Positions 1 to 64,000 of a stretch of DNA of 64,000 bases are shown in pieces. A model generated the notes under the pieces. The model saw only the letters and a program-made list of their open reading frames with translations, made no database searches and was not told the origin of the DNA. This stretch comes from an uncultured Clostridia bacterium (lineage in GTDB: Bacteria > Bacillota > Clostridia > Oscillospirales > QAKW01): the NCBI GenBank assembly GCA_944385895.1, contig CALWYZ010000004.1:62001-126000 (forward strand), in the 5' to 3' direction. The position numbers were made by a program, and so were the translations under genes. Numbering within the stretch: position 1 is the first letter of the stretch; each line of letters starts with the position of its first letter.

Positions 1-1132
1 TATGGGGCAGATAATCGCTGTCCTCACGCGAGTCAAAGGCAAATTCCAGCACCTTCATACCCGGAAATCCGCAGTCGCTGAGAAGCTTTTTAACGTCATC
101 TGTCAGGTATCCCAGGTCTTCGGCAATTATAGGCAGCTGCCCGAGTCTGGCAGAAAGCGTATCAAACAGCTTTTTGCCCGGGCCTTTTCTCCAGCGTCCG
201 AATCGGGCTGTGCTTTCCCCAAACGGCACAGAATAGTATGATTCAAATCCTCTGAAATGATCGATTCGCAATATATCATACAGCTTTAAAGCCTGTCTTA
301 CGCGCTCCGTCCAGAATTCAAAACCGTCCCGGCGCATTTTTTCCCAGTCATAAATCGGATTTCCCCAAAGCTGGCCATCCTTAGAAAACGCATCCGGAGG
401 ACAGCCTGCCACTTCAGTCGGCGCCATCATCTCATCCAGCTGAAACTGCTCGGGATTTGACCAAACATCCGCACTGTCATAAGCTACATATATCGGCATG
501 TCTCCCATGATTTTTATACCACTGCCGCCGGCGTAGCGTTTAAGCGCTCGCCATTGCTTCATAAACAGATACTGAAGTACACGGTGGAATTCAATCTCCT
601 CCTGCAGCTTTACCCTGTATTCCGACAATGCCTGCGGATTGCGGCGCATAGCGCCCGTCTCCCACTCATACCACGGCTGCGCACCGTTATTATCCTTCAA
701 TGCCATGAAAAGCGCGTAATCCTCAAGCCATATCGCGTTTTCCGTGCAAAATTCGGAATAGTACTCGGGCGGATCGGCAAGAAATCTTAAAAATGCTTTT
801 TTAAGCACCTCATACCTGTTTTTATACAGTAGTCCGTAATCCGCAGCATTCCGGTCTGAACCGAAATCTACATTCTTATATTCACTTTTTTTTAACAGTC
901 CGTCCTTTTCCAGCAGGTCCAAATCAATAAAATACGGATTTCCCGCATAAGAGGAAAACGACTGATACGGCGAATCACCGTAGCTTGTGGGACAGACTGG
1001 AAGTATCTGCCAAATAGCCTGACCCGCAGCTTTCAAAAAATCCACAAAGTCATATGCCGCTTTCCCCAATGTTCCGATACCGTAATCTGACGGCAATGAA
1101 AAAATCGGCATCAAAATTCCGCTTGAACGCAT
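1..1132 (-). CDS. malQ: 4-alpha-glucanotransferase (GH77, amylomaltase), 3' end outside window
   Basis: Transfers alpha-1,4-glucan segments between malto-oligosaccharides in the cytoplasm during maltodextrin/glycogen metabolism. The 377 visible codons begin at an ATG at 1132, preceded by a GGGGTG ribosome site. The N-terminus carries the family opening with MRSSGILMPIFSLPSDYGIG and then DSPYQSFSSYAGNPYFIDL. Two of the three GH77 catalytic acids are visible: the nucleophile Asp291 in RIDHFRGF and the acid/base Glu338 in IIAEDLG. The third (in the THDN region) would lie beyond the left edge, so the gene is cut by the window and not broken. It is transcribed divergently from the dehydrogenase that follows. 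Family assignment is firm. Confidence 0.95.
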   Translation of the reverse strand, partial: MRSSGILMPIFSLPSDYGIGTLGKAAYDFVDFLKAAGQAIWQILPVCPTSYGDSPYQSFSSYAGNPYFIDLDLLEKDGLLKKSEYKNVDFGSDRNAADYGLLYKNRYEVLKKAFLRFLADPPEYYSEFCTENAIWLEDYALFMALKDNNGAQPWYEWETGAMRRNPQALSEYRVKLQEEIEFHRVLQYLFMKQWRALKRYAGGSGIKIMGDMPIYVAYDSADVWSNPEQFQLDEMMAPTEVAGCPPDAFSKDGQLWGNPIYDWEKMRRDGFEFWTERVRQALKLYDILRIDHFRGFESYYSVPFGESTARFGRWRKGPGKKLFDTLSARLGQLPIIAEDLGYLTDDVKKLLSDCGFPGMKVLEFAFDSREDSDYLPH

Positions 1133-1225
1133 TGATTCACCCCGATATATTTTATGTCTCAATGTATATTCTTGCCAGCAGCAGCGCGGTTAATCCATGA
1201 CTTCCGAATTATTTTCAAAAATATA

Positions 1226-1253
1226 TTGACATTACGCCGAATATGTATATAAT
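1226..1253 (+). promoter_or_regulatory. sigma-A promoter for ldh2/malic enzyme genes
   Basis: A consensus -35 TTGACA (1226-1231) and a consensus -10 TATAAT (1248-1253) are separated by 16 bases. Transcription would start near 1260, about 100 bases before the dehydrogenase start codon. That leaves room for the leader hairpin described next. Confidence 0.8.
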
Positions 1254-1280
1254 GATAGTGTAAAGCACAGAGAGATTTTG

Positions 1281-1320
1281 AGAGTGCACTTACCCCATAG
1301 GGTTAGGTGCGCTCTTTTTG
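1281..1320 (+). terminator. Leader hairpin with T-tract between promoter and dehydrogenase gene (possible attenuator)
   Basis: Bases 1281-1295 pair with 1300-1315 around a CATA loop (about 14 pairs, two of them G-T, with one unpaired T), followed directly by TTTTTG. This has intrinsic-terminator form but lies about 20-60 bases after the predicted transcription start and before the gene. It could be an attenuator or the end of a short RNA. No known riboswitch aptamer is recognised in the short leader. Confidence 0.6.
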
Positions 1321-1356
1321 TTTCTCTTGATAATTAATTTAACGGAGGAAAAGAAA

Positions 1357-2469
1357 ATGGCTAAAAACAATGTAGTAGATTGGAAAACAATCACAAATTT
1401 CGTGATCGATTCGTTTGTAGGTTACGGAATCCCCAGAAAAGATGCTGAAATATGCGCGGATATACTTCTGGAGTCTGACAAAAGAGGTATAGAATCTCAC
1501 GGTGTCAACCGCTTTAAGCCAATTTATCTTGACAGAATAAAGGACGGTATCCAGAATCCTGTCACAAATTATGAAATACTGAAAGAGACACCTACAACAG
1601 CAGTTGTAGACGGACATGACGGCATGGGTCAGGTCATCGGCTATAAATCAATGAAAATGGCTATAGACAAAGCAAAAGAGTACGGTATGGGAATGGTAGT
1701 TGTACGCAATTCCTGCCATTACGGTATTGCCGGATACTACGCTACAATGGCGTGTAAAGAGGGCTGTATCGGTATAACCGGAACAAATGCAAGACCGTCT
1801 GTTGCTCCAACCTTTGGCGTCGAGGGCATGTTTGGTACAAACCCGCTAACTGTCGGTATACCGACCGATGAAAAGTTTGATTTTTTAATTGACTGCGCAT
1901 CCTCCATAACTCAGAACGGAAAAATCGAATATTACGCAAGAATAGGCGAAGATGTACATCCCGGCACAATCATCGGTCAGGACGGGCAGCCAATTGAAGG
2001 CGATGCAGGTGAAGCGCTGAAAATGATTCGTAACGGCACCGCCGCGCTTACCACTCTGGGCGGTATAGGTGAGGCTCTGGGCGGTTATAAGGGCTACGGA
2101 TACGCTATGGTTGTCGAACTGCTTTCTGCTGTTCTTCAGGACGGTAATTACGGCAAGGCTCTTGACGGAAAAGATGCTAACGGAAACAAGGTTCCATATC
2201 ATCTGGGTCATTTCTTTATAGCTATTGATACAAATCATTTTCTGGGTGAAGATGTGTGTCGTAAAAAAGCGGGAGAGATACTGCGCGCTGTACGTAATTC
2301 CAAAAAGGCTCCCGGCGCTGAGAGAATATATACAGCAGGTGAAAAAGAATATGAAACCGCTCTTGCCCGTCATGACGGCGTTGCAATAAACGAGTCAGTC
2401 CAAAAAGAGATGATTCAGGTTCGTGATGAACTGGGTCTTACACAATATAAATTCCCGTGGGAAGACTGA
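1357..2469 (+). CDS. LDH2-family malate/L-lactate-type dehydrogenase
   Basis: NAD(P)-dependent 2-hydroxyacid dehydrogenase of the MDH/LDH2 (Ldh_2) family, which oxidises malate, lactate, sulfolactate or ureidoglycolate in the cytoplasm. The 370-residue length is normal. Family marks are SHGVNRF (about 47-53), GHDGMGQVIG (86-95) and the catalytic-His segment VRNSCHYGIAGYY (His121). I chose ATG 1357 because GGAGG lies at 1344-1348; an upstream in-frame ATG at 1318 sits inside the leader T-tract and lacks a ribosome site. The malic enzyme starts 61 bases after the stop, probably in the same transcript, so malate is the likeliest substrate (inference from context). Confidence 0.9.
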   Translation: MAKNNVVDWKTITNFVIDSFVGYGIPRKDAEICADILLESDKRGIESHGVNRFKPIYLDRIKDGIQNPVTNYEILKETPTTAVVDGHDGMGQVIGYKSMKMAIDKAKEYGMGMVVVRNSCHYGIAGYYATMACKEGCIGITGTNARPSVAPTFGVEGMFGTNPLTVGIPTDEKFDFLIDCASSITQNGKIEYYARIGEDVHPGTIIGQDGQPIEGDAGEALKMIRNGTAALTTLGGIGEALGGYKGYGYAMVVELLSAVLQDGNYGKALDGKDANGNKVPYHLGHFFIAIDTNHFLGEDVCRKKAGEILRAVRNSKKAPGAERIYTAGEKEYETALARHDGVAINESVQKEMIQVRDELGLTQYKFPWED

Positions 2470-2530
2470 TCAAACAATCCAATTTATAAAATATTTATGC
2501 TGTAAAACACAGTAAAGAAGGGGAAAAACT

Positions 2531-3703
2531 ATGGATATAAGACAGGAATCACTTCAAAAACATTATGAGTGGGGCGGTAAAATAGAGGTCGTCTCACGAG
2601 TTAATATCAACGACAGAAAAGATCTGTCCCTGGCATATACGCCCGGCGTTGCCGAGCCGTGCCTTGTAATAAGCAAGGATTACAACAAATCCTTTGAGCT
2701 TACACGCCGCTCCAACCTGGTTGCTGTCATAACAGACGGTACCGCTATACTCGGACTCGGTGACATAGGTCCTGAGGCAGGTATGCCTGTAATGGAGGGC
2801 AAATGCGCTCTGTTTAAAACATTTGCCGACGTTGATGCGTTTCCTATTTGTATACGTTCTAAGGACGTTGATGAGATTGTACGCACCATCTATCTTATTT
2901 CCGGAAGCTTCGGAGGAATAAACCTGGAGGATATTTCAGCTCCGCGCTGTTTTGAAATAGAAAGCAGACTCAAAGAAATCTGTGACATACCGATTTTCCA
3001 CGACGACCAGCACGGTACCGCAATAGTCGTAGCTGCGGCTTTGATAAATGCTTTGAAGCTTGTGAAAAAAGATATCTCTGAGATAAAAATAGTTATGAGC
3101 GGTGCGGGCTCCGCCGGTATTGCCATTGCAAAACATCTTATGAATATGGGCGCTAAAAATATCATTCTTTGCGGACGTCACGGAATAATCTGCGAAGGCG
3201 ACAGCAGGATCAACCCCGCCCAGGCAGAAATCGCTAAGGTTACAAACCTTGAACACAAAACCGGATCTATTGCAGACGCAATGGTCGGCGCAGACGTGTT
3301 TATCGGCGTTTCGGTTCCCGGTATCGTAACAGCCGATATGGTAAAAACAATGAACCATGACGCGATACTTTTCCCGATGGCAAATCCGACACCGGAGATA
3401 ATGCCCGATATCGCCAAAGCGGCAGGCGCGCGTATAGTCGGTACAGGCCGTTCGGATTTTCCAAACCAGATAAACAACGTGCTTGCTTTCCCCGGTATTT
3501 TCCGCGGTGCTCTTGACTGCAGAGCGTCATGCATAAACGAAGAGATGAAAGTAGCTACATCTTTCGCTCTTGCATCACTTATCCCGGATGATGAGATCAC
3601 CGAGGAGAACATTATTGCCCCCGCGCTTGATAAGCGCGTCGCAGAGGTTGTCGCAAAAGCTGTTGTTAAAACAGCGCACGAAACCGGAGTGGCAAGAATA
3701 TAA
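2531..3703 (+). CDS. NAD(P)-dependent malic enzyme (oxaloacetate-decarboxylating)
   Basis: Decarboxylates malate to pyruvate and CO2 with reduction of NAD(P). The protein has 390 residues, the short bacterial form without a phosphotransacetylase tail. Visible motifs are [11 protein letters not shown] (Tyr36), [17 protein letters not shown] (Lys91), [12 protein letters not shown] with metal-ligand acids at 133-134, FHDDQHGTA (156-164), a Rossmann GAGSAG (191-196) and [10 protein letters not shown] near the C-terminus. The ribosome site is AAGGGG upstream of ATG 2531. It follows the LDH2-type dehydrogenase and ends before a strong bidirectional terminator. The cofactor cannot be fixed by eye. 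Confidence 0.95.
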
Positions 3704-3740
3704 CTTATTTGCATACATTTCCTTTTTTCTCCAAAAAAGA

Positions 3741-3780
3741 TGAAAACGGTCGTTTAATAAAACGACCGTTTTCATTTTTT
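3741..3780. terminator. Bidirectional intrinsic terminator
   Basis: A perfect 15-base-pair stem (3741-3755 with 3760-3774) around an AATA loop is followed by T6. It sits between the malic enzyme (plus) and the flippase (minus), which converge here. The A-rich left flank supplies a T-tract for the minus strand. Confidence 0.9.
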
Positions 3781-3787
3781 AATGATG

Positions 3788-5275
3788 TTATTTGGTTTTT
3801 AATATCTTATGTTTTATAATGTCTGCATATTTCAAAACAAAGCGGTCACGCAGTATTAACAGCAGACTGAAATAGACTGCTGCTCCGACTAAAATCTGAA
3901 CAATTAGAGACAGAAGGGTTGAGCTGTCTATCAGCTTTCCCGTCCAAACAACACACAAATACATAATGCCGCCCGACAGGAAGTTACGCCAACAATGCAG
4001 ATACATCATGGGACTGAACTGTTTTCTCAGTACAAACATTTGAACGACAAGCACCGAAAACTCGGCTATAACAGTACCTATCGCCGCACCTGCCGCGCCA
4101 TAGGACGGTATCAACATAAGATTGAATATAATATTTACTATCATTCCGATAAAGACAGAAACTGTATACGGCTTTATACGGTTGGTAGGAATAAGATATT
4201 GTGTCCCGAACACTGAACTACCGCCTATAAACAGGATAATGGGACAAAGCAGTATTATTACGGGGGTAATAAGCTGAGCATTGGGAGTATCGGTAAAAAA
4301 CCTTTCAACAAATATACCCGATATCGCGGCTATGCCGAACATTATGGGCATACCCAGGCACATATACAGCTTGAAAGAGGAATGTATATATTCTTTGGCT
4401 TTTTCAAAATCGTTTTTCACATAGGTAGTCGCAACACGGCTTAGCATTACAAGAGCAATCGAGGTGACGACCGTTAATGCTATTTTTACTATTTTTTCAG
4501 CATTGTCATACACACCCGCCTGTAAATTCCCGTCATTTACCAGTCCGCCTATCATCACCCTGTCCAGCTGGGCATATACTGTAGTCGCTATTTGCGGCAG
4601 AAACATCAGCACAGAACGCTTTAAATGCACTTTGAAATGTGATTTATCCACAGCCAAAAAGCCATCGCTTGACAGCTTGGTTATCCAAAGTGACAGGTTG
4701 CCCAAAAGATTCATGCCTGTATATATCACAATATATAGCCATAAATCACCGGTATCCTTAACAAATATCAGGATAAGCACAAGTCCGGCAAGCTTTACTA
4801 TAAAATTGCGTACAGTCTGAAGCCGAAAATTTTCTATACCCTGATAATACCAGCTTATATCCAGCATAGCAGACGGTATTTCCACTGCAAACAGCGCAAA
4901 ATACAAAGGATTATACACATTGACTATGCCTATGACATTTATATTGAACCACACGAATCCAAAATAGGCAATCAGACTTATGATCAGTGTAAATATACGC
5001 AGTATTTCTATTTCCCAAAAAACACGGTTGCGCAAAGCGATATCATTTTTGCAATATGCAATTTCACGCTGACCGTACAGATTAAGGCCGACACAGCCAA
5101 ACATAACAAAACAGCTTGAAACAGCATACAGTATGCTGAATGTCCCCTGATTTTCTATACCCAGCGTTCTTGCCAGATACGGCATTGTGATGAGCGGGAC
5201 TATCAGCAAGAGAAGCTGATAACTCAAGCTGTATAAATAATTTTTTACAACTGAAACTTTTTTTTCAGGTACCAT
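3788..5275 (-). CDS. Polysaccharide flippase (Wzx/RfbX-like, MOP superfamily)
   Basis: Likely exports lipid-linked polysaccharide repeat units across the membrane. The 495-residue protein is almost entirely hydrophobic, with about 12-14 membrane segments. It opens with the family signature LIVPLITMPYLARTLGIENQG. It is the last gene of the minus-strand exopolysaccharide operon, starting 4 bases after the upstream glycosyltransferase, whose last codons (ATTGGGG) supply the ribosome site. It resembles the oligosaccharide-flippase group more than MATE drug transporters. Substrate is unknown but presumably the product of the adjacent transferases. Confidence 0.88.
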   Translation of the reverse strand: MVPEKKVSVVKNYLYSLSYQLLLLIVPLITMPYLARTLGIENQGTFSILYAVSSCFVMFGCVGLNLYGQREIAYCKNDIALRNRVFWEIEILRIFTLIISLIAYFGFVWFNINVIGIVNVYNPLYFALFAVEIPSAMLDISWYYQGIENFRLQTVRNFIVKLAGLVLILIFVKDTGDLWLYIVIYTGMNLLGNLSLWITKLSSDGFLAVDKSHFKVHLKRSVLMFLPQIATTVYAQLDRVMIGGLVNDGNLQAGVYDNAEKIVKIALTVVTSIALVMLSRVATTYVKNDFEKAKEYIHSSFKLYMCLGMPIMFGIAAISGIFVERFFTDTPNAQLITPVIILLCPIILFIGGSSVFGTQYLIPTNRIKPYTVSVFIGMIVNIIFNLMLIPSYGAAGAAIGTVIAEFSVLVVQMFVLRKQFSPMMYLHCWRNFLSGGIMYLCVVWTGKLIDSSTLLSLIVQILVGAAVYFSLLLILRDRFVLKYADIIKHKILKTK

Positions 5276-5279
5276 TGTA

Positions 5280-6260
5280 TTATATCCCCAATCTGCGGCG
5301 ATGCATTTTACATATCACAGGATAAAACAAACCGCCTGAAAATCTGAGCGCACGTGCTGTTTTATACTTTGAAAATCCTTCATACGCATCGGGACATTCC
5401 CTTTTCAGACGGGAAATAAAGTCAAATAATCTTTTTTTATTTGCAGAGCAGGGCTCAAACGACAAAAGAGTACCCAGCTGAGTGCCGGAAATATACACAA
5501 GTTTTTTAAGTATATACTCGGCAACTTCAGGACGTCGATGCTTTACCGAATTATAAAGCCTTACAATAGAAAACAGCATATCATCATGCATATTTATATT
5601 ACGCTGCATACTCGGCACAGACATGCTCTGCCCCGAAAGGCTGACTCTGTACATATAAACATTGCAGTCAACATACATAACGCTCTTGACGTATACTGAC
5701 GGAAAAAGCAGATACTGAATATCGGTGTAGAATCCGTTGAAAACCCGTATGTTATTTTTTTGCAGTATATCCGTACGGAAAGTAACGGAATGCATTTCGA
5801 GTGACAAATCTGCGCAAACACTGTCAAAGTCCTGTAATACTCCCGCTTTCAGTCCGTTGATTTTGACAAACCGCGTCTGACCGGTCTTATCATCAACACA
5901 GGTATAGTTGGTGACAACCATATCCGCATCCGTAGTCTTGAGCACATTCACATACTGCTCTAAACCCGTGTCGACCCAGTCGTCAGCATCGACCATGCGA
6001 AAATACCTGCCGCTTGCATTTTCTATGCCTCGGTTAACAGTAGACCCGGGACCTGCGTTTGACTGGCTGATAAGCCGTACCGTGCCAGGATATTTTTTTT
6101 CGTATTCCGCTACGATACCGGCGGTATTATCCGTCGATCCGTCATTGATGACAAGTACTTCAATATCGTCTCTGACGCTTGAACTGACAAATGAATCAAG
6201 ATTCTGCCGTATCAGCTTTTCCATATTATAAGCGGCTACAGATATACTGAGAACTTTCAT
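5280..6260 (-). CDS. Family 2 glycosyltransferase
   Basis: Inverting GT-A transferase adding a sugar from a nucleotide sugar to the growing polysaccharide unit. The N-terminal 110 residues carry the hallmark pattern: LSISVAAYNMEKLIRQNLDS, VLVINDGSTDNT, then the metal-binding DADDW at about 91-95. The C-terminal half (FRTDILQKN onward) is acceptor-specific and not diagnostic. The start codon follows directly on the TAG of the upstream polymerase gene, indicating translational coupling within the exopolysaccharide operon. Donor and acceptor cannot be deduced. Confidence 0.88.
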   Translation of the reverse strand: MKVLSISVAAYNMEKLIRQNLDSFVSSSVRDDIEVLVINDGSTDNTAGIVAEYEKKYPGTVRLISQSNAGPGSTVNRGIENASGRYFRMVDADDWVDTGLEQYVNVLKTTDADMVVTNYTCVDDKTGQTRFVKINGLKAGVLQDFDSVCADLSLEMHSVTFRTDILQKNNIRVFNGFYTDIQYLLFPSVYVKSVMYVDCNVYMYRVSLSGQSMSVPSMQRNINMHDDMLFSIVRLYNSVKHRRPEVAEYILKKLVYISGTQLGTLLSFEPCSANKKRLFDFISRLKRECPDAYEGFSKYKTARALRFSGGLFYPVICKMHRRRLGI

Positions 6261-7661
6261 CTATGCTTCTTCCTTGACCTTGTAAAAATATATGATATAG
6301 CCCAAAAACAGCCAGAACAAATAGCTTATAACATTATTAAAATAAACCAGAACTGACAGCACACAGCCTGAGAAAACACACAATAAAACAGTTGCTACCG
6401 ACAGCGCAAAATACTTGGGCTCATATTTTCGCGCAGCAGTCTCTTTTACAAGCAGTATCAGCACATACACAATAAGTGCCAGCATAATTACACCGCCTGT
6501 CAGACCCTGAAATACAAATACATCTATAAAGCTGTTATGAAAGACGTCAAAATTGGCAAGTCCGTTTATGTCTCCGAGCATATAGCTGTCAGGTATATTT
6601 TCGCTTACATATGCTACCGTATTGTTCCAGCCTATTCCAAATACCGGATTTTTCTTGAAAATTTCAAAACCGCTATTCCATATATCAAATCTGCGGTTAC
6701 TTATATCCCCCTGAAGTTCCTCTTCAGTTCTGCCTATAGTCGGCGCGTCTTCGGGTTCACTGTCCGTAATATCAGTATTTGTTTGGGAGGAACTGATGCT
6801 CTGCGAGATATGCTTCTGGATACTGTTATAACCTGTCTGAATACCGTTGAACATAATTACAGAAACAACAGCAGCACAAACCGAGACAGCAGCCGACTTT
6901 AAAAGATACATTTTGCCGAATTTTCTTATCAGAAAAATAAATAAAAATACTGCTATGCCAAGCATCATCGTAATATTACCGGTACGTGACGCCGAAAAAG
7001 AACAGTAAAAAAAGTTGGGAATAACCGATACCGCAAACAATACCCGCAGTACGTTGCTGCGCGTAGACAAAAAGCAGAATAATGCCGAGACGACAGCAGC
7101 GCTGGATATCACTGATCCATAATTGGGATCGGTATAAATACCGTACAGTCTTCCCCATGAAGCATAACCCATTACATAATAATTTCCGTCCGCACTGGCG
7201 TAAATACTGCTGTATTTTTCAATAAGAAGACCGATATTGATCAAATTCATAATAGTGGTTATTACTATCAGTATAATCCCAAGTATTATAAACTCACGGT
7301 ATACCATCTTCCTGTCTGTATTTCTGTTTATCCAAAACACACCGCCCATAAGCAGGCAAAACCAAATAAAATATTTAGCGCCTGACATAAAGCCGTAACG
7401 AATGTTTACGAGCACGGAAACAATATATGAAATTATAAAGAGTATCAGTACTGCGCCTTCAAAAGACCTTATTATCTGTTTTATTTCAAAAAGTCTTGTA
7501 AAGAGCACAACTACTCCGACAAGCACCGAAGCTGCCAAGACCAGTTTTGAAACAGCGGTACCCACTATCAAAATATTAAGGCTGAAAATTAGGTGTATCA
7601 AAAATAAGGCCTTGAATAACAACTGAGCATTTGCCCCGTATTTATCTATATAACGTTTCAT
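6261..7661 (-). CDS. O-antigen ligase/polymerase-like membrane protein (Wzy/WaaL family)
   Basis: A 466-residue integral membrane protein with about 11-12 hydrophobic segments. A large polar loop (roughly residues 280-350) contains TIGRTEEELQGDISNRR and GIGWNNT, typical of the Wzy_C/O-antigen-ligase superfamily. In this operon, with flippase and transferases, a role as polysaccharide repeat-unit polymerase is the best inference. It starts 1 base after the stop of the upstream GT4 gene and its stop touches the next gene, so the cistrons are tightly coupled. Sequence conservation in this family is low, so the call rests on topology and context. Confidence 0.8.
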   Translation of the reverse strand: MKRYIDKYGANAQLLFKALFLIHLIFSLNILIVGTAVSKLVLAASVLVGVVVLFTRLFEIKQIIRSFEGAVLILFIISYIVSVLVNIRYGFMSGAKYFIWFCLLMGGVFWINRNTDRKMVYREFIILGIILIVITTIMNLINIGLLIEKYSSIYASADGNYYVMGYASWGRLYGIYTDPNYGSVISSAAVVSALFCFLSTRSNVLRVLFAVSVIPNFFYCSFSASRTGNITMMLGIAVFLFIFLIRKFGKMYLLKSAAVSVCAAVVSVIMFNGIQTGYNSIQKHISQSISSSQTNTDITDSEPEDAPTIGRTEEELQGDISNRRFDIWNSGFEIFKKNPVFGIGWNNTVAYVSENIPDSYMLGDINGLANFDVFHNSFIDVFVFQGLTGGVIMLALIVYVLILLVKETAARKYEPKYFALSVATVLLCVFSGCVLSVLVYFNNVISYLFWLFLGYIIYFYKVKEEA

Positions 7662-7662
7662 T

Positions 7663-8751
7663 TTAAACTCCCAAAATACTTTTTAATTGTTCCTGCTGAT
7701 TAACAATATCATAATTCTTCAGAACATTTTTGTCAAGACTGGCGGGCTGTCTTTGTGAATACATGGAAAGTGCGGTTTCAGCCCACTTTCCAGGATCCTG
7801 AGTCGGCAAAAATACCAGCTTGGAAGACAGACTTACTTCCCGTGATATAGCATCTGACAAAACGCAGGGCAAGCCCGAAAACTGAGCTTCTATACATGTT
7901 ATAGACAATCCTTCAAATCTTGACGGAAATATAAACACATCCGACGCGCTCAGCAGCGCAGGTATGTCATCCCTGACCCCCAAAAATTTTATTCTTTTGT
8001 CAATGCCAAGTTTTTTTGCATATTTGCAAACCGCATCAAAATCCTCACCCATTCCCACCGACAAAAGAACACAGTTTTTATCTCTCTTTAAAATTTCACT
8101 GAAAACATCCATCAGAAAAAAATTGTTTTTCTGATAGCAGAAATGTCCGATATGAATAAATGTTTTTTCATCTGTAAGACCAAGAAATTTTCTAGTATAC
8201 TCCCTTATATTTTGGTCATAGCTAAAGCGCTTACCGTCGACCGCATTATAAATTATTTCAAAGTCATTATTAAACATCCACTTTCCGGCAACAGACGAAC
8301 AGGCAAAACGCTTTGTCGAATATGCCGAAACCGTTTTCTTAAAAAATCGATGAAGCATATTTCTGATAAGACGTACATATTTATTATGCCTGTCCACGCC
8401 GGAGCTGTGAGAATGGACTATACGCACGGGCACTGCGCAGAGCTTTGCCGCAAGCAGTCCTATACAGTTAAATGACTCTGAAATATTTAGATAAACACAG
8501 TCATAACCGCCAATTTTTATTATTTTTTTTATTTTCAGAAACTGTGACAACGGCTTTTTAAGGCTGGGTATTTCAAAAATCCCAAACCCCATACTGTTTA
8601 AATACTCATACATCTGAGGCGTTATTTTATCCGTAAGAAAATCTAGTCTTGCCCCGTTTTGGAAGGCAACCTTGCAAAAACCCAGCAGGTATTTGTCTAT
8701 ACCGCTATGTTTTCCGTCCTGAATAAACCCTATCAGCATTTTATTTATCAT
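7663..8751 (-). CDS. Family 4 (GT-B) glycosyltransferase, EpsF-like
   Basis: Retaining GT-B transferase of the exopolysaccharide operon; 362 residues. The N-terminal half has GIDKYLLGFCKVAFQNGARLDFL and the conserved HSHSSG stretch. The C-terminal donor-binding half has FIHIGHFCYQKN, IKFLGVRDDIPALLSASDVFIFP and the E-x7-E type motif FEGLSITCIEAQFSGLP. A ribosome site AAAGGG overlaps the end of the upstream GT2 gene. Capsule/exopolysaccharide EpsF-type enzymes have the same layout; the sugar transferred is unknown. Confidence 0.88.
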   Translation of the reverse strand: MINKMLIGFIQDGKHSGIDKYLLGFCKVAFQNGARLDFLTDKITPQMYEYLNSMGFGIFEIPSLKKPLSQFLKIKKIIKIGGYDCVYLNISESFNCIGLLAAKLCAVPVRIVHSHSSGVDRHNKYVRLIRNMLHRFFKKTVSAYSTKRFACSSVAGKWMFNNDFEIIYNAVDGKRFSYDQNIREYTRKFLGLTDEKTFIHIGHFCYQKNNFFLMDVFSEILKRDKNCVLLSVGMGEDFDAVCKYAKKLGIDKRIKFLGVRDDIPALLSASDVFIFPSRFEGLSITCIEAQFSGLPCVLSDAISREVSLSSKLVFLPTQDPGKWAETALSMYSQRQPASLDKNVLKNYDIVNQQEQLKSILGV

Positions 8752-8754
8752 ATT

Positions 8755-9744
8755 CTAACCCTTTTTGAACTTAAGATATATTCGCCATAATACGGAAAAA
8801 GTACCGTAGCCAAGCCCCAGCGCGTACAGAGCAGCTTTATCTCTTTTCGGTGTGCGGGGATTTTTCAGAGCGCTTTTTTTAAGAGCGCCGATACGCTTCA
8901 AAAGCTGTTGTTCGACCTGCTTGTCACGCATCGACGAGTTTACAAGCTGAGTCAGTGTCGATAGACACGCGTGCAGCTGTTTTCGCTGGGCGGCAGGGGC
9001 AAGATCCGGATATCTAGTGATGATATACTCTGCCATTTGGTCAGCCATTTCCACATAATCAAGCTTTTTTCTGCTGAATGAAATTGTGGTTATAGAGCTT
9101 GAGCTTGGGGATATGACATAGTAGTATTTGATCTGACAGCAGGATACGATCCTGTCCGCGCGGTCAACAAGCTTATATGTCGTGCCTGTGTCCTCATACA
9201 GCTTGCCCTCTGTAAACTCGATACCGTCGAAAAGCTCGGCTTTAAATAGCTTGTCCCATAACGTAATATAAAATCCGTCATTGTAACACATACGCTCAAG
9301 CGCCTGACGTCTGTCCATTACATGTACGTCGGTATCAGCGCACTGAGGCGCGGTCTTTCCCGACGGATAAACCTCCAGAGCTCCGCATGACGCTATATCC
9401 GCGTTATATTTACAGATAAGACCGTACATAAACTGCAGAAAGTCATCAGAGACATAATCGTCCGGATCAACAAATGCTATAAACTTACCCTGCGCGTTGC
9501 GCAATCCCGCATTTCTGGCAGCGGACACTCCGCCGTTTTTTTGATGTATGACCTTTATCCTGCTATCCTTTGCGGCATACTCGTCGCAGATCTGAGGACA
9601 GTTATCGGGAGACCCGTCATCGACAAGGATTATCTGTGTATTTTTATATGTCTGTGAAAGTATGCTGTCAACACATTTTTGCAGATATTTTTCCACATTA
9701 TAAATGGGTACTATAACGCTGATAAGCGGCAACTCATTTTCCAT
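8755..9744 (-). CDS. Family 2 glycosyltransferase
   Basis: GT-A glycosyltransferase of 329 residues. The opening segment SVIVPIYNVEKYLQKCVDS, IILVDDGSPDN, NGGVSAARNAG and the metal-binding DPDD (93-96) are all intact. The C-terminal part ends in a short amphipathic/hydrophobic stretch, common in capsule-type family 2 enzymes. A clear AAGGAG site precedes the ATG. It follows glf by 79 bases; that gap holds a 12-base-pair hairpin without a T-tract. With a galactofuranose donor made by the upstream gene, one of the operon's transferases may be a galactofuranosyltransferase, but which one is not decidable. Confidence 0.88.
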   Translation of the reverse strand: MENELPLISVIVPIYNVEKYLQKCVDSILSQTYKNTQIILVDDGSPDNCPQICDEYAAKDSRIKVIHQKNGGVSAARNAGLRNAQGKFIAFVDPDDYVSDDFLQFMYGLICKYNADIASCGALEVYPSGKTAPQCADTDVHVMDRRQALERMCYNDGFYITLWDKLFKAELFDGIEFTEGKLYEDTGTTYKLVDRADRIVSCCQIKYYYVISPSSSSITTISFSRKKLDYVEMADQMAEYIITRYPDLAPAAQRKQLHACLSTLTQLVNSSMRDKQVEQQLLKRIGALKKSALKNPRTPKRDKAALYALGLGYGTFSVLWRIYLKFKKG

Positions 9745-9774
9745 TTTAAGTTATTTCTCCTTAAGCTGTCAGAT

Positions 9775-9803
9775 GGACACGGCAGACAGATTCTGCCGTG
9801 TCC
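9775..9803 (-). other. Intercistronic hairpin between glf and GT2 gene
   Basis: A perfect 12-base-pair stem (9775-9786 with 9792-9803, loop of 5) lies in the 79-base gap of the minus-strand operon. No T-tract follows in the direction of transcription, so it is more likely an mRNA processing or stability element than a terminator. Confidence 0.5.
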
Positions 9804-9823
9804 GGCGCAAACAAATTATATAG

Positions 9824-10927
9824 TTATAGCTGGTTTTCTGTTTTGCGCGCACAGTCAAGCGCGCTGCGAAGTACCTTGTCCATATCATAATACTTATATT
9901 CGCCCAGTCTTCCGCCAAATATGACGTTGCTTTCTTTTTTTGCAAGCTGTGCGTATTTTTCATACAGCTGTGCGTTTTTGTCGTCGTTTACAGGATAATA
10001 AGGCTCCATACCCGGCTGCCAGGTCACGGAATACTCTTTGGTTATTACAGTCTTGGGCCCGGTGCCGTATTCAAAATGCTTATGCTCTATTATTCTAGTA
10101 TAGTCGGGCTGAGTATCAGTATAGTTTACAACCGCAACGCCCTGATAGTTTTCCGTATCAAGGATCTCATTTTCAAAGCGCAGGCTGCGGTATTCAAGAT
10201 CGCCGTAGCAAAAATCAAAATATCTGTCTATACAGCCCGTATAAAGTATGTTTTTCGCCTCGCCTGCAAGCTGCTGTCTGTTTCCAAAAAAGTCACAGCA
10301 AAGCCTTACCTCTATACCTTCAAGCATTTTCTCAACCATTTTCGTATATCCGCCCTCAGGTATTCCCTGAAACCGGTCGTTAAAATAATTGTTGTCAAAC
10401 CGAAATCTTACCGGCAACCGTTTTATAATAAATCCGGGCAGTTGAGTACACGGACGCCCCCACTGCTTTTCTGTATATCCTTTTACAAGAGTCGTGTATA
10501 TATCCCTGCCCACAAGAGAAATTGCCTGTTCCTCAAGGTTTTTAGGCTCATCGATCCCACTCTCGGCTATCTGGCGGTCAATTATCTGTTTTGCCTGCTG
10601 AGGGGTCGTTACTCCCCACATCTGATAAAACGTATTCATGTTAAACGGCATGTTATACAGCTTGCCCCTGAAATTTGCTACAGGACTGTTTATATAATTG
10701 TTGAACTGTGCAAATCTGTTGACATAGTCCCACACCTCTTTGTCAGATGTGTGAAAAATATGCGCCCCGTAACGATGTACATTTATCCCTTCAATGTTCT
10801 GTGTATAAATATTGCCCGCTATATGGTCCCTTTTCTCAACAATAAGACAGGTTTTTCCCGCCTCTTTCATTTGCTGTGCGAAAGCGGCACCATACAATCC
10901 GGCTCCGACTATCAGCCAATCATACAT
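9824..10927 (-). CDS. glf: UDP-galactopyranose mutase
   Basis: Flavoenzyme interconverting UDP-galactopyranose and UDP-galactofuranose in the cytoplasm. The 367-residue length is typical. The N-terminus has the FAD-binding LIVGAGLYGAAFA (about 5-17), then HIFHTSDKEVWDYVN, and the internal GYTEKQWGRP and FNDRFQGIPEGGYTK segments characteristic of Glf. Start 10927 is chosen because TGGAGG lies just upstream; a longer in-frame ATG at 10990 has no ribosome site. It is the first gene of the minus-strand exopolysaccharide operon and implies galactofuranose in the polymer. Confidence 0.95.
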   Translation of the reverse strand: MYDWLIVGAGLYGAAFAQQMKEAGKTCLIVEKRDHIAGNIYTQNIEGINVHRYGAHIFHTSDKEVWDYVNRFAQFNNYINSPVANFRGKLYNMPFNMNTFYQMWGVTTPQQAKQIIDRQIAESGIDEPKNLEEQAISLVGRDIYTTLVKGYTEKQWGRPCTQLPGFIIKRLPVRFRFDNNYFNDRFQGIPEGGYTKMVEKMLEGIEVRLCCDFFGNRQQLAGEAKNILYTGCIDRYFDFCYGDLEYRSLRFENEILDTENYQGVAVVNYTDTQPDYTRIIEHKHFEYGTGPKTVITKEYSVTWQPGMEPYYPVNDDKNAQLYEKYAQLAKKESNVIFGGRLGEYKYYDMDKVLRSALDCARKTENQL

Positions 10928-11266
10928 ATTTTTTCCTCCAGGTTTGCATTCATAACGCAAATTAATACAGTGATATTTTACCACATACAATGCTAAAAAA
11001 CAACATTAATTTCTTTATTACGCCTGTTTATGCCGTGTTGCAGTATAAAGAAGACACTTTATTACAAATTTGTTATTTGAATTTTTAAAAAAATGCAACG
11101 TTTTGCCGTTTTGGTTACATATATATATAAATATTACAAAAATTTTCAATTTTATACTTTATGTGAGTATATGCTCTTTTATGATTATTGACTTTAACTG
11201 ATTCTTAATGTATAATTAGCAGTATTATTAAATTTTGAATGAAAGCAAATCTTTCTGAGGATAATA
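10928..11266. other. Divergent intergenic region of the exopolysaccharide locus
   Basis: This 339-base AT-rich gap separates the two divergent exopolysaccharide operons. The plus promoter (11188-11216) is clear. On the minus strand only a weak candidate is seen: a TAAAAT -10 (complement of 10974-10979) with a poor TTGTTT -35 at 17 bases. No gene, terminator or long repeat is visible. Confidence 0.5.
11188..11216 (+). promoter_or_regulatory. sigma-A promoter for the LCP/sugar-transferase operon
   Basis: The -35 TTGACT (11188-11193) and consensus -10 TATAAT (11211-11216) have the ideal 17-base spacing. The predicted start near 11223 gives a leader of about 45 bases before the LCP gene. Confidence 0.8.
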
Positions 11267-12316
11267 ATGTCGAACAAAAACAAAAGAAATTTTAATATAT
11301 ACAGCAAAAAATTCTATAAAGGCAAAAATAAAACTTTAAAGCGGTCTCTTGCCGTGTTTCTGACTTCGTTTTTGTCTGTGATACTGGTTCTGGCAATAAC
11401 GCTTTTAGCCACAGCGCATATCTGGCTGTCACAGATAAACAGAGAGCCCTTTGACCCGGATAATATAGAAATTCCCGAATCCGCAAAGGACGTGTACGAC
11501 GGTCAGGATGTTGTAAACATTGCACTGTACGGTATTGACTCAAGATACGTGGACGAGCCCAGCCGTTCAGATGCCATAATGATTTTGACATTCGACCGCA
11601 AGCACAAAAAGATAAAAATGACCTCTATCGCACGAGATACCTATGTTGATATCCTGGGCCGCGGCAAGGATAAGATAACGCATGCCTACATTTTCGGCGG
11701 TCCGGAGCTTGCGCTAAATTCACTTAACAGCGCATTTAACCTGAATATAACTGATTATGTCACAGCCAATTTCTGGGCGCTTGCTGACATAATCGACTAT
11801 GTGGGCGGCGTCTCAATAGATGTCAGCAGCGCCGAAATGAACGATATCAATGCAAATTATATTCCGTACATGAACAGTATGGGCATTGAATGCGAATATA
11901 TAAAAGAGGCCGGCACTCAGAATCTGACTGGTGGACAGGCCGTGGCATACTGCAGAGTACGTCATGTAGGAGGAGACGTGATGCGAGGTGAGCGCCAGCG
12001 TGAGGTGCTCATGGCAATATATGAAAAGCTTAAGGATCTGAGCCCGCTCAAATATCCTCAGCTTATAAATCTTATCCTCAGCGAATGCTCAACTTCTCTT
12101 ACAAACAACGAGATACTTTCACTGGGAACGTGGGCCGTCACCAACATGGGTTCACTTCAGTTTGAAACGCTTGGTATGCCGACTTCTGACCTGGATAAGG
12201 GTGGTCAGATGATAAACGGTATATGGTACTACATTTACGACCTTGATGAGGCGGCAAAAGTAATAGAAAACTTTATTCTTGAGAACGAACAACAGACCGA
12301 TACTGCCGATCAATAG
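11267..12316 (+). CDS. LytR-CpsA-Psr (LCP) family cell-envelope ligase
   Basis: Membrane-anchored phosphotransferase that attaches undecaprenyl-linked polymers to peptidoglycan outside the cell. Of 349 residues, the first 25 are basic and cytoplasmic, followed by one membrane segment (about 26-50). The LCP domain begins near residue 85 with NIALYGIDSR and RSDAIMIL, continues with MTSIARDTYVDILG and KITHAYIFGG, and has the substrate-binding arginines near CRVRHVGGDVMRGERQREV. The ribosome site is TGAGG before ATG 11267. It heads the plus-strand operon facing the glycosyltransferase genes, so it probably couples the same exopolysaccharide to the wall. Confidence 0.93.
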   Translation: MSNKNKRNFNIYSKKFYKGKNKTLKRSLAVFLTSFLSVILVLAITLLATAHIWLSQINREPFDPDNIEIPESAKDVYDGQDVVNIALYGIDSRYVDEPSRSDAIMILTFDRKHKKIKMTSIARDTYVDILGRGKDKITHAYIFGGPELALNSLNSAFNLNITDYVTANFWALADIIDYVGGVSIDVSSAEMNDINANYIPYMNSMGIECEYIKEAGTQNLTGGQAVAYCRVRHVGGDVMRGERQREVLMAIYEKLKDLSPLKYPQLINLILSECSTSLTNNEILSLGTWAVTNMGSLQFETLGMPTSDLDKGGQMINGIWYYIYDLDEAAKVIENFILENEQQTDTADQ

Positions 12317-12356
12317 CTTTTTTAGTTCCTATCCATAATTTAAAGGGGAAACGGAT

Positions 12357-13811
12357 ATGTACAAAAAGAAATCAAGCGGCTGGGCAAAGCATTATGATTT
12401 CATGCTGCTGGACCTGCTCTGTCTGCACCTGTCTTTTACACTGTCTTATATTATACGCCACGGCTTTGATAATCCTTACGGCGATCAGCTTTATCGCAAT
12501 ATGGCGATATTCATCACTTTTGCGGATTTTGCCGTCCTGTTTTTCTTTGAAACACTAAACGGCGTGCTCAAGCGCGGTTATTATAAAGAATTTGCCGTGA
12601 CCTTAAAGCATGTTGCCATTTTGCTTCTGCTTTCCGTACTCTACCTTTTTTCGATACAGGAAAGTTTCTACTACTCCCGTGTCACCATGTTCCTTATGGG
12701 CATACTTTATCTTTTGACATCATATCTTGTCCGGATATGGCGAAAGCACGCAATATTGCACAATAACCGCGCCGATCACAGAAAACGCTCAATGCTTATA
12801 ATCACGACCGGCGATAAGGTCAACGATATAGTCCCACAGATTATAAAAAACAATTATGAGCAATTCTGTTTGTCAGGCATTGCGGTTATAGACTGCGACA
12901 TGTGCGGCCAGAGTATAGATGGTATACCTGTAGTTGCCGACAAAAACAACGTTATTGATTATGTCTGTCATGAATGGGTAGATGAAATATTCACCGCGTT
13001 TTCCAAAGCCATTCCCTACCCTCAGGAAATGATAGACCAATTCGTGATAATGGGTGTTACAGTCCACGAAAAACTGGATATCGATGCTGATATGCTCGGC
13101 AAAAAACAGCTCATAGAAAAAGTCGGAGATTTCACTGTGCTCACGACAAGCATAAATTATGCAACGACTTTACAAACCGTGGTAAAACGCGCCATGGATA
13201 TTATAGGCGGGCTTTTGGGTTGTGTCTTTACAGGACTGCTTTTTATATTTCTGGCTCCGATTATTTATTTTTCATCGCCCGGACCTGTAATATTCTCACA
13301 GTACCGCGTCGGTAAAAACGGCAAAAAGTTTAAGATTTATAAATTCCGCACCATGTATATGGATGCCGAGGAAAGAAAAAAAGAACTGTTGGACAACAAC
13401 AGAATAAAAGACGGAATGATGTTTAAGCTGGATTTTGATCCACGCATAATCGGCAACAAGATTTTGCCGGACGGTACTCTCAAATTCGGTATCGGCTCTA
13501 AAATTCGGGCTCTGAGCCTGGACGAGTTTCCCCAGTTTTTAAATGTACTCAAGGGCGACATGAGTCTTGTAGGCACACGTCCGCCGACTATGGACGAGTG
13601 GGAAAAATATGAAAAGCATCACCGCGCAAGACTTGCTATCAAGCCGGGTATCACCGGCATGTGGCAGGTTAGCGGCAGGAGCAATATCACTGATTTTGAA
13701 GAGGTTGTCAAACTTGACACGCAGTATATCAGCGAATGGAATCTCGGTCTTGATTTTAAAATTCTTTTAAAAACAATAATGGTAGTGTTTAAAAAAGAAG
13801 GATCTATGTAG
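12357..13811 (+). CDS. Polyprenyl-phosphate sugar-1-phosphate transferase (initiating enzyme, WbaP/EpsE type)
   Basis: Starts polysaccharide assembly by moving a sugar-1-phosphate from a nucleotide sugar to undecaprenyl phosphate. The 484-residue protein has four to five N-terminal membrane segments (to about residue 130), a CoA-binding-like middle domain, and the C-terminal bacterial sugar transferase domain from about 270. That domain shows VKRAMDIIGGLLG, SPGPVIFSQYRVGKNGKKF, YKFRTMY, LDEFPQFLNVLKGDMSLVGTR-type and IKPGITGMWQVSGRS motifs. AAGGGG lies upstream of the ATG. It is 41 bases after the LCP gene, in the same operon. Confidence 0.93.
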   Translation: MYKKKSSGWAKHYDFMLLDLLCLHLSFTLSYIIRHGFDNPYGDQLYRNMAIFITFADFAVLFFFETLNGVLKRGYYKEFAVTLKHVAILLLLSVLYLFSIQESFYYSRVTMFLMGILYLLTSYLVRIWRKHAILHNNRADHRKRSMLIITTGDKVNDIVPQIIKNNYEQFCLSGIAVIDCDMCGQSIDGIPVVADKNNVIDYVCHEWVDEIFTAFSKAIPYPQEMIDQFVIMGVTVHEKLDIDADMLGKKQLIEKVGDFTVLTTSINYATTLQTVVKRAMDIIGGLLGCVFTGLLFIFLAPIIYFSSPGPVIFSQYRVGKNGKKFKIYKFRTMYMDAEERKKELLDNNRIKDGMMFKLDFDPRIIGNKILPDGTLKFGIGSKIRALSLDEFPQFLNVLKGDMSLVGTRPPTMDEWEKYEKHHRARLAIKPGITGMWQVSGRSNITDFEEVVKLDTQYISEWNLGLDFKILLKTIMVVFKKEGSM

Positions 13812-13820
13812 GAGGTAACG

Positions 13821-14579
13821 GTGTTGGACATAAAGGTAATCGTAGCATCACACAAAAAATATCAAATGCCCGAGGACCGTATGTATCTGCCTGTGCAGGT
13901 GGGCAGTGCTCTGCATGATAAAATAGGTTATCAGTGTGACGACGCAGGCGACAATATATCCGAAAAGAATCCATATTTCTGTGAACTGACTGGGCTTTAC
14001 TGGGCATGGAAAAATATTGTTGCCGATGCAATAGGTCTTGTTCATTACCGCCGTCATTTCGGCAAAAGCCGTAACAGACTTCTTGATTTTGATACTGCGG
14101 CTGCCCTTCTTGAGCGCTATGATGCAATTCTGCCTAAAAAGCGCAAGTATTATATAGAAAATCTTTATTCACATTATGTAAACACACTTGAGCCAAAGCC
14201 TCTTGAAGAGACAGGCCGCATAATACGTGAAAAATATCCCGATTACTATCCGGAATTTGAACGCCTGAAAAAACGTACAGACGCTCATATGTTTAATATG
14301 ATGATAATGAAAAAAGGCCGGTTTGATGAGTATTGCAGCTGGCTTTTTGACATACTTTTTGAGCTTGAAAAGCGTGTTCCGACAGACGATATGGATAGTT
14401 TTCATGCCCGGTTTTTCGGGCGTGTTTCGGAGCTGCTGCTGGATGTATGGATTAACACTAACGGTGTAAGCTATACCGAATATCCGTTTGTTTATATGGA
14501 AAAAGTAAATAAGTTTAAAAAAGGCATGGCTTTTCTTAAAGCAAAGTTTTTTAAAACAAAATACAATAAAAGCTTTTAA
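13821..14579 (+). CDS. DUF4422 domain protein (probable glycosyltransferase)
   Basis: A 252-residue protein of the DUF4422 family, found in capsule and exopolysaccharide loci and thought to be glycosyltransferases. Characteristic segments are IKVIVASHKKY near the N-terminus, NPYFCELTGLYWAWKN and GLVHYRRHF (about 75-83). A GTG start at 13821 is supported by GGAGG at 13811-13815, which overlaps the stop codon of the preceding sugar transferase, so the two are translationally coupled. Donor sugar unknown; the enzymatic role is inference from family and context. Confidence 0.85.
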   Translation: MLDIKVIVASHKKYQMPEDRMYLPVQVGSALHDKIGYQCDDAGDNISEKNPYFCELTGLYWAWKNIVADAIGLVHYRRHFGKSRNRLLDFDTAAALLERYDAILPKKRKYYIENLYSHYVNTLEPKPLEETGRIIREKYPDYYPEFERLKKRTDAHMFNMMIMKKGRFDEYCSWLFDILFELEKRVPTDDMDSFHARFFGRVSELLLDVWINTNGVSYTEYPFVYMEKVNKFKKGMAFLKAKFFKTKYNKSF

Positions 14580-14585
14580 TTGTTA

Positions 14586-14615
14586 TTGACAACACGGCTA
14601 ATGTTGTATTATAAT
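14586..14615 (+). promoter_or_regulatory. sigma-A promoter for tRNA-Ser
   Basis: Consensus TTGACA (14586-14591) and TATAAT (14610-14615), spacing 18. The tRNA begins 45 bases further on. Confidence 0.75.
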
Positions 14616-14660
14616 ACATGCATACTTTTATGCAGACAAAAATAATATTTTCGTCAACTT

Positions 14661-14751
14661 GGAGAAATACTCAAGAGGCCGAAGAGGCGCCCCTGCTAAG
14701 GGCGTAGGGCGGGTAACCGTCGCGAGGGTTCAAATCCCTCTTTCTCCGCCA
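14661..14751 (+). tRNA. tRNA-Ser (GCT), CCA encoded
   Basis: The acceptor stem GGAGAAA (14661-14667) pairs with TTTCTCC (14741-14747), followed by discriminator G and encoded CCA. The anticodon stem CGCCC/GGGCG encloses loop CTGCTAA with anticodon GCT (14695-14697), reading AGC/AGU. A long variable arm and the T-arm GAGGGTTCAAATCCCTC confirm a class II tRNA-Ser. Confidence 0.97.
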
Positions 14752-14754
14752 AAT

Positions 14755-14799
14755 AAGAACGCTGATAAGGATACAATCTGTGTCTTTATCAGCGTTCTT
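14755..14799 (+). terminator. Hairpin terminator after tRNA-Ser
   Basis: A perfect 14-base-pair stem (14755-14768 with 14786-14799) begins 4 bases after the tRNA CCA end. The following T-tract is short and broken (GCTTTG), so termination may be imperfect. Confidence 0.65.
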
Positions 14800-14891
14800 G
14801 CTTTGTAACCGAAGCTCCGCACAAGCCCTTGATACAACGGTATTGACGTATCCTAACCTATGACAAAAACCATGATGAAGCACAGGGCAGC

Positions 14892-16379
14892 ATGGACGAT
14901 GACACCGGATATTTTGACTCTGACGTCACACTTTCCGAAAACAAATTCACCAACAGCAGATTTGACTTTATCGGCTGGAGTAAATCTCCCAACGGACCTG
15001 TTGTTTTTGCAGATAAGGCTTCGGTGAGAAATCTAACACCGGAAAACGGAGAGACAGTAACACTGTATGCAGTTTGGTCATTAAAAGCAACTGAGCTTCA
15101 AAAGCCGTACCAGGAACAGCTGGAGCAGGCATTTGCAGGCTATAAAAACTCAGACTATACCGATGAAGACTGGAGTACCATTGCTAAAATATACAGCGAT
15201 GCTGTTCAGGCCGTAACAGACGCGGACAAAGACACTTCAAAAATGCAGAAAATCGTTGATTCTGCTATTGCCGGGATGAAAGCCGTTCTTACAATTGAGC
15301 TTCGTCTTGATGAAATAGAAAACGGCTGGCGTACTCTGTATGCTGATGTTTTAAACGCATTGTCACAAAAACCGCTTTCGAGCGAAAATATAAAAGAATT
15401 AAGTCAGAAAATCAAGCAGTCATTGCTTGATGCGCAGCTTGAAAATTTAGCTGCATTCAGTACACTCAGCGACAGTGATAAAGCTTTAGAGCTTGCCGCT
15501 CAGGTACTTTCCGAATTGGAATCGCAGATAAGAGAAATAGAAACCCTGAACGCGGCGGCAGCACGGTATGCAGAGCTTAACGGTCTTGATACCGCATCCC
15601 CAAGCGACATAAAAAGCACACATCTGTCCTTTATATCAGATATGCTTTCAAAATATAACACACTCAGCGAGCAGGAAAAGGAATATATTCCGGCAGATAT
15701 GGAAGATACGCTGAATGAGGCTCTTTCAATTTCTCAGAGTAAAGCAGATGCAATGCTTGAACTTGAAAATGCATACGCTTCATATGAGTTGAGTGAATAT
15801 TCAGACGCCGGCAAGGCGGCACTGAGTGCAGCGCTTCAAAACGGAATCGATGCCGTTGAATTATCAGCATCCCAGGCGGATATAACAGAGAATACTGCCA
15901 AATTTATTGACAGTATGGATAAAGTACTGACGGCAGAGGAAGAACAGGAGAACAATCCTGCCGATGACGAAACTTCCGATGATGAAAGCGATGATACCGA
16001 TCAGTCCCCTTCTGACGACAATAACGACAGTAATGATCAAACTCCGTCTGACTACAATAACGACAGTGATAATGAAGATCAGGACTCAGACCTGAATGAC
16101 GGACAAAATAATATAAACCGTCCCAATCAAAATCAGAATGGCAGCGGACAAAATAACGGAAGCACCGAAAGTACGGAGTCTTCTGACAATACCCAGCAAA
16201 ACGACTCTCAGACATCTGAAAAACCCGGAGCACAGCAAAATAACGGCAGTGCTGATACAGGTGATATTACAGACTCCCAAAACATAACAACGTACATTTG
16301 GATAGCCGTTATTGCAGCAATTCTGGCGGCCGCCGTAATTATTACAACAATAGTTATACGCCGTAAAAAAATAATGTAA
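14892..16379 (+). CDS. Cell-surface protein with InlB B-repeat, 5'-truncated (probable decayed gene)
   Basis: Encodes up to 495 residues. The reading frame starts inside an InlB/Listeria-Bacteroides repeat: the partial repeat continues upstream of ATG 14892 as RILTYDKNHDEAQGS to an in-frame TGA at 14844-14846. The repeat then runs through FDFIGWSKSPNGPVVFADKA to VTLYAVW (about 66). After it come alpha-helical, FIVAR-like segments (about 70-350), an acidic Asp/Asn/Ser/Gln-rich linker (350-455), and a C-terminal membrane anchor with a basic tail RRKK. SADTGD before the anchor resembles a degenerate sortase signal. No signal peptide and no good ribosome site are present. The original 5' end has been lost just downstream of tRNA-Ser; whether the remainder is expressed is unknown. 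Confidence 0.7.
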   Translation: MDDDTGYFDSDVTLSENKFTNSRFDFIGWSKSPNGPVVFADKASVRNLTPENGETVTLYAVWSLKATELQKPYQEQLEQAFAGYKNSDYTDEDWSTIAKIYSDAVQAVTDADKDTSKMQKIVDSAIAGMKAVLTIELRLDEIENGWRTLYADVLNALSQKPLSSENIKELSQKIKQSLLDAQLENLAAFSTLSDSDKALELAAQVLSELESQIREIETLNAAAARYAELNGLDTASPSDIKSTHLSFISDMLSKYNTLSEQEKEYIPADMEDTLNEALSISQSKADAMLELENAYASYELSEYSDAGKAALSAALQNGIDAVELSASQADITENTAKFIDSMDKVLTAEEEQENNPADDETSDDESDDTDQSPSDDNNDSNDQTPSDYNNDSDNEDQDSDLNDGQNNINRPNQNQNGSGQNNGSTESTESSDNTQQNDSQTSEKPGAQQNNGSADTGDITDSQNITTYIWIAVIAAILAAAVIITTIVIRRKKIM

Positions 16380-16390
16380 AAAATTAAATA

Positions 16391-16427
16391 AAATCCTGTG
16401 TCTTAATGACACAGGATTTTATTTTTT
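16391..16427 (+). terminator. Intrinsic terminator
   Basis: A 12-base-pair stem (16391-16402 with 16408-16419), loop TTAAT, followed by a T-rich ATTTTTTATT. It ends the truncated surface-protein gene. Confidence 0.85.
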
Positions 16428-16474
16428 ATTATTAAAAACTTTATCAAATATTCTTTTTCGGATAATATTTACGG

Positions 16475-16503
16475 TTGAAATAAAAAAAACGATATGATAA
16501 AAT
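16475..16503 (+). promoter_or_regulatory. sigma-A promoter (extended -10) for HAD phosphatase
   Basis: TTGAAA (16475-16480), 17-base spacer, TAAAAT (16498-16503) with a TGA extension immediately upstream. Confidence 0.65.
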
Positions 16504-16619
16504 AACTCTGTTTAAAAAAGATAGTACGGCTGTGGGTACAAACGGCTAATGATTGTATGGTCCGACATTATTTATATTCGGACAGCGTGTTGTGCCGCAG
16601 GCTGTTTACGGAGGCTGAA

Positions 16620-17324
16620 ATGATCACTACTGTTCTGTTTGATCTGGACGGCACGCTGCTGCCAATGGATAATGACACCTTTACAAAAGGTTATTTCGGG
16701 CTGCTGGCTGCAAAGCTTACGCCATACGGATATGATGCCAAATCTCTTGTAAGCGCTGTCTGGGAAGGCACGTATGCCATGGTAAAAAACGACGGATCTC
16801 GCACAAATAAAGAGGTATTTTGGGATAAATTTTCAAAAATTTTAGGCGACGGATGTCTTAAAGATATACCTGTTTTTGACGAGTTTTATCTTAAAGATTT
16901 TCAAAATGCCAAACAATACTGCGGTTATCAGGAAAAAGCCGTACAGGCGGTAAAGCTGGCAAAGCAAAAAGGCCTTAAAGTCGCTCTTGCCACAAACCCT
17001 ATTTTCCCGGCGGCAGCTACTGAGAGCAGAATCAGCTGGGCAGGCCTTGATATAAATGATTTTGAACTTTACACCACATATGAAAACAGCCGGTACTGTA
17101 AACCGAATCCGCAATACTTCAATGAAATAATCAATAAGCTGAACGTCACCGCTGATGAATGTCTGATGGTCGGTAATGACGCAGACGAAGATACCGCTGC
17201 TTGCCTGCTGGGTATGGAAATATTTATCGTCGATGACTGCCTTATAAATAAATCAGGTAAAGATCTGTCCGGATACCCTCACGGGGGATTTGATAAGCTT
17301 ATAAATTATATCGATGCGCTGTAA
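16620..17324 (+). CDS. HAD-superfamily phosphohydrolase
   Basis: Cytoplasmic phosphatase of the haloacid dehalogenase superfamily, 234 residues. Motif I is VLFDLDGTLLP with the nucleophile/acid Asp pair at the N-terminus. Motif II is LATNP, the motif III lysine lies in CKPNPQYF, and motif IV is VGNDADEDTAA. The cap sits between motif I and II, as in phosphoglycolate-phosphatase-like members. ATG 16620 follows GGAGG at 16610-16614; a longer in-frame start at 16557 lacks a ribosome site. It is monocistronic between a promoter and a terminator. The substrate is unknown. Confidence 0.88.
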   Translation: MITTVLFDLDGTLLPMDNDTFTKGYFGLLAAKLTPYGYDAKSLVSAVWEGTYAMVKNDGSRTNKEVFWDKFSKILGDGCLKDIPVFDEFYLKDFQNAKQYCGYQEKAVQAVKLAKQKGLKVALATNPIFPAAATESRISWAGLDINDFELYTTYENSRYCKPNPQYFNEIINKLNVTADECLMVGNDADEDTAACLLGMEIFIVDDCLINKSGKDLSGYPHGGFDKLINYIDAL

Positions 17325-17381
17325 GACAGCCGCGTGACATACAGCGTCATATTTGCATAATATATTATGACTGAAAAAGCA

Positions 17382-17417
17382 AATACACCGGAGTGACGTC
17401 AACCACTCCGGTGTATT
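17382..17417 (+). terminator. Hairpin terminator after HAD gene
   Basis: Perfect 14-base-pair stem (17382-17395 with 17404-17417) followed by a weak GCTGTTT tail. Confidence 0.65.
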
Positions 17418-17577
17418 GCTGTTTACTGCCGCCACAGGCTGCTTACCCCCGGGCGGCTGCTAATAGGAGAAAATATGGGGGAGAATTATGAAAAAGTCGT
17501 GCTTCTCTTTAGCACACTTATATTAAAACATAAAAATATGAAAAATGTATAAACTGAGTTTTAATTATCGTTTAATA

Positions 17578-17605
17578 TTGATTTTTAATTTATGTGTGGT
17601 ATAAT
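17578..17605 (+). promoter_or_regulatory. sigma-A promoter for MFS/Mrp operon
   Basis: TTGATT (17578-17583), 16-base spacer, consensus TATAAT (17600-17605) with a TGG extension directly upstream. Confidence 0.7.
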
Positions 17606-17626
17606 TACTGCCTAAGGGGTTAACAT

Positions 17627-18790
17627 ATGAAGCTAACATACAAACACACGCTTGCGGCAAGCTATACAGGATATGTTACACAAGCAATAGTCAACAATCT
17701 TATACCGCTACTGTTTGTGACTTTTTCAAACCGATTTGATATAAATCTTACACAGATAAGCCTGCTTATAGTTATGAATTTCGGTGTCCAGATCATTGTA
17801 GACATAATAGCCGCAGCATATGTTGACAAAATCGGGTTTAAAACTCTGGCGGTAACGGCGCATATCTGTGCAGCTTTAGGACTTTGCGGGCTGTCGTTTT
17901 TACCATTTTTGTTTAATTCTCCGATTACAGGTATAATAATATCAGTAGTATTGTCCGCAGTCGGCGGAGGTCTTTGCGAAGTAGTGATAAGTCCTGTTGT
18001 TGAATCTTTGCCTCTGAAAAATAAAGCGGCGAATATGAGTATCCTGCATTCTTTTTACTGCTGGGGACAAATGGCGGTAATGTTGCTGTCAACGCTTTTT
18101 TTTGCAGTTTTCGCTATAGACAGCTGGAATATACTGCCGGTGATATGGGCGATAATACCCGCTCTTAATACGATATTGTTTGCTGCGGTTCCGGTTTATG
18201 CACTGTGTCAGCCGGAACAGAAAATGAAGTTTATAACGCTGATAACAAGCCCTGTATTCCTTGTTTTTTTTCTACTCATGTTCTGTGCCGGAGCAAGTGA
18301 ACTTTCAATGTCGCAATGGGCGTCTTACTTTGCAGAACAGGGACTTCATGTCACAAAAAGCGTCGGCGATCTGCTCGGTCCTTGTGCGTTTGCGCTTATG
18401 ATGGGGCTTGCAAGAGTATTTTTTGTAAAGTTTGAAAAGAAATACAAGCTTAAAACACTTCTCATACTGTCCTCTGTTATTTGTATTGCCTCATATCTTA
18501 CAGCTTCTCTTTGTCCGTGGCCGGTAGTATCTCTTCTGGGGTGCGCGGTTTGCGGCATGTCGGTAGGTATGATGTGGCCGGGGGTCATCAGTCTTGCTGC
18601 GCAGAAATACAAGCACGCAGGCGGGTCTATGTTTGCCGTGCTTGCAATAGGCGGAGATATCGGCTGCACTTTCGGGCCTTGGCTTGTAGGTATGATCGCT
18701 AACGGTTCCCAACACTTGCAAACAGGTCTTTTATTTGCTATAATTTTTCCGATGACAATGCTTATCGGGTGTTTGAAACTTAAAAAATAA
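17627..18790 (+). CDS. MFS transporter
   Basis: A 387-residue major facilitator superfamily permease with about 12 membrane segments. Between segments 2 and 3 it carries the loop AAYVDKIGFK, a form of the MFS motif GxxxDRxGRK. The N-terminus (YTGYVTQAIVNNLIPLLFV) and the overall length fit sugar- or drug-type MFS members without distinguishing them. AAGGGG lies upstream of the ATG. The Mrp-family gene begins 18 bases after its stop, so both are probably co-transcribed. The substrate cannot be deduced. Confidence 0.85.
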   Translation: MKLTYKHTLAASYTGYVTQAIVNNLIPLLFVTFSNRFDINLTQISLLIVMNFGVQIIVDIIAAAYVDKIGFKTLAVTAHICAALGLCGLSFLPFLFNSPITGIIISVVLSAVGGGLCEVVISPVVESLPLKNKAANMSILHSFYCWGQMAVMLLSTLFFAVFAIDSWNILPVIWAIIPALNTILFAAVPVYALCQPEQKMKFITLITSPVFLVFFLLMFCAGASELSMSQWASYFAEQGLHVTKSVGDLLGPCAFALMMGLARVFFVKFEKKYKLKTLLILSSVICIASYLTASLCPWPVVSLLGCAVCGMSVGMMWPGVISLAAQKYKHAGGSMFAVLAIGGDIGCTFGPWLVGMIANGSQHLQTGLLFAIIFPMTMLIGCLKLKK

Positions 18791-18808
18791 ATATAGGAGA
18801 TGTTTAAC

Positions 18809-19630
18809 ATGTCAGAATGTACACATGATTGCTCTACATGCGGGCAGGACTGCGCTTCAAGAAATCAGGGCATTCAAAAAGAAAAGCCGAATGAGCTTTC
18901 CAATATCAAAAAAGTAATAGGAGTAGTTTCCGGCAAGGGCGGCGTCGGCAAAAGCCTTGTAACAGCTATGCTGGCTGTTTCAATGCAGCGCCGCGGACTA
19001 AAAACGGCTCTGCTTGACGCAGATATCACAGGACCTTCCGCACCCAAGTTATTCGGTCTTAAAGTAAAAGCCGAAAGCGACAGCAACGGCATATATCCGG
19101 CCGAGACAAAAAGCGGTATTAAGGTCATGTCCCTCAACCTGCTGCTTGAAAATGAAAATGATCCTGTAATCTGGCGCGGACCTGTAATAGCGGGCGCCGT
19201 AAAACAGTTCTGGACAGATGTTATCTGGAACGACGTTGATTATATGTTTGTGGACATGCCTCCGGGTACGGGAGATGTACCGCTGACTGTCTTTCAAAGC
19301 CTGCCTGTTGACGGTATCATTGTAGTAACCTCACCTCAGGAACTGGTATCAATGATTGTTGCCAAAGCCGTAAAAATGGCTAAGCTTATGAATATACCGA
19401 TAATAGGCGTTATTGAAAATTACAGCTATCTTGTATGTCCCGACTGCGGTAAGCGCATAAATGTATTCGGCGACAGCCATATCGAAGAAATAACTGATAA
19501 AGAAAATATTGACCTTATTGCAAAAATACCGATTGATCCCAATCTTGCTTTGCAATGTGATAAAGGACTTATAGAGCTTTTTGAAGGCGACTGGATGGAA
19601 AACGCATGCAATAAAATCGAGAAACTGTAA
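18809..19630 (+). CDS. Mrp/NBP35-family P-loop ATPase (Fe-S cluster carrier)
   Basis: ATP-binding iron-sulfur carrier of the Mrp/ApbC/NBP35 family, 273 residues. It has the deviant Walker A GVVSGKGGVGKS, then DADITGPSAPKLFG, VDMPPGTGD, and a C-terminal CPDCGK (the CxxC that bridges a cluster in the dimer). An extra N-terminal cysteine cluster, CTHDCSTCGQDC, recalls NBP35-type ferredoxin-like ends. ATG 18809 is preferred: GGAG at 18796-18799 is 9 bases upstream, whereas the in-frame ATG at 18800 abuts it. It probably supplies clusters to cytoplasmic apoproteins. Confidence 0.93.
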   Translation: MSECTHDCSTCGQDCASRNQGIQKEKPNELSNIKKVIGVVSGKGGVGKSLVTAMLAVSMQRRGLKTALLDADITGPSAPKLFGLKVKAESDSNGIYPAETKSGIKVMSLNLLLENENDPVIWRGPVIAGAVKQFWTDVIWNDVDYMFVDMPPGTGDVPLTVFQSLPVDGIIVVTSPQELVSMIVAKAVKMAKLMNIPIIGVIENYSYLVCPDCGKRINVFGDSHIEEITDKENIDLIAKIPIDPNLALQCDKGLIELFEGDWMENACNKIEKL

Positions 19631-19650
19631 TATACTGTATCGGTGATTGT

Positions 19651-19944
19651 ATGAAATTCTGTTGTCTAACTCAGCTGTGCAAAAAAGAAATTATTTGTGC
19701 ACAGGACGGAAGAAAACTGGGTTACCCTACCGATGTACAGATCGACTGTAAATGCGGTCAGATATTAAATCTTATCGTACCTGATAAAAATGCTTTTTCA
19801 ATCTTTAGAGGTAAGGACTGCATTAAAATACCGTGGTGCGATGTAGAGCGTATCGGTGAAGACGTGATCTGGGTATGCGGATGTTATGACAGAAAGGACA
19901 GAGACTGTGACAGACATAATAAAAGAGACGACGGCTGTTGCTGA
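19651..19944 (+). CDS. YlmC/YmxH-family sporulation protein (PRC-barrel)
   Basis: A 97-residue PRC-barrel-type protein of the YlmC/YmxH family, common in endospore formers. Visible are CCLTQLCKKEIICAQDGRKLGYPTD-like opening residues, an IVPDKNAFSIFRG core and IPWCDVERIGEDVI near the end. It is unusually cysteine-rich (11 Cys), ending in GCC. It lies 20 bases after the Mrp gene and overlaps the likely start of the next gene, so the three are probably one operon. The molecular role is unknown. Confidence 0.85.
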   Translation: MKFCCLTQLCKKEIICAQDGRKLGYPTDVQIDCKCGQILNLIVPDKNAFSIFRGKDCIKIPWCDVERIGEDVIWVCGCYDRKDRDCDRHNKRDDGCC

Positions 19945-20458
19945 GCAATTACTTGAGGGCAGCAGTCTTAAGGCCGGTGACTTGGTAATAATAGGATGCT
20001 CGACAAGCGAAGTGACAGGCGGCATTATAGGCAAAAATTCATCCCCTGAAACAGGAGAAATAATATTCGGTACGCTTTATGGATTTTTCACAAAGCACGG
20101 GATATATATAGCCGCGCAGTGCTGCGAACATCTTAACCGTGCCGTTATTTTAGAGACGGAAATAGCAGAAAAGCGTGGATACGAGCGCGTAAATGTAGTG
20201 CCTTTCCCTAAAGCGGGAGGATCGTTTGCTACGGCGGCATACAAAACTTTTAAAGCTCCGTTTGCCGCCGAAAGCATAAAGGCAAACGCAGGAATAGACA
20301 TAGGCGGGACACTGATAGGTATGCACCTTATGACCGTTGCGGTACCGCTTAGAATAGACCAGCGCACAATAGGCGCGGCAAATGTGGTCTGCGCCAGAAC
20401 ACGCCCCAAGCTCATCGGCGGTGAGCGTGCACACTATGATGAACAACTAATGAAATAG
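19907..20458 (+). CDS. TIGR01440/DUF436 family protein (YwlG-like)
   Basis: A 183-residue conserved Firmicutes protein of the DUF436/TIGR01440 family, function unknown. Diagnostic stretches are VIIGCSTSEVTGG, GIYIAAQCCEHLNRA, FPKAGGSFATAAYK and GIDIGGTLIGMHL. I chose the GTG at 19907 because AAAGGA lies 8 bases upstream; an in-frame ATG at 19886 has no ribosome site. Either start overlaps the YmxH-like gene, indicating translational coupling. A terminator-like hairpin follows at once. Confidence 0.88.
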   Translation: MTDIIKETTAVAEQLLEGSSLKAGDLVIIGCSTSEVTGGIIGKNSSPETGEIIFGTLYGFFTKHGIYIAAQCCEHLNRAVILETEIAEKRGYERVNVVPFPKAGGSFATAAYKTFKAPFAAESIKANAGIDIGGTLIGMHLMTVAVPLRIDQRTIGAANVVCARTRPKLIGGERAHYDEQLMK

Positions 20459-20461
20459 AAT

Positions 20462-20490
20462 AAACAGGACGGCTTGGTCGTCCTGTTTTT
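20462..20490 (+). terminator. Short intrinsic terminator before MATE gene
   Basis: A 10-base-pair stem (20462-20471 with 20479-20488) that runs into a T5 tract. It lies only 11 bases before the MATE start codon and may allow partial read-through. Confidence 0.65.
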
Positions 20491-20500
20491 AAGGATTTTT

Positions 20501-21880
20501 ATGAAAATAGTTAAAGACAAAAACTTCTATAAAATGCTGTTTTCCATATGCGTACCGATAGCACTGCAAAATATAATCACCCAGGCTACAAATATTGCGG
20601 ATACACTTATGCTGGGAGCGGCGGATCAAAGCGGGATACTTCTCTCGGCGTCTTCGCTTGCAAACAATCCATTTTTTATACTGTCACTTGTCTGTTTCGG
20701 TCTTGCCAGCGGTTCATCGATACTATCTGCTCAGTACTGGGGTAAAAACGACCTTAAAGCAATACGAACCATAATATCCATGGTTGTCAAACTTGGCACA
20801 TTTATCGGACTGCTTTTTGCCGTTGCGGTAATTGCATTTCCGCAAACCGTGATGGGAATTTTTTCAAATAACGATGCAATAATAGATGCAGGTTCGCAAT
20901 ATCTTAGAATAATCGGGTTTGCATATGTATTTTTTGCGTTTGGCAACACCTTGCTGTGTGCACTCAGAGGTGTTCAGATAGTAAAAATATCGGTCTTTGT
21001 CAACCTGTCAAGCCTTGTTACCAATGTATTTTTAAACTGGGTGCTTATTTTCGGCAATCTCGGTGCTCCGATGCTTGGTATACGAGGCGCCGCAATAGCG
21101 ACATTGATAGCGCGGCTTGTTGAATTTATTGTGACGATCATATATGTATTCTGTATCGATAAAAAGCTTGCGCTGCGATTTTCACATATGACAAAATTCA
21201 GCAGGCTTCTTGCAAAGGATCTTGTAAGGTACAGTACTCCCGTTGTAATAAACGAGGTGATGTGGGCTATTGCGATCAGTATGCAGGCTGCGATTCTCGG
21301 ACATGTTACATATTCAACGGGAGACCCGGTAGCATCAAACACAATAGCTACCGTTATCTATCAGCTGGCGTCAGTAGTTATATTCGGAGTTGCCAATGCT
21401 GCAGCTGTCGTTGTGGGCAAGGCAATAGGTGAAAATCAGTCCAATATTGCTCTTGAACGTGCTCATACACTGAAAATCATAAGTCTTTTTATGGGGTTGT
21501 TAACTTTTGCAGTAATATTGCTGCTGCGCCCGCTTATACTCAGCTTTTACGATCTGCCGCAAGAAACTATACTGCTGACACACGACATGATATTTGTTAC
21601 AGCCGTTGCTTCTATATTTGTAAGCATCTCATCTGTGAGCATTGTCGGTATACTCCGCGGTGCGGGGGATACACGGTTTTGCCTGATAATTGAGCTTGCT
21701 CTTTTATGGGGTGTTGCGATTCCGTCGTCACTGGTCGCTGTTTATTTCAGTCTGCCGGTGCCTGTTGTGCTGGCATTTATGAAAACAGATGAACTGTTAA
21801 AGTCAATTACCTGTCTTATACGCCTTCACGGAAAAAGATGGCTCAACTGCGTAACACGAGATAAGCTTGATATTAATTGA
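20501..21880 (+). CDS. MATE family efflux transporter
   Basis: A 459-residue multidrug and toxin extrusion family transporter, using a Na+ or H+ gradient. It has about 12 membrane segments in two pseudo-symmetric halves. Diagnostic segments are PIALQNIITQATNIADTLMLG at the start, ASSLANNPFFILSLVCFGLASG and, in the second half, VVGKAIGENQ. ATG 20501 follows AAGGA with 5-base spacing; a longer frame from 20474 runs through the upstream hairpin and is unlikely. The substrate is unknown. Confidence 0.93.
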   Translation: MKIVKDKNFYKMLFSICVPIALQNIITQATNIADTLMLGAADQSGILLSASSLANNPFFILSLVCFGLASGSSILSAQYWGKNDLKAIRTIISMVVKLGTFIGLLFAVAVIAFPQTVMGIFSNNDAIIDAGSQYLRIIGFAYVFFAFGNTLLCALRGVQIVKISVFVNLSSLVTNVFLNWVLIFGNLGAPMLGIRGAAIATLIARLVEFIVTIIYVFCIDKKLALRFSHMTKFSRLLAKDLVRYSTPVVINEVMWAIAISMQAAILGHVTYSTGDPVASNTIATVIYQLASVVIFGVANAAAVVVGKAIGENQSNIALERAHTLKIISLFMGLLTFAVILLLRPLILSFYDLPQETILLTHDMIFVTAVASIFVSISSVSIVGILRGAGDTRFCLIIELALLWGVAIPSSLVAVYFSLPVPVVLAFMKTDELLKSITCLIRLHGKRWLNCVTRDKLDIN

Positions 21881-21973
21881 TTATAAATCATTTGCAACCA
21901 ACTGCAGTCATGCAAAAAAGCTTATTGCGTATGATTAACAGGTCCGTTATAAACAAACAACAGAAAAAGATGC

Positions 21974-22012
21974 CTCCTATGGTAGATTATATAAAACTAC
22001 CGTAGGAGTTTT
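21974..22012 (+). terminator. Intrinsic terminator
   Basis: Stem 21974-21985 pairs with 21997-22008 (one T-G pair), followed by TTTTG. It lies about 100 bases after the MATE gene. Confidence 0.7.
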
Positions 22013-22084
22013 GTTATACCAAAAAACCACCTAATAAAAATAAGTATCCCATTGGCAGAATGTGCATATTTTTTGAAGTTTAAG

Positions 22085-22510
22085 AGCTATGAAAAAGTAT
22101 ATTTGTTTAACAATAGTATCATTGTCTAAAAGACAAAAACCGAGCAAACTGTAAATCTTGTTTTAAGTACTCTAAGGGCTTCAAAAAAAGAAAAAGCAGC
22201 TCAGAGGTAAAGCTCCACAGTGACCAAGGCTTTCATACACTTCATTCGGGTTTTTTAAGCTAAATAAATTATACAACATTACACCATATATAAAAGAAAA
22301 CCCCTCATAACAATGCATTTGCTGAAAACTTCTTTTCAATTTTTAAAACGTAATATATTGAAAAAATAAAGCACAAGACCTATGAAGGTGCGCAAATCCA
22401 CTTATACATCCGCAAAGAATACAGCTTAAAACAAAACTGGCCCCCCTTGAAAAAAGTCAGTTTACTGCTTAGAATTTATTATTGAATACCATATAAGCCT
22501 TTTTGAAAAG
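22085..22510 (+). pseudogene. IS3-family transposase (OrfB, rve domain) relic, frameshifted
   Basis: Translated fragments in all three plus frames line up in order with the C-terminal half of an IS3/IS150-type OrfB integrase. They read KTKTEQTVNLVLSTL, then LHSDQGF (codons at 22213-22233, the second catalytic Asp region), NITPYIKENPS, then AENFFSIFKT with the catalytic Glu, then HKTYEGA. The last 75 bases (22428-22500) match a second copy at 25941-26018. Several stops and frameshifts make it clearly inactive. No N-terminal half or OrfA is recognised. Confidence 0.75.
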
Positions 22511-22813
22511 TTTAAAAATTCAAGGAAAATTAAATCGGCAATGCCTTTTTAGTAAATTTGCACATAAACCCGTCATATTAACGAAAAAAAACAGCACTAT
22601 TTTGTGCAATGCTACAAATTAAAAAAAATTAATAAATTTTGCAACATTTTCCATATTTTAAAACAAATATAAATGAAATTATAATTCAGCGGGCAGGGGG
22701 TGTCTGAAATGGTTTATTAACTTTACGCAAATCCCCATTTTGATATATTTGAAACTAACTTGACATGCTTAATGTAACAGTACGGTTCATATGTAAAAAT
22801 CAGGAGGGAATTT

Positions 22814-24535
22814 ATGCGAAAAAAGTTTAAAAGAATCATTTTGATACTGATTGTAATTTCATTGACAATTAGCAGTGTTCCTGCAGCAAGAGCAAGTGTT
22901 GCGGATTTGTCTACTCAGTTTGTAGGGTACAATTTAGTTTCGGGCACTGTAGTAAACGGTGTATATTTACGAGGAGCACCGTATTTTTCTACAGATGACT
23001 GCCCGGTATATTTCTATAAAATAAACGGTAATATTATTTATATAGCACCCGGTAAATCCATTACTGTAATTGAACGCGAGGAGGATTATTTCTATATAGC
23101 CTATCATTATAACGGAACATACTATTGCGGATATGTTCCGGTGGGCGATATAAGCTGTTCCGGCTATTCATGGAGCAATCACGACATACGCTGGCCGGGT
23201 CTGTATAACGGTATTCCGGAGGACGGATCAAGGATCCAGAACGTTTGTTACGGACCTGGGGACGCTTCATACTTTCTGCGCTGGTCTTCTGTTAACGTTG
23301 ACAGCACAGTTAGTACGCTTTTGCTAAGGAAAACCAACAGATACGCATTTATACAGCATATGATATATGACGGTAATGTCCTGAAATATGTCAGAGGATG
23401 GGTTTGGGGCAGCTATATAAATCCGTGGCCGAATATGCAACCTGATTCTGTGCCGTTTTTTTACTTTCATGACCAAATAACCGCTACTGAGGCTGGCGAA
23501 TTAAATATATATAATAATGTAATATATATCTTAAATAAAGGATCAGATAAGGCGCTTACCGTATCATCTACAGCTGATGGAACTATTCTTACTGTGACGG
23601 ATTTTAACGGAAGTGAAAATCAGGAATTTTCTCTTGTAAAAACAGGACATTCTCCGCCCTCCTATAAACTGTATTCACACTATGCGCATAAATATGTAGA
23701 AGTAGATCACGCAATATCTGACGGAGCTTTTCTGAAAATACGAAACTCTACAAGCGGTGACGGCAGAGACGAATTTGTAACAATACCATGGAGCTGGTCA
23801 AACAGACCTGATTCTTATCTTATATTGGGAGTACGAAGTAGCGGATTTTATAATTCTCTTACTGTAGATTCCTCTAATAGAGTAATTATGCATAAAAGGG
23901 AGGCATTATCTCATTACGATTGGGACTTAGTTCCAAAGAATTGGTATGGAGACACAAGCAGCCGTACAATTCAGAACGGCGGCAACAGTACAGTAAGCTA
24001 TAGGATAGATACAAATATAAATACATCTACTCATGTTACTCCCGCTATGGTACGGCGTGCTGCTGATTACTGGAATCAATGTGCTGAGGCAAACCTTGAC
24101 GATATCTCAATGATTTATGATTTTACTCTTGAACAAAACAGCAGCGCTTATGACTTTACCGTAAAGTATGTAAATCAATCACAGGTGCCAGAAGGATTAG
24201 AACAGGCATATGCTTATTTTGATGCTAAAATTTCAGACGGAAAATCTATTTTGGATTCAGAAGGATATTATGTATATTTTGAAAACTGGGATAATGTTGA
24301 ACTGTGTATTATAAGAGAAAATGTAGAAGACCTTACATCTGATGAGATAGTAAAAACAATAGTTCATGAATTTGGTCATTGTCTAAAAATGCCCCATACT
24401 GCTGTAAATAACAATATAGTATCTGTGCTCAATACAGGCAATTTCTATATGTTCCCTGATTTTGACTATTCAAATACAACAGGGAATTCTTTGGCGGATT
24501 ATGATCGCTATAGACTTGCTACAAAACGATTTTAA
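22814..24535 (+). CDS. Secreted metzincin-like metalloprotease with RICIN-type lectin domain
   Basis: A 573-residue exported protein. A signal peptide (about 1-27, cleavage near ARA-S) is followed by an SH3-like region (30-115). Residues 230-376 form a ricin-type beta-trefoil with repeated short QEF/YDWDLV-like units. The C-terminal matrixin-like protease domain (about 395-573) has His518-Glu519 in HEFGHCLKMPH and a Met-turn candidate in YMFPDFDY. The metal-binding spacing HExxHxxxxxH is right, but the usual Gly of HExxHxxGxxH is Lys. GGAGG lies upstream of the ATG. A lipoprotein gene begins 17 bases after the stop. Carbohydrate targeting and protease function are inferred from these domains. 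Confidence 0.8.
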   Translation: MRKKFKRIILILIVISLTISSVPAARASVADLSTQFVGYNLVSGTVVNGVYLRGAPYFSTDDCPVYFYKINGNIIYIAPGKSITVIEREEDYFYIAYHYNGTYYCGYVPVGDISCSGYSWSNHDIRWPGLYNGIPEDGSRIQNVCYGPGDASYFLRWSSVNVDSTVSTLLLRKTNRYAFIQHMIYDGNVLKYVRGWVWGSYINPWPNMQPDSVPFFYFHDQITATEAGELNIYNNVIYILNKGSDKALTVSSTADGTILTVTDFNGSENQEFSLVKTGHSPPSYKLYSHYAHKYVEVDHAISDGAFLKIRNSTSGDGRDEFVTIPWSWSNRPDSYLILGVRSSGFYNSLTVDSSNRVIMHKREALSHYDWDLVPKNWYGDTSSRTIQNGGNSTVSYRIDTNINTSTHVTPAMVRRAADYWNQCAEANLDDISMIYDFTLEQNSSAYDFTVKYVNQSQVPEGLEQAYAYFDAKISDGKSILDSEGYYVYFENWDNVELCIIRENVEDLTSDEIVKTIVHEFGHCLKMPHTAVNNNIVSVLNTGNFYMFPDFDYSNTTGNSLADYDRYRLATKRF

Positions 24536-24551
24536 AAGGAGGGAGAATGAA

Positions 24552-25589
24552 ATGAAAAGAATTACGGCAATAATAATATTAACAGTAATGGTAATAACAC
24601 TCAGTGCATGCAAAAGAAAGCCGGAGTCTATGGAACCGGGAGGAGCACAGACAGATGCAAGCGTATCAGAACAGGCTGAAAAAGAAAACAGCCGGGAAAA
24701 CACGGCAGATGATCAGGTATCGGAAACTACAGTATCGTCCGAAGAAAACATAAATGCTCAGGATAAGGCGGAGAGCGCAACAGACGATTCATCAGATACG
24801 GAACAGTCTGATACTCAGCAGGAAACACAGCAGCCTGAGGAGTCTGAAGAGCCTGAGGAGTCTGAAGAGCCTGCAGAGCCACAAGAGGAGGAGTATATAC
24901 CTTATCTGCCGGTTGACCTTGGGTATGTAGAGATAGTAGAAAAAGACGGCAAAAAACAGTATGTTGCAAAGCAGGATAAGTTTACTGTTGAGCTCCCTAT
25001 AACAGAAGAAATAAGAAATAAAGCATGGGAATATTCAAACAGTGAACGCATGACTACAAATTTTCTTTGCAATTCCTATATGGAATACGGAATTAGACAG
25101 AATCTACAAGAGTTAGAAGACAACATGTTTCAAAATAACTGTATAATAATAAAAGGAGTATTTTTACCTGAACATGGTACATCTGTTATAGAGTATGAAA
25201 AAGAAGAAATGAATGAAAATATAAATAGGGATTATTTTGCTGAAAAAATATATTCCAGATACAAATTTGATGTGCAAAAGATGTATTCACCATGTGAAGA
25301 AATACAAGCAGGGGACATAATACCTGTTGTATTAGAAGGCGGAATAGAGCAGCAGCCTGATGGTAATTATTTAGCCAGAGGTGGGTTTGCAATAAGAAAA
25401 TACAGAGATTTTACAAAAAGAACAGTTGAGGAGCGTACCTTTATCATAGGATTATATTTAGATGATTATGATCAGTATGGCGGGTACAAATATAGAACAA
25501 TATTCCTAAACGCATATGAGCAGATAGAGAACGGGACAGGAGACAAGGATAAACAGATATCATATGACATCCTTCAGAAGTACAATTAA
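24552..25589 (+). CDS. Lipoprotein with acidic linker, partner of upstream protease
   Basis: A 345-residue predicted lipoprotein with N-terminus MKRITAIIILTVMVITLSAC, in which LSAC is the lipobox. An acidic Ser/Glu/Gln/Thr linker (about 25-130) contains repeats of SEEPEE. The C-terminal domain (about 135-345) is not a named family I recognise. Its pattern NNCIIIKGVFL, then FDVQKMYSPCEEIQAGDII, then FIIGLYLDD resembles in order the domain of the two lipoproteins at 27975-29531. ATG 24552 follows AAAAGGAGGG. It shares an operon with the preceding metzincin. Function unknown; association with the protease is inference. Confidence 0.75.
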   Translation: MKRITAIIILTVMVITLSACKRKPESMEPGGAQTDASVSEQAEKENSRENTADDQVSETTVSSEENINAQDKAESATDDSSDTEQSDTQQETQQPEESEEPEESEEPAEPQEEEYIPYLPVDLGYVEIVEKDGKKQYVAKQDKFTVELPITEEIRNKAWEYSNSERMTTNFLCNSYMEYGIRQNLQELEDNMFQNNCIIIKGVFLPEHGTSVIEYEKEEMNENINRDYFAEKIYSRYKFDVQKMYSPCEEIQAGDIIPVVLEGGIEQQPDGNYLARGGFAIRKYRDFTKRTVEERTFIIGLYLDDYDQYGGYKYRTIFLNAYEQIENGTGDKDKQISYDILQKYN

Positions 25590-25781
25590 ATCAACAGCAC
25601 CATTGAACCGGTGGCTTGCTCCACCCCTATAAAAAGTGATTACCGGCTTAATCACTAAAAGTTTTGCTGAAGCATTGTGATCTCAGGCAGCCGCCTGTAC
25701 TTTAGTGCAAATACTAAAAATACTGACACCTATATTTGCCGTGAGCCAAACTTTTTATCTCATTATTTTCTTTTATAAAAA

Positions 25782-25837
25782 AACCTCCAGTATTTAAGTA
25801 GTGCGGTTAACAAACCACTGCTATTATACCGGAGGTT
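25782..25837. terminator. Long imperfect hairpin, probable terminator
   Basis: Nested complementary blocks AACCTCC/GGAGGTT, GTAT/ATAC, AGTAGTG/CACTGCT and GGTT/AACC form a stem of over 20 pairs with small interruptions. T-rich ATTCTTTTT follows on the plus strand and A-rich sequence precedes it. It may terminate the protease-lipoprotein operon. Confidence 0.6.
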
Positions 25838-25940
25838 ATTCTTTTTACATTTTTTTGGCTGACATAAAGCTGCCATTTTTTGCAGCTTTGCTCTTTTTCC
25901 CCCGGTAAAACAGGGGGGTATTTTTACGTCTAAAGACACC

Positions 25941-26018
25941 AAAACAAAACTGACTCCCCTTGAACAGAGAAGTCAGTAATTGCTTAAAATTTAATATTGA
26001 CTATCATAAAAGCCTTTA
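25941..26018 (+). mobile_element. IS3-family 3' end remnant (second copy)
   Basis: The frame TKLTPLEQRSQ followed by TAA matches the C-terminus of IS3-type OrfB. The surrounding 75 bases align with 22428-22500, including the conserved tail to AAGCCTTT. Only the extreme 3' end survives. Same orientation as the first relic. Confidence 0.65.
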
Positions 26019-26076
26019 TTGTACTGTTTGCACAAATCGGGACAGTCAAATATAAACAGGCCGTTACCTATTATGA

Positions 26077-27075
26077 TTATTTCATAGCCTCTTCAACAGC
26101 AACAGCGCATGCAACAGAAGCGCCTACCATCGGGTTGTTGCCCATACCGATAAGTCCCATCATCTCAACATGAGCCGGAACTGATGACGAGCCGGCAAAC
26201 TGTGCATCGCCGTGCATACGCCCCATAGAGTCTGTAAGACCGTAGGAAGCAGGACCTGCAGCCATATTGTCAGGATGCAAAGTACGACCCGTACCGCCGC
26301 CGGATGCAACAGAAAAGTAGTTTTTACCGTTTTCGATAGCCCATTTTTTATACGTTCCTGCAACAAGATGCTGGAAACGTGTGGGGTTGGTAGAGTTACC
26401 GGTTATCGAAACATCTACACTCTCATGCTTCATTATAGCAACGCCCTCAAGAACATCGTTTGCGCCGTAGCAGCGTACCTTTGCCTTATCGCCGTTGGAA
26501 TAAGCATGCTCGCCGACAATTTTAAGTTCGCTTGTATAGAAGTCATAATCCGTCTGAACATATGTAAAACCGTTTATTCTTGAAATTATAAACGCGGCAT
26601 CTTTGCCCAAGCCGTTAAGAATTACCTGAAGAGGAGTTTTTCTGACCTTATTTGCTGTTTTTGCTATACCGATAGCGCCTTCAGCCGCGGCAAATGATTC
26701 ATGTCCGGCAAGAAAACAAAAGCATTTTGTCTCCTCTTTAAGAAGCATGGATGCCAGATTTCCGTGACCGAGACCGACTTTTCTTGTCTCTGCAACAGAA
26801 CCGGGGATACAGAAAGCCTGAAGTCCCTTGCCGATTTCAACAGCGGCGTCAGCAGCTGTTTTTACACCCTCTTTAAGAGCTATTGCACAGCCCAGAGTAT
26901 ACGCCCATACAGCATTTTCAAACGCAATAGGCTGTACTCCGCGTACAATACTTTCAGCATCTACGCCCTTATCAAGACAAAACTGCTTCGCCTCTTCCAG
27001 CGATTTAAATCCGTATTTTTCAAGAACAGGCTCAATTTGAGCTATTCTTCTTTCATATCCTTCAAAATTAGCCAT
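26077..27075 (-). CDS. GGGtGRT family protein
   Basis: A 332-residue protein of the conserved clostridial family named for its GGGTGRT motif, here at residues 259-265 within VASGGGTGRTLHPDN. Other well-kept segments are GLGHGNLASMLL, FLAGHESFAAAEGAIG and a glycine-rich C-terminus MGLIGMGNNPMVGAS. There is no signal peptide or membrane segment, so it is cytoplasmic. AAAGGAGG precedes the ATG. It follows the NifU/IscU-like scaffold gene by 18 bases in one operon, a pairing known in this family. The biochemical role is unknown; a link to Fe-S or redox metabolism is inference from the partner. Confidence 0.88.
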   Translation of the reverse strand: MANFEGYERRIAQIEPVLEKYGFKSLEEAKQFCLDKGVDAESIVRGVQPIAFENAVWAYTLGCAIALKEGVKTAADAAVEIGKGLQAFCIPGSVAETRKVGLGHGNLASMLLKEETKCFCFLAGHESFAAAEGAIGIAKTANKVRKTPLQVILNGLGKDAAFIISRINGFTYVQTDYDFYTSELKIVGEHAYSNGDKAKVRCYGANDVLEGVAIMKHESVDVSITGNSTNPTRFQHLVAGTYKKWAIENGKNYFSVASGGGTGRTLHPDNMAAGPASYGLTDSMGRMHGDAQFAGSSSVPAHVEMMGLIGMGNNPMVGASVACAVAVEEAMK

Positions 27076-27093
27076 TATTGTATCCTCCTTTCC

Positions 27094-27786
27094 CTATTCA
27101 GCTCTCGGGTCTATGTACTTGACAGCCTCGTCGTATCTGCCGTACTGACCGATATTTTTCTCGTACGCATCCTTAGGATCCGCGCCCTTGCGTATCATAT
27201 CCATCATTTTGCCGAGATGCACAAACTTATATCCGATACATTCGTTATTTGCATCCAAAGCAACGCTGAGTATATAGCCCTCTGCCATTTCAAGGTAACG
27301 TACACCCTTTGCATTTGTTGCAAAAATAGTGCCGACCTGTGAGCGAAGTCCTTTTCCCAGGTCCTCCAAAGACGCGCCGATAGGAAGTCCGCCCTCTGAA
27401 AAAGCAGTCTGTGTTCTTCCGTAAACAAGCTGTTTGAATATTTCTCTCATTGCAACATTTATAGCATCGCATACAAGATCGGTATTGAGCGCTTCCAAAA
27501 TAGTTTTGCCCTGAAGTATCTCGCCTGCCATTGCCGCAGAATGAGTCATACCGGAGCAGCCGAGAGTCTCAACAAGAGCCTCCTGGATAATACCGTCCTT
27601 AACATTAAGTGTAAGCTTGCAGCAGCCCTGCTGCGGAGCACACCAGCCGATACCGTGCGAAAGACCGCTGATATCTGAGATTTGAGTTGCTTTTACCCAT
27701 TTTCCCTCTTCGGGAATCGGAGCAGGACCGTGCTTGGGTCCCTTCGCAATCGGGCACATCATTTCAACTTCATGCGAATAAGTCAT
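27094..27786 (-). CDS. NifU/IscU-like iron-sulfur cluster scaffold protein
   Basis: A 230-residue protein related to the IscU/NifU N-terminal scaffold fold. Cysteines lie in GWCAPQQGCCKL and in ETLGCSGMTHSAAMAGEIL, the latter corresponding to the scaffold TxGCxAA-type loop. A longer C-terminal extension (from about 150) includes YLEMAEGYIL and KMMDMIRKG. Start 27786 is supported by GGGAG; a longer in-frame ATG at 27837 would overlap the promoter. The neighbour is GGGtGRT. It probably assembles or transfers clusters for that specific system and not for general Fe-S assembly (inference). Confidence 0.85.
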   Translation of the reverse strand: MTYSHEVEMMCPIAKGPKHGPAPIPEEGKWVKATQISDISGLSHGIGWCAPQQGCCKLTLNVKDGIIQEALVETLGCSGMTHSAAMAGEILQGKTILEALNTDLVCDAINVAMREIFKQLVYGRTQTAFSEGGLPIGASLEDLGKGLRSQVGTIFATNAKGVRYLEMAEGYILSVALDANNECIGYKFVHLGKMMDMIRKGADPKDAYEKNIGQYGRYDEAVKYIDPRAE

Positions 27787-27827
27787 AATTTGAACTCCCT
27801 TCAGTATATTAAAATTAACCATGTGAC

Positions 27828-27856
27828 ATTTTACCACAGTTTTTGCTGATAATCAA
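27828..27856 (-). promoter_or_regulatory. sigma-A promoter for scaffold/GGGtGRT operon
   Basis: On the minus strand TTGATT (27856-27851), a 17-base spacer, and TAAAAT (27833-27828) with a TGG extension. Confidence 0.7.
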
Positions 27857-27871
27857 GTTCTTTTTAAAGCA

Positions 27872-27898
27872 AAACCGCTGCAATAATTGCAGCGGTTT
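27872..27898 (-). terminator. Intrinsic terminator of lipoprotein operon
   Basis: A perfect 13-base-pair inverted repeat (27872-27884 with 27886-27898, one central base). On the minus strand it continues into TGCTTTAAAAAG. It lies 76 bases after the last lipoprotein gene. Confidence 0.7.
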
Positions 27899-27974
27899 AT
27901 AGTATTTGCCATCCTGTGACACTGACAGGAATTTCACGGTGCTCGTCTGTAAGCTTTCAGATAATTTTAGAAAA

Positions 27975-28664
27975 TCACTGATCTGTCAGTTCTGAGCTTC
28001 TGTCATATTTTTCAAAGTACTCTCCGAATCGCGCTTTTACCTGATCATAACGCTCCTCGCTGACATACTTGCCTCGGCTGCCGTTTTCATCAAGCCCGTC
28101 AATGTTTATAACGCCATAATCCGGCGCTGCATAATAAACTCCGTCCTTTCGTTTTGACTCACTTAAGTAAAAGATATACTTTACGTTTTGTTTTTGTATA
28201 AACTCATAGTCAGACAACCACAGTATTATCTCCGTACCGTCAGTATCTACACTGCTTATTCCTGTATTAGCATATGTTATTGTTTCACCGACATCTTCAC
28301 CTTTTAATACATCAAGCACAGTAAGCTGTCTCAAGGTAGAAAAACTTGCAACCATCTCACCGCTTCCATCCTGTACCTCCTGACCGTCAAGTCCGTATTT
28401 TTTGGGGATTCCATCAGTATAAGTGTCTTTCAGCATTCCGACAACTACCAAATCGCTGTCGTCATACATTTCTCTTTCGTTCTCAAATCTGTAAAATCTG
28501 ACATTAGAATATACGATCGGCAGGTCCTCGAATTTCTCGTGCCCCACCTCAAGATTGTAATCGGGCGTTTGTGGTGCTTTGGGCGTATCGATTTTACCCG
28601 ACTTGCAGGAGCCGAGGCCCAGAAGCATTACGCAAATCAATATCAAAGATATATATTTTTTCAT
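27975..28664 (-). CDS. Lipoprotein, paralogue of next gene upstream
   Basis: A 229-residue predicted lipoprotein with a lipobox GLGSC in the first 20 residues. The domain reads DLVVVGMLKDTYTDG, LTVLDVLKGEDVGETI, VKYIFYLSESK and GVINIDGLDENGS. That order (surface-exposed beta domain with VLKGE) is widespread in uncharacterised Firmicutes secreted proteins; no function is established. GGGGTG precedes the ATG. It is a tandem paralogue of the gene at 28839-29531, with near-identical N- and C-terminal coding sequence. It is the last of a metzincin-lipoprotein-lipoprotein series. Confidence 0.8.
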   Translation of the reverse strand: MKKYISLILICVMLLGLGSCKSGKIDTPKAPQTPDYNLEVGHEKFEDLPIVYSNVRFYRFENEREMYDDSDLVVVGMLKDTYTDGIPKKYGLDGQEVQDGSGEMVASFSTLRQLTVLDVLKGEDVGETITYANTGISSVDTDGTEIILWLSDYEFIQKQNVKYIFYLSESKRKDGVYYAAPDYGVINIDGLDENGSRGKYVSEERYDQVKARFGEYFEKYDRSSELTDQ

Positions 28665-28838
28665 ATCTGTGCACCCCTATCTATTACCGCAGATATCGCG
28701 GCTGTTTGTTTGCTGCCTGACGGCCTCGGCTCATAAGCAATATTTGTTAATTTGACTTATCCACTTTGAGGCATGAGTTTAGATGTTTTTCTATGAGTTT
28801 TAATGTCTTTCGGCTGCCCCCCCTGCTGCAGAAGCTTT

Positions 28839-29531
28839 TTACTGCTCTTCTGTCAGTTCTGAGCTTCTGTCATATTTTTCAAAGTACTCTCCGAAGCGCG
28901 CTTTTACCTGATCATAACGCTCCTCGGTAACATACTTACCGCGGCTGCCGTTTTCATCAAGCCCGTCAATGTTTATGACGCCCTGATCTGATGCGGCACA
29001 ATATACCCCATCCTTAAGACTTGATTCATACAAGTAAAAGATATACTTTACGTTTTGTTTTTGTATAAACTCATTTTCAGGCAGCCACATTATTACCTCA
29101 TTGCCGTCATCTCCTGCCATGCTTAACGCTTCATTGGCATACATCAAAGTATCTCCTACGTTTTCTCCCTTTAATACCTCAAGAACCGTCATAGTGCGAA
29201 CTGTCGAAACACTCGCAACCATTTCCTGGCTGTCAGGCTCAAGTATTTCTCCTGTAAGACCGTGTCTTCTGCCGACCCCGTCCGTAAAGGTTTCGTTGAG
29301 CATTCCGACAACTACCAAATCGCAGTCATCATACATTTCACTTTCGTTTTCATAACCCAGATAAGAACAGCTTGCATTTACAACAGGCAGGTCCTCGAAT
29401 TTCTCGTGTCCCACCTCAAGATTGTAATCGGGCACTTCGGACACTTGGGGCGTGTCGGTATTGTCTTTATTACACGAGCCGAGGCTAAAAAGAATTACGC
29501 AAATCAATATCAAAGATATATATTTTTTCAT
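28839..29531 (-). CDS. Lipoprotein, tandem paralogue
   Basis: A 230-residue predicted lipoprotein with lipobox SLGSC. Its domain matches the next gene downstream: DLVVVGMLNETFTDG, MTVLEVLKGENVGDTL, VKYIFYLYESS, then GVINIDGLDENGSRGKYV. ATG 29531 starts 1 base after the stop codon of the secreted protease gene, whose last codons (GGGGTGAA) provide the ribosome site, so translation is coupled to the protease. A longer in-frame start at 29573 would lie inside the protease gene and lacks the signal sequence position. Function unknown. Confidence 0.8.
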   Translation of the reverse strand: MKKYISLILICVILFSLGSCNKDNTDTPQVSEVPDYNLEVGHEKFEDLPVVNASCSYLGYENESEMYDDCDLVVVGMLNETFTDGVGRRHGLTGEILEPDSQEMVASVSTVRTMTVLEVLKGENVGDTLMYANEALSMAGDDGNEVIMWLPENEFIQKQNVKYIFYLYESSLKDGVYCAASDQGVINIDGLDENGSRGKYVTEERYDQVKARFGEYFEKYDRSSELTEEQ

Positions 29532-29532
29532 T

Positions 29533-30606
29533 TTATTCACCCCACTTGATTCTAAGATGGTCTCTGTCGACAAAGGTCGTTGTCAAGCTGTCCGCGCCGG
29601 TACCGCTGTTCATCATCAAAGGTATATTTCCGACATCATCGCTTGAATACAGCTTGAATTTTTCATGTATCTTGTTGGCGCGGGTAAAAGAGGTGTAGGA
29701 TATATTGCTGTCGGAACCGTCGGTATGGCCGAGAGACAGCGCATGACCTATCTCGTGTATGACAACGGACTGATGAAACTGATATAAATAATCGCTCTGA
29801 TCAAACTCCCCTCTTCTGGCATCGATGTGACTTTTATCTATAATTATGTCGACATAGTTGAAGGTGCCTTCAAGATAGGCATACGGATCGCTGACAGCTG
29901 TTCCATCTCTAAATGTCATACCAAAAGCTGTTTCATCATACAGATTACCCACATATACCCCGAGTTTTTTATCGGTATTACTGTAATCCCTGTAAAGATA
30001 GACGTTAGAGGATATGCCGTTCCACTGTATAATGCTGGACTGGATAAGCGCATCGTACTGTGAATAATCAGTGCTGCCGACACTGCTTGCGTCAATAAAG
30101 TAATTTATACTGCTCGCGCTGGGATAGCTTTTTTTCCAGATATGGCTGTCCTTGATAACACCCCCTTCGTTGACGCCCGCCTCGAATTTGAACGTGCGCG
30201 CACCGCAATAGCTCCTGTTGCCCGCGGAATCATAGGTGTAAAGACACCATCTGTAATAATGCCCGCGCTGAAGCATACTTGTCGGTACCACAAAGTATGT
30301 TGAGCCTGCGCTGATATATTGATCTGTATATACCATAGGCCCGTTTTCATTTATAGGAATAACTCCGCTGACCCCTGTCATGCTTGTTGTCGGGGTCACA
30401 TCACGCATATTAAGAGTATAATGCGTGATTCCGCTTACCCCGTTCCATCTGAGCCACAGCTCATAGAACGGAATTATCTGTCTGTCCTCCGGAGAAGTAT
30501 ATGTCGCCTTCGCCGGAGCCGCGCTGGCTACAGGTAATGCAAAAGGCATAGCTGTAACAATCATGACTATAACTGCAAAAAATGAGATTACCCTTAACTT
30601 TTTCAT
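29533..30606 (-). CDS. Secreted metzincin-like metalloprotease with Fn3-like domain
   Basis: A 357-residue exported protein. A signal peptide (about 1-29, AAPA region) is followed by a fibronectin-III-like domain (about 35-140; ELWLRWNGVSGITHYTLNMR and YYRWCLYTYDSAGNRSY). The matrixin-like protease domain (about 160-357) has His284-Glu285 in HEIGHALSLGH and a Met-turn candidate PLMMNSG. The zinc-binding spacing is correct, with Ser where most metzincins have Gly. GGAGGG precedes the ATG. It is the first gene of an operon with two lipoproteins, parallel to the pair at 22.8-25.6 kb. The substrate is unknown. Confidence 0.85.
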   Translation of the reverse strand: MKKLRVISFFAVIVMIVTAMPFALPVASAAPAKATYTSPEDRQIIPFYELWLRWNGVSGITHYTLNMRDVTPTTSMTGVSGVIPINENGPMVYTDQYISAGSTYFVVPTSMLQRGHYYRWCLYTYDSAGNRSYCGARTFKFEAGVNEGGVIKDSHIWKKSYPSASSINYFIDASSVGSTDYSQYDALIQSSIIQWNGISSNVYLYRDYSNTDKKLGVYVGNLYDETAFGMTFRDGTAVSDPYAYLEGTFNYVDIIIDKSHIDARRGEFDQSDYLYQFHQSVVIHEIGHALSLGHTDGSDSNISYTSFTRANKIHEKFKLYSSDDVGNIPLMMNSGTGADSLTTTFVDRDHLRIKWGE

Positions 30607-30666
30607 TTACTTCCCTCCGTTTTATAATTCTTAATTTATAGATTGTGTACATCTATATTTACTTAT

Positions 30667-30695
30667 ATTATAGGCTATATTTACCATTGTGTCAA
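30667..30695 (-). promoter_or_regulatory. sigma-A promoter for protease/lipoprotein operon
   Basis: Minus-strand consensus TTGACA (30695-30690), 17-base spacer, consensus TATAAT (30672-30667). Confidence 0.85.
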
Positions 30696-30723
30696 CGAAT
30701 TGCATAAAAAAAACAATATTTTT

Positions 30724-31635
30724 TTAAATTTTTGCACGATATTTCTCTAAAAAGCAAATTATCTGATAACAGTCGATCCAGATCTGATTTACGCCGTCCT
30801 TTTGGCTTTCGTCAAAAATCAGCTGAATACCGAAATGCAGGTGCGGAGTATTGATATTGTTTACGTTTTCCTTTGACGAATAGCCCGTCATTCCGAGATA
30901 GCCTATAAGCTGGCCAGCCTTTACCGTGTCGCCCTCTTTGAGACCCTCGGCAAACGGCTTGTTTTTGCGCAGATGAGCATAGTAATAATAGCGCCTGCCG
31001 TCGTTTGAGCGGATACCCACACGCCAGCCGCCGTACTGGTTCCAGCCCAGAGCCTCGATCCTGCCTCCCTCCACCGCCACTATCGGTGTGCCGACAGATC
31101 CCATCATATCATGACCCAGATGCTTTCTCTTGTAGCCGTAGGAGCGTGACGCGCCGAAATCATCATAATGCGAATAGTAATAGCCTGCGGCAAACGGAGA
31201 GTAAACAAGCACTCCGTACTCGCCGTCGTCATTATAGCCGACATATCCCGACAGCACTGCGCTGTAAGCCTCATAGTAGTAATTATAGTATTTCATATCG
31301 GCGGTTATCGTCTGGATATCCTCGGCGTTCTGTATGCGCTCATACAGCTGGGTTATATATTTATCCTTGCCGCTTGTGAATTTGCCGCCGTTTTTGCACG
31401 CGGCATATGCCAAAAGCTCTATCCAGCTGACAGGCGTATCACTGTCATGGGACTGTATATCGATATCAAGCGCCTGACGCAATACAGACGTGGTAGGCGT
31501 AAAATCCACCCACTTTATATAATCCCCCGATACGGTTTTTGCCCGCTCTACCTGCAGCAGAGCCACACAACAGATTGTAAGCACAGCCGAAAGCGCGGCA
31601 GCAGCGATTCTCTTCATACTGTAAATTCTGAACAT
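30724..31635 (-). CDS. M23-family peptidase (LytM/lysostaphin-like)
   Basis: Secreted or membrane-tethered peptidoglycan endopeptidase of 303 residues. An N-terminal hydrophobic segment (about 8-30) acts as signal or anchor. The M23 domain has the zinc ligands in HLGHD (His172, Asp176) and HLHFG (His265, His267), with GTPIVAVEGGRIEALGW and LIGYLGMTGYS between them. The Tyr-rich region 110-160 is not a known domain. GGGAG lies 8 bases before ATG 31635. It lies between other secreted protein genes on the same strand. A role in cell-wall remodelling is likely. Confidence 0.9.
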   Translation of the reverse strand: MFRIYSMKRIAAAALSAVLTICCVALLQVERAKTVSGDYIKWVDFTPTTSVLRQALDIDIQSHDSDTPVSWIELLAYAACKNGGKFTSGKDKYITQLYERIQNAEDIQTITADMKYYNYYYEAYSAVLSGYVGYNDDGEYGVLVYSPFAAGYYYSHYDDFGASRSYGYKRKHLGHDMMGSVGTPIVAVEGGRIEALGWNQYGGWRVGIRSNDGRRYYYYAHLRKNKPFAEGLKEGDTVKAGQLIGYLGMTGYSSKENVNNINTPHLHFGIQLIFDESQKDGVNQIWIDCYQIICFLEKYRAKI

Positions 31636-31733
31636 AAAATCAACTCCCTGATAATTCTATGTTACTCTGCACAAAAAATTGACCCTCCAAGACAATCAAA
31701 AAAACACCCCTAAAGAGTGTTACTGCAAAAAAG

Positions 31734-31761
31734 CCCGCCGCGGACTTATGCCCGCGGCGGG
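31734..31761 (-). terminator. Strong intrinsic terminator
   Basis: A GC-rich perfect 10-base-pair stem (31734-31743 with 31752-31761); on the minus strand it is followed by CTTTTTTG. It ends the amidase gene. Confidence 0.92.
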
Positions 31762-31768
31762 TTATTAA

Positions 31769-33346
31769 TTAAAGAGATTTAAAATAATCGTCAATGCCCA
31801 GCGCTATCTGCTCACCTATACCGTTTATGTTGTTTACTATCCACTCGGCATATGTCGGATAATCGTGAAACTCAACCTCAAGAATCAGATTTGCCATAGT
31901 AGGCAGACGCACCTCGGCATACGGCTTTTGACCGTTTATCTGACTTTCGTACATATCATCATGTATTCCGTTATCATTTGTCGGAGTAAACTGAGAGAGT
32001 CTGTCGTATATAAACTGTGACAGCTCTTTGGCGCCTTTGTTGTTGCCGTTATAATAACAGGTAGTGCCCTGATATTTTCCGTCGTTTGTAAAGCCGACGG
32101 CGTTTGAGTGAATTGCTACATACGCGTCTGCACCAAGCTGCGCCGCCTCATCTGCCCTGTTAAACTCGGCATCTTCTTTTATAGATGTATTTACATCAGC
32201 TGTGTAAACGTCATAGCCCATCTCCTTCAGCCGCTTTTCGACATAAGCCGCCACAAGCTGCATCTGCTCGCCCTCGTTGGTATCGACGCCAGTATACGGA
32301 TTTGTCATCTGGTTGGACGGGCTGAGATAAACAAGATATTTAGCATCGGGGCTTTCATAGCCGTCAAAGAAATAGTTATAGATCATAGACGCGCATTCGG
32401 CACGTATGATATTGTTTTTAGGAGTCAGGTTACCGTCCGCATCGCCGAAGAATATGACTCCAAGCGAGGCTGCGACCGCTTTTTTTGCATAATCGGATGT
32501 TGTATCAAAATCGCCTGCCGCGATCCCGTTTTGCCGTGCTGCACTGACGGCGGCATCGACATCGACAGCTTCAAGCTCCTGCGGATCCATCAGGATACGC
32601 ATCATTATAACAGCGGCTTCCTGACGTTTGATTTCAACCTGCGGATTGAATTTTCCCTCGCCGACGCCGTCAACTATACCTGCCTCTGCACACGCCATGA
32701 CCGCCTCATAATACCATCTGCCGCTTTCAACATCGGTAAAGCTTATCTGTATATCACTTGTCATGACCTGAGGATCGTTGCGGAATATATTATAAATCAT
32801 TTGGCAAAACTGAGCACGTGTCATATTTGAGCGCGGTTCAAATTCTGTCTCAGACATACCGCTGAAAAAACCTGCCGACACGACATCGCGTATTTTCCCG
32901 TATCCCCAATAACTTTTTGTGAGGTCTGTAAACACGCTCATATCAAAATCAGTATCTACCACAATAAAATCAAGAGTATATGTTTTCCCGTATATTTCAA
33001 ATGTATACAATAGTCTTCCCGTCTGTGACGTATCAGGAAAATCCGCCAGTCTTTCATCGTCAAGATAGACGCGCTGCTGCGAATCGTCATCAAACGTAAA
33101 ATCTATGTAGCCCTGCGACAAATCGGGTTTCTCGTTTATATTTATAAATCTATATACAGCATCGACATTCATAATGTCAGACACTACTTTCTTTTCTTGC
33201 TGACTTACGTCCTCGTCCTGATTTCCGTCCTCATCCTGCAAAGACGATGTCTGCTGCTGTTGTTCCTCATTCTGTGCATAAGCGAAGACAGAAAACAGCG
33301 TTGCCGCCATGCAGAAAACAACAACAAAACTTATTAATTTTTTCAT
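31769..33346 (-). CDS. SLH-domain N-acetylmuramoyl-L-alanine amidase (Amidase_3)
   Basis: Exported 525-residue protein. A signal peptide (about 1-24) is followed by an acidic Gln/Glu linker and an N-terminal beta region. Three SLH domains (about 138-185, 201-250, 262-326) include FEPRSNMTRAQFCQMIYN and FTDVESGRWYYEAV. The C-terminal Amidase_3 domain (336-525) has IHSNA (His413), an NEGEQM acidic site (Glu358) and the catalytic LEVEFHD (Glu490/Glu492). The usual first zinc His of the opening motif is replaced by LSPSNQ, as in a divergent amidase subgroup. SLH modules would anchor it to secondary wall polymer. It has its own promoter and terminator. Confidence 0.9.
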   Translation of the reverse strand: MKKLISFVVVFCMAATLFSVFAYAQNEEQQQQTSSLQDEDGNQDEDVSQQEKKVVSDIMNVDAVYRFININEKPDLSQGYIDFTFDDDSQQRVYLDDERLADFPDTSQTGRLLYTFEIYGKTYTLDFIVVDTDFDMSVFTDLTKSYWGYGKIRDVVSAGFFSGMSETEFEPRSNMTRAQFCQMIYNIFRNDPQVMTSDIQISFTDVESGRWYYEAVMACAEAGIVDGVGEGKFNPQVEIKRQEAAVIMMRILMDPQELEAVDVDAAVSAARQNGIAAGDFDTTSDYAKKAVAASLGVIFFGDADGNLTPKNNIIRAECASMIYNYFFDGYESPDAKYLVYLSPSNQMTNPYTGVDTNEGEQMQLVAAYVEKRLKEMGYDVYTADVNTSIKEDAEFNRADEAAQLGADAYVAIHSNAVGFTNDGKYQGTTCYYNGNNKGAKELSQFIYDRLSQFTPTNDNGIHDDMYESQINGQKPYAEVRLPTMANLILEVEFHDYPTYAEWIVNNINGIGEQIALGIDDYFKSL

Positions 33347-33372
33347 CCTATCACTCCCTAAAAATATAATTT

Positions 33373-33400
33373 ATTGTAACACATACCAGGTAAAAGTCAA
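33373..33400 (-). promoter_or_regulatory. sigma-A promoter for SLH-amidase
   Basis: Minus-strand TTGACT (33400-33395), 16-base spacer, TACAAT (33378-33373) with a TGT extension. Confidence 0.65.
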
Positions 33401-33488
33401 TAACGAATAGGCAATAAATAAATGTAAACTTTTTGTCAGGCGGTTAACGCTTTTGATTTATGGCGATTAATATACAGAGGTGAAATTC

Positions 33489-34490
33489 ATGAGAAAAAGG
33501 ATACTGCTCATAGGCACAGGCGGAACTATAGCATGCGAAATAACAAAAGACGGGCTCAAGCCTGAATTCAGCGCAGAGGAGCTTATAGGATTCATGCCTC
33601 AGCTAAAGGATATATGCGATATCGATTGTGTCTGTCTTTTCAATCTTGACAGCACAAATATAACCCCAGCCCACTGGTGCGGCATTGCAAATCAGATACG
33701 TAAAAACTATGCTGATTATGACGGGTTTGTGATAACGCACGGCACAGATACTTTAGCTTACACGGCAGCAGCCTTGAGTTATCTGATACAGAATCCGGGC
33801 AAACCGGTAGTTATAACCGGCTCGCAGCGTCCTGTCGGATTTGACGGAAGCGATGCCAAAACAAACCTGCGCGACAGCTTTATCTGTGCCTGCTCGGACA
33901 AGCTGTGCGGAGTAACTGTTGTGTTTGACGGGAAAGTGATATCGGCAACACGCGCAAAAAAAATACACACAAAAAGCCTTAGCGCCTTTGAAAGCGTCAA
34001 CTTTCCGTATATCGCGCGTGTCACTGACGGCAGAATCATACACTATATTACGCTAAAGCAGACTGCAAGCCGCGCGTTTTTTGACAGCGTAAATGAAGAT
34101 GTGGCTATAGTCAAAATTTTCCCGTCCATGAAAGCTTCTCAGCTGGAAAAGATGCTGGACGGCCTGAAAGGTGCCGTTATCGAGAGCTACGGCACGGGAG
34201 GCATGCCGCTGAACAGTCTGGAGCCTGTTTTGGAATCAGCGTTCAGACGCGGTGTCGTAATCGTCATCACTACTCAGGCAGAACACGGCGGCATCGACCT
34301 ATCGGCATACGCTGCCGGAAGTGAACTCAAAAAGTATTCTCACGTCCTGGAGGGCTATGACATGACAACAGAGGCGGCTCTTGCAAAGCTTATGTGGATA
34401 ATGTCCATTACCCAGGACGCCGAGCAAATCAAACGTATGTTCTATACCCCGGTACAATTTGATATTTTCAATCCCGATTATATGATTTGA
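33489..34490 (+). CDS. L-asparaginase, type I
   Basis: Hydrolyses L-asparagine to aspartate and ammonia; 333 residues, no signal peptide, so the cytoplasmic type I form. The first catalytic Thr lies in LIGTGGTIA at the N-terminus; the second catalytic motif is THGTDTLAYTAAALSYLI (about 82-99). Also present are VITGSQRPVG and the C-terminal TQAEHGGIDLSAY. ATG 33489 is chosen because GAGGTG at 33477-33482 lies 6 bases upstream; a GTG at 33480 falls inside that ribosome site. It is divergent from the amidase gene. Confidence 0.94.
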   Translation: MRKRILLIGTGGTIACEITKDGLKPEFSAEELIGFMPQLKDICDIDCVCLFNLDSTNITPAHWCGIANQIRKNYADYDGFVITHGTDTLAYTAAALSYLIQNPGKPVVITGSQRPVGFDGSDAKTNLRDSFICACSDKLCGVTVVFDGKVISATRAKKIHTKSLSAFESVNFPYIARVTDGRIIHYITLKQTASRAFFDSVNEDVAIVKIFPSMKASQLEKMLDGLKGAVIESYGTGGMPLNSLEPVLESAFRRGVVIVITTQAEHGGIDLSAYAAGSELKKYSHVLEGYDMTTEAALAKLMWIMSITQDAEQIKRMFYTPVQFDIFNPDYMI

Positions 34491-34534
34491 TATATTATCG
34501 CGCAGCGGCTGGCTTTTTTTGTTGTAAATTGATA

Positions 34535-34563
34535 TTGATTTTATTTTATCCCGGTTGTATAAT
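34535..34563 (+). promoter_or_regulatory. sigma-A promoter for antiporter/gpsA operon
   Basis: TTGATT (34535-34540), 17-base spacer, consensus TATAAT (34558-34563). Confidence 0.7.
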
Positions 34564-34601
34564 TCAGTATACTTGAAAATATGTATAACAGGGGAAAATA
34601 A

Positions 34602-35813
34602 ATGGAATCGTATGATTTTTTACTCACACTGGCAATAATACTCCTGTCCACAAAAGTATTTGGACTGATAACAGAAAGAGTACACTTGCCTCAAGTGGTG
34701 GGAGCTATTCTCGCAGGCGTCATTCTCGGACCGTCCTTTCTGGGGATCTTGGAACAGTCTGATTTTCTGGTGAAGACCTCGGAAATAGGCGTTATAATGT
34801 TAATGTTTATTGCCGGACTTGACACCGATCTCAAAGAGATAAAAAAAACAGGTCCTGCAGCATGTCTTATAGCAACTCTTGGTGTATTTGTACCGATATT
34901 GATGTGCGGCGGGATTTACTGGTTGTTTTTTGCAGACACTTATAATTTTACAACAGTCATACGTGCTGTTTTTGTAGGCGTTGTTTTTGCTGCTACATCC
35001 GTCAGTATAACGGTAGAAACGCTAAATGAGATGGGCAAACTTAAAACCCGTGTGGGCACCACCTTACTTTCTGCGGCAATAATAGACGATATTATAGGTA
35101 TTGTGGTGTTGAGTATTGTCTCGGGGTTAGGCGGAGCTGAAGCTGTAAGTCCTTTAAGAGTCATTGCGCAGATACTGCTGTTTTTTGTATTTACGGTAGT
35201 AGTAGGGTTTGGCGCGTACTATCTTTTCAAGCTGGTATCCAAAAAGCACGGCAGAAGCCGCAGAATAGCAATATGGGCTCTGGCGTTCTGCTTTATAATG
35301 TCATTTTGTGCAGAAAGATTTTTTGGAGTCGCTGATATTACCGGCGCCTTTTTCGCAGGAGTTATACTGTGTAATCTGTCAAAATCCCGTCAGTTTGTAG
35401 CAAAAAAGATGACGGTCGCCTCTTATATGGTATTTACACCTATATTTTTTGCAGGCATAGGTATTAAAACAAATCTTCGCTCCGTTACTGGACAAATTAT
35501 AATATTTGCCGCAGTTTTACTGATCGGCGCAGTGATTTCAAAAATAATCGGATGCGGATTGGCAGCACGCATAAGCGGCATGAGCAGACGCGAGTCGCTC
35601 TCTGTAGGGGTAGGAATGGTGGCGCGAGGCGAAGTGGCGCTTATGGTCGCACAAAAAGGAATTGACGCAGGATGTATCGCGCCAGAGATATTTCCTGCAA
35701 TTGTCTTTGTAGTCATACTCGCAGCACTTCTCACTCCCGGGCTGTTAAAGCTCACTTTTATTAATCATGATAAACATGAGCTTGACATTGCCTCCAAAGA
35801 AATAACAGACTAA
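34602..35813 (+). CDS. Cation/proton antiporter (CPA2, Kef/NapA-like)
   Basis: A 403-residue membrane antiporter with about 12 segments, exchanging Na+ or K+ for protons. The N-terminus VFGLITERVHLPQVVGAILAG and the segment LMFIAGLDTDLKEI are typical of the Na+/H+ exchanger CPA2 group. AAIIDDIIGIVVLS supplies the paired Asp ion-binding site. VGMVARGEVALMVAQKG near the C-terminus is also diagnostic. No C-terminal TrkA-N domain is present. AGGGG precedes the ATG. gpsA follows 13 bases after the stop. Confidence 0.92.
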   Translation: MESYDFLLTLAIILLSTKVFGLITERVHLPQVVGAILAGVILGPSFLGILEQSDFLVKTSEIGVIMLMFIAGLDTDLKEIKKTGPAACLIATLGVFVPILMCGGIYWLFFADTYNFTTVIRAVFVGVVFAATSVSITVETLNEMGKLKTRVGTTLLSAAIIDDIIGIVVLSIVSGLGGAEAVSPLRVIAQILLFFVFTVVVGFGAYYLFKLVSKKHGRSRRIAIWALAFCFIMSFCAERFFGVADITGAFFAGVILCNLSKSRQFVAKKMTVASYMVFTPIFFAGIGIKTNLRSVTGQIIIFAAVLLIGAVISKIIGCGLAARISGMSRRESLSVGVGMVARGEVALMVAQKGIDAGCIAPEIFPAIVFVVILAALLTPGLLKLTFINHDKHELDIASKEITD

Positions 35814-35826
35814 GTAAGGAGTTTAC

Positions 35827-36792
35827 ATGAATATAACCGTTATCGGCAGCGGTCGCTGGGGCTGTTTTATAGCATGGTACCTAAATAAAATTGGACACCA
35901 CGTCACTGTCTGCGGCAGACCCGACTCGGAAAACTTCAAAGTCCTGGCAAAGCTCAGGACAAACGGAACGGTAAAATTTGATAAACATGTATTATTTACA
36001 GATGATATGGCTTTGGCGACTGCAGAGTGCAATATCATTGTTGTTTCAATAAACTCGCAGGGACTGCGTTGTCTCATGCAGCAGCTAAGCGAGTTTGACA
36101 TGTCCGGAAAAACAGTGGTCTTATGTATGAAAGGACTTGAAATCGGAAGCGGCCTCAGACTGTCTCAGGTCACGGCACAATGTCTGGGCGACAGCGTGCC
36201 GGTCGCAGTTTGGGTAGGACCGGGGCATGTCCAACAATTTCTGAAAGGCGTACCCAACTGCATGGTCATAGACAGTCAAAACGAAGCCGTCACGGATTTT
36301 CTCATAAAACAGTTTTCAAGTGAGCTTATTCGGTTTTATTACGGACGGGATATTATAGGCAGCGAAATCGGCGCCGCATCTAAAAATGTAATAGGAATTG
36401 CAGCAGGTATATTAGACGGACTTTCACTATCGTCTCTAAAAGGTGCGTTGATGTCTCGGGGCACCCGGGAAATTGCCCGTCTGATACACGATCTGGGCGG
36501 TAACGAATTGTCTGCATATGGGCTGTGTCATCTGGGCGATTATGAAGCAACTTTGTTTTCAGAATTCAGCCATAACAGAAAATATGGCCAAATGTATGCA
36601 AAAGGTGAGCATTTTGATAAGCTTGCAGAAGGCTATTACACTGCAAAAGCAATAATTGACCTTGCCAAGATGCAGAAAACCGATCTGCCTATTTGCCGTG
36701 CAGTATATGACACTCTGTATAACGGTATACCGCCGCAAAAGGCAGTTGACAGTCTGTTTTCAAGACAGCTTAAGGATGAATTTTATATATAG
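35827..36792 (+). CDS. gpsA: NAD(P)-dependent glycerol-3-phosphate dehydrogenase
   Basis: Reduces dihydroxyacetone phosphate to sn-glycerol-3-phosphate for phospholipid synthesis; 321 residues. It has an N-terminal Rossmann VIGSGRWGCFIAWYL, CMKGLEIGSGLRLSQV, the substrate-binding lysine in GAASKNVIGIAAGILDGL, and NELSAYGLCHLGDYEATLFS in the helical C-terminal domain. AAGGAG precedes the ATG. The domain order and length fit GpsA. Linkage to a cation antiporter is not functionally explained. A hairpin terminator begins inside its stop codon. Confidence 0.93.
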   Translation: MNITVIGSGRWGCFIAWYLNKIGHHVTVCGRPDSENFKVLAKLRTNGTVKFDKHVLFTDDMALATAECNIIVVSINSQGLRCLMQQLSEFDMSGKTVVLCMKGLEIGSGLRLSQVTAQCLGDSVPVAVWVGPGHVQQFLKGVPNCMVIDSQNEAVTDFLIKQFSSELIRFYYGRDIIGSEIGAASKNVIGIAAGILDGLSLSSLKGALMSRGTREIARLIHDLGGNELSAYGLCHLGDYEATLFSEFSHNRKYGQMYAKGEHFDKLAEGYYTAKAIIDLAKMQKTDLPICRAVYDTLYNGIPPQKAVDSLFSRQLKDEFYI

Positions 36793-36822
36793 CCGGAGAA
36801 AAAATTGATTTTCTCCGGCTAT
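36789..36822 (+). terminator. Intrinsic terminator overlapping gpsA stop codon
   Basis: A 12-base-pair core (36791-36802 with 36809-36820), loop of 6, extended by two flanking pairs. The downstream tail ATACTCTTTG is only moderately T-rich. Confidence 0.75.
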
Positions 36823-36839
36823 ACTCTTTGTATTATTAA

Positions 36840-36868
36840 TTGACAATTATATATAAAGATTTTATAAT
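36840..36868 (+). promoter_or_regulatory. Strong sigma-A promoter for giant surface protein
   Basis: Consensus TTGACA (36840-36845), 17-base spacer, consensus TATAAT (36863-36868); AAGGAG lies just before the ATG at 36898. Both boxes are perfect, suggesting high expression. Confidence 0.88.
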
Positions 36869-36897
36869 AAATTTAATAATATAAAGGAGAAGTTAAT

Positions 36898-39800
36898 ATG
36901 TTGAAAAAAATTTACAGACTGATATCATTTATACTTATTGTTGCCATGTTTGCAATGATATGTCCTGTAGATTTTATCTCGGTCCATGCACTTTCGGAAA
37001 ATGCGGTAGTTCCGACTGAATCGGTAGGACATCAGCTAAACTATTCACAACTTCAGGCGTCCGCATATATAGTAAACCCGCAGTGGACAAATTTAAGCCA
37101 AGGGCAAAATCTGTCGTATGTATTCCGAGGCACCACTTATAATGAGACATACGACCCTTCGCGTCACTTTTCAAGCTTTGACTCTGCATATTCTTACTTT
37201 GAGTCGCTCTATACCCTTGAAAACGGAAATTTGAAAAGCGGTATATCGGAACAGACCCCTGTTTTTATACTTGCACCCGGCACTTACAGTCAGCCCCGTA
37301 TGACAGTGCGCTATAATGCAATAATTCTGGGCGCAAACGCAGGAATTTCTCCTAATGCAAGCCTTGACCTGGATACCGCAAATCCAAAATCAGGCTGGGC
37401 TGAAAACACCTCACGCACAAACCCGACAACTGTTGCAAACGGTTTTTCACGGTCTACCCGCATCAACGGATCACTCACAAACAATAAATATGAGCTTGCC
37501 GCACAAAATGACGGAACAACTGCTTTCAATCTTATCATTGACGGCGTGGATTTCAGGTCCGCTTCAAGCTTTCTGACGCTTGAAGATACATCTTCAGCAG
37601 TCTCACGCCAGATGAATGTAACAATACAGAACTGCAATATCAGCACTACCAATTCTTCATTCTACATAAATGACAGCAACTCTCCCAATAACACAAACAA
37701 TTATGACTTTAAAAATATCCGAAGCATAGATTCCAAAACTTCAGGCTTTTACGGAACGTATGCTTGTTCTATCCGTATGGACGGAGTATATTTTTCACAA
37801 AGCTCCGGTTATCTGGCAACATCTTCATCCATGCAAAAAGAGAATTTTTCATTTACAATGCAAAATTCGTACATATACAAAAACACCGGCAGCTATAATA
37901 TCACATTCAGATATACCGACGGCAACCACAAAAGCAAAGTAATGATCAATCACAACCTGTTTTATGAGCACAACAGCGGGTCTTACGGCGCGCTTATGTT
38001 TTACAGCACAAAGACCTCTCGTTATTCCTCATACGAGATCGATATCCACAACAATACTTTTATTGCCGATAAAACATATAACAGCGCAGATAAAAATACA
38101 TTCTTGAACGGCAATACAAGTTATCAGCAGGGCGCGTACACAATGACAGTCAACCACAACCGCGTCATAGGCTATACAAGCCTGTTCCCAAACATGCCCG
38201 ATAATGCCAGCTATATAGTTGCGGATTTCAACTATAACTATTTTGCGCCTACCTATACGAGCCATTCGGACGTACTGGGAACGGAAAGCGAGTACTTCTC
38301 CTCTACACCGTACTCCGATCCTATAGACATTGCAAATCTTGTTTACTATCAGGACTATGCAATGACAATATATGACGGAATGCTGGACGTATCGGGCGTA
38401 AGCTTTTATGACGATGCTGACAGCGTTAGCATAGACAACGACAACAATCTTATAACCGCACAGTATACTTGCGGCAAAAACATCAGCAATCCTCAGCTGT
38501 ATTTTTATGATGACGGCGCAAGCTCAGCATTCTATTCAGACAGTGACTGCACAAATTTGATAACCTCTGTCACCGCTCCGGCCGAAGAGGTAATAACTAC
38601 CGTATATGCAAAAGTCACAAACGGCTCTGCCAGCAAGATAATGACAGTCAAGCTTTACGGCGCTGATGCGTCCGATTCGTTTGCAGACAGCTGGACAGAC
38701 CCGGAAGGAATAATTGGCAGCGACGCCTATCTTCTTGCGCCGCAAACAGCTAATATGTCAAGCGGCAGCGAGTACAAGGCAGCCTGGAACGGTAAAGTCT
38801 ATACTTTTACAGTAGGAACAAACGCATTTTCATCTCTGGACAAAATATATGAAGCCGCCGGTAGCTATGTGCCCCAGATTATACTGCCGTACGGCACATA
38901 CGGTCATCTCAACATAACAAAACCTTGCCAGATATACGGCGAAAATTACGAGAGCCCGGCAATTATCGGCGACGGTATTTACGACTGGGATCAGGGCTTT
39001 GCATGGAACAGCGGCAAAATCTCACAGGTCAGCGGAATAACCCTTTCCTGCGCCGATGTTACCGTATCAGGAATAGAGCTTACAGGTTCTTTTAACGATT
39101 CCTCACGCACCTCATCAGGCTCTGTTGTATTCAAAAACTCAATTATAAACGTTGCAGATACCGCGGCAGACGGTTACAGACAATTCAGCATCACAAACGA
39201 CGCCGTCAAAACAAGTCAAAATTCATATACGCTGGACGGGATATACATAAAATCCCTGCCGCGAGAATCGGACGGCAGACACATACTTTTGGGCGGATAT
39301 CTACCTTCATTGCTGACGGTAGTCAACTGTTACAGCGACGGTGCCGTATCGCAGTTGTTTGATTCGCAGTGGAACAACACGCTTTATTCATGGGACTGCT
39401 CTGTCACCGTTACTGACTGCCGCTTTGACGGTATTGATATGTACTCAAGCATTTTGACAGACGCAAGAGACGGCGTCCAGAGCGCACAGCACCTGATCTC
39501 ATACACAATAGAAAACAACGTATTTACAAGCCAAAGCAGTCTTTCAGGGGCACTGTTAGATCTGTCACCTGTTTGTTATAATTCACTTGTTATCCAAAAT
39601 AATATTTTTATCAACAGTGCTTCTCAAAACAGCAAAGTTCTGGAATGTGACTATAAAAACTTACAGTATAACGGAGAAAATTTCTCTTTTACCGATAACC
39701 GTATAGTAGGTTTTTCATGCTCGTTCGGTGCAAAAAATTACGGAAACGCACTTTCACTGATAGATGTATCGCAAAATTACTTTTCAGATTATTCTGAAGA

Positions 39801-42800
39801 CTTTTCTGCAGCAGCTTCAGGAAAATGCCCCCAGGGGTTTGCACTTTGCAGTCTATACTATACAGATTATGCAATGTCGTCGCTAAAGTCACCCATATCC
39901 GTCAATTTTACGGACAAAAACGGACTTGTTTTTGACAGCATCAACTCAGCACTTGAACTGAATGTCAGCTCCGACCAGCAAAGTTTGGATTTTACGGACG
40001 GATATATCGAAAATCTTGAAAATAATATACTGACCGGTAAATATCTTATCAGCGGAAATACAGCTGATTTATCTAATATATCACTTAATGATACTATAAC
40101 AACTGTTGAGCTTAAAATATGTGTACCTGATAACCTGTATGTATTTTCCACATATACACTTAAGATCATTCGCCAGATACCTGAACAGCTTATTATTGAA
40201 TATATAACCTCAGACAAAGGACAAATATCTTACAATGAACTTAACGGAGGTTATAATCTTACACTTCCTGAAACCTCCTCGAGTGCAGATATCACAGTTA
40301 ATACTCCGTCGGGCTCTTCTTCACAGCTGATTTATAACAATGAGCCGGCATCATCAATCAGCGGCGTCCAAAGCGGAGAAAACAAAACATACATCATCCG
40401 GGTATCAAACGGTAATATTCACATTGATTATAATCTCACTGTCATAAGACCGATATCCAGCGGCATTGTTCTTGATTATGACTCATATGCATCATCTGCA
40501 TACATAATCGACAGCGACTGGGAGAATGTATCTTCTTCAAATGTGAGCTTTGTTTACCGCGGTACAACATATACTCAGCCATATGATGCAAACCGTCACT
40601 TTTCTAACTTTGATGACGCATATGCTCATTGGCTCAGCGGCAATCCGGATATTCTGCATGACACTCCTGTATTTATATTTACTGCCGGGACCTACGGTAC
40701 AATAAAGATAAACTACCGTGCAATAATACTTGGAACCAACGCCGGTATAAATCCAAATGATCCAAATGCGGATGTATCCGAGCTTACTCCAAGCGGCAGC
40801 ATAGCGTCAAACTCTGAATGGGACAGCCAGAATGAAACAGTATTTGACGAAACTATTTACCGTACGACTCGTGTCAGCTCAAACGATATTTTGACACTTG
40901 AAAAGACTGTCCAGGATGCAGAGGCAGCCGCAGATGAACAAATGCAGTTTTTCCTTGTCATTGACGGAATAAAATTTACCGGCAGCAGCTATAAAGTCAG
41001 CATTGACGATGTTGACATCGGCAGCAGAACGGACAGCGAAAATAACATTTCACTGACAGTAACCGGCCGCCGTAAAGATACAATGTACTTTCAAAACATA
41101 AAATCGGAAAATCAGACCGGACATCTTTATACAGCACAGGACACCACCTTTAATTTCAATGATCTGACGGTTAAGAATATCAGGGTGACCGGCTTTAATG
41201 GTTCGGCACTATTCAGAAAATATCTTGACACATTGGTGCTGGACGGCGCATATATTACAGATTCCTCTATGTACATAAGTATCTTCGATGTGGACTCCAG
41301 CATGAATATGCGCCATGATATGGACTATACCGTTAAAAACAGTGCTTTTGTAAATAACTCACTGACACGGACTATACGTATCAAAACAACACCGCATTCT
41401 ACAGGTGATTTCTCAAGCGCAAAGCTGGAAATATACAACAACGCATTTTTGGAGACCGGAAGCGCTGAATGGGGTATAATTTCTGTATCGGCACAGCTTC
41501 CCGGAATAACCACTTTGATTCATGACAATCTGTTTTGCCAGCTTGGTGAATATAAAATAAAAACAGCGATTGAAGGAAATTCCGAATTTTACAACAGCCC
41601 CATGACAATGGTAGTTAACAGGAACCGTTTTATCGGTATACAGTCCTACCTTCCTAATCTGGCAAATGTAACAGACGAAAATCTTGCAAATCTGGACTTT
41701 GATTTTAACAATAATTATTTCAGCCAGTCATTCACCTCCGTGTCCGATAACAGCGGCACACTTCCGCAATATATCTCCGGTCCTGACGGTAATTACGACC
41801 CGATAGGCGCAGACTCACTCATTTACTATCACGACTATGCGCTCCAGACCCTTAATACCGATTTTGATATCACAGGTGTCACCTTCTGCAATGAAGAGAC
41901 ACTAACCCAAATCGATAACATCGGTATGACTGTCAAAGTCACGCTGTTACAAAACCAGACCGGCCAGCTTATCTTCACAACAAGAGGCAGTGGTACTCAG
42001 CAAGTACTCCGCCCTGCAGATTCACAGCAGGCTGTAACTCAGATAAGCTATACAGATGTGCTTGCAGGAAACACCGATTATATCTTGACGGTCACAAAAA
42101 ACGGAACCCAGAAAAGCTTTAATGTGACTCTTGAGGCAAACGAAATCGGATTCTTTAACAGCACATATTCAGACCCTACCGGAGAAATACAGAACAGCGC
42201 ATATCTTCTCGATCCGCAAATTATGTATAAAAATGACGGCGACGTATTTATAAGAGAATGGAAAGGCGAATATTATAAATTCACCGTCGGACAAAATGCG
42301 TTTTCAGATATTTCACAAATAAACTCTGTACGTCCCCAAGGACATATACAAATCATTATCCCGGACACAGAAATACCTAATGAACTTAAGATCTTTAAAG
42401 ACACTTCAGTTTACGGAGTCAATTACGATATAAATCCAAACGTTCCCATTGAGGATGATATATCATCAGACTGGACACTTAACTCACAGTGGGGACTTAA
42501 CGGTGAGAGTGAAGTCGGATCTATCGCGATTGACAGAAATGCCACAGGAACCGATATAACGATAAAAGGCATAACACTAAGGGGAAGATTTTACGACACC
42601 GAGCGCGCAGTCAGCTCCAACAGAACCTCGGTAACGCTCGAAAATATAGTAGTAGAGCATGAAAGCCTTCTTGCTGAAAGCCCTTATGCATACTATTCTA
42701 CGGTATATACTTTCACTTTCTCCAATCCCAACAGTCAAACAGGAAACATTAACAATGACATAGGCGTTATGCGTAATATCCGCATAGAAAAGGTAATGTG

Positions 42801-45800
42801 CGGTCCTGATATTGAAGAAGGAAGAAACAGACTGCTTAACGAATATCTGCCAAGCGACTTTACAATAGACGGACTGTACTGCGATTTAACCTCATCCACT
42901 GTAAGTCTGTTCGGATGGTGGAAGCTCAGCGAAAATCAGAGCGACGGAAGACTGACAGTCAAAAACTGTAATTTCAGAAACAGTTTTGAGACGTCTACAT
43001 CCGATTATCTGTACTTTGAAGGAAGAAATCACAATAACAATACACAGGGGCAGACGCTTGAGCTAAACTTATATGATAACTGCTTTTATAACTTCCAGAC
43101 CGCGGCAAGCGGATTTGTAATATCGCCTTACGCATACAGCAATATTAATATAGTGGGAAATCTGTTTTTGTCAACCCAGGCTAAAACCAATCAGTTTATC
43201 AGATTTTCCGATACCTCACAAAATAACGGAATACTGGAAATGAATATATTCAACAACCGTTTTGTAGGCGTATCCGGTAACATTAATAATCCGCAGAACA
43301 ATGATACTGTTGACCTGTCGGGAAATTACTATAACAGCTATTCAAGCAACTTTAAAAATGCAACTACAACCAGCTCCCTGACCGGCAGCAATACCATAAA
43401 AAGCTGGTACTATACAAACTATGCCTTAACCTCACGTTCTGACGGAGTGGCTGCCTATTCATTCGGAAACGGCATGACAAGCAATTTTACCTCAAAGACT
43501 TTGCAGCTTACGCTCGGCACCGGAATTAGCACATTCTCGCTCAATGATTATATAACATTTAACGGAGGAAATACCTTTACAATATCTTCTGTCAATGATA
43601 TTACCTCTGTTCCTGTTGCCGACACGACCTATACACTTACCGTCACAAACGGAAGCGCCAGTGAACAATGGTCTCTTGATGTAAATATAAACCCCGCGGA
43701 CATGAGCGCACTCTATACTGCTTTGGATAATGCAAGTCAATATACAAACACAGATCTTTACCGCGAATTTGCATACCAGAGGCTGATAACACACGTAGCT
43801 GAGGGCAAAGACATTATCCACAGCGACACGGCTCAAAAAGATGCAGCCGACAATGCTGCAGCTAAAATCAATCTTGCTATTGATATTTTGACAGGACTTT
43901 GCGATCTGGATGATCTTATATCCGTTGCTCAGGATAAAGATGTATCTAATGCAGAACCGCAGAAGCAGACTGAATTTTACGCCGCCTTGAATCAAGCAAT
44001 TATGACAGCGGATAACCCGCAAAGTTCACTCTCAGATATAAATAACGCATATTTAGCGCTTGATAATAATCTTTCAGTACTGGACTTTGATATTAATGAG
44101 TTTACAGCTGTTCTTGACAATGCTGAATCTATAATAGAAAGCCCGGTATTCAAGTACTATACAAGAGCGTCTTCTTCTGAGCTCAAAGCAAAATACTCTT
44201 TGGCTTCAGATCTGTATAGCGGCAATTATTCGCTGATTGAGTTGAAAACGGCAATGAATCAGCTTAAAACGGCTATCAGCGGACTTAAAGGTAATACCGC
44301 CTTGCTTGCAGTAGCTATATCTAAGGCGGAAAAAATAAATAATGTAAATGGCAAATATACAACATCTTCCTTTGCTGCTCTGACTCAGGCAATACAATCT
44401 GCAAAGGCTCTGACAAATCCCACAGCAAACGATATAATGAATGCCTGTGAGCTTTTGGAAGATCTTAAGAATTCTCTTGTTGATCTTTCTGAATATAAAT
44501 CAGTGCTTGAACGCGTAGAGTCGATAGACAACAATGACAATATTTACTGTACTCCGACTTTTGAAGCTCTGACCCAGGCGATAGCTGATGCTCATGCTGC
44601 CGCTGATGATTTTACCGACAAACAAAAGGTTAACCAAATTATTGAAATGCTGGAAAATGCAGAGGCTAATCTGAAAACTCATACTCTGGGCACCTATATT
44701 TCAAACAATGATGCCACCTGCACGCAAGACGGTACCAAAACAGCTCATTGCACAACTGCAGGATGTTCATATGAATCGACTGTTACTGACACAGGCTCTG
44801 CTTTTGAGCATATATGGGACGAAGGTACAGTTACAGTGCCTGCAACCTGTACAGAAGAGGGTGAGATGACTTATCACTGCACAAGAGCGGGATGTGACGG
44901 AACAAAGACACAAGCAATACCCGTAAATCCTGATGCACATGATTGGGACGAAGGCGTGGTTACCAAAGAACCTACATGTACAGAAGATGGCGAGAAGACT
45001 GTCAGCTGTACAGTAGACGGCTGTGACGTTACAGGAGAGGTTATACCGATACCTGCACTCGGGCACTTGTGGGATGAAGGAGAAGTTACCAAAGAACCTA
45101 CATGTTCAGCAGAAGGTGAAATGACCTATCACTGCACAAGAGCGGATTGTGACGGAACCAAGACACAAGCAATACCCGTAAATCCTGATGCACATGTATG
45201 GGACGAAGGTACAGTTACAACACCTGCAACCTGCCAGACAGAGGGTGTTAAGACTTACACATGTAAGAACAACCCCGAGCATACAAGAACAGAAGCAATT
45301 CCTGTCGATCCTGATGCACATGTATGGGATGAAGGCGTAGTTACCACAGAGCCTACCTGCTCTGCAGCAGGCGTTAAGACCTACACCTGTAAAAACGATC
45401 CTGCACATACAAGAACAGAAGTTATTCCTGTTGATCCCAACGCACACGTATGGGGCGAATATGTATACAACAATGACGCCACAACAGAGGCAGACGGAAC
45501 AGAGACCGCAATATGTCAGTACTGCGATGCAACGGATACAAGAACAGCAGAGGGTACAAAAATAGAAATATTAGACAGCTCAACGATCTTTACTGACGTA
45601 GATTCAGGCAAATGGTACAAAGAGTATATTGACTATGTGTCAACATATAAACTTATGAACGGAATGAATAAAACAGAGTTTGAACCTACAACAACACTTA
45701 ACCGTGCAATGTTTGTACAGATACTTGCAAACATGAGCGGAGTAGATACTGCAAATCGAGATGTAGAAACGATATTCACAGACGCACCTGCCGGCAAGTG

Positions 45801-46143
45801 GTACACACCTGCAGTCAAGTGGGCAAGCGAGAACGGGATCGTAGACGGAATGACACCGACAACGTTTGAGCCGTTAGAGCCGATCCAGCGTCAGCAGATA
45901 TGTGTAATGGTAGTAAGATATGCGGAAAAATTCGGCATAGAGCTTACAGCGGACATAGAGAAAAAAGAATTCGGCGATGACGCAGCAATTCAGAACTATG
46001 CCAAAGAAGCGGTATATATCTGCCAGCAGGCAGGAATCGTAGACGGCAAGACCGAGACGGATTTTCTGCCACGAGACAATGCAACACGCGCAGAGGTAGC
46101 TGCCATAATCATGAGATTCTACAAGAATTTTGTAGCAAAATAA
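36898..46143 (+). CDS. Giant SLH surface protein with repeated beta-helix modules
   Basis: A 3,081-residue exported protein. After a signal peptide (about 1-31) come four large modules in A-B-A-B order. A1 (about 48-590) and A2 (about 1190-1750) share SAYIVNPQW/SAYIIDSDW, YRGTTY, FDSAY/FDDAY and AIILGANAGI/AIILGTNAGI. B1 (about 593-1190) and B2 (about 1752-2260) share WTDPEGIIGSDAYLL/YSDPTGEIQNSAYLL and FTVGTNAF/FTVGQNAF. The many short V/I-rich, Asn-rich turns (VTIQNCNIS, VKNCNF) suggest right-handed parallel beta-helices, as in pectate-lyase-like adhesins. Helical FIVAR-like repeats follow (about 2262-2590), then five Cys-rich 42-43-residue repeats (2595-2890) and three SLH domains (about 2895-3081). 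No catalytic motif is recognised. An adhesin or polysaccharide-binding S-layer protein is the best inference. Confidence 0.9.
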   Translation: MLKKIYRLISFILIVAMFAMICPVDFISVHALSENAVVPTESVGHQLNYSQLQASAYIVNPQWTNLSQGQNLSYVFRGTTYNETYDPSRHFSSFDSAYSYFESLYTLENGNLKSGISEQTPVFILAPGTYSQPRMTVRYNAIILGANAGISPNASLDLDTANPKSGWAENTSRTNPTTVANGFSRSTRINGSLTNNKYELAAQNDGTTAFNLIIDGVDFRSASSFLTLEDTSSAVSRQMNVTIQNCNISTTNSSFYINDSNSPNNTNNYDFKNIRSIDSKTSGFYGTYACSIRMDGVYFSQSSGYLATSSSMQKENFSFTMQNSYIYKNTGSYNITFRYTDGNHKSKVMINHNLFYEHNSGSYGALMFYSTKTSRYSSYEIDIHNNTFIADKTYNSADKNTFLNGNTSYQQGAYTMTVNHNRVIGYTSLFPNMPDNASYIVADFNYNYFAPTYTSHSDVLGTESEYFSSTPYSDPIDIANLVYYQDYAMTIYDGMLDVSGVSFYDDADSVSIDNDNNLITAQYTCGKNISNPQLYFYDDGASSAFYSDSDCTNLITSVTAPAEEVITTVYAKVTNGSASKIMTVKLYGADASDSFADSWTDPEGIIGSDAYLLAPQTANMSSGSEYKAAWNGKVYTFTVGTNAFSSLDKIYEAAGSYVPQIILPYGTYGHLNITKPCQIYGENYESPAIIGDGIYDWDQGFAWNSGKISQVSGITLSCADVTVSGIELTGSFNDSSRTSSGSVVFKNSIINVADTAADGYRQFSITNDAVKTSQNSYTLDGIYIKSLPRESDGRHILLGGYLPSLLTVVNCYSDGAVSQLFDSQWNNTLYSWDCSVTVTDCRFDGIDMYSSILTDARDGVQSAQHLISYTIENNVFTSQSSLSGALLDLSPVCYNSLVIQNNIFINSASQNSKVLECDYKNLQYNGENFSFTDNRIVGFSCSFGAKNYGNALSLIDVSQNYFSDYSEDFSAAASGKCPQGFALCSLYYTDYAMSSLKSPISVNFTDKNGLVFDSINSALELNVSSDQQSLDFTDGYIENLENNILTGKYLISGNTADLSNISLNDTITTVELKICVPDNLYVFSTYTLKIIRQIPEQLIIEYITSDKGQISYNELNGGYNLTLPETSSSADITVNTPSGSSSQLIYNNEPASSISGVQSGENKTYIIRVSNGNIHIDYNLTVIRPISSGIVLDYDSYASSAYIIDSDWENVSSSNVSFVYRGTTYTQPYDANRHFSNFDDAYAHWLSGNPDILHDTPVFIFTAGTYGTIKINYRAIILGTNAGINPNDPNADVSELTPSGSIASNSEWDSQNETVFDETIYRTTRVSSNDILTLEKTVQDAEAAADEQMQFFLVIDGIKFTGSSYKVSIDDVDIGSRTDSENNISLTVTGRRKDTMYFQNIKSENQTGHLYTAQDTTFNFNDLTVKNIRVTGFNGSALFRKYLDTLVLDGAYITDSSMYISIFDVDSSMNMRHDMDYTVKNSAFVNNSLTRTIRIKTTPHSTGDFSSAKLEIYNNAFLETGSAEWGIISVSAQLPGITTLIHDNLFCQLGEYKIKTAIEGNSEFYNSPMTMVVNRNRFIGIQSYLPNLANVTDENLANLDFDFNNNYFSQSFTSVSDNSGTLPQYISGPDGNYDPIGADSLIYYHDYALQTLNTDFDITGVTFCNEETLTQIDNIGMTVKVTLLQNQTGQLIFTTRGSGTQQVLRPADSQQAVTQISYTDVLAGNTDYILTVTKNGTQKSFNVTLEANEIGFFNSTYSDPTGEIQNSAYLLDPQIMYKNDGDVFIREWKGEYYKFTVGQNAFSDISQINSVRPQGHIQIIIPDTEIPNELKIFKDTSVYGVNYDINPNVPIEDDISSDWTLNSQWGLNGESEVGSIAIDRNATGTDITIKGITLRGRFYDTERAVSSNRTSVTLENIVVEHESLLAESPYAYYSTVYTFTFSNPNSQTGNINNDIGVMRNIRIEKVMCGPDIEEGRNRLLNEYLPSDFTIDGLYCDLTSSTVSLFGWWKLSENQSDGRLTVKNCNFRNSFETSTSDYLYFEGRNHNNNTQGQTLELNLYDNCFYNFQTAASGFVISPYAYSNINIVGNLFLSTQAKTNQFIRFSDTSQNNGILEMNIFNNRFVGVSGNINNPQNNDTVDLSGNYYNSYSSNFKNATTTSSLTGSNTIKSWYYTNYALTSRSDGVAAYSFGNGMTSNFTSKTLQLTLGTGISTFSLNDYITFNGGNTFTISSVNDITSVPVADTTYTLTVTNGSASEQWSLDVNINPADMSALYTALDNASQYTNTDLYREFAYQRLITHVAEGKDIIHSDTAQKDAADNAAAKINLAIDILTGLCDLDDLISVAQDKDVSNAEPQKQTEFYAALNQAIMTADNPQSSLSDINNAYLALDNNLSVLDFDINEFTAVLDNAESIIESPVFKYYTRASSSELKAKYSLASDLYSGNYSLIELKTAMNQLKTAISGLKGNTALLAVAISKAEKINNVNGKYTTSSFAALTQAIQSAKALTNPTANDIMNACELLEDLKNSLVDLSEYKSVLERVESIDNNDNIYCTPTFEALTQAIADAHAAADDFTDKQKVNQIIEMLENAEANLKTHTLGTYISNNDATCTQDGTKTAHCTTAGCSYESTVTDTGSAFEHIWDEGTVTVPATCTEEGEMTYHCTRAGCDGTKTQAIPVNPDAHDWDEGVVTKEPTCTEDGEKTVSCTVDGCDVTGEVIPIPALGHLWDEGEVTKEPTCSAEGEMTYHCTRADCDGTKTQAIPVNPDAHVWDEGTVTTPATCQTEGVKTYTCKNNPEHTRTEAIPVDPDAHVWDEGVVTTEPTCSAAGVKTYTCKNDPAHTRTEVIPVDPNAHVWGEYVYNNDATTEADGTETAICQYCDATDTRTAEGTKIEILDSSTIFTDVDSGKWYKEYIDYVSTYKLMNGMNKTEFEPTTTLNRAMFVQILANMSGVDTANRDVETIFTDAPAGKWYTPAVKWASENGIVDGMTPTTFEPLEPIQRQQICVMVVRYAEKFGIELTADIEKKEFGDDAAIQNYAKEAVYICQQAGIVDGKTETDFLPRDNATRAEVAAIIMRFYKNFVAK
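44809..45444 (+). repeat. Five tandem 126/129-base coding repeats (Cys-rich)
   Basis: In-frame units begin at 44809, 44938, 45064, 45193 and 45319, with a degenerate sixth at 45445. Each encodes HxWDEGxVTxxPTC, then about 9 residues, a Cys, four residues, a Cys or His, and ends IPVxPxAH. Neighbouring units are highly similar at DNA level. The C-x9-C-x4-C/H spacing may bind metal or form disulfides, which is not established. Confidence 0.9.
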
Positions 46144-46162
46144 TAAAGCAAAATACCAAAAT

Positions 46163-46194
46163 AAAAAACAGGCAAGATATCTTGCCTGTTTTTT
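46163..46194 (+). terminator. Intrinsic terminator of giant surface gene
   Basis: A perfect 32-base palindrome centred between 46178 and 46179, with A6 and T6 ends. It lies 19 bases after the stop codon. Confidence 0.88.
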
Positions 46195-46252
46195 ATTTCA
46201 GTTTAAATAATGCTATAAGTTACAATAAATACAAAAAGAATTTGCCTAAACA

Positions 46253-46281
46253 AAAAACAGACCCTGTAAAGGTCTGTTTTT
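46253..46281 (-). terminator. Intrinsic terminator of oxaloacetate decarboxylase operon
   Basis: An 11-base-pair stem (46253-46263 with 46271-46281) whose ends give a U-tract on the minus strand, 10 bases after the beta-subunit stop codon. Confidence 0.85.
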
Positions 46282-46291
46282 ATAAACTTTA

Positions 46292-47494
46292 TTAACTGAA
46301 AATTGTAAGCAAAAATCCTGCCGCAACAGCAGATCCTATAACACCCGCAACGTTGGGTCCCATTGCGTGCATAAGAAGGAAGTTTGAGGGATTTGCTTTT
46401 TGTCCTTCAACCTGTGAAACACGCGCAGCCATCGGAACTGCTGATACACCGGCAGAACCGATAAGAGGATTGATCTTGCCTCCGGACAGCTTGCACATAA
46501 GTTTTCCGAGCAGAAGACCTCCGACAGTTGAAAACGCAAAAGCTACAAGACCCAGGATAATAATTTTAATCGTAGACAGTGACAGGAAGTTTGCGCCTAC
46601 AGTGGTAGCACCTACTGATATGCCCAGGAATATAGTAACGATATTCATAAGAGCGTTCTGAGCAGTATCTGAAAGGCGCTCGGTAACGCCGCACTCACGG
46701 AACAGATTGCCCAGCATCAGACAGCCAAGCAGAGGAGCCACCGACGGCAGAAGCAAAACCGTAAATATGGTTACAACGATAGGAAAAACGATTTTTTCGC
46801 GCTTTGAAACAGGACGAAGCTGTTCCATTTTTACTTCACGTTCCTTCTTGGTTGTAAGAAGTCTCATTATAGGCGGCTGTATAAGCGGAATAAGAGCCAT
46901 ATAGCTGTAAGCTGCAATAGCGATAGCGCCCAAAAGCTGAGGCGCAAGCTTTGAAGTCAGGAATATAGCGGTCGGGCCGTCCGCACCGCCTATTATACCG
47001 ATAGACGCTGCCTCAGCTCCGGTAAAACCGAGAAAGATTGCAAGAAGAAATGCAAAATAAACACCGAATTGCGCCGCGGCGCCCAGCAAAAATGATTTGG
47101 GATTGGAAAGCATCGGACCGAAATCTGTCATAGCTCCTACGCCGAGGAATATCAGTGACGGATAAATACCCGCTTTTACGCCGATGTAAAGTATATCCAA
47201 AAATCCGCCGTTAGCTAAGATATGTCCGTAGCTGTGATAGTATTGAGAGCCTTCGGTCATAAACTCATCCCATAGCGCGGGATTGTAAATAGCGGTAGTG
47301 CCCTCAGGTGTAGGAAGGTTTGTAAGCAGCATACCGAATGCTATGCCCACAAGGAGCAACGGTTCAAACTTTTTTACAATTCCCAAGTATAAAAGTACAC
47401 ATGCAAGTACGATCATGACTGCAGACTGCCAGGTCATTTCGGCAAATCCGGAGTTGATCCAAATGCCCTGCAGAGTATCAACAATAATTTCCAC
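46292..47494 (-). CDS. oadB: Na+-translocating decarboxylase beta subunit
   Basis: The 400-residue integral membrane subunit catalyses decarboxylation of carboxybiotin coupled to Na+ export. It has about 10-11 hydrophobic segments. Family signatures are GAMTDFGPMLSNPKSFLLGAA, IGIIGGADGPTAIF (with the Asp that binds Na+) and, near the end, GSAGVSAVPMAARVSQ. The start is GTG at 47494 with AGGGGGT upstream; no nearer ATG exists. It is the last gene of the operon alpha, delta-like, biotin carrier, beta. The same fold serves methylmalonyl- and glutaconyl-CoA decarboxylases; the alpha gene points to oxaloacetate. Confidence 0.95.
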   Translation of the reverse strand: MEIIVDTLQGIWINSGFAEMTWQSAVMIVLACVLLYLGIVKKFEPLLLVGIAFGMLLTNLPTPEGTTAIYNPALWDEFMTEGSQYYHSYGHILANGGFLDILYIGVKAGIYPSLIFLGVGAMTDFGPMLSNPKSFLLGAAAQFGVYFAFLLAIFLGFTGAEAASIGIIGGADGPTAIFLTSKLAPQLLGAIAIAAYSYMALIPLIQPPIMRLLTTKKEREVKMEQLRPVSKREKIVFPIVVTIFTVLLLPSVAPLLGCLMLGNLFRECGVTERLSDTAQNALMNIVTIFLGISVGATTVGANFLSLSTIKIIILGLVAFAFSTVGGLLLGKLMCKLSGGKINPLIGSAGVSAVPMAARVSQVEGQKANPSNFLLMHAMGPNVAGVIGSAVAAGFLLTIFS

Positions 47495-47507
47495 TTGACA
47501 CTACCCC

Positions 47508-47948
47508 CTAAGCAAGATATACAAGTGGCGTACCGCTTTCGACAGCCTGACCCTTTGAAACGGCTATCGATGTAACGGTTCCGTCAGACGGAGCCATGAT
47601 CTCATTTTCCATTTTCATCGCTTCTATGATAAGCAAGACATCGCCTTTTTTGACTGCTTGACCGTTTGAGACATTAATACTCAATATTGTACCGGGAAGA
47701 GGTGCACTTATAGGCGTTCCGCTGCCGGCAGGTGCAGCAGGAGCTGCGGGTGCTGCGGGTGCTGCGGGTGCAGCAGGAGCTGCGGGTGCTGCGGGTGCTG
47801 CGGGTGCAGCAGGAGCTGCGGGTGCGGCAGGTGCGGCAGGTGCTGCGGGTGCGGCAGGAGCTGCGGCACGTTCGTCTAATACAATTGCCTTGCCTTCTTC
47901 AACTTCTATTTCATATGTTTTACCGTTTAAAGTTACTTCGTATTTCAT
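47508..47948 (-). CDS. Biotin carrier subunit with Ala-Ala-Pro repeat linker
   Basis: A 146-residue biotin carboxyl carrier subunit that swings CO2 between the alpha and beta subunits. The N-terminal [20 protein letters not shown] segment is followed by an uninterrupted Ala-Ala-Pro tandem array (about residues 30-72). The C-terminal biotinyl domain has the lysine in EAMKMENE. The linker is longer and more regular than in most family members. It lies between the small OadG-like membrane subunit and beta gene, with normal spacing and a stop-start gap of 13 bases. The catalytic assignment is firm. Confidence 0.95.
47726..47866 (-). repeat. 9-base minisatellite encoding Ala-Ala-Pro linker
   Basis: Tandem 9-base units (GCTGCGGGT and GCAGGAGCT/GCAGGTGCG variants, as read on the plus strand) encode about 14 Ala-Ala-Pro triplets. 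Unit-length repeats like this are prone to copy-number change. No frameshift is present. Confidence 0.9.
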
Positions 47949-47949
47949 A

Positions 47950-48273
47950 TTATTTTACCTCTTTAATAGAAATAAATCTAAGATTATCAAGCGGTTTATC
48001 CATCTTATCGGCTACGATCGCCATAAGTATTGCCGCAGTTTTTTCATCGACACCATTGAGCTTGACCCCGGTATATACTTCCCGAGGCTCTGCAGGAGCA
48101 GGAGAAGCTGCCGGCTGCTGCACAGGTGCGGCCTGGGATTTTTTGTCACTGAATATTTTAGAAATAAAAGCGATTATATACATAAGTACAATAAGAACAA
48201 CAAATACAGTGACAAACCCGATAAGTGCTATAAGCAATGACTCGCTTATACTCGGATTGACATAATCATTCAT
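47950..48273 (-). CDS. OadG-like sodium-pump decarboxylase small subunit
   Basis: A 107-residue subunit with one N-terminal membrane segment (about 13-37), then a Pro/Ala/Gln-rich linker and a short conserved tail [16 protein letters not shown]. OadG/MmdD-type subunits anchor the carboxyltransferase to the membrane beta subunit. It starts 12 bases after the alpha-subunit stop and its stop is 1 base from the biotin carrier start, so the operon is tightly packed. Confidence 0.88.
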
Positions 48274-48285
48274 TGCATTTTCCTC

Positions 48286-49665
48286 CTAATCTATCTGCCT
48301 TATTGTATATGAGTAAGTGTTTTCCTCACGTTTGCGGCGCTGTTCAAAGAATTTTTCCGCAACCTGGGGAAAAGCAATATACGACAGGACGTCTTCATCA
48401 CTTTTTACAGTATCGCCCAGCTTCTTCTTTGTATCTTCAAATTCGTCTGCCAGATCGTCTGCGGGCCGGTGCGTTATCGGCTTTTCATCACCGAGTACTT
48501 TTTTAATGATCTGTGGGTCGATTTCACCCGGTGCGCGTCCGTATTCTCCGCGAACATATGCCTTTACCTCTTTGCCTATGCTCTTGTAGCGCTCTCCCAG
48601 CAGTACGTTCTGTGCAGCCTGGACGCCGACCATCTGGCTCATAGGAGTTACAAGCGGCGGATATCCCAGATCCTTACGGACCTTAGGCACCTCAGCAAGA
48701 ACCTGCTCAAATTTATCCATAGCGTTTTGCATTTTGAGCTGTGACACAAGGTTGGAAAGCATGCCGCCGGGGACTTTGTAATCAAGGCATGCAGTATCGG
48801 TAGCCATCATAAGCGGATCAAGAGTTCCGTTTTGCAGGTATTCGTTTCTTATCGGTACAAAAAATGAATTTACTTTTGAAAGTATTTTTTCATCAAGAGA
48901 TACCTCATATCCCATGTCACGCAGAGCATACGCCAAAGTCTCTGTTGCCGGCTGGGAAGTACCTCCGGAAAAGCAAGAGGTGGCAGTATCAATAACATCG
49001 GCGCCTGCCTCGACCGCCTTAAGATAAGTCATAAAGGCAAGCCCGGCAGTACAGTGCGTATGAACTACAACAGGTACTTTTATATTCTCTTTAAGAGCCT
49101 TAACAAGATCATACGCCTCTTTCGGAGACATAACTCCTGCCATATCTTTGATGCACACCGAGCCTACGCCCAGTTCTTCCATTTCCTTTGCGAGTTTTAC
49201 ATAACTCTCAAGATTATGAACAGGACTTGTTGTGTAAGAAATAGCTCCCGATGCATGAGCACCGTGCTTTATTGTCTCTTCCACAGCGACTCTTATATTT
49301 CTCACATCGTTTAAAGCATCAAAAATACGAATGATATCAATTCCGTTTTTAACGGAAAGTTCGACAAACTTTCTGACAACATCATCCGGATAATGCTTAT
49401 AGCCCAACAGATTTTGTCCGCGAAGCAGCATCTGAAGCTTGGTATCAGGCATAGCCTCTCTGATTTTCCTCAGTCTCTCCCATGGATCTTCATTCAAAAA
49501 GCGCAGGCAACTGTCAAAGGTTGCGCCGCCCCAGCATTCTACAGAATAGTATCCTGCTTTATTCATATCCGAAAGAATGGGAGCAAACTTTTCAAACGGC
49601 AAACGTGTCGCAATCAATGACTGATTGGCGTCTCTGAGTACCGTTTCGGTGAAATTCACTTTCAT
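48286..49665 (-). CDS. oadA: Oxaloacetate decarboxylase alpha subunit (carboxyltransferase)
   Basis: The 459-residue cytoplasmic subunit moves the carboxyl group of oxaloacetate to biotin, releasing pyruvate. It shows the HMGL-like TIM barrel: TETVLRDANQSLIATR at 6-21, VECWGGATFDSCLRFL, MLLRGQNLLGYKHYPDD, SVCIKDMAGVMSPKEAY, VVHTHCTAGLAFMTY, then the conserved PYC/OADA domain with GMLSNLVSQL. The C-terminal biotin domain found in some homologues is absent, which agrees with the separate carrier gene. It is the first gene of the operon. Pyruvate carboxylase subunit B has the same fold; the beta-subunit partner favours decarboxylase function. Confidence 0.94.
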   Translation of the reverse strand: MKVNFTETVLRDANQSLIATRLPFEKFAPILSDMNKAGYYSVECWGGATFDSCLRFLNEDPWERLRKIREAMPDTKLQMLLRGQNLLGYKHYPDDVVRKFVELSVKNGIDIIRIFDALNDVRNIRVAVEETIKHGAHASGAISYTTSPVHNLESYVKLAKEMEELGVGSVCIKDMAGVMSPKEAYDLVKALKENIKVPVVVHTHCTAGLAFMTYLKAVEAGADVIDTATSCFSGGTSQPATETLAYALRDMGYEVSLDEKILSKVNSFFVPIRNEYLQNGTLDPLMMATDTACLDYKVPGGMLSNLVSQLKMQNAMDKFEQVLAEVPKVRKDLGYPPLVTPMSQMVGVQAAQNVLLGERYKSIGKEVKAYVRGEYGRAPGEIDPQIIKKVLGDEKPITHRPADDLADEFEDTKKKLGDTVKSDEDVLSYIAFPQVAEKFFEQRRKREENTYSYTIRQID

Positions 49666-49704
49666 TTATTGTCAACTCCTTAAAACAATTCCAAATTTTT
49701 CGTC

Positions 49705-49732
49705 ATCATATAGTTTATCACAAAAATGTCAA
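49705..49732 (-). promoter_or_regulatory. sigma-A promoter for oxaloacetate decarboxylase operon
   Basis: Minus-strand TTGACA (49732-49727), 16-base spacer, TATGAT (49710-49705). A second overlapping TTGACA lies just upstream, so two start sites are possible. Confidence 0.65.
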
Positions 49733-49735
49733 TTG

Positions 49736-50869
49736 TCAACGTATTTTCCTATAAAAAATAATATACGCAACTGCAATACATGCTGAAACGACAGCAAGCA
49801 CAGCCGATATTGAAAAAACTTGTGTAAGGTAGCCCAGCACTAAAAATCCAATCGGCAGCGCACCTGTTGTGACAATGGTGTAAACACCCATAGCTTTTGA
49901 TATTGACTGCTCATTGTTTTCATGCTGAATTTTTGTGAGCGAAAAAGTAAAAAACAAGTAATCGGAAAGCCCGTATATCAGCACCGCCGGACAAATTATC
50001 CACACACTGCCCGATACAGAAAGTATCGCCGCTGCGGCGGATATGCCAAGCGCCGACAAAATAAAGTATTTTTTGTAAGACATTATACACGCACCCACAA
50101 CCGCACCCAGCCCGACAAGCGCCATAAATACCGAAAACCATATACGCGACAGCCCAAGCTTTTGAGATAATCCGGTAAATATGATATTGTATCCGGTGCC
50201 TATAAACGACACAATAAAAACTATTGCAAGCAGCGGTATATTCAGTTTCATTTTGCCTTTTGATTTTACGTGTTGATTTTGATGCGGCTCAACCCGTATT
50301 TTGCACAGCAAAAGCAGTGATGGTATATAGCTTATGGCGTTTGCAATAAACGCCGCCTGATAGGAAAACAGCGTGTAAAGCACACCTGAGATTATCGGTC
50401 CCGCCGCACGCGAAAGAGACATTGCAAGACTCAGTGAAGCAACGCCGGAGGACAACGAGTCCTTATTACATAAAAGCTTTGGCATGGAAGAGGCACACGG
50501 AGTCTGAAAAGCACGCACCGTACCCCATAAGGCACCTAATACAAGAAAACCCCAAAACGGCATACCGCTTAAAAATATTAGCGCCGCCGACATTGCAAAT
50601 AGCATTATTTCCGTGGCAATAAGCACCCGTTTTACCGACAGTTTCAAAGCAAGCCTTCCCGCAAAATATGAAAACAGAAACACGGGTGCATACGATACAC
50701 ATAGAAAAATCCCCAAAGACAGGCGGCTTTGAGTTTTTTCGATGATAAGCGCGCTGAGCGCAACATTTTGTATATATCCGCCCGTTTGTGACAGCAGCTG
50801 AGATAAAACAAGTTTGCGCATTTTGCCGTCTTGCAAGGCCGGAAATTTTCTTAAAAATAAACCGTTCAT
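49736..50869 (-). CDS. MFS transporter (EntS-like)
   Basis: A 377-residue permease with about 11-12 membrane segments. It has LSQLLSQTGGYIQNVALSALI, the loop FAGRLALKLSVKRVL, and ALWGTVRAFQTPCASSMPKLL typical of the EntS/TMR-type exporter branch. The predicted ATG at 50869 lies inside a perfect 39-base palindrome and lacks a clear ribosome site, so the true start may be the internal Met17 (MRKLVLSQ). It is downstream of a short-chain dehydrogenase gene on the same strand. The substrate is unknown. Confidence 0.85.
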   Translation of the reverse strand: MNGLFLRKFPALQDGKMRKLVLSQLLSQTGGYIQNVALSALIIEKTQSRLSLGIFLCVSYAPVFLFSYFAGRLALKLSVKRVLIATEIMLFAMSAALIFLSGMPFWGFLVLGALWGTVRAFQTPCASSMPKLLCNKDSLSSGVASLSLAMSLSRAAGPIISGVLYTLFSYQAAFIANAISYIPSLLLLCKIRVEPHQNQHVKSKGKMKLNIPLLAIVFIVSFIGTGYNIIFTGLSQKLGLSRIWFSVFMALVGLGAVVGACIMSYKKYFILSALGISAAAAILSVSGSVWIICPAVLIYGLSDYLFFTFSLTKIQHENNEQSISKAMGVYTIVTTGALPIGFLVLGYLTQVFSISAVLAVVSACIAVAYIIFYRKIR

Positions 50870-50893
50870 AATTAAATTATGAACGGTTTATTT
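50855..50893. promoter_or_regulatory. 39-base perfect palindrome over MFS gene start
   Basis: Bases 50855-50873 are the exact reverse complement of 50875-50893, with one central base. On the minus strand it encloses the predicted ATG of the MFS gene and is followed by a T-rich stretch. It could be an operator, a terminator of the upstream gene, or a translation-blocking hairpin. Confidence 0.75.
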
Positions 50894-51038
50894 AAGTTTT
50901 ATTACATAAGCACACTATGCTGTATCTTTATTAACAAAAAACTGCTGAATTTTTGACATAATAATATTCAGTAAACATTTAGATTTAAAAACAACAGCCA
51001 ATTTTGACTTTATCAAATCTAATAAAACTTAAAAATCT

Positions 51039-51749
51039 TCAAATATTCATTCCTCCGTCTACCGACAGAATCTGACCGGTAATATACCCATGACGTGCAA
51101 GAAAAAATACCGCGCGTGCAACATCAAGCCCATCACCTAGTTTTGCAAGCGGAATTTTTTCACACAGGTCTTTTTCGGTTAAGCCTTTTAGCATTTTAGA
51201 GCGTATACAGCCCGGAGCTACACAATTAACTGTAATGTTTGCGGATGCAAGTTCCTTTGCAAGCGCCTTTGTAAAACCGATAATCCCGGCTTTTGCACTA
51301 CTGTAAAGCACCTCACAGGACGCACCTGTAATTCCCCAGACCGACGACACGTTAACAACAGATCCGGCACGTTTTTTGAGCATCTGGGGAATAATAAGCC
51401 GTGTAAGGTCGATATGTGCAGCAAGATTTACAGACAGCATTGTTTGAGTCTGATTTTCATCGGTATCCAGAAAAGCTCGCATATCTGCAATACCGGCATT
51501 ATTGACAAGAACGTCTGCGCCGCCTGCCTTTTGCGCCGCCCGGGCTATCGCCTCACGTCCCGACGCTGAGGATATATCAGCCTGCACGGCTATTATATCA
51601 ACATTGAAATCCGACAGCATTTCCTTCACTTGCCGTGCACCGCTTTCATCTGAATTGTATCCGAGAATTATATTGTATTTGAGTCGCGCAGCTTCATAAG
51701 CACACATTGAACCGATAGCGCCCGAGCCGCCCGTAATAACTGCCAGCAT
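51039..51749 (-). CDS. Short-chain dehydrogenase/reductase (FabG-like)
   Basis: NAD(P)-dependent oxidoreductase of 236 residues. It has the glycine-rich cofactor loop TGGSGAIG (7-14), NNAG near 87, a catalytic Ser region (NVSSVWG), and YSSAK giving the YxxxK pair (about 147-151), then the C-terminal ITGQILSVDGG. AAAGGA precedes the ATG. The fold fits beta-ketoacyl-ACP reductase-type enzymes, but no fatty-acid genes are adjacent, so the substrate is open. It is divergent from recG. Confidence 0.9.
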   Translation of the reverse strand: MLAVITGGSGAIGSMCAYEAARLKYNIILGYNSDESGARQVKEMLSDFNVDIIAVQADISSASGREAIARAAQKAGGADVLVNNAGIADMRAFLDTDENQTQTMLSVNLAAHIDLTRLIIPQMLKKRAGSVVNVSSVWGITGASCEVLYSSAKAGIIGFTKALAKELASANITVNCVAPGCIRSKMLKGLTEKDLCEKIPLAKLGDGLDVARAVFFLARHGYITGQILSVDGGMNI

Positions 51750-51780
51750 ATTTTTTCGTCCTTTGATATTATTTGTTTTT

Positions 51781-51809
51781 ATTTTATTTTAAAACATATT
51801 AAAATTCAA
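51781..51809 (-). promoter_or_regulatory. sigma-A promoter for SDR gene
   Basis: Minus-strand TTGAAT (51809-51804), 17-base spacer, TAAAAT (51786-51781); adjacent to the divergent recG promoter. Confidence 0.55.
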
Positions 51810-51816
51810 TGGTTTG

Positions 51817-51845
51817 TTGAAATTTTATCTTCATTTATATATAAT
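51817..51845 (+). promoter_or_regulatory. sigma-A promoter for recG
   Basis: TTGAAA (51817-51822), 17-base spacer, consensus TATAAT (51840-51845), then AGAGGG before the ATG. Confidence 0.75.
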
Positions 51846-51866
51846 GGGTTAAAAGAGGGCAAAACT

Positions 51867-53882
51867 ATGAATGAAAGAATAACAAAACTGCCGGGCATCG
51901 GTCCTGCCCGTCAACAATATTTTGAAAAGCTCGGTATAACAACAACAGAACAGCTGTTAAGACTATATCCGCGAAGGTATGAAGACATCGGCAATATTGT
52001 TGAAATTTCAGACTTGAGTATTTACCGCAATCAAAAAGTTACCGTGTATGCACGTGTCAGCTCTGCCGCCGTGCAAAAACGCCTGAACGGCGGCAGAACA
52101 CTGACGTCGGTGCCCGTATCTGACAGCAGCGGAGCGATAAATTTATATTTTTTTAACAACAGATTTATAAAAAACAGTCTGCATACCGATAAGACATACT
52201 ACTTTTACGGCAAAGTCAGTTCAAAAGGAGTACCGACTGTCTATAATCCTCAAATATACCGGCAGCTGCCGGAAAACGCCCGATTTTTACCGGTTTACCC
52301 GCTCACAGATGGCATCACTCAGAATTTTATGCGAAAAACGGTGACCGAGGCCTTAAAAACCGCAGATTTGTTTGACCCGCTTACACCCGGTATCCGTCAA
52401 AAATACGGTCTTTGCTCATTGTCCGAGGCATTTTTCAAGATACACAGTCCGCTTTCGCAGCAAGATATCAGTGTTTCAAGACATAGACTTATTTTTGAGG
52501 AGCTTTTGTATTTCAGTCTCGGACTGGGACTTATGAAAAAGCGAGAAAAAAAGCAGGCATTTATAGTTATACCCAAAAAAATCCCGACCGAATTTGCAGA
52601 TGCGCACGATTTTTGTCCAACGCCTGCTCAAACTCGCGTGCTTGAAGAAATATACAAAGACCTGCAAAGCGGATACTGTATGCACAGACTCTTACAGGGT
52701 GATGTAGGATCAGGCAAGACCTTTGTGGCAGGACAATGCGCCTACACGGTCATCAGAGCCGGTGCTCAGGTCGCGATAATGGCACCCACCGAGGTGCTTG
52801 CAAATCAGCACTATGAGTACTTTAAAAAAATGATGCAGCCGCTTGGCGTAAATGTTGCGCTTTTAACCGCTTCTGTAAAACCGTCTCAAAAGCAAAAAAT
52901 CAAGCAGCAGATCAAAGACGGACAGATACAGCTTGTGATAGCGACCCATGCGATTTTACAAAAAGACGTGGAATTTTCGGCACTGGGTCTTGTTATAACC
53001 GACGAGCAGCACCGCTTCGGCGTTATGCAGAGAACGGTACTTGCCAAAAAAGGCAGCGCGGCGCATATACTTGTAATGAGCGCAACGCCTATTCCCAGAA
53101 CACTTGCGATGATACTCTGGCATGATCTGGATCTTTCAACCATCGATATGCTGCCTTCCGGCAGACAAAAAATCAAAACCTATCTTGTCGACTCCTCTTA
53201 CAGACAGCGTTTATATTCCTTTATAGAACGTATTATTTCAGAGCGGGGACAGGTATATTATGTCTGTCCGGCTATTGAAGAGGACGATGACAGCGATCTC
53301 ATTTCCGCAAAGTCAAAGCAAGCAGAGCTTGCGGATATATTCGGAAAAGACAACGTCCTGCTTATCCACGGTAAAATGAAACCTGATCAAAAAGATAAGG
53401 CTATGCATGATTTTGCATCGGGTAAGGCAAAAATACTTGTATCCACTACTGTTATAGAAGTAGGTATAAACGTACCGTCCGCGGCGCTGATGATAATAGA
53501 CGAAGCGGAAAGGTTTGGACTTTCACAGCTTCATCAGCTGCGCGGAAGAGTCGGAAGAGGCAGTCTTAAGTCTTATTGCGTCTTGATCAGCGATACCAAA
53601 AGCAGCAGTGCTTTGGAGCGCATGAATTTTTTTGTAAAATCCACAGACGGCTTTGAAATCGCCAAAAAAGACTTGGCACTGCGCGGTCCCGGCAACTTTT
53701 TCGGTCAGCAGCAGCACGGGCTTTTAAAAATGACGATAGCAGATCTTGCTGACGATAGTCTTGTACTTGAACAGGCAAGTCAGTGCTCAATCCGGCTTTT
53801 AAATGAAGATCCAAAGCTTGAAAGGCACAGACCGATACTTGCAAATGTCGAAAAATTATTTGATTCATGCAGTTTTGATTGA
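51867..53882 (+). CDS. recG: ATP-dependent DNA helicase RecG
   Basis: Branch-migrating helicase that remodels stalled forks and Holliday junctions; 671 residues, slightly shorter than E. coli RecG, as is usual in Firmicutes. The N-terminal wedge/OB domain (about 50-160) opens with ERITKLPGIGPARQQ. The helicase part has Walker A GDVGSGKT (about 278-285), MAPTEVLANQH, ATHAILQ, TDEQHRFG (motif II), SATPIPRTLAM (motif III), STTVIEVGINVPSA and QLRGRVGRG (motif VI), and the C-terminal RecG-specific GPGNFFGQQQHG. All motifs are intact. Confidence 0.97.
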   Translation: MNERITKLPGIGPARQQYFEKLGITTTEQLLRLYPRRYEDIGNIVEISDLSIYRNQKVTVYARVSSAAVQKRLNGGRTLTSVPVSDSSGAINLYFFNNRFIKNSLHTDKTYYFYGKVSSKGVPTVYNPQIYRQLPENARFLPVYPLTDGITQNFMRKTVTEALKTADLFDPLTPGIRQKYGLCSLSEAFFKIHSPLSQQDISVSRHRLIFEELLYFSLGLGLMKKREKKQAFIVIPKKIPTEFADAHDFCPTPAQTRVLEEIYKDLQSGYCMHRLLQGDVGSGKTFVAGQCAYTVIRAGAQVAIMAPTEVLANQHYEYFKKMMQPLGVNVALLTASVKPSQKQKIKQQIKDGQIQLVIATHAILQKDVEFSALGLVITDEQHRFGVMQRTVLAKKGSAAHILVMSATPIPRTLAMILWHDLDLSTIDMLPSGRQKIKTYLVDSSYRQRLYSFIERIISERGQVYYVCPAIEEDDDSDLISAKSKQAELADIFGKDNVLLIHGKMKPDQKDKAMHDFASGKAKILVSTTVIEVGINVPSAALMIIDEAERFGLSQLHQLRGRVGRGSLKSYCVLISDTKSSSALERMNFFVKSTDGFEIAKKDLALRGPGNFFGQQQHGLLKMTIADLADDSLVLEQASQCSIRLLNEDPKLERHRPILANVEKLFDSCSFD

Positions 53883-53916
53883 TACAAGGAAATTTTTCTT
53901 GTTACTCTATATTTTA

Positions 53917-53923
53917 CATAGTA
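53917..53923 (+). promoter_or_regulatory. Possible sigma-G-like -10 element for SASP gene
   Basis: CATAGTA fits the CATnnTA -10 pattern of forespore genes, but no good -35 lies at the expected distance. Weak evidence on its own. Confidence 0.25.
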
Positions 53924-53981
53924 TTAATTCACTTTCACCGCCCAAACTACTATTGAAACCTGAAAGAGGAGGTGAAAATGA

Positions 53982-54164
53982 ATGAACAACGAAATCAAAA
54001 AGAATGCCAAAAGTGCTCTTGATAAGATGAAGTTTGAAGTAGCTCGTGAAATCGGTGTCGATTTGAAAGAGGGTTACAATGGCAATATCACTGCAGCTCA
54101 GGCCGGTTCCGTAGGTGGTAACATGGTTAAGAAACTCATAGAGAGAGGCGAGCAGTCACTTTAA
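53982..54164 (+). CDS. Alpha/beta-type small acid-soluble spore protein
   Basis: A 60-residue DNA-binding spore protein that coats and protects DNA in the dormant spore. The family core is intact: ALDKMKFEVAREIGVDL, with the germination-protease site around KFEVA/REIG, then GYNGNITAAQAGSVGGNMVKKLI. A very strong AGGAGGTGA ribosome site precedes the ATG, as is usual for this class. It is monocistronic and ends before a terminator. Direct evidence that the organism forms endospores. Confidence 0.97.
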   Translation: MNNEIKKNAKSALDKMKFEVAREIGVDLKEGYNGNITAAQAGSVGGNMVKKLIERGEQSL

Positions 54165-54219
54165 GCCGTATCTTTTAAACGACGCATAATGCGGTATTTT
54201 TTCAGCCGCGCATAAATCA

Positions 54220-54257
54220 GGCAGTGCCGTACATCAGTACGGCGCTGTCCTTTTTTT
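54220..54257 (+). terminator. Intrinsic terminator of SASP gene
   Basis: A 13-base-pair stem (54220-54232 with 54237-54249, including G-T pairs), loop ATCA, then CTTTTTTT. Confidence 0.85.
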
Positions 54258-54280
54258 GTAAAAATTAATATTTGTATATA

Positions 54281-54309
54281 TTGTAAAGTCTCAAAAAATT
54301 TGTTATAAT
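54281..54309 (+). promoter_or_regulatory. sigma-A promoter for yqhQ-prmC-glycosidase operon
   Basis: TTGTAA (54281-54286), 17-base spacer, consensus TATAAT (54304-54309). Confidence 0.65.
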
Positions 54310-54348
54310 ATTTTAATATAGTTTAAATATTTTCGAGGAAGTACTCAA

Positions 54349-55371
54349 ATGAAAAAAAATAAATACACAAGTATTGGCGGAAGCGCGCTTATCGAAGGCG
54401 TTATGATGCGTTCAAATACAAAAATGGCAATGGCCGTGAGAAAGTCATGCGGTGATATAATCCTTAAAATACAGCCTGTAAAACCAACAAACAAAGTGAT
54501 AGCAAAAATTCCGCTTGTCAGAGGTATTGTGAGTTTTGTGATGTCACTGGTTACAAGCTATAAATCACTTATGTATTCTGCCGATGTATCTATGGAAGAT
54601 GCGCTTGAGGAGCAGCCGGAAAGTAAATTTGACAAATGGCTTACAGACGCGCTGGGAAAAGGACTCATGAATGTCCTGTCAGTCGTAAGCCTAATACTTG
54701 GTCTTGCGATAAGCGTGCTGGCGTTTATTTATCTGCCTACACTTTTGACCGATCTGTTTTCAAAATATGTTTTTGTCCTGGGACCCATTGCAAAACGCGT
54801 GGTCGTCGGGGTAGTAAAAATACTTATTTTCCTTGTTTACATGTTCGCTGTCTCAAAGACTAAAGATATGCGCAGGATATTTGAGTATCACGGCGCAGAG
54901 CACAAAACCATATTTTGCTTTGAGTCAGGCGGAGAGCTTTCGGCTGAGAATGCAAAACAATACAGACGTTTTCACCCCAGATGCGGCACTTCATTCATAA
55001 TAATAACTCTTATTGTAAGTATAGTCGTATCCATGCTGATACCCTGGAACTCTACTGTTTCCCATTCGCTGCTGAAGCTGTTGTTTTTGCCTGTTGTTAT
55101 GGGCATGGCGTATGAGTTTATACGTCTTGCAGGTAAATATGATAATATTTTTACAAGGATAGTCTCTGCTCCCGGACTTTGGTTTCAGCGAATAACTACA
55201 AGCGAGCCAAACCTTGAACAGCTTGAGGTGGCTGTCTGGTCAATGCGCGGTGTTTTAGAAGATTATCCAATGGATACCCGGCTTGTAATAAAAAACGGCG
55301 GTACTCCGGTACCGGATAAGCAACACAAAGACGATTTTGAAAACGACAATGACTCTGAAGCAACTGCATAG
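54349..55371 (+). CDS. DUF1385 membrane protein, YqhQ-like
   Basis: A 340-residue conserved membrane protein. It has the family motifs GGSALIEGVMMRS (about 10-22), YHGAEHKTIFCFE and FHPRCGTSFIII, and four to five membrane segments between about 100 and 255. The role is unknown; the His/Cys-rich motifs suggest metal or cofactor binding. GAGGAAG precedes the ATG. The prmC gene overlaps its 3' end, a Firmicutes arrangement in which yqhQ-like, prmC and prfA genes cluster; prfA is not in this window. Confidence 0.92.
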   Translation: MKKNKYTSIGGSALIEGVMMRSNTKMAMAVRKSCGDIILKIQPVKPTNKVIAKIPLVRGIVSFVMSLVTSYKSLMYSADVSMEDALEEQPESKFDKWLTDALGKGLMNVLSVVSLILGLAISVLAFIYLPTLLTDLFSKYVFVLGPIAKRVVVGVVKILIFLVYMFAVSKTKDMRRIFEYHGAEHKTIFCFESGGELSAENAKQYRRFHPRCGTSFIIITLIVSIVVSMLIPWNSTVSHSLLKLLFLPVVMGMAYEFIRLAGKYDNIFTRIVSAPGLWFQRITTSEPNLEQLEVAVWSMRGVLEDYPMDTRLVIKNGGTPVPDKQHKDDFENDNDSEATA

Positions 55372-56200
55372 CCGTGGTGCCCGGCTTCTTAAAAAAAGCG
55401 GCGTTTTGGATGCCCAGTTTGACGCATGGGTACTGCTTGAAGATATTTTTTGCGTATCGCGCGCCGATGTTTTGGCAAATACTCAGCCGCAGCCGGATGC
55501 AAAAGCCGTAGCCAGATACCTTGATGCCTGCCAAAGGCGCTCCTCGGGCATGCCTTTGCAATACATACTCGGACACTGGGAGTTTATGGGCTTGGATTTT
55601 CAGGTTAACAGCTCTGTTCTTATACCGCGCTCAGATACCGAAACGCTTGTCGAGTATATAATGGAAAACTACTCAGGCAGGCTGAATATCCTTGATATGT
55701 GCTGCGGCAGCGGGTGCATAGGTCTTTCTGTCAAACATTTTTTGCCTGACAGCAAGGTGACTCTGTGCGATATCAGCGACAGTGCACTTTTGGTTGCAAA
55801 ACACAACGCTGTCACGTTGAATCTCGATGTAAAAATATTGAAATGCGACCTAATGCAGGACTTCCGAAAATACTTTTATGAAAACCAATTTGATATTATC
55901 GTCTCAAATCCGCCGTACATCAAAAGTGCAGATATGGCATCGCTCCAGCGTGAACTTGCATACGAGCCGCGTATTGCTCTTGACGGTGGACAGGACGGCA
56001 TGAAATATTATAACCGGCTCATTTCCGGCTGGCAAAGTGCTTTGCGCCCTGGCGGAGAAATGATACTTGAGTCGGGCTATGATACGCAAAACGATATTTA
56101 CTTAATGTTTTTGGAATGTGAATACAGCGACGTTTTAAAAAGGCGCGATATCAACGGCACAGTACGCCTTGTCGCAGGAAAAAAGGGATTGGAAAAATGA
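55349..56200 (+). CDS. prmC: Release factor glutamine methyltransferase
   Basis: N5-methylates the GGQ glutamine of peptide-chain release factors using S-adenosylmethionine; 283 residues. The N-terminal helical domain contains MPLQYILGHWEFMG. The methyltransferase domain has LIPRSDTETLVEY, DMCCGSGCIGLSV (SAM loop) and the catalytic IIVSNPPYI. I chose ATG 55349, which overlaps the end of yqhQ by 23 bases; an in-frame TTG at 55337 is possible. No separate ribosome site is seen, so translation is probably coupled. Its stop codon overlaps the next start (ATGA). Confidence 0.92.
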   Translation: MTLKQLHSRGARLLKKSGVLDAQFDAWVLLEDIFCVSRADVLANTQPQPDAKAVARYLDACQRRSSGMPLQYILGHWEFMGLDFQVNSSVLIPRSDTETLVEYIMENYSGRLNILDMCCGSGCIGLSVKHFLPDSKVTLCDISDSALLVAKHNAVTLNLDVKILKCDLMQDFRKYFYENQFDIIVSNPPYIKSADMASLQRELAYEPRIALDGGQDGMKYYNRLISGWQSALRPGGEMILESGYDTQNDIYLMFLECEYSDVLKRRDINGTVRLVAGKKGLEK

Positions 56201-58701
56201 AAACAATATTAAAAAGAACCGCCGCGGTTTTTACCGCGGTCGCAGTTGCGGCGGCATGTATCAGCATATGCTATGCCCAGAGATATAATACAATAAACAT
56301 AACGGGTCAGAATACTTCCCGTATTTCATACAGCGGCGCCGTATTTACACGCTATACCGGCAACATTACATACGGTTCAAAAACATATGCTGAGAAGGCA
56401 TATGCCGTAACCGCAAAACCCGATATTTTTACCTCAGTCGAGGTTACCAGCGGCGACAGTATTTACGGCAAAAGCACGCTGTCCCAAAAAATATCGCAGT
56501 ACGACGCGGGAGAAGGCAGACGTGTGGCTGCAGCAATCAACGGCGACTTTTTTGCTTCTTCTACCGGCCTGCCGCTGGGCGTGCAGATCTCAAACGGTCA
56601 GGTCTGGGCAACAAACAATTATGAATACGATAAATCCATAGGCAGATATTCACTTGCTTTCAGGTCAGACGGCAGCGCATTTTTAGGCATACCCAACCTT
56701 CAGGTGAGCGCCTCTATTGAAGGCGATACGATAATTGCCGACAGACTGAATGCTTATCCGGATACCAACTTGTCCATGCTTACTGATAAATATTCGGACA
56801 AGACCTACTGGAACACAAACTTTGCTCATGATGTAATCATACTGAAAGCATCGTCTGCGCTCAGTGTAGACCGCCCTGTAACATGCAGTTTTGTAAGCTA
56901 TCTCACATCGGTCTGGGAACCGATAACCATTCAGGAAAACCATATTTATCTTATTGCCCCTGCCGGTGACAGTAGGCTTGCAAACGCCGCTGCAGGCAAG
57001 CTTGCAGGTGCTCAGGCAAGCGCTGCAGTGACCGATCTTTTCGGAGGCGGCTGGGCGGACGTTTCAAACGCGCTGGGCGCAGGTAATCTTCTGATAAGCG
57101 GAGGAGTTTTAAGGTATACCTCAACATATGACCAGTCTATTGCCAACACCATGACATCCCGCAGTGCCGTAGGTATAAAAGCTGACGGAACCGTCGTTTT
57201 TTATACAGTAGAAAAAGACCGGTACGGCGCCTCCAGCGGCGGCGTGACGCTTGAAGCGGTGGCTCAAGCGCTTTTCGATATGGGCTGTGTCGATGCCGTA
57301 AATCTTGACGGCGGCGGCTCATCAACCATTGCAGCATCGGAAAATGCGGGTGAATGTACTGTTAAAAACTCTTGCCAGGACGGTGCTGAGCGTCGTGTAT
57401 CCAATGCGCTTTTGCTTGTTTGCAGCGAAACTATGCCTTTTGTCTTAGAAGATTTTGAAAATGATTTGAATATAACCGGGTATTCTTTCGGTTCAACATC
57501 TATTACTGCTAAAAGTGATGCCCAAAATATATATTCAGGAAACAGATCGCTTAAAATCGATTACAGTTTCTCTGAAGAGGGAAATTATGCCGGCTTTAAC
57601 TTTGAAAATGATTATGATATTTCAAAATACAGCCATATAAGACTGTGGATTTACGGTGACGGCTCGGGTGCGCAGCTGTACGCAAACCTGAAAAGCTATA
57701 CCTCTGAATATAAAAGCAGCATATGCAAACTTGATTTTACAGGCTGGAAAAATATCGAATTTAACATACTTGGCGCAGTAAATCTGATAGGATTTCATAT
57801 CATAAAAGCAAGCACACCTCAAGTTTCAGGTTCGTTTTTTATAGACAGAATTGTGGCGTATAACGGCTTTTCTTTGACCGACACAACTGCTCCGAACCTG
57901 GATGTATCACTGGACGGGAGCATTATAAGTACTTATGCAGATGACGGCGTTTTTTCGTCAGGCACTGATTTCTCGTCACTGACCTGTACTGTTGACGGTG
58001 AGCCTATAGCGTTTACAGGCAACGGCTTTGATATATCAGGGGTCAGGAGCAATGTATCAAAACGCGCGGAAATTGAAATAACAGATATGCTGGGCAACCG
58101 GGCCAAAAGGACAGTGATTTTTATTCCTCAGGGGTATACTTTTGTCCTGCCATATACCGACGTTGATAACAGCAAGTGGGACAGCGTTTACATACGTTAC
58201 TGCACCGAACGTTCTATTATAGACGGATTTACAGAAAACGGAGTATGCACTTTCCGCGGAAGTCAAAGTATAACACGGGCCCAGTTCTGTACAATGCTTG
58301 TGCGCCGGCAAAAGCTTGATGTCGATCTGTATTCGGATGTTGCGCTTCCCTACGAGGACCTTCAGGATATCCCCGCCTGGTCGCTTCCGTATGTAAAAGC
58401 GGCGTATGCAAACGGGATCATGATGGGCTCCAAAACTTATACGGGCATATCATTTTTTGCATCCCAGAACATAACGCGTCAGGAGGCCGCGTGCGCTGTT
58501 GACCGCATAGCAACAACCGACAGCCGACTGTGTATGCCCGTAAATTACAATGATATCGATCAGGTGTCCGGCTGGGCGATAGATGCGGTCTCAAACCTGA
58601 CTGCAAAAGGTATTTTCGACGGAGATAACGACGGCAGATTCTATCCGCTGCGTAATCTTTCCCGATCCGAATCCGCAGCTGTCATCTCTAGGATAATATG
58701 A
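56197..58701 (+). CDS. SLH-anchored phosphodiester glycosidase (NAGPA domain)
   Basis: An 834-residue exported protein. The signal peptide (about 1-27) is followed by a phosphodiester glycosidase/NAGPA domain (about 85-405) with AAINGDFFASSTGLPLG, TSRSAVGIKADGTVVFYTV and DAVNLDGGGSSTIA. A carbohydrate-binding-like beta domain (about 410-560) and a small beta domain (570-640) follow. Three SLH domains fill the C-terminus (about 650-834). It overlaps prmC by 4 bases. Bacterial NAGPA relatives remove sugar-phosphate diester caps, so wall polymer or exopolysaccharide processing is a reasonable inference. Confidence 0.9.
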   Translation: MKTILKRTAAVFTAVAVAAACISICYAQRYNTINITGQNTSRISYSGAVFTRYTGNITYGSKTYAEKAYAVTAKPDIFTSVEVTSGDSIYGKSTLSQKISQYDAGEGRRVAAAINGDFFASSTGLPLGVQISNGQVWATNNYEYDKSIGRYSLAFRSDGSAFLGIPNLQVSASIEGDTIIADRLNAYPDTNLSMLTDKYSDKTYWNTNFAHDVIILKASSALSVDRPVTCSFVSYLTSVWEPITIQENHIYLIAPAGDSRLANAAAGKLAGAQASAAVTDLFGGGWADVSNALGAGNLLISGGVLRYTSTYDQSIANTMTSRSAVGIKADGTVVFYTVEKDRYGASSGGVTLEAVAQALFDMGCVDAVNLDGGGSSTIAASENAGECTVKNSCQDGAERRVSNALLLVCSETMPFVLEDFENDLNITGYSFGSTSITAKSDAQNIYSGNRSLKIDYSFSEEGNYAGFNFENDYDISKYSHIRLWIYGDGSGAQLYANLKSYTSEYKSSICKLDFTGWKNIEFNILGAVNLIGFHIIKASTPQVSGSFFIDRIVAYNGFSLTDTTAPNLDVSLDGSIISTYADDGVFSSGTDFSSLTCTVDGEPIAFTGNGFDISGVRSNVSKRAEIEITDMLGNRAKRTVIFIPQGYTFVLPYTDVDNSKWDSVYIRYCTERSIIDGFTENGVCTFRGSQSITRAQFCTMLVRRQKLDVDLYSDVALPYEDLQDIPAWSLPYVKAAYANGIMMGSKTYTGISFFASQNITRQEAACAVDRIATTDSRLCMPVNYNDIDQVSGWAIDAVSNLTAKGIFDGDNDGRFYPLRNLSRSESAAVISRII

Positions 58702-58791
58702 TATCTGAAACCTTTGCCTTAAATTCAAACAGCCCAATATTGTAAATCAAGTATATATACAGGGTTTTGCGTGATTTCAAACATATAAGAT

Positions 58792-58825
58792 AAAAATCAG
58801 CCGGTCTAATGACCGGCTGATTTTT
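58792..58825. terminator. Bidirectional intrinsic terminator
   Basis: A perfect 15-base-pair stem (58792-58806 with 58811-58825), loop TAAT, with A5 and T5 ends; it serves the converging glycosidase and thioredoxin-fold genes. Confidence 0.92.
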
Positions 58826-58828
58826 AAT

Positions 58829-59317
58829 CTATGTTATCATATCAATACATTTTTCAATTGACGAATTGCGCATCGCACCGACGTATACTTCCCTTACATA
58901 ACCTTCCTTATCTATAAAGTAGGTAACAGGTGCGGCACTGATATTATATTTTTCAACAGCCTCGCTGCTCTCAAAACAGAGTTTTTCCAAAGCCAATATG
59001 TAATCTGGAAATTTTTCTTTCTGCTGGTCTTCGGGAAGCTGGCTTATCGACATTGCTATTATATCCGCCTCACCCTTTCGCTCTATAATCCGGGACAGCA
59101 GCTCAGTGGAGCCCTGAACTTCAGGATCTATAAATATGAGGACAGTAGGGCATTTGCCGTAATTGTCCGAAAGGCTTATCACCTTTCCGTACTGTGTGCC
59201 GGCAGAAAAATCATGTGCCATTTCAGGCTTTTTTGTAACTACACTCAATATAAGATATACAGCAATTACCAGCACAAACACCAGCGCGGCAATACCGAAA
59301 TTACGAATCCTATTCAT
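58829..59317 (-). CDS. Membrane-anchored thioredoxin-fold protein without CxxC
   Basis: A 162-residue protein with one N-terminal membrane segment (about 8-28) and an extracytoplasmic TlpA/ResA-like thioredoxin fold: HDFSAGTQYGKVISLSDNYGK, PTVLIFIDPEV, then the cis-Pro loop APVTYFIDKEGYVREVYVG. At the CxxC position it reads IDPEVQGST, so no redox cysteine pair is present. ATG 59317 overlaps the stop of the preceding gene by 8 bases; GAGGAAG is the ribosome site. A non-redox or scaffolding role is likely; function unknown. Confidence 0.75.
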   Translation of the reverse strand: MNRIRNFGIAALVFVLVIAVYLILSVVTKKPEMAHDFSAGTQYGKVISLSDNYGKCPTVLIFIDPEVQGSTELLSRIIERKGEADIIAMSISQLPEDQQKEKFPDYILALEKLCFESSEAVEKYNISAAPVTYFIDKEGYVREVYVGAMRNSSIEKCIDMIT

Positions 59318-59870
59318 TATTGTATTCTTCCTCAAACAATTTTTCGTCAATCAAAAGCTGCAGTATATTTTTATACTTGCTGATAGGGTCTGTTTCAAAC
59401 TGATCTACTATCATCTGAGCCTGAATCAGAGTCGGCACAAAAAGCCTGTATTCAAGCAGCGTATCCTCACCCTCAAGAATAGTACAAACCACCTCAAATC
59501 CATGTTCTTTCTGTTCTATGCGGCTCTTTATGCTGCGCTTGCGTTCTATCTCTGCCAAAAGTCTTAAAAGAGCGCTCTGGTTTTTTCTTCTCACACTCAG
59601 CGGAAGACTGCGTTCAAACACCGACAGAGTCTCCCGTCCCAGCTCGGTTATATACAGCTGATCGGGTGTATTCTGGCTGACAAAATCAACAAGTCCCGAG
59701 TTCATAAGCCCGTCTATCGCCTGAGCGATATCAAAGTATTCCGCAGTACCGCCGTCAAGAGCGATACGCATCAGATTTTCCTTTGAAAGCTGCCCGCCGG
59801 CGTAATTAAGTATATATAAAACAAGTACCTTTACATCAGGTACACTGTTCAGTCCGCCAATAATCGCCAT
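59310..59870 (-). CDS. DUF4364 family protein (winged-helix regulator candidate)
   Basis: A 186-residue protein of the DUF4364 family, seen in Clostridia. The N-terminal winged-helix-like region (about 10-85) has VLVLYILNYAGGQLSKENL, ALDGGTAEYFDIAQAIDGLMNSG and LYITELGRETLSVFE. The C-terminal half is alpha/beta. A DNA-binding regulator role is plausible but unproven. GGAGG precedes the ATG. The thioredoxin-fold gene overlaps its end, so both are co-translated. Confidence 0.85.
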   Translation of the reverse strand: MAIIGGLNSVPDVKVLVLYILNYAGGQLSKENLMRIALDGGTAEYFDIAQAIDGLMNSGLVDFVSQNTPDQLYITELGRETLSVFERSLPLSVRRKNQSALLRLLAEIERKRSIKSRIEQKEHGFEVVCTILEGEDTLLEYRLFVPTLIQAQMIVDQFETDPISKYKNILQLLIDEKLFEEEYNNE

Positions 59871-59900
59871 AAACCTGCCTCCGTTATATTATACACAGAA

Positions 59901-59929
59901 ATTATACTATTTACCTTATGCATTGTCAA
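59901..59929 (-). promoter_or_regulatory. sigma-A promoter for DUF4364 gene
   Basis: Minus-strand consensus TTGACA (59929-59924), 17-base spacer, consensus TATAAT (59906-59901). Confidence 0.85.
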
Positions 59930-59979
59930 CAACATAGGGCTTTATTTGTATAATAAAAGACTTGTAATGTAAAATATTA

Positions 59980-60008
59980 TTGTAATCGGCTGTAACATAT
60001 GATATACT
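59980..60008 (+). promoter_or_regulatory. sigma-A promoter for nucleotidyltransferase/kinase operon
   Basis: TTGTAA (59980-59985), 17-base spacer, TATACT (60003-60008) with a TGA extension. Confidence 0.6.
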
Positions 60009-60041
60009 TAATTTACCTTATTTTAAAGGAGGAGGAACTTT

Positions 60042-60968
60042 ATGACAAAACCTGCTCTTGTTGTAATGGCTGCAGGAATGGGAAGCAGATACGGCTCACT
60101 TAAGCAGATAGATCCAATCGACGCGCAGGGTCATTTGATAATCGACTTTTCTATATATGACGCTATTGCGGCTGGCTTTGATAAAATTGTTTTTGTAATC
60201 AAGCATCAAATAGAATCTGATTTTATGGAATCAATAGGCAATAGAATTTCAAAAATAATTGATACCAAGTATGTTTTTCAGGAGCTGGATAAACTGCCAA
60301 GCGGATATTCTGTGCCTCAGGGACGCGTTAAACCGTGGGGGACGGCACATGCCATACTTTGCTGCAAGGATGTGATAGACGGCCCGTTTGCGGTTATAAA
60401 CTCGGACGACTACTACGGACCAAACGCATATAAGGTACTGTATCAGCATCTTATGCGAAAAGACAAGGATGACAAACTGGGTATTGCTCTTGTGGGATAT
60501 ATACTCAGAAACACCTTAACTGACAATGGTTATGTGTCACGCGGCATATGCAAAGTGGAAAACGGCAAGCTGTTAAAAATAGATGAGCGCACTCATATCG
60601 TGACAGATGGCAATGACGCAAAATACACAGAGGACGACGGGAAAACATACATCCCTCTTTCAGGCGATAGCATCGCTTCCATGAACATGTGGGGATACAA
60701 CCGCGAATTTATTGATGAACTGGAAAAACGGTTCCCGATATTTCTTGATAAGGCAATGAAAGAAGACCCGCTCAAAAGTGAATTCTTCCTGCCGGTCACT
60801 GTTGACGATATACTTCGCGACGGAATAGCTTCTGTTGATGTTCTTACAACCAACGACAAGTGGTACGGCGTCACATACGCCAAAGATAAACCTAAAGTTA
60901 TGGCAGGTATACAATCATTAAAGGATCAGGGGGTATATCCAAAAACACTATGGAAGCAAGGGATATAA
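60042..60968 (+). CDS. Sugar-1-phosphate nucleotidyltransferase
   Basis: NTP transferase of 308 residues that would activate a sugar-1-phosphate to a nucleotide sugar. It opens with the nucleotide-binding VVMAAGMGSRYGSLKQIDP (a GxGxRxxxxxK form), then GTAHAILCCKDVI and NSDDYY (the metal-binding Asp pair, about 125-130). It lacks the left-handed beta-helix of GlmU. AAGGAGG precedes the ATG. It overlaps a NahK-like sugar kinase gene by 19 bases, so kinase and transferase probably act in sequence on the same sugar. The nucleotide used is not deducible. Confidence 0.85.
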   Translation: MTKPALVVMAAGMGSRYGSLKQIDPIDAQGHLIIDFSIYDAIAAGFDKIVFVIKHQIESDFMESIGNRISKIIDTKYVFQELDKLPSGYSVPQGRVKPWGTAHAILCCKDVIDGPFAVINSDDYYGPNAYKVLYQHLMRKDKDDKLGIALVGYILRNTLTDNGYVSRGICKVENGKLLKIDERTHIVTDGNDAKYTEDDGKTYIPLSGDSIASMNMWGYNREFIDELEKRFPIFLDKAMKEDPLKSEFFLPVTVDDILRDGIASVDVLTTNDKWYGVTYAKDKPKVMAGIQSLKDQGVYPKTLWKQGI

Positions 60969-61993
60969 TCAAACAGTTTGATATAAACGGCAATATCATA
61001 AGTATAAGTCCATTGGGCAACGGGCATATAAATGATACATGTCTTGTTGTCACGGATATGGAAAAATATACTTTTCAACGTATAAATACAGATATTTTCA
61101 AAAATCCCGATGAGCTGATGGACAATGTGTTTGCCGTAACCGAATATCTGAAACAAAACTACCCCGATGATAAAACAATAAACTATATCCGTACCCTGGA
61201 CGGCAAAAAATTTTTCTGCTGCGACAGCGGATGTTACCGTCTGTCAGTATACATCGACCATGTAATAGCACTCGATATAGCAAGAAATGCAGATGATTTT
61301 TATGAAAGTGCCGTTGCATTCGGTAATTTTCAAAAAAAACTATCAGGTTTTAAAGCAGACACCCTGCACGAAACAATCCGCAATTTTCATAACACCGCTT
61401 GGCGGCTTGAGAACCTTAAAAAAGCAGCGGCCGAAGATTCATGCGGCAGACTCAAGACAGTTGAGCAGCAGATCAAATTCTGCCTTGACAGACAGTCTTG
61501 TATCGATACCGGAGTTTTACTGCCTCTGCGTGTTACTCATAATGATACAAAGCTCAACAATGTACTGCTTGATGAAAAAACAGGCAAAGGAGTATGTGTC
61601 ATTGATCTGGATACAGTAATGCCCGGGCTTTCCGTTAACGATTTCGGCGATGCGATACGCTTTGGCGCATCCACCGCAGCCGAAGACGAAAAGGATCTGT
61701 CAAAAGTGCATTTTTCGCTTGAGTTATTTGAGGCATATACACGCGGTTATTTTTACGGCGTCGGAAACGCTCTTACTGATGACGAAATACGTATGCTGCC
61801 GCACGGCGCTGTTATGATGACGTATGAATGCGCAGCAAGATTCCTCACAGACTATCTTGAGGGTGATACATATTTTAAAACAGATTATCCGGAGCATAAT
61901 CTGGTACGAGCTCTGACTCAGCTCAGACTCGTAGAGGAAATGGAACAAAACTACGAAAAAATGCATAAGATAATCCAAAAATACAGACCGTAA
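60950..61993 (+). CDS. Aminoglycoside-phosphotransferase-fold sugar kinase, NahK-like
   Basis: A 347-residue kinase of the APH fold resembling N-acetylhexosamine 1-kinase. It has the ATP-binding-type start PLGNGHINDT, RVTHNDTKLNN with the catalytic Asp199, then VCVIDLDTVMPG with metal-binding Asp219/Asp221, and NDFGDAIRFGASTAAEDE. These match the NahK active site pattern. It is translationally coupled to the nucleotidyltransferase, as in HexNAc salvage (sugar to sugar-1-phosphate to nucleotide sugar). Specificity for GlcNAc, GalNAc or another hexose is inference. Confidence 0.82.
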   Translation: MEARDIIKQFDINGNIISISPLGNGHINDTCLVVTDMEKYTFQRINTDIFKNPDELMDNVFAVTEYLKQNYPDDKTINYIRTLDGKKFFCCDSGCYRLSVYIDHVIALDIARNADDFYESAVAFGNFQKKLSGFKADTLHETIRNFHNTAWRLENLKKAAAEDSCGRLKTVEQQIKFCLDRQSCIDTGVLLPLRVTHNDTKLNNVLLDEKTGKGVCVIDLDTVMPGLSVNDFGDAIRFGASTAAEDEKDLSKVHFSLELFEAYTRGYFYGVGNALTDDEIRMLPHGAVMMTYECAARFLTDYLEGDTYFKTDYPEHNLVRALTQLRLVEEMEQNYEKMHKIIQKYRP

Positions 61994-62009
61994 ATTTGCA
62001 TAAAAATAA

Positions 62010-62046
62010 AAAATCCCTTCTGACCTACAGGTCAGAAAGGGATTTT
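62010..62046. terminator. Bidirectional intrinsic terminator
   Basis: Stem 62010-62025 pairs with 62030-62046 (one bulged A), with A-rich and T-rich flanks; it separates the converging kinase and apt genes. Confidence 0.85.
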
Positions 62047-62143
62047 ATTTATGTATAACTGCTGTATATATAGCTTTATAAATTTCTCTAACTCAGCTAT
62101 TTTTTTAAAAACAGGCTCGCAGATTGCTTAAATTTTTCGATTA

Positions 62144-62665
62144 TTATTCACCGTCAAACTGCACAACTGAGCCAACATTGTATCCGCTCAGCAGCTCCCT
62201 GCCCTTAAAGAACGGCAGTTCTATCAAAAATACAGCCTTTTCAACACTGCCGCCAAGTCTTTCAACAAGCTGCGCCGCCGCTTTTACAGTACCGCCCGTG
62301 GCAATAAGATCGTCAATTATAACCACGCGCTGACCCGGCTTTATCGCGTCGCTGTGCATTTCTATAACCGCATTACCGTACTCGAGAGAGTATTCCTGCT
62401 CAATGGTATTAAAAGGCAGTTTGCCCTTTTTGCGAACCGGGACAAACGCTTTATTTAAATTATATGCTATCGGTGTCCCGAACAGAAACCCGCGGGATTC
62501 GATACCTACTATAACATCAAAATCAATATCTTCAACAAGCTTTTGCAGCTGATCAATCGCAAGACGGAAACCCTGGGCATCCTGCAAAACAGTCGTCACG
62601 TCCCGAAACATTACCCCCTTTGCCGGAAAGTCCGGGATAGTGCGTATATAATCCTTAACATCCAT
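62144..62665 (-). CDS. apt: Adenine phosphoribosyltransferase
   Basis: Salvages adenine with PRPP to AMP in the cytoplasm; 173 residues, the normal length. It opens with KDYIRTIPDFPAKGVMFRDVT and has IVGIESRGFLFG and the PRPP-binding loop VIIDDLIATGGTV. ATG 62665 has GAGGTG 6 bases upstream; a longer in-frame start at 62713 would lie within the promoter. It converges with the kinase gene across a shared terminator. Confidence 0.96.
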   Translation of the reverse strand: MDVKDYIRTIPDFPAKGVMFRDVTTVLQDAQGFRLAIDQLQKLVEDIDFDVIVGIESRGFLFGTPIAYNLNKAFVPVRKKGKLPFNTIEQEYSLEYGNAVIEMHSDAIKPGQRVVIIDDLIATGGTVKAAAQLVERLGGSVEKAVFLIELPFFKGRELLSGYNVGSVVQFDGE

Positions 62666-62684
62666 AAATTTCACCTCGGTTATA

Positions 62685-62713
62685 ATAATACACCATAACA
62701 AACATAAAATCAA
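62685..62713 (-). promoter_or_regulatory. sigma-A promoter for apt
   Basis: Minus-strand TTGATT (62713-62708), 17-base spacer, TATTAT (62690-62685). Confidence 0.55.
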
Positions 62714-62778
62714 ATGTTTTTAGAGTTTTTAAGCATATATTCAAAGCTGCGGCTTTAGAATATACCGAGGGTGATAGA

Positions 62779-64000
62779 ATGAAAAAATTCCGACTGTTAA
62801 AAAACGCCGCGCTCCTTACCGTGACCGGCTTTTTCCTGCGTGGACTTGGAATGATATTCCGTATTTATATATCCGGACGTATCGGCGAAGAGGGCATGGG
62901 GCTTTATCAGCTTATATCATCGGTGTATTTTCTGTTTATAACGCTGGCACAATCGGGAATATCCGTTACAGTCACGCGACTTTGCGCACAGAAATTTGCT
63001 TTGGGTGATGACAGAGGTGCCGCGAAAATACTGAAAGGCGCTGTTGCTGTCGCACTTATCACGGGCATGCTGTCATGTATCGGAATGCTTGTACTCTCCA
63101 ACGCCATATGCAAACTGTGGATAGCGGATATGCGCGCGGTAAGTTCCCTGAGAGTTCTTTCTCTGTCACTGCCGTTTATATCGGTTTGCAATGTTCTCTC
63201 CGCGTATTTTATTGCGTCCAAAAACGTGGTTTTCGGCTGTACCGCACAAATTCTTGAACAACTGACAAGAATGGGCATTGTTGCTGCCGCGGCAATGTAT
63301 TTTTCCAGGTACGGGCTGCCCGTTTTACTAGCGGCAGTGTTTGCGGCAAATACTCTTTCTGAAGCTGTATCCTGCTTATATCTGGCGCTTAGGCTTATGC
63401 TTCAAAAGAAGCGTCCGTTGAAAAACGCTTCCAGCCTGCCGGGCTGCAAGCGTCTGATTATTAAAAATGCAGCGCCTGTAGCCGCATCCAGATATCTTGC
63501 GTCAGCTCTTCATACTGCAGAAAATATGCTGGTCCCCAGCGCTATGACTCTATTTACCCACTCTCGTTCTGTATCCCTTTCCGCCTTCGGAGCACTAAAG
63601 GGCATGGCAATGCCCCTGCTGTTTTTTCCGTCCTCATTTCTCAGCGCCATGTCCACGCTGCTTGTGCCCGAAATAACAGACGCGCACGCACGTTCAGATC
63701 GACAGACCATGACAAGAATAATTAACAGAGCTGCCTCATTCACTCTTGTGCTGTCAATAATGACAACCGGTGTATTCTGGCTTTTTTCAGACAGTCTGGG
63801 AAGGCTTATTTACAATAGTACTCAAGTCTCGCGCATGCTCTTGCTTCTTTCCCCGATAGTCCCGTTTATGTATCTTGACAGCATATGCGACGGACTTCTC
63901 AAAGGTCTTGGTCTGCAGCGCAAAGTTCTTATCCACAACTGCATAGATTCAGCTGTGAGAATACTGCTGATTGCGACAATCGTGCCATTTTTCGGCATAA
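62779..64000 (+). CDS. SpoVB-like/MurJ-type flippase family protein, 3' end outside window
   Basis: 407 codons are visible of a MOP-superfamily membrane protein close to stage V sporulation protein B. It opens with LKNAALLTVTGFFLRGLGMIFR and RIGEEGMGLYQLI, the SpoVB-like signature, then alternating hydrophobic segments. PEITDAHARSD and SPIVPFMYLDSICDGLLKGLG also fit. ATG 62779 follows GAGGGTGA. In spore formers this family acts in lipid-linked precursor transport during spore cortex synthesis. The gene runs off the right edge and so cannot be checked for length. Confidence 0.88.
   Translation, partial: MKKFRLLKNAALLTVTGFFLRGLGMIFRIYISGRIGEEGMGLYQLISSVYFLFITLAQSGISVTVTRLCAQKFALGDDRGAAKILKGAVAVALITGMLSCIGMLVLSNAICKLWIADMRAVSSLRVLSLSLPFISVCNVLSAYFIASKNVVFGCTAQILEQLTRMGIVAAAAMYFSRYGLPVLLAAVFAANTLSEAVSCLYLALRLMLQKKRPLKNASSLPGCKRLIIKNAAPVAASRYLASALHTAENMLVPSAMTLFTHSRSVSLSAFGALKGMAMPLLFFPSSFLSAMSTLLVPEITDAHARSDRQTMTRIINRAASFTLVLSIMTTGVFWLFSDSLGRLIYNSTQVSRMLLLLSPIVPFMYLDSICDGLLKGLGLQRKVLIHNCIDSAVRILLIATIVPFFGI

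What the first reader, a model, noticed from the sequence alone, without database searches (positions are those of the whole stretch)
36898..46143. Giant 3,081-residue S-layer protein built as A-B-A-B beta-helix modules
Seen: two A modules and two B modules, alternating and diverged, then FIVAR-like, Cys-rich and SLH parts. Whole-module tandem duplication (A-B unit of about 1,150 residues) is unusual. There are no obvious catalytic residues, a perfect promoter, and one very long gene, so it may be a major adhesin or glycan-binding layer protein.
Basis: partly seen in the sequence, partly recalled or inferred. Interest (0 to 1): 0.65.

Follow-up and report, generated by a model that had tools for sequence, protein, structure and literature searches.

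The report
Giant four-module beta-helix surface protein
A Clostridia bacterium carries one very long gene for a cell-surface protein made of four distantly related copies of a spiral-shaped (beta-helix) module on a stalk and a cell-wall anchor, probably used to catch polysaccharides alongside sister proteins that carry de-acylating enzymes; the fold is known, but the module family is undescribed and was found in only one bacterial family.

Summary
One 3,081-aa ORF (36898-46143) has the order A1-B1-A2-B2-FIVAR-Cys-rich repeats-3 SLH. A1/A2 align over ~510 residues (33%, Z~50 against shuffles), B1/B2 over ~480 (30%, Z~33). A and B are homologous to each other (hhalign 99%, E 6e-18): four copies of one ~500-residue module. 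AlphaFold models, though of low confidence, match right-handed parallel beta-helices (Z 16-21: PL6, PfbA, Pel9A, tailspikes); no Pfam, NCBIfam or PDB sequence match. The duplication is ancient and fixed: ABAB orthologs lie at the same locus in two other species, under purifying selection, each with an exact sigma-70 promoter. The modules were found only in one bacterial family (10 of 12 genomes; none in over 500 others sampled), as AB, ABAB, A or B proteins. Seven tested relatives fuse them to SGNH/GDSL esterases. The window protein keeps no common catalytic residue set. Most likely it is a multivalent, SLH-tethered glycan-capture protein partnering surface esterases; ligand binding is inferred. 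'S-layer protein' in the lattice sense is not shown: it is one of about 23 SLH frames, with moderate codon adaptation. New variant of a known kind.

The parts
36788..36823 (+). intrinsic terminator of the upstream gpsA gene
   Evidence: 15-pair stem
36840..36868 (+). sigma-70 promoter TTGACA-17-TATAAT, 12/12
   Evidence: exact in the ABAB orthologs of two other species
36885..36889 (+). ribosome-binding site AGGAG
   Evidence: sequence
36898..46143 (+). giant gene, 3,081 aa
36898..36990 (+). signal peptide (residues 1-31, by eye)
   Evidence: hydrophobic N-terminus with basic start and a small-residue end; inferred from sequence
36979..38613 (+). module A1 (residues 28-572), parallel beta-helix plus C-terminal beta region
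38614..40413 (+). module B1 (residues 573-1172), parallel beta-helix plus beta-rich linker
40414..42090 (+). module A2 (residues 1173-1731)
   Evidence: 33% to A1
42091..43737 (+). module B2 (residues 1732-2280)
   Evidence: 30% to B1
43738..44772 (+). FIVAR-type helical stalk (residues 2281-2625)
   Evidence: PF07554 E 1.9e-8, four stretches
44809..45573 (+). Cys/His-rich ~43-residue repeats (residues 2638-2892)
45583..46131 (+). three SLH domains (residues 2896-3078), cell-wall anchor
   Evidence: PF00395 E 6.9e-26; matches the solved SLH part of S-layer protein Sap
46156..46201 (.). terminator hairpin between the converging giant and decarboxylase genes

Best explanation
A secreted, SLH-anchored, multivalent glycan-capture protein. 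Shown: four divergent copies of one module (A-B-A-B), predicted as parallel beta-helices, then a FIVAR stalk, Cys-rich repeats and three SLH domains; long conservation of this order in three species; relatives that fuse the same modules to SGNH/CE2-type esterases. Inferred: the SLH trimer binds pyruvylated secondary cell-wall polymer, the FIVAR and Cys-rich parts hold the modules away from the wall, and the beta-helix faces bind polysaccharide chains (probably acylated), holding them at the surface for the sister esterase proteins and other enzymes.
For: Self-alignment and profile comparison; beta-helix fold with Z 16-21 to glycan-active or glycan-binding helices, including the adhesin PfbA and the second helix of alginate lyase AlyGC; SGNH/GDSL esterase domains in seven tested relatives from four genomes, two with the CE2 N-domain; conserved columns of 55 modules are scaffold residues, and window B1 or B2 lacks several acidic residues that other B modules keep; purifying selection on all four modules while the stalk drifts faster; a polysaccharide pyruvyl-transferase domain in the genome; exact promoter kept in three species at a conserved locus.
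Against: No ligand data. No similarity by sequence to any known binding module. The modules are net acidic, unlike the basic groove described for PfbA. The structural models have low confidence (pLDDT 47 and 60), so a groove could not be examined. A beta-helix alone does not show glycan binding.
Confidence: 0.5

Rival explanations
1. One or more of the modules is an enzyme of an undescribed beta-helix lyase or hydrolase family, so that the protein is a surface depolymerase.
For: Most structural neighbours are enzymes (PL6, PL9, GH28, CE8, tailspike depolymerases); sister proteins carry esterases, a usual partner of lyases; most B modules keep D734, D/E927, R935, D956 and D990.
Against: No residue set is shared by all four window modules; B1 has V at 809, B2 has G at the 927 position and N at the 990 position; A modules keep few charged positions, chiefly H90, D215 and D486. 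No CAZyme sequence match.
Confidence: 0.22
2. An adhesin for a protein or glycoprotein on a host or another microbe (PfbA-like), unconnected with feeding.
For: PfbA is among the closest structures to B1 (Z 20.1); long stalked multi-domain build; gut methanogen adhesin-like proteins also use right-handed beta-helix domains (PMC11532034).
Against: Fusion of the modules to esterases in relatives points to polymer processing; the modules are more conserved between species than the stalk.
Confidence: 0.2
3. A lattice-forming S-layer protein or a structural spacer of the envelope.
For: Three SLH domains and an exact, conserved promoter.
Against: About 23 SLH open frames in the genome, moderate codon adaptation, not found at the flanking loci in one species of the genus (draft genome).
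Confidence: 0.08

Closest known systems
ChiW of Paenibacillus FPU-7 and other CBM54-SLH proteins (PMC5132251)
   Same: SLH-anchored multi-domain surface protein with a right-handed beta-helix of a cell-wall-glycan-binding module family, and Ig-like spacers
   Different: ChiW has one 12-coil helix and two GH18 catalytic domains; here four ~500-residue modules, no recognised catalytic domain, no sequence match
PfbA, pneumococcal surface adhesin (PMC3718772)
   Same: wall-attached protein with a parallel beta-helix and no detected lyase activity; among the best structural matches of B1 (Z 20.1)
   Different: single helix, sortase-type wall attachment, no modular duplication
PL6 alginate lyases AlyGC / BcAlyPL6
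   Same: two beta-helices in a row; B1 matches the C-terminal helix of AlyGC best (Z 21.4, 12% identity)
   Different: catalytic; active-site residues not shown here; different size and context
CE2 / SGNH esterase fusions in the same bacterial family (G005, G003, G002, G000 paralogs)
   Same: same A/B modules, found in this study
   Different: carry SGNH esterase domains, which the window protein lacks
Adhesin-like proteins of gut methanogens (PMC11532034)
   Same: large families of surface proteins with right-handed beta-helix domains
   Different: archaeal, membrane anchored, different repeats

Membership tests
SLH-anchored surface proteins | three SLH domains and a secretion signal | tested here: met
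   PF00395 three stretches, E 6.9e-26; signal sequence by eye
SLH-anchored surface proteins | pyruvylated wall polymer made by the host | tested here: inconclusive
   one PS_pyruv_trans domain in the genome, fused to a glycosyltransferase; product not known
S-layer (lattice) proteins | self-assembly into a two-dimensional lattice, very high abundance | not testable with these tools
   codon adaptation only slightly above the window median
Right-handed parallel beta-helix (pectin-lyase-like) fold | coiled three-sheet helix | tested here: met
   A1 part Z 17, B1 Z 16-21 to solved beta-helices, from low-confidence models
Known Pfam/NCBIfam beta-helix families | match above curated cut-off | tested here: not met
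   no such match for A1, B1, A2, B2
Beta-helix lyases and hydrolases (PL1, PL6, PL9, GH28, CE8) | conserved catalytic residues and metal site | tested here: inconclusive
   no charged set common to all modules; no coordinates to superpose active sites
CBM54 | homology to the ChiW/Lic16A module and glycan binding | tested here: inconclusive
   no PDB sequence match to the modules; ChiW not among the listed fold matches, which does not exclude it; binding not testable
FIVAR | PF07554 match | tested here: met
   E 1.9e-8, 35.2 bits against cut-off 29.2

The most novel reading that the evidence does not exclude
The A/B module is an undescribed beta-helix carbohydrate-active family (binding or lyase), restricted to one bacterial family, that works as a cell-surface capture-and-deacylate system: ABAB proteins hold the polymer and A/B-SGNH (some CE2-type) giants strip its acyl groups.
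Probability: 0.3. Interest if true: 0.55.

Novelty: new variant of a known kind. Interest (0 to 1): 0.42.

Why it matters
It defines a module family that no searched database names, shows a whole-unit duplication held fixed in order through species divergence, and ties it by fusion to esterases. If binding is shown, it gives a new type of surface glycan-binding module and a testable model of how small-genome Clostridia hold acylated polysaccharides at the cell wall.

Tried and rejected
First self-BLAST gave no output, probably through a bad setting, and was replaced. In the first tree 'module 3' of the giant paralogs was taken as a B module; it is GDSL domains behind a B-like cap, and the tree was rebuilt without it (quick method; the careful search did not finish). 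Whether A1 pairs with A2 before the GDSL paralog is not settled: the two trees differ. Viral contigs gave no relative. ChiW/CBM54 does not appear among the listed fold matches; that is no evidence of absence. The exact promoter alone is weak evidence of high expression, as such promoters occur about once per 13-23 kb here. The Monoglobus pectinilyticus genome paper, a possible comparator recalled from memory, is not held.

Full report
THE OBSERVATION. The ORF at 36898-46143 is intact and encodes 3,081 residues. Split at residues 573, 1173, 1732 and 2281 it shows four modules. A1/A2 share 33% over 512 aligned residues (E 5e-58, Z 50 over 200 shuffles), B1/B2 30% over 481 (E 2e-32, Z 33); A against B gives Z 7-13. 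Profile comparison of A with B gives 99% probability, E 5.8e-18 over 401 columns. So the gene holds four copies of one module, in the order A-B-A-B. The tail has FIVAR (E 1.9e-8), five to six Cys/His-rich repeats and three SLH domains. The promoter is an exact consensus, with terminators on both sides.

FOLD. No Pfam or NCBIfam model matches any module, and profiles of the modules find nothing in PDB sequences. AlphaFold with four rows for A1-B1 (pLDDT 47) and eight rows for B1 (pLDDT 60, pTM 0.66) gave low-confidence but coherent models. Second-look alignment put the A part on parallel beta-helices (Z 17.4 tailspike 6c72, 17.1 alginate lyase 6kfn) and the B part too (Z 16.3 PfbA, 16.0 Pel9A); B1 alone reached Z 21.4 to the C-terminal helix of AlyGC and 20.1 to PfbA. 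Foldseek alone had no hit at E below 0.001 for B1 and two for A1-B1, both PL6 lyase chains.

RELATIVES. In 197 genomes centred on this one, 10 matched, all in the same family; a sample of 391 genomes of the class, partly overlapping, gave two matches, both again that family. ABAB orthologs occur in G001 (82/66/75/74% by module, cut by a contig end) and G002 (67/55/64/65%), next to the same antiporter and asparaginase genes. G003, of the same genus, lacks it at both flanks in a draft genome. The genus has other members: a 1,671-1,808-aa AB protein is the widest spread in the family, a ~3,330-aa protein with one A and three B modules has three GDSL esterase domains in G000, and single-A or single-B proteins exist. 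In the trees, each position groups with its orthologs on long stems, so the duplications predate the divergence of the three species.

FUNCTIONAL CLUES. Seven relatives tested carry SGNH/GDSL domains (in G000, G002, G003 and G005); two of them also the CE2 N-domain, and one a DUF4886 domain. All four window modules are under purifying selection: amino-acid change 0.12-0.25 per site against nearly saturated silent sites between G000 and G001. Over 55 modules the conserved columns are mostly Gly, Asn, Phe, Tyr and Pro of the coil; no charged set is common to all four window modules. The promoter is exact in the ABAB orthologs of three species and not in the nine paralogs examined, but exact promoters are fairly common in this genome, and codon adaptation is moderate. 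The genome has about 23 SLH open frames and a pyruvyl-transferase domain.

INTERPRETATION. The best account is a stalked, multivalent glycan-capture protein anchored by SLH. The nearest described designs are ChiW, with a beta-helix CBM54 beside SLH (PMC5132251), and PfbA, a beta-helix adhesin in which no lyase activity was found (PMC3718772). Glycan binding, the acylated nature of the ligand and cooperation with the esterases are inference. An unrecognised enzyme activity is the main rival.

LIMITS. The organism is known only as a Clostridia relative of MAG contig CALXGU010000017.1; habitat is not given by the tools. G001, G003, G005, G009 and G010 are incomplete draft genomes. Module edges are good to about 10-20 residues.

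Noticed in passing
L023:5355-15350 (G000:C15:22354-32349): Own-genome paralog of 3,332 aa with one A and three B beta-helix modules and three GDSL esterase domains but no SLH match; a B-type cap of ~90 residues sits before the first esterase.
   Followed up: partly
L070:1-1959, L074:1-468: Two contigs of the genome begin inside the Cys-rich/SLH tail; tails in five places are 63-86% alike to the window's, which probably breaks the assembly and may allow exchange by recombination.
   Followed up: partly
44809-45573: Repeats of the form HxWDEG...TC...C...[CH] keep a Cys/His pattern that could bind metal; no Pfam family matches.
   Followed up: no
L088:2319-4583 (G000:C16): Polysaccharide pyruvyl-transferase domain fused behind a glycosyltransferase-4 domain in one 755-codon open frame.
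   Followed up: no
L031:7344-12854 (G004:C29): A B-type module protein that also carries an endonuclease/exonuclease/phosphatase domain.
   Followed up: no
window 1226, 14586, 36840 (+); 30695, 59929 (-): Five exact TTGACA-N16-18-TATAAT promoters in one 64-kb window.
   Followed up: partly
window 30724-33346 (-): An M23 peptidase gene and an SLH-amidase gene lie side by side near the giant gene, in the same order in G001.
   Followed up: no
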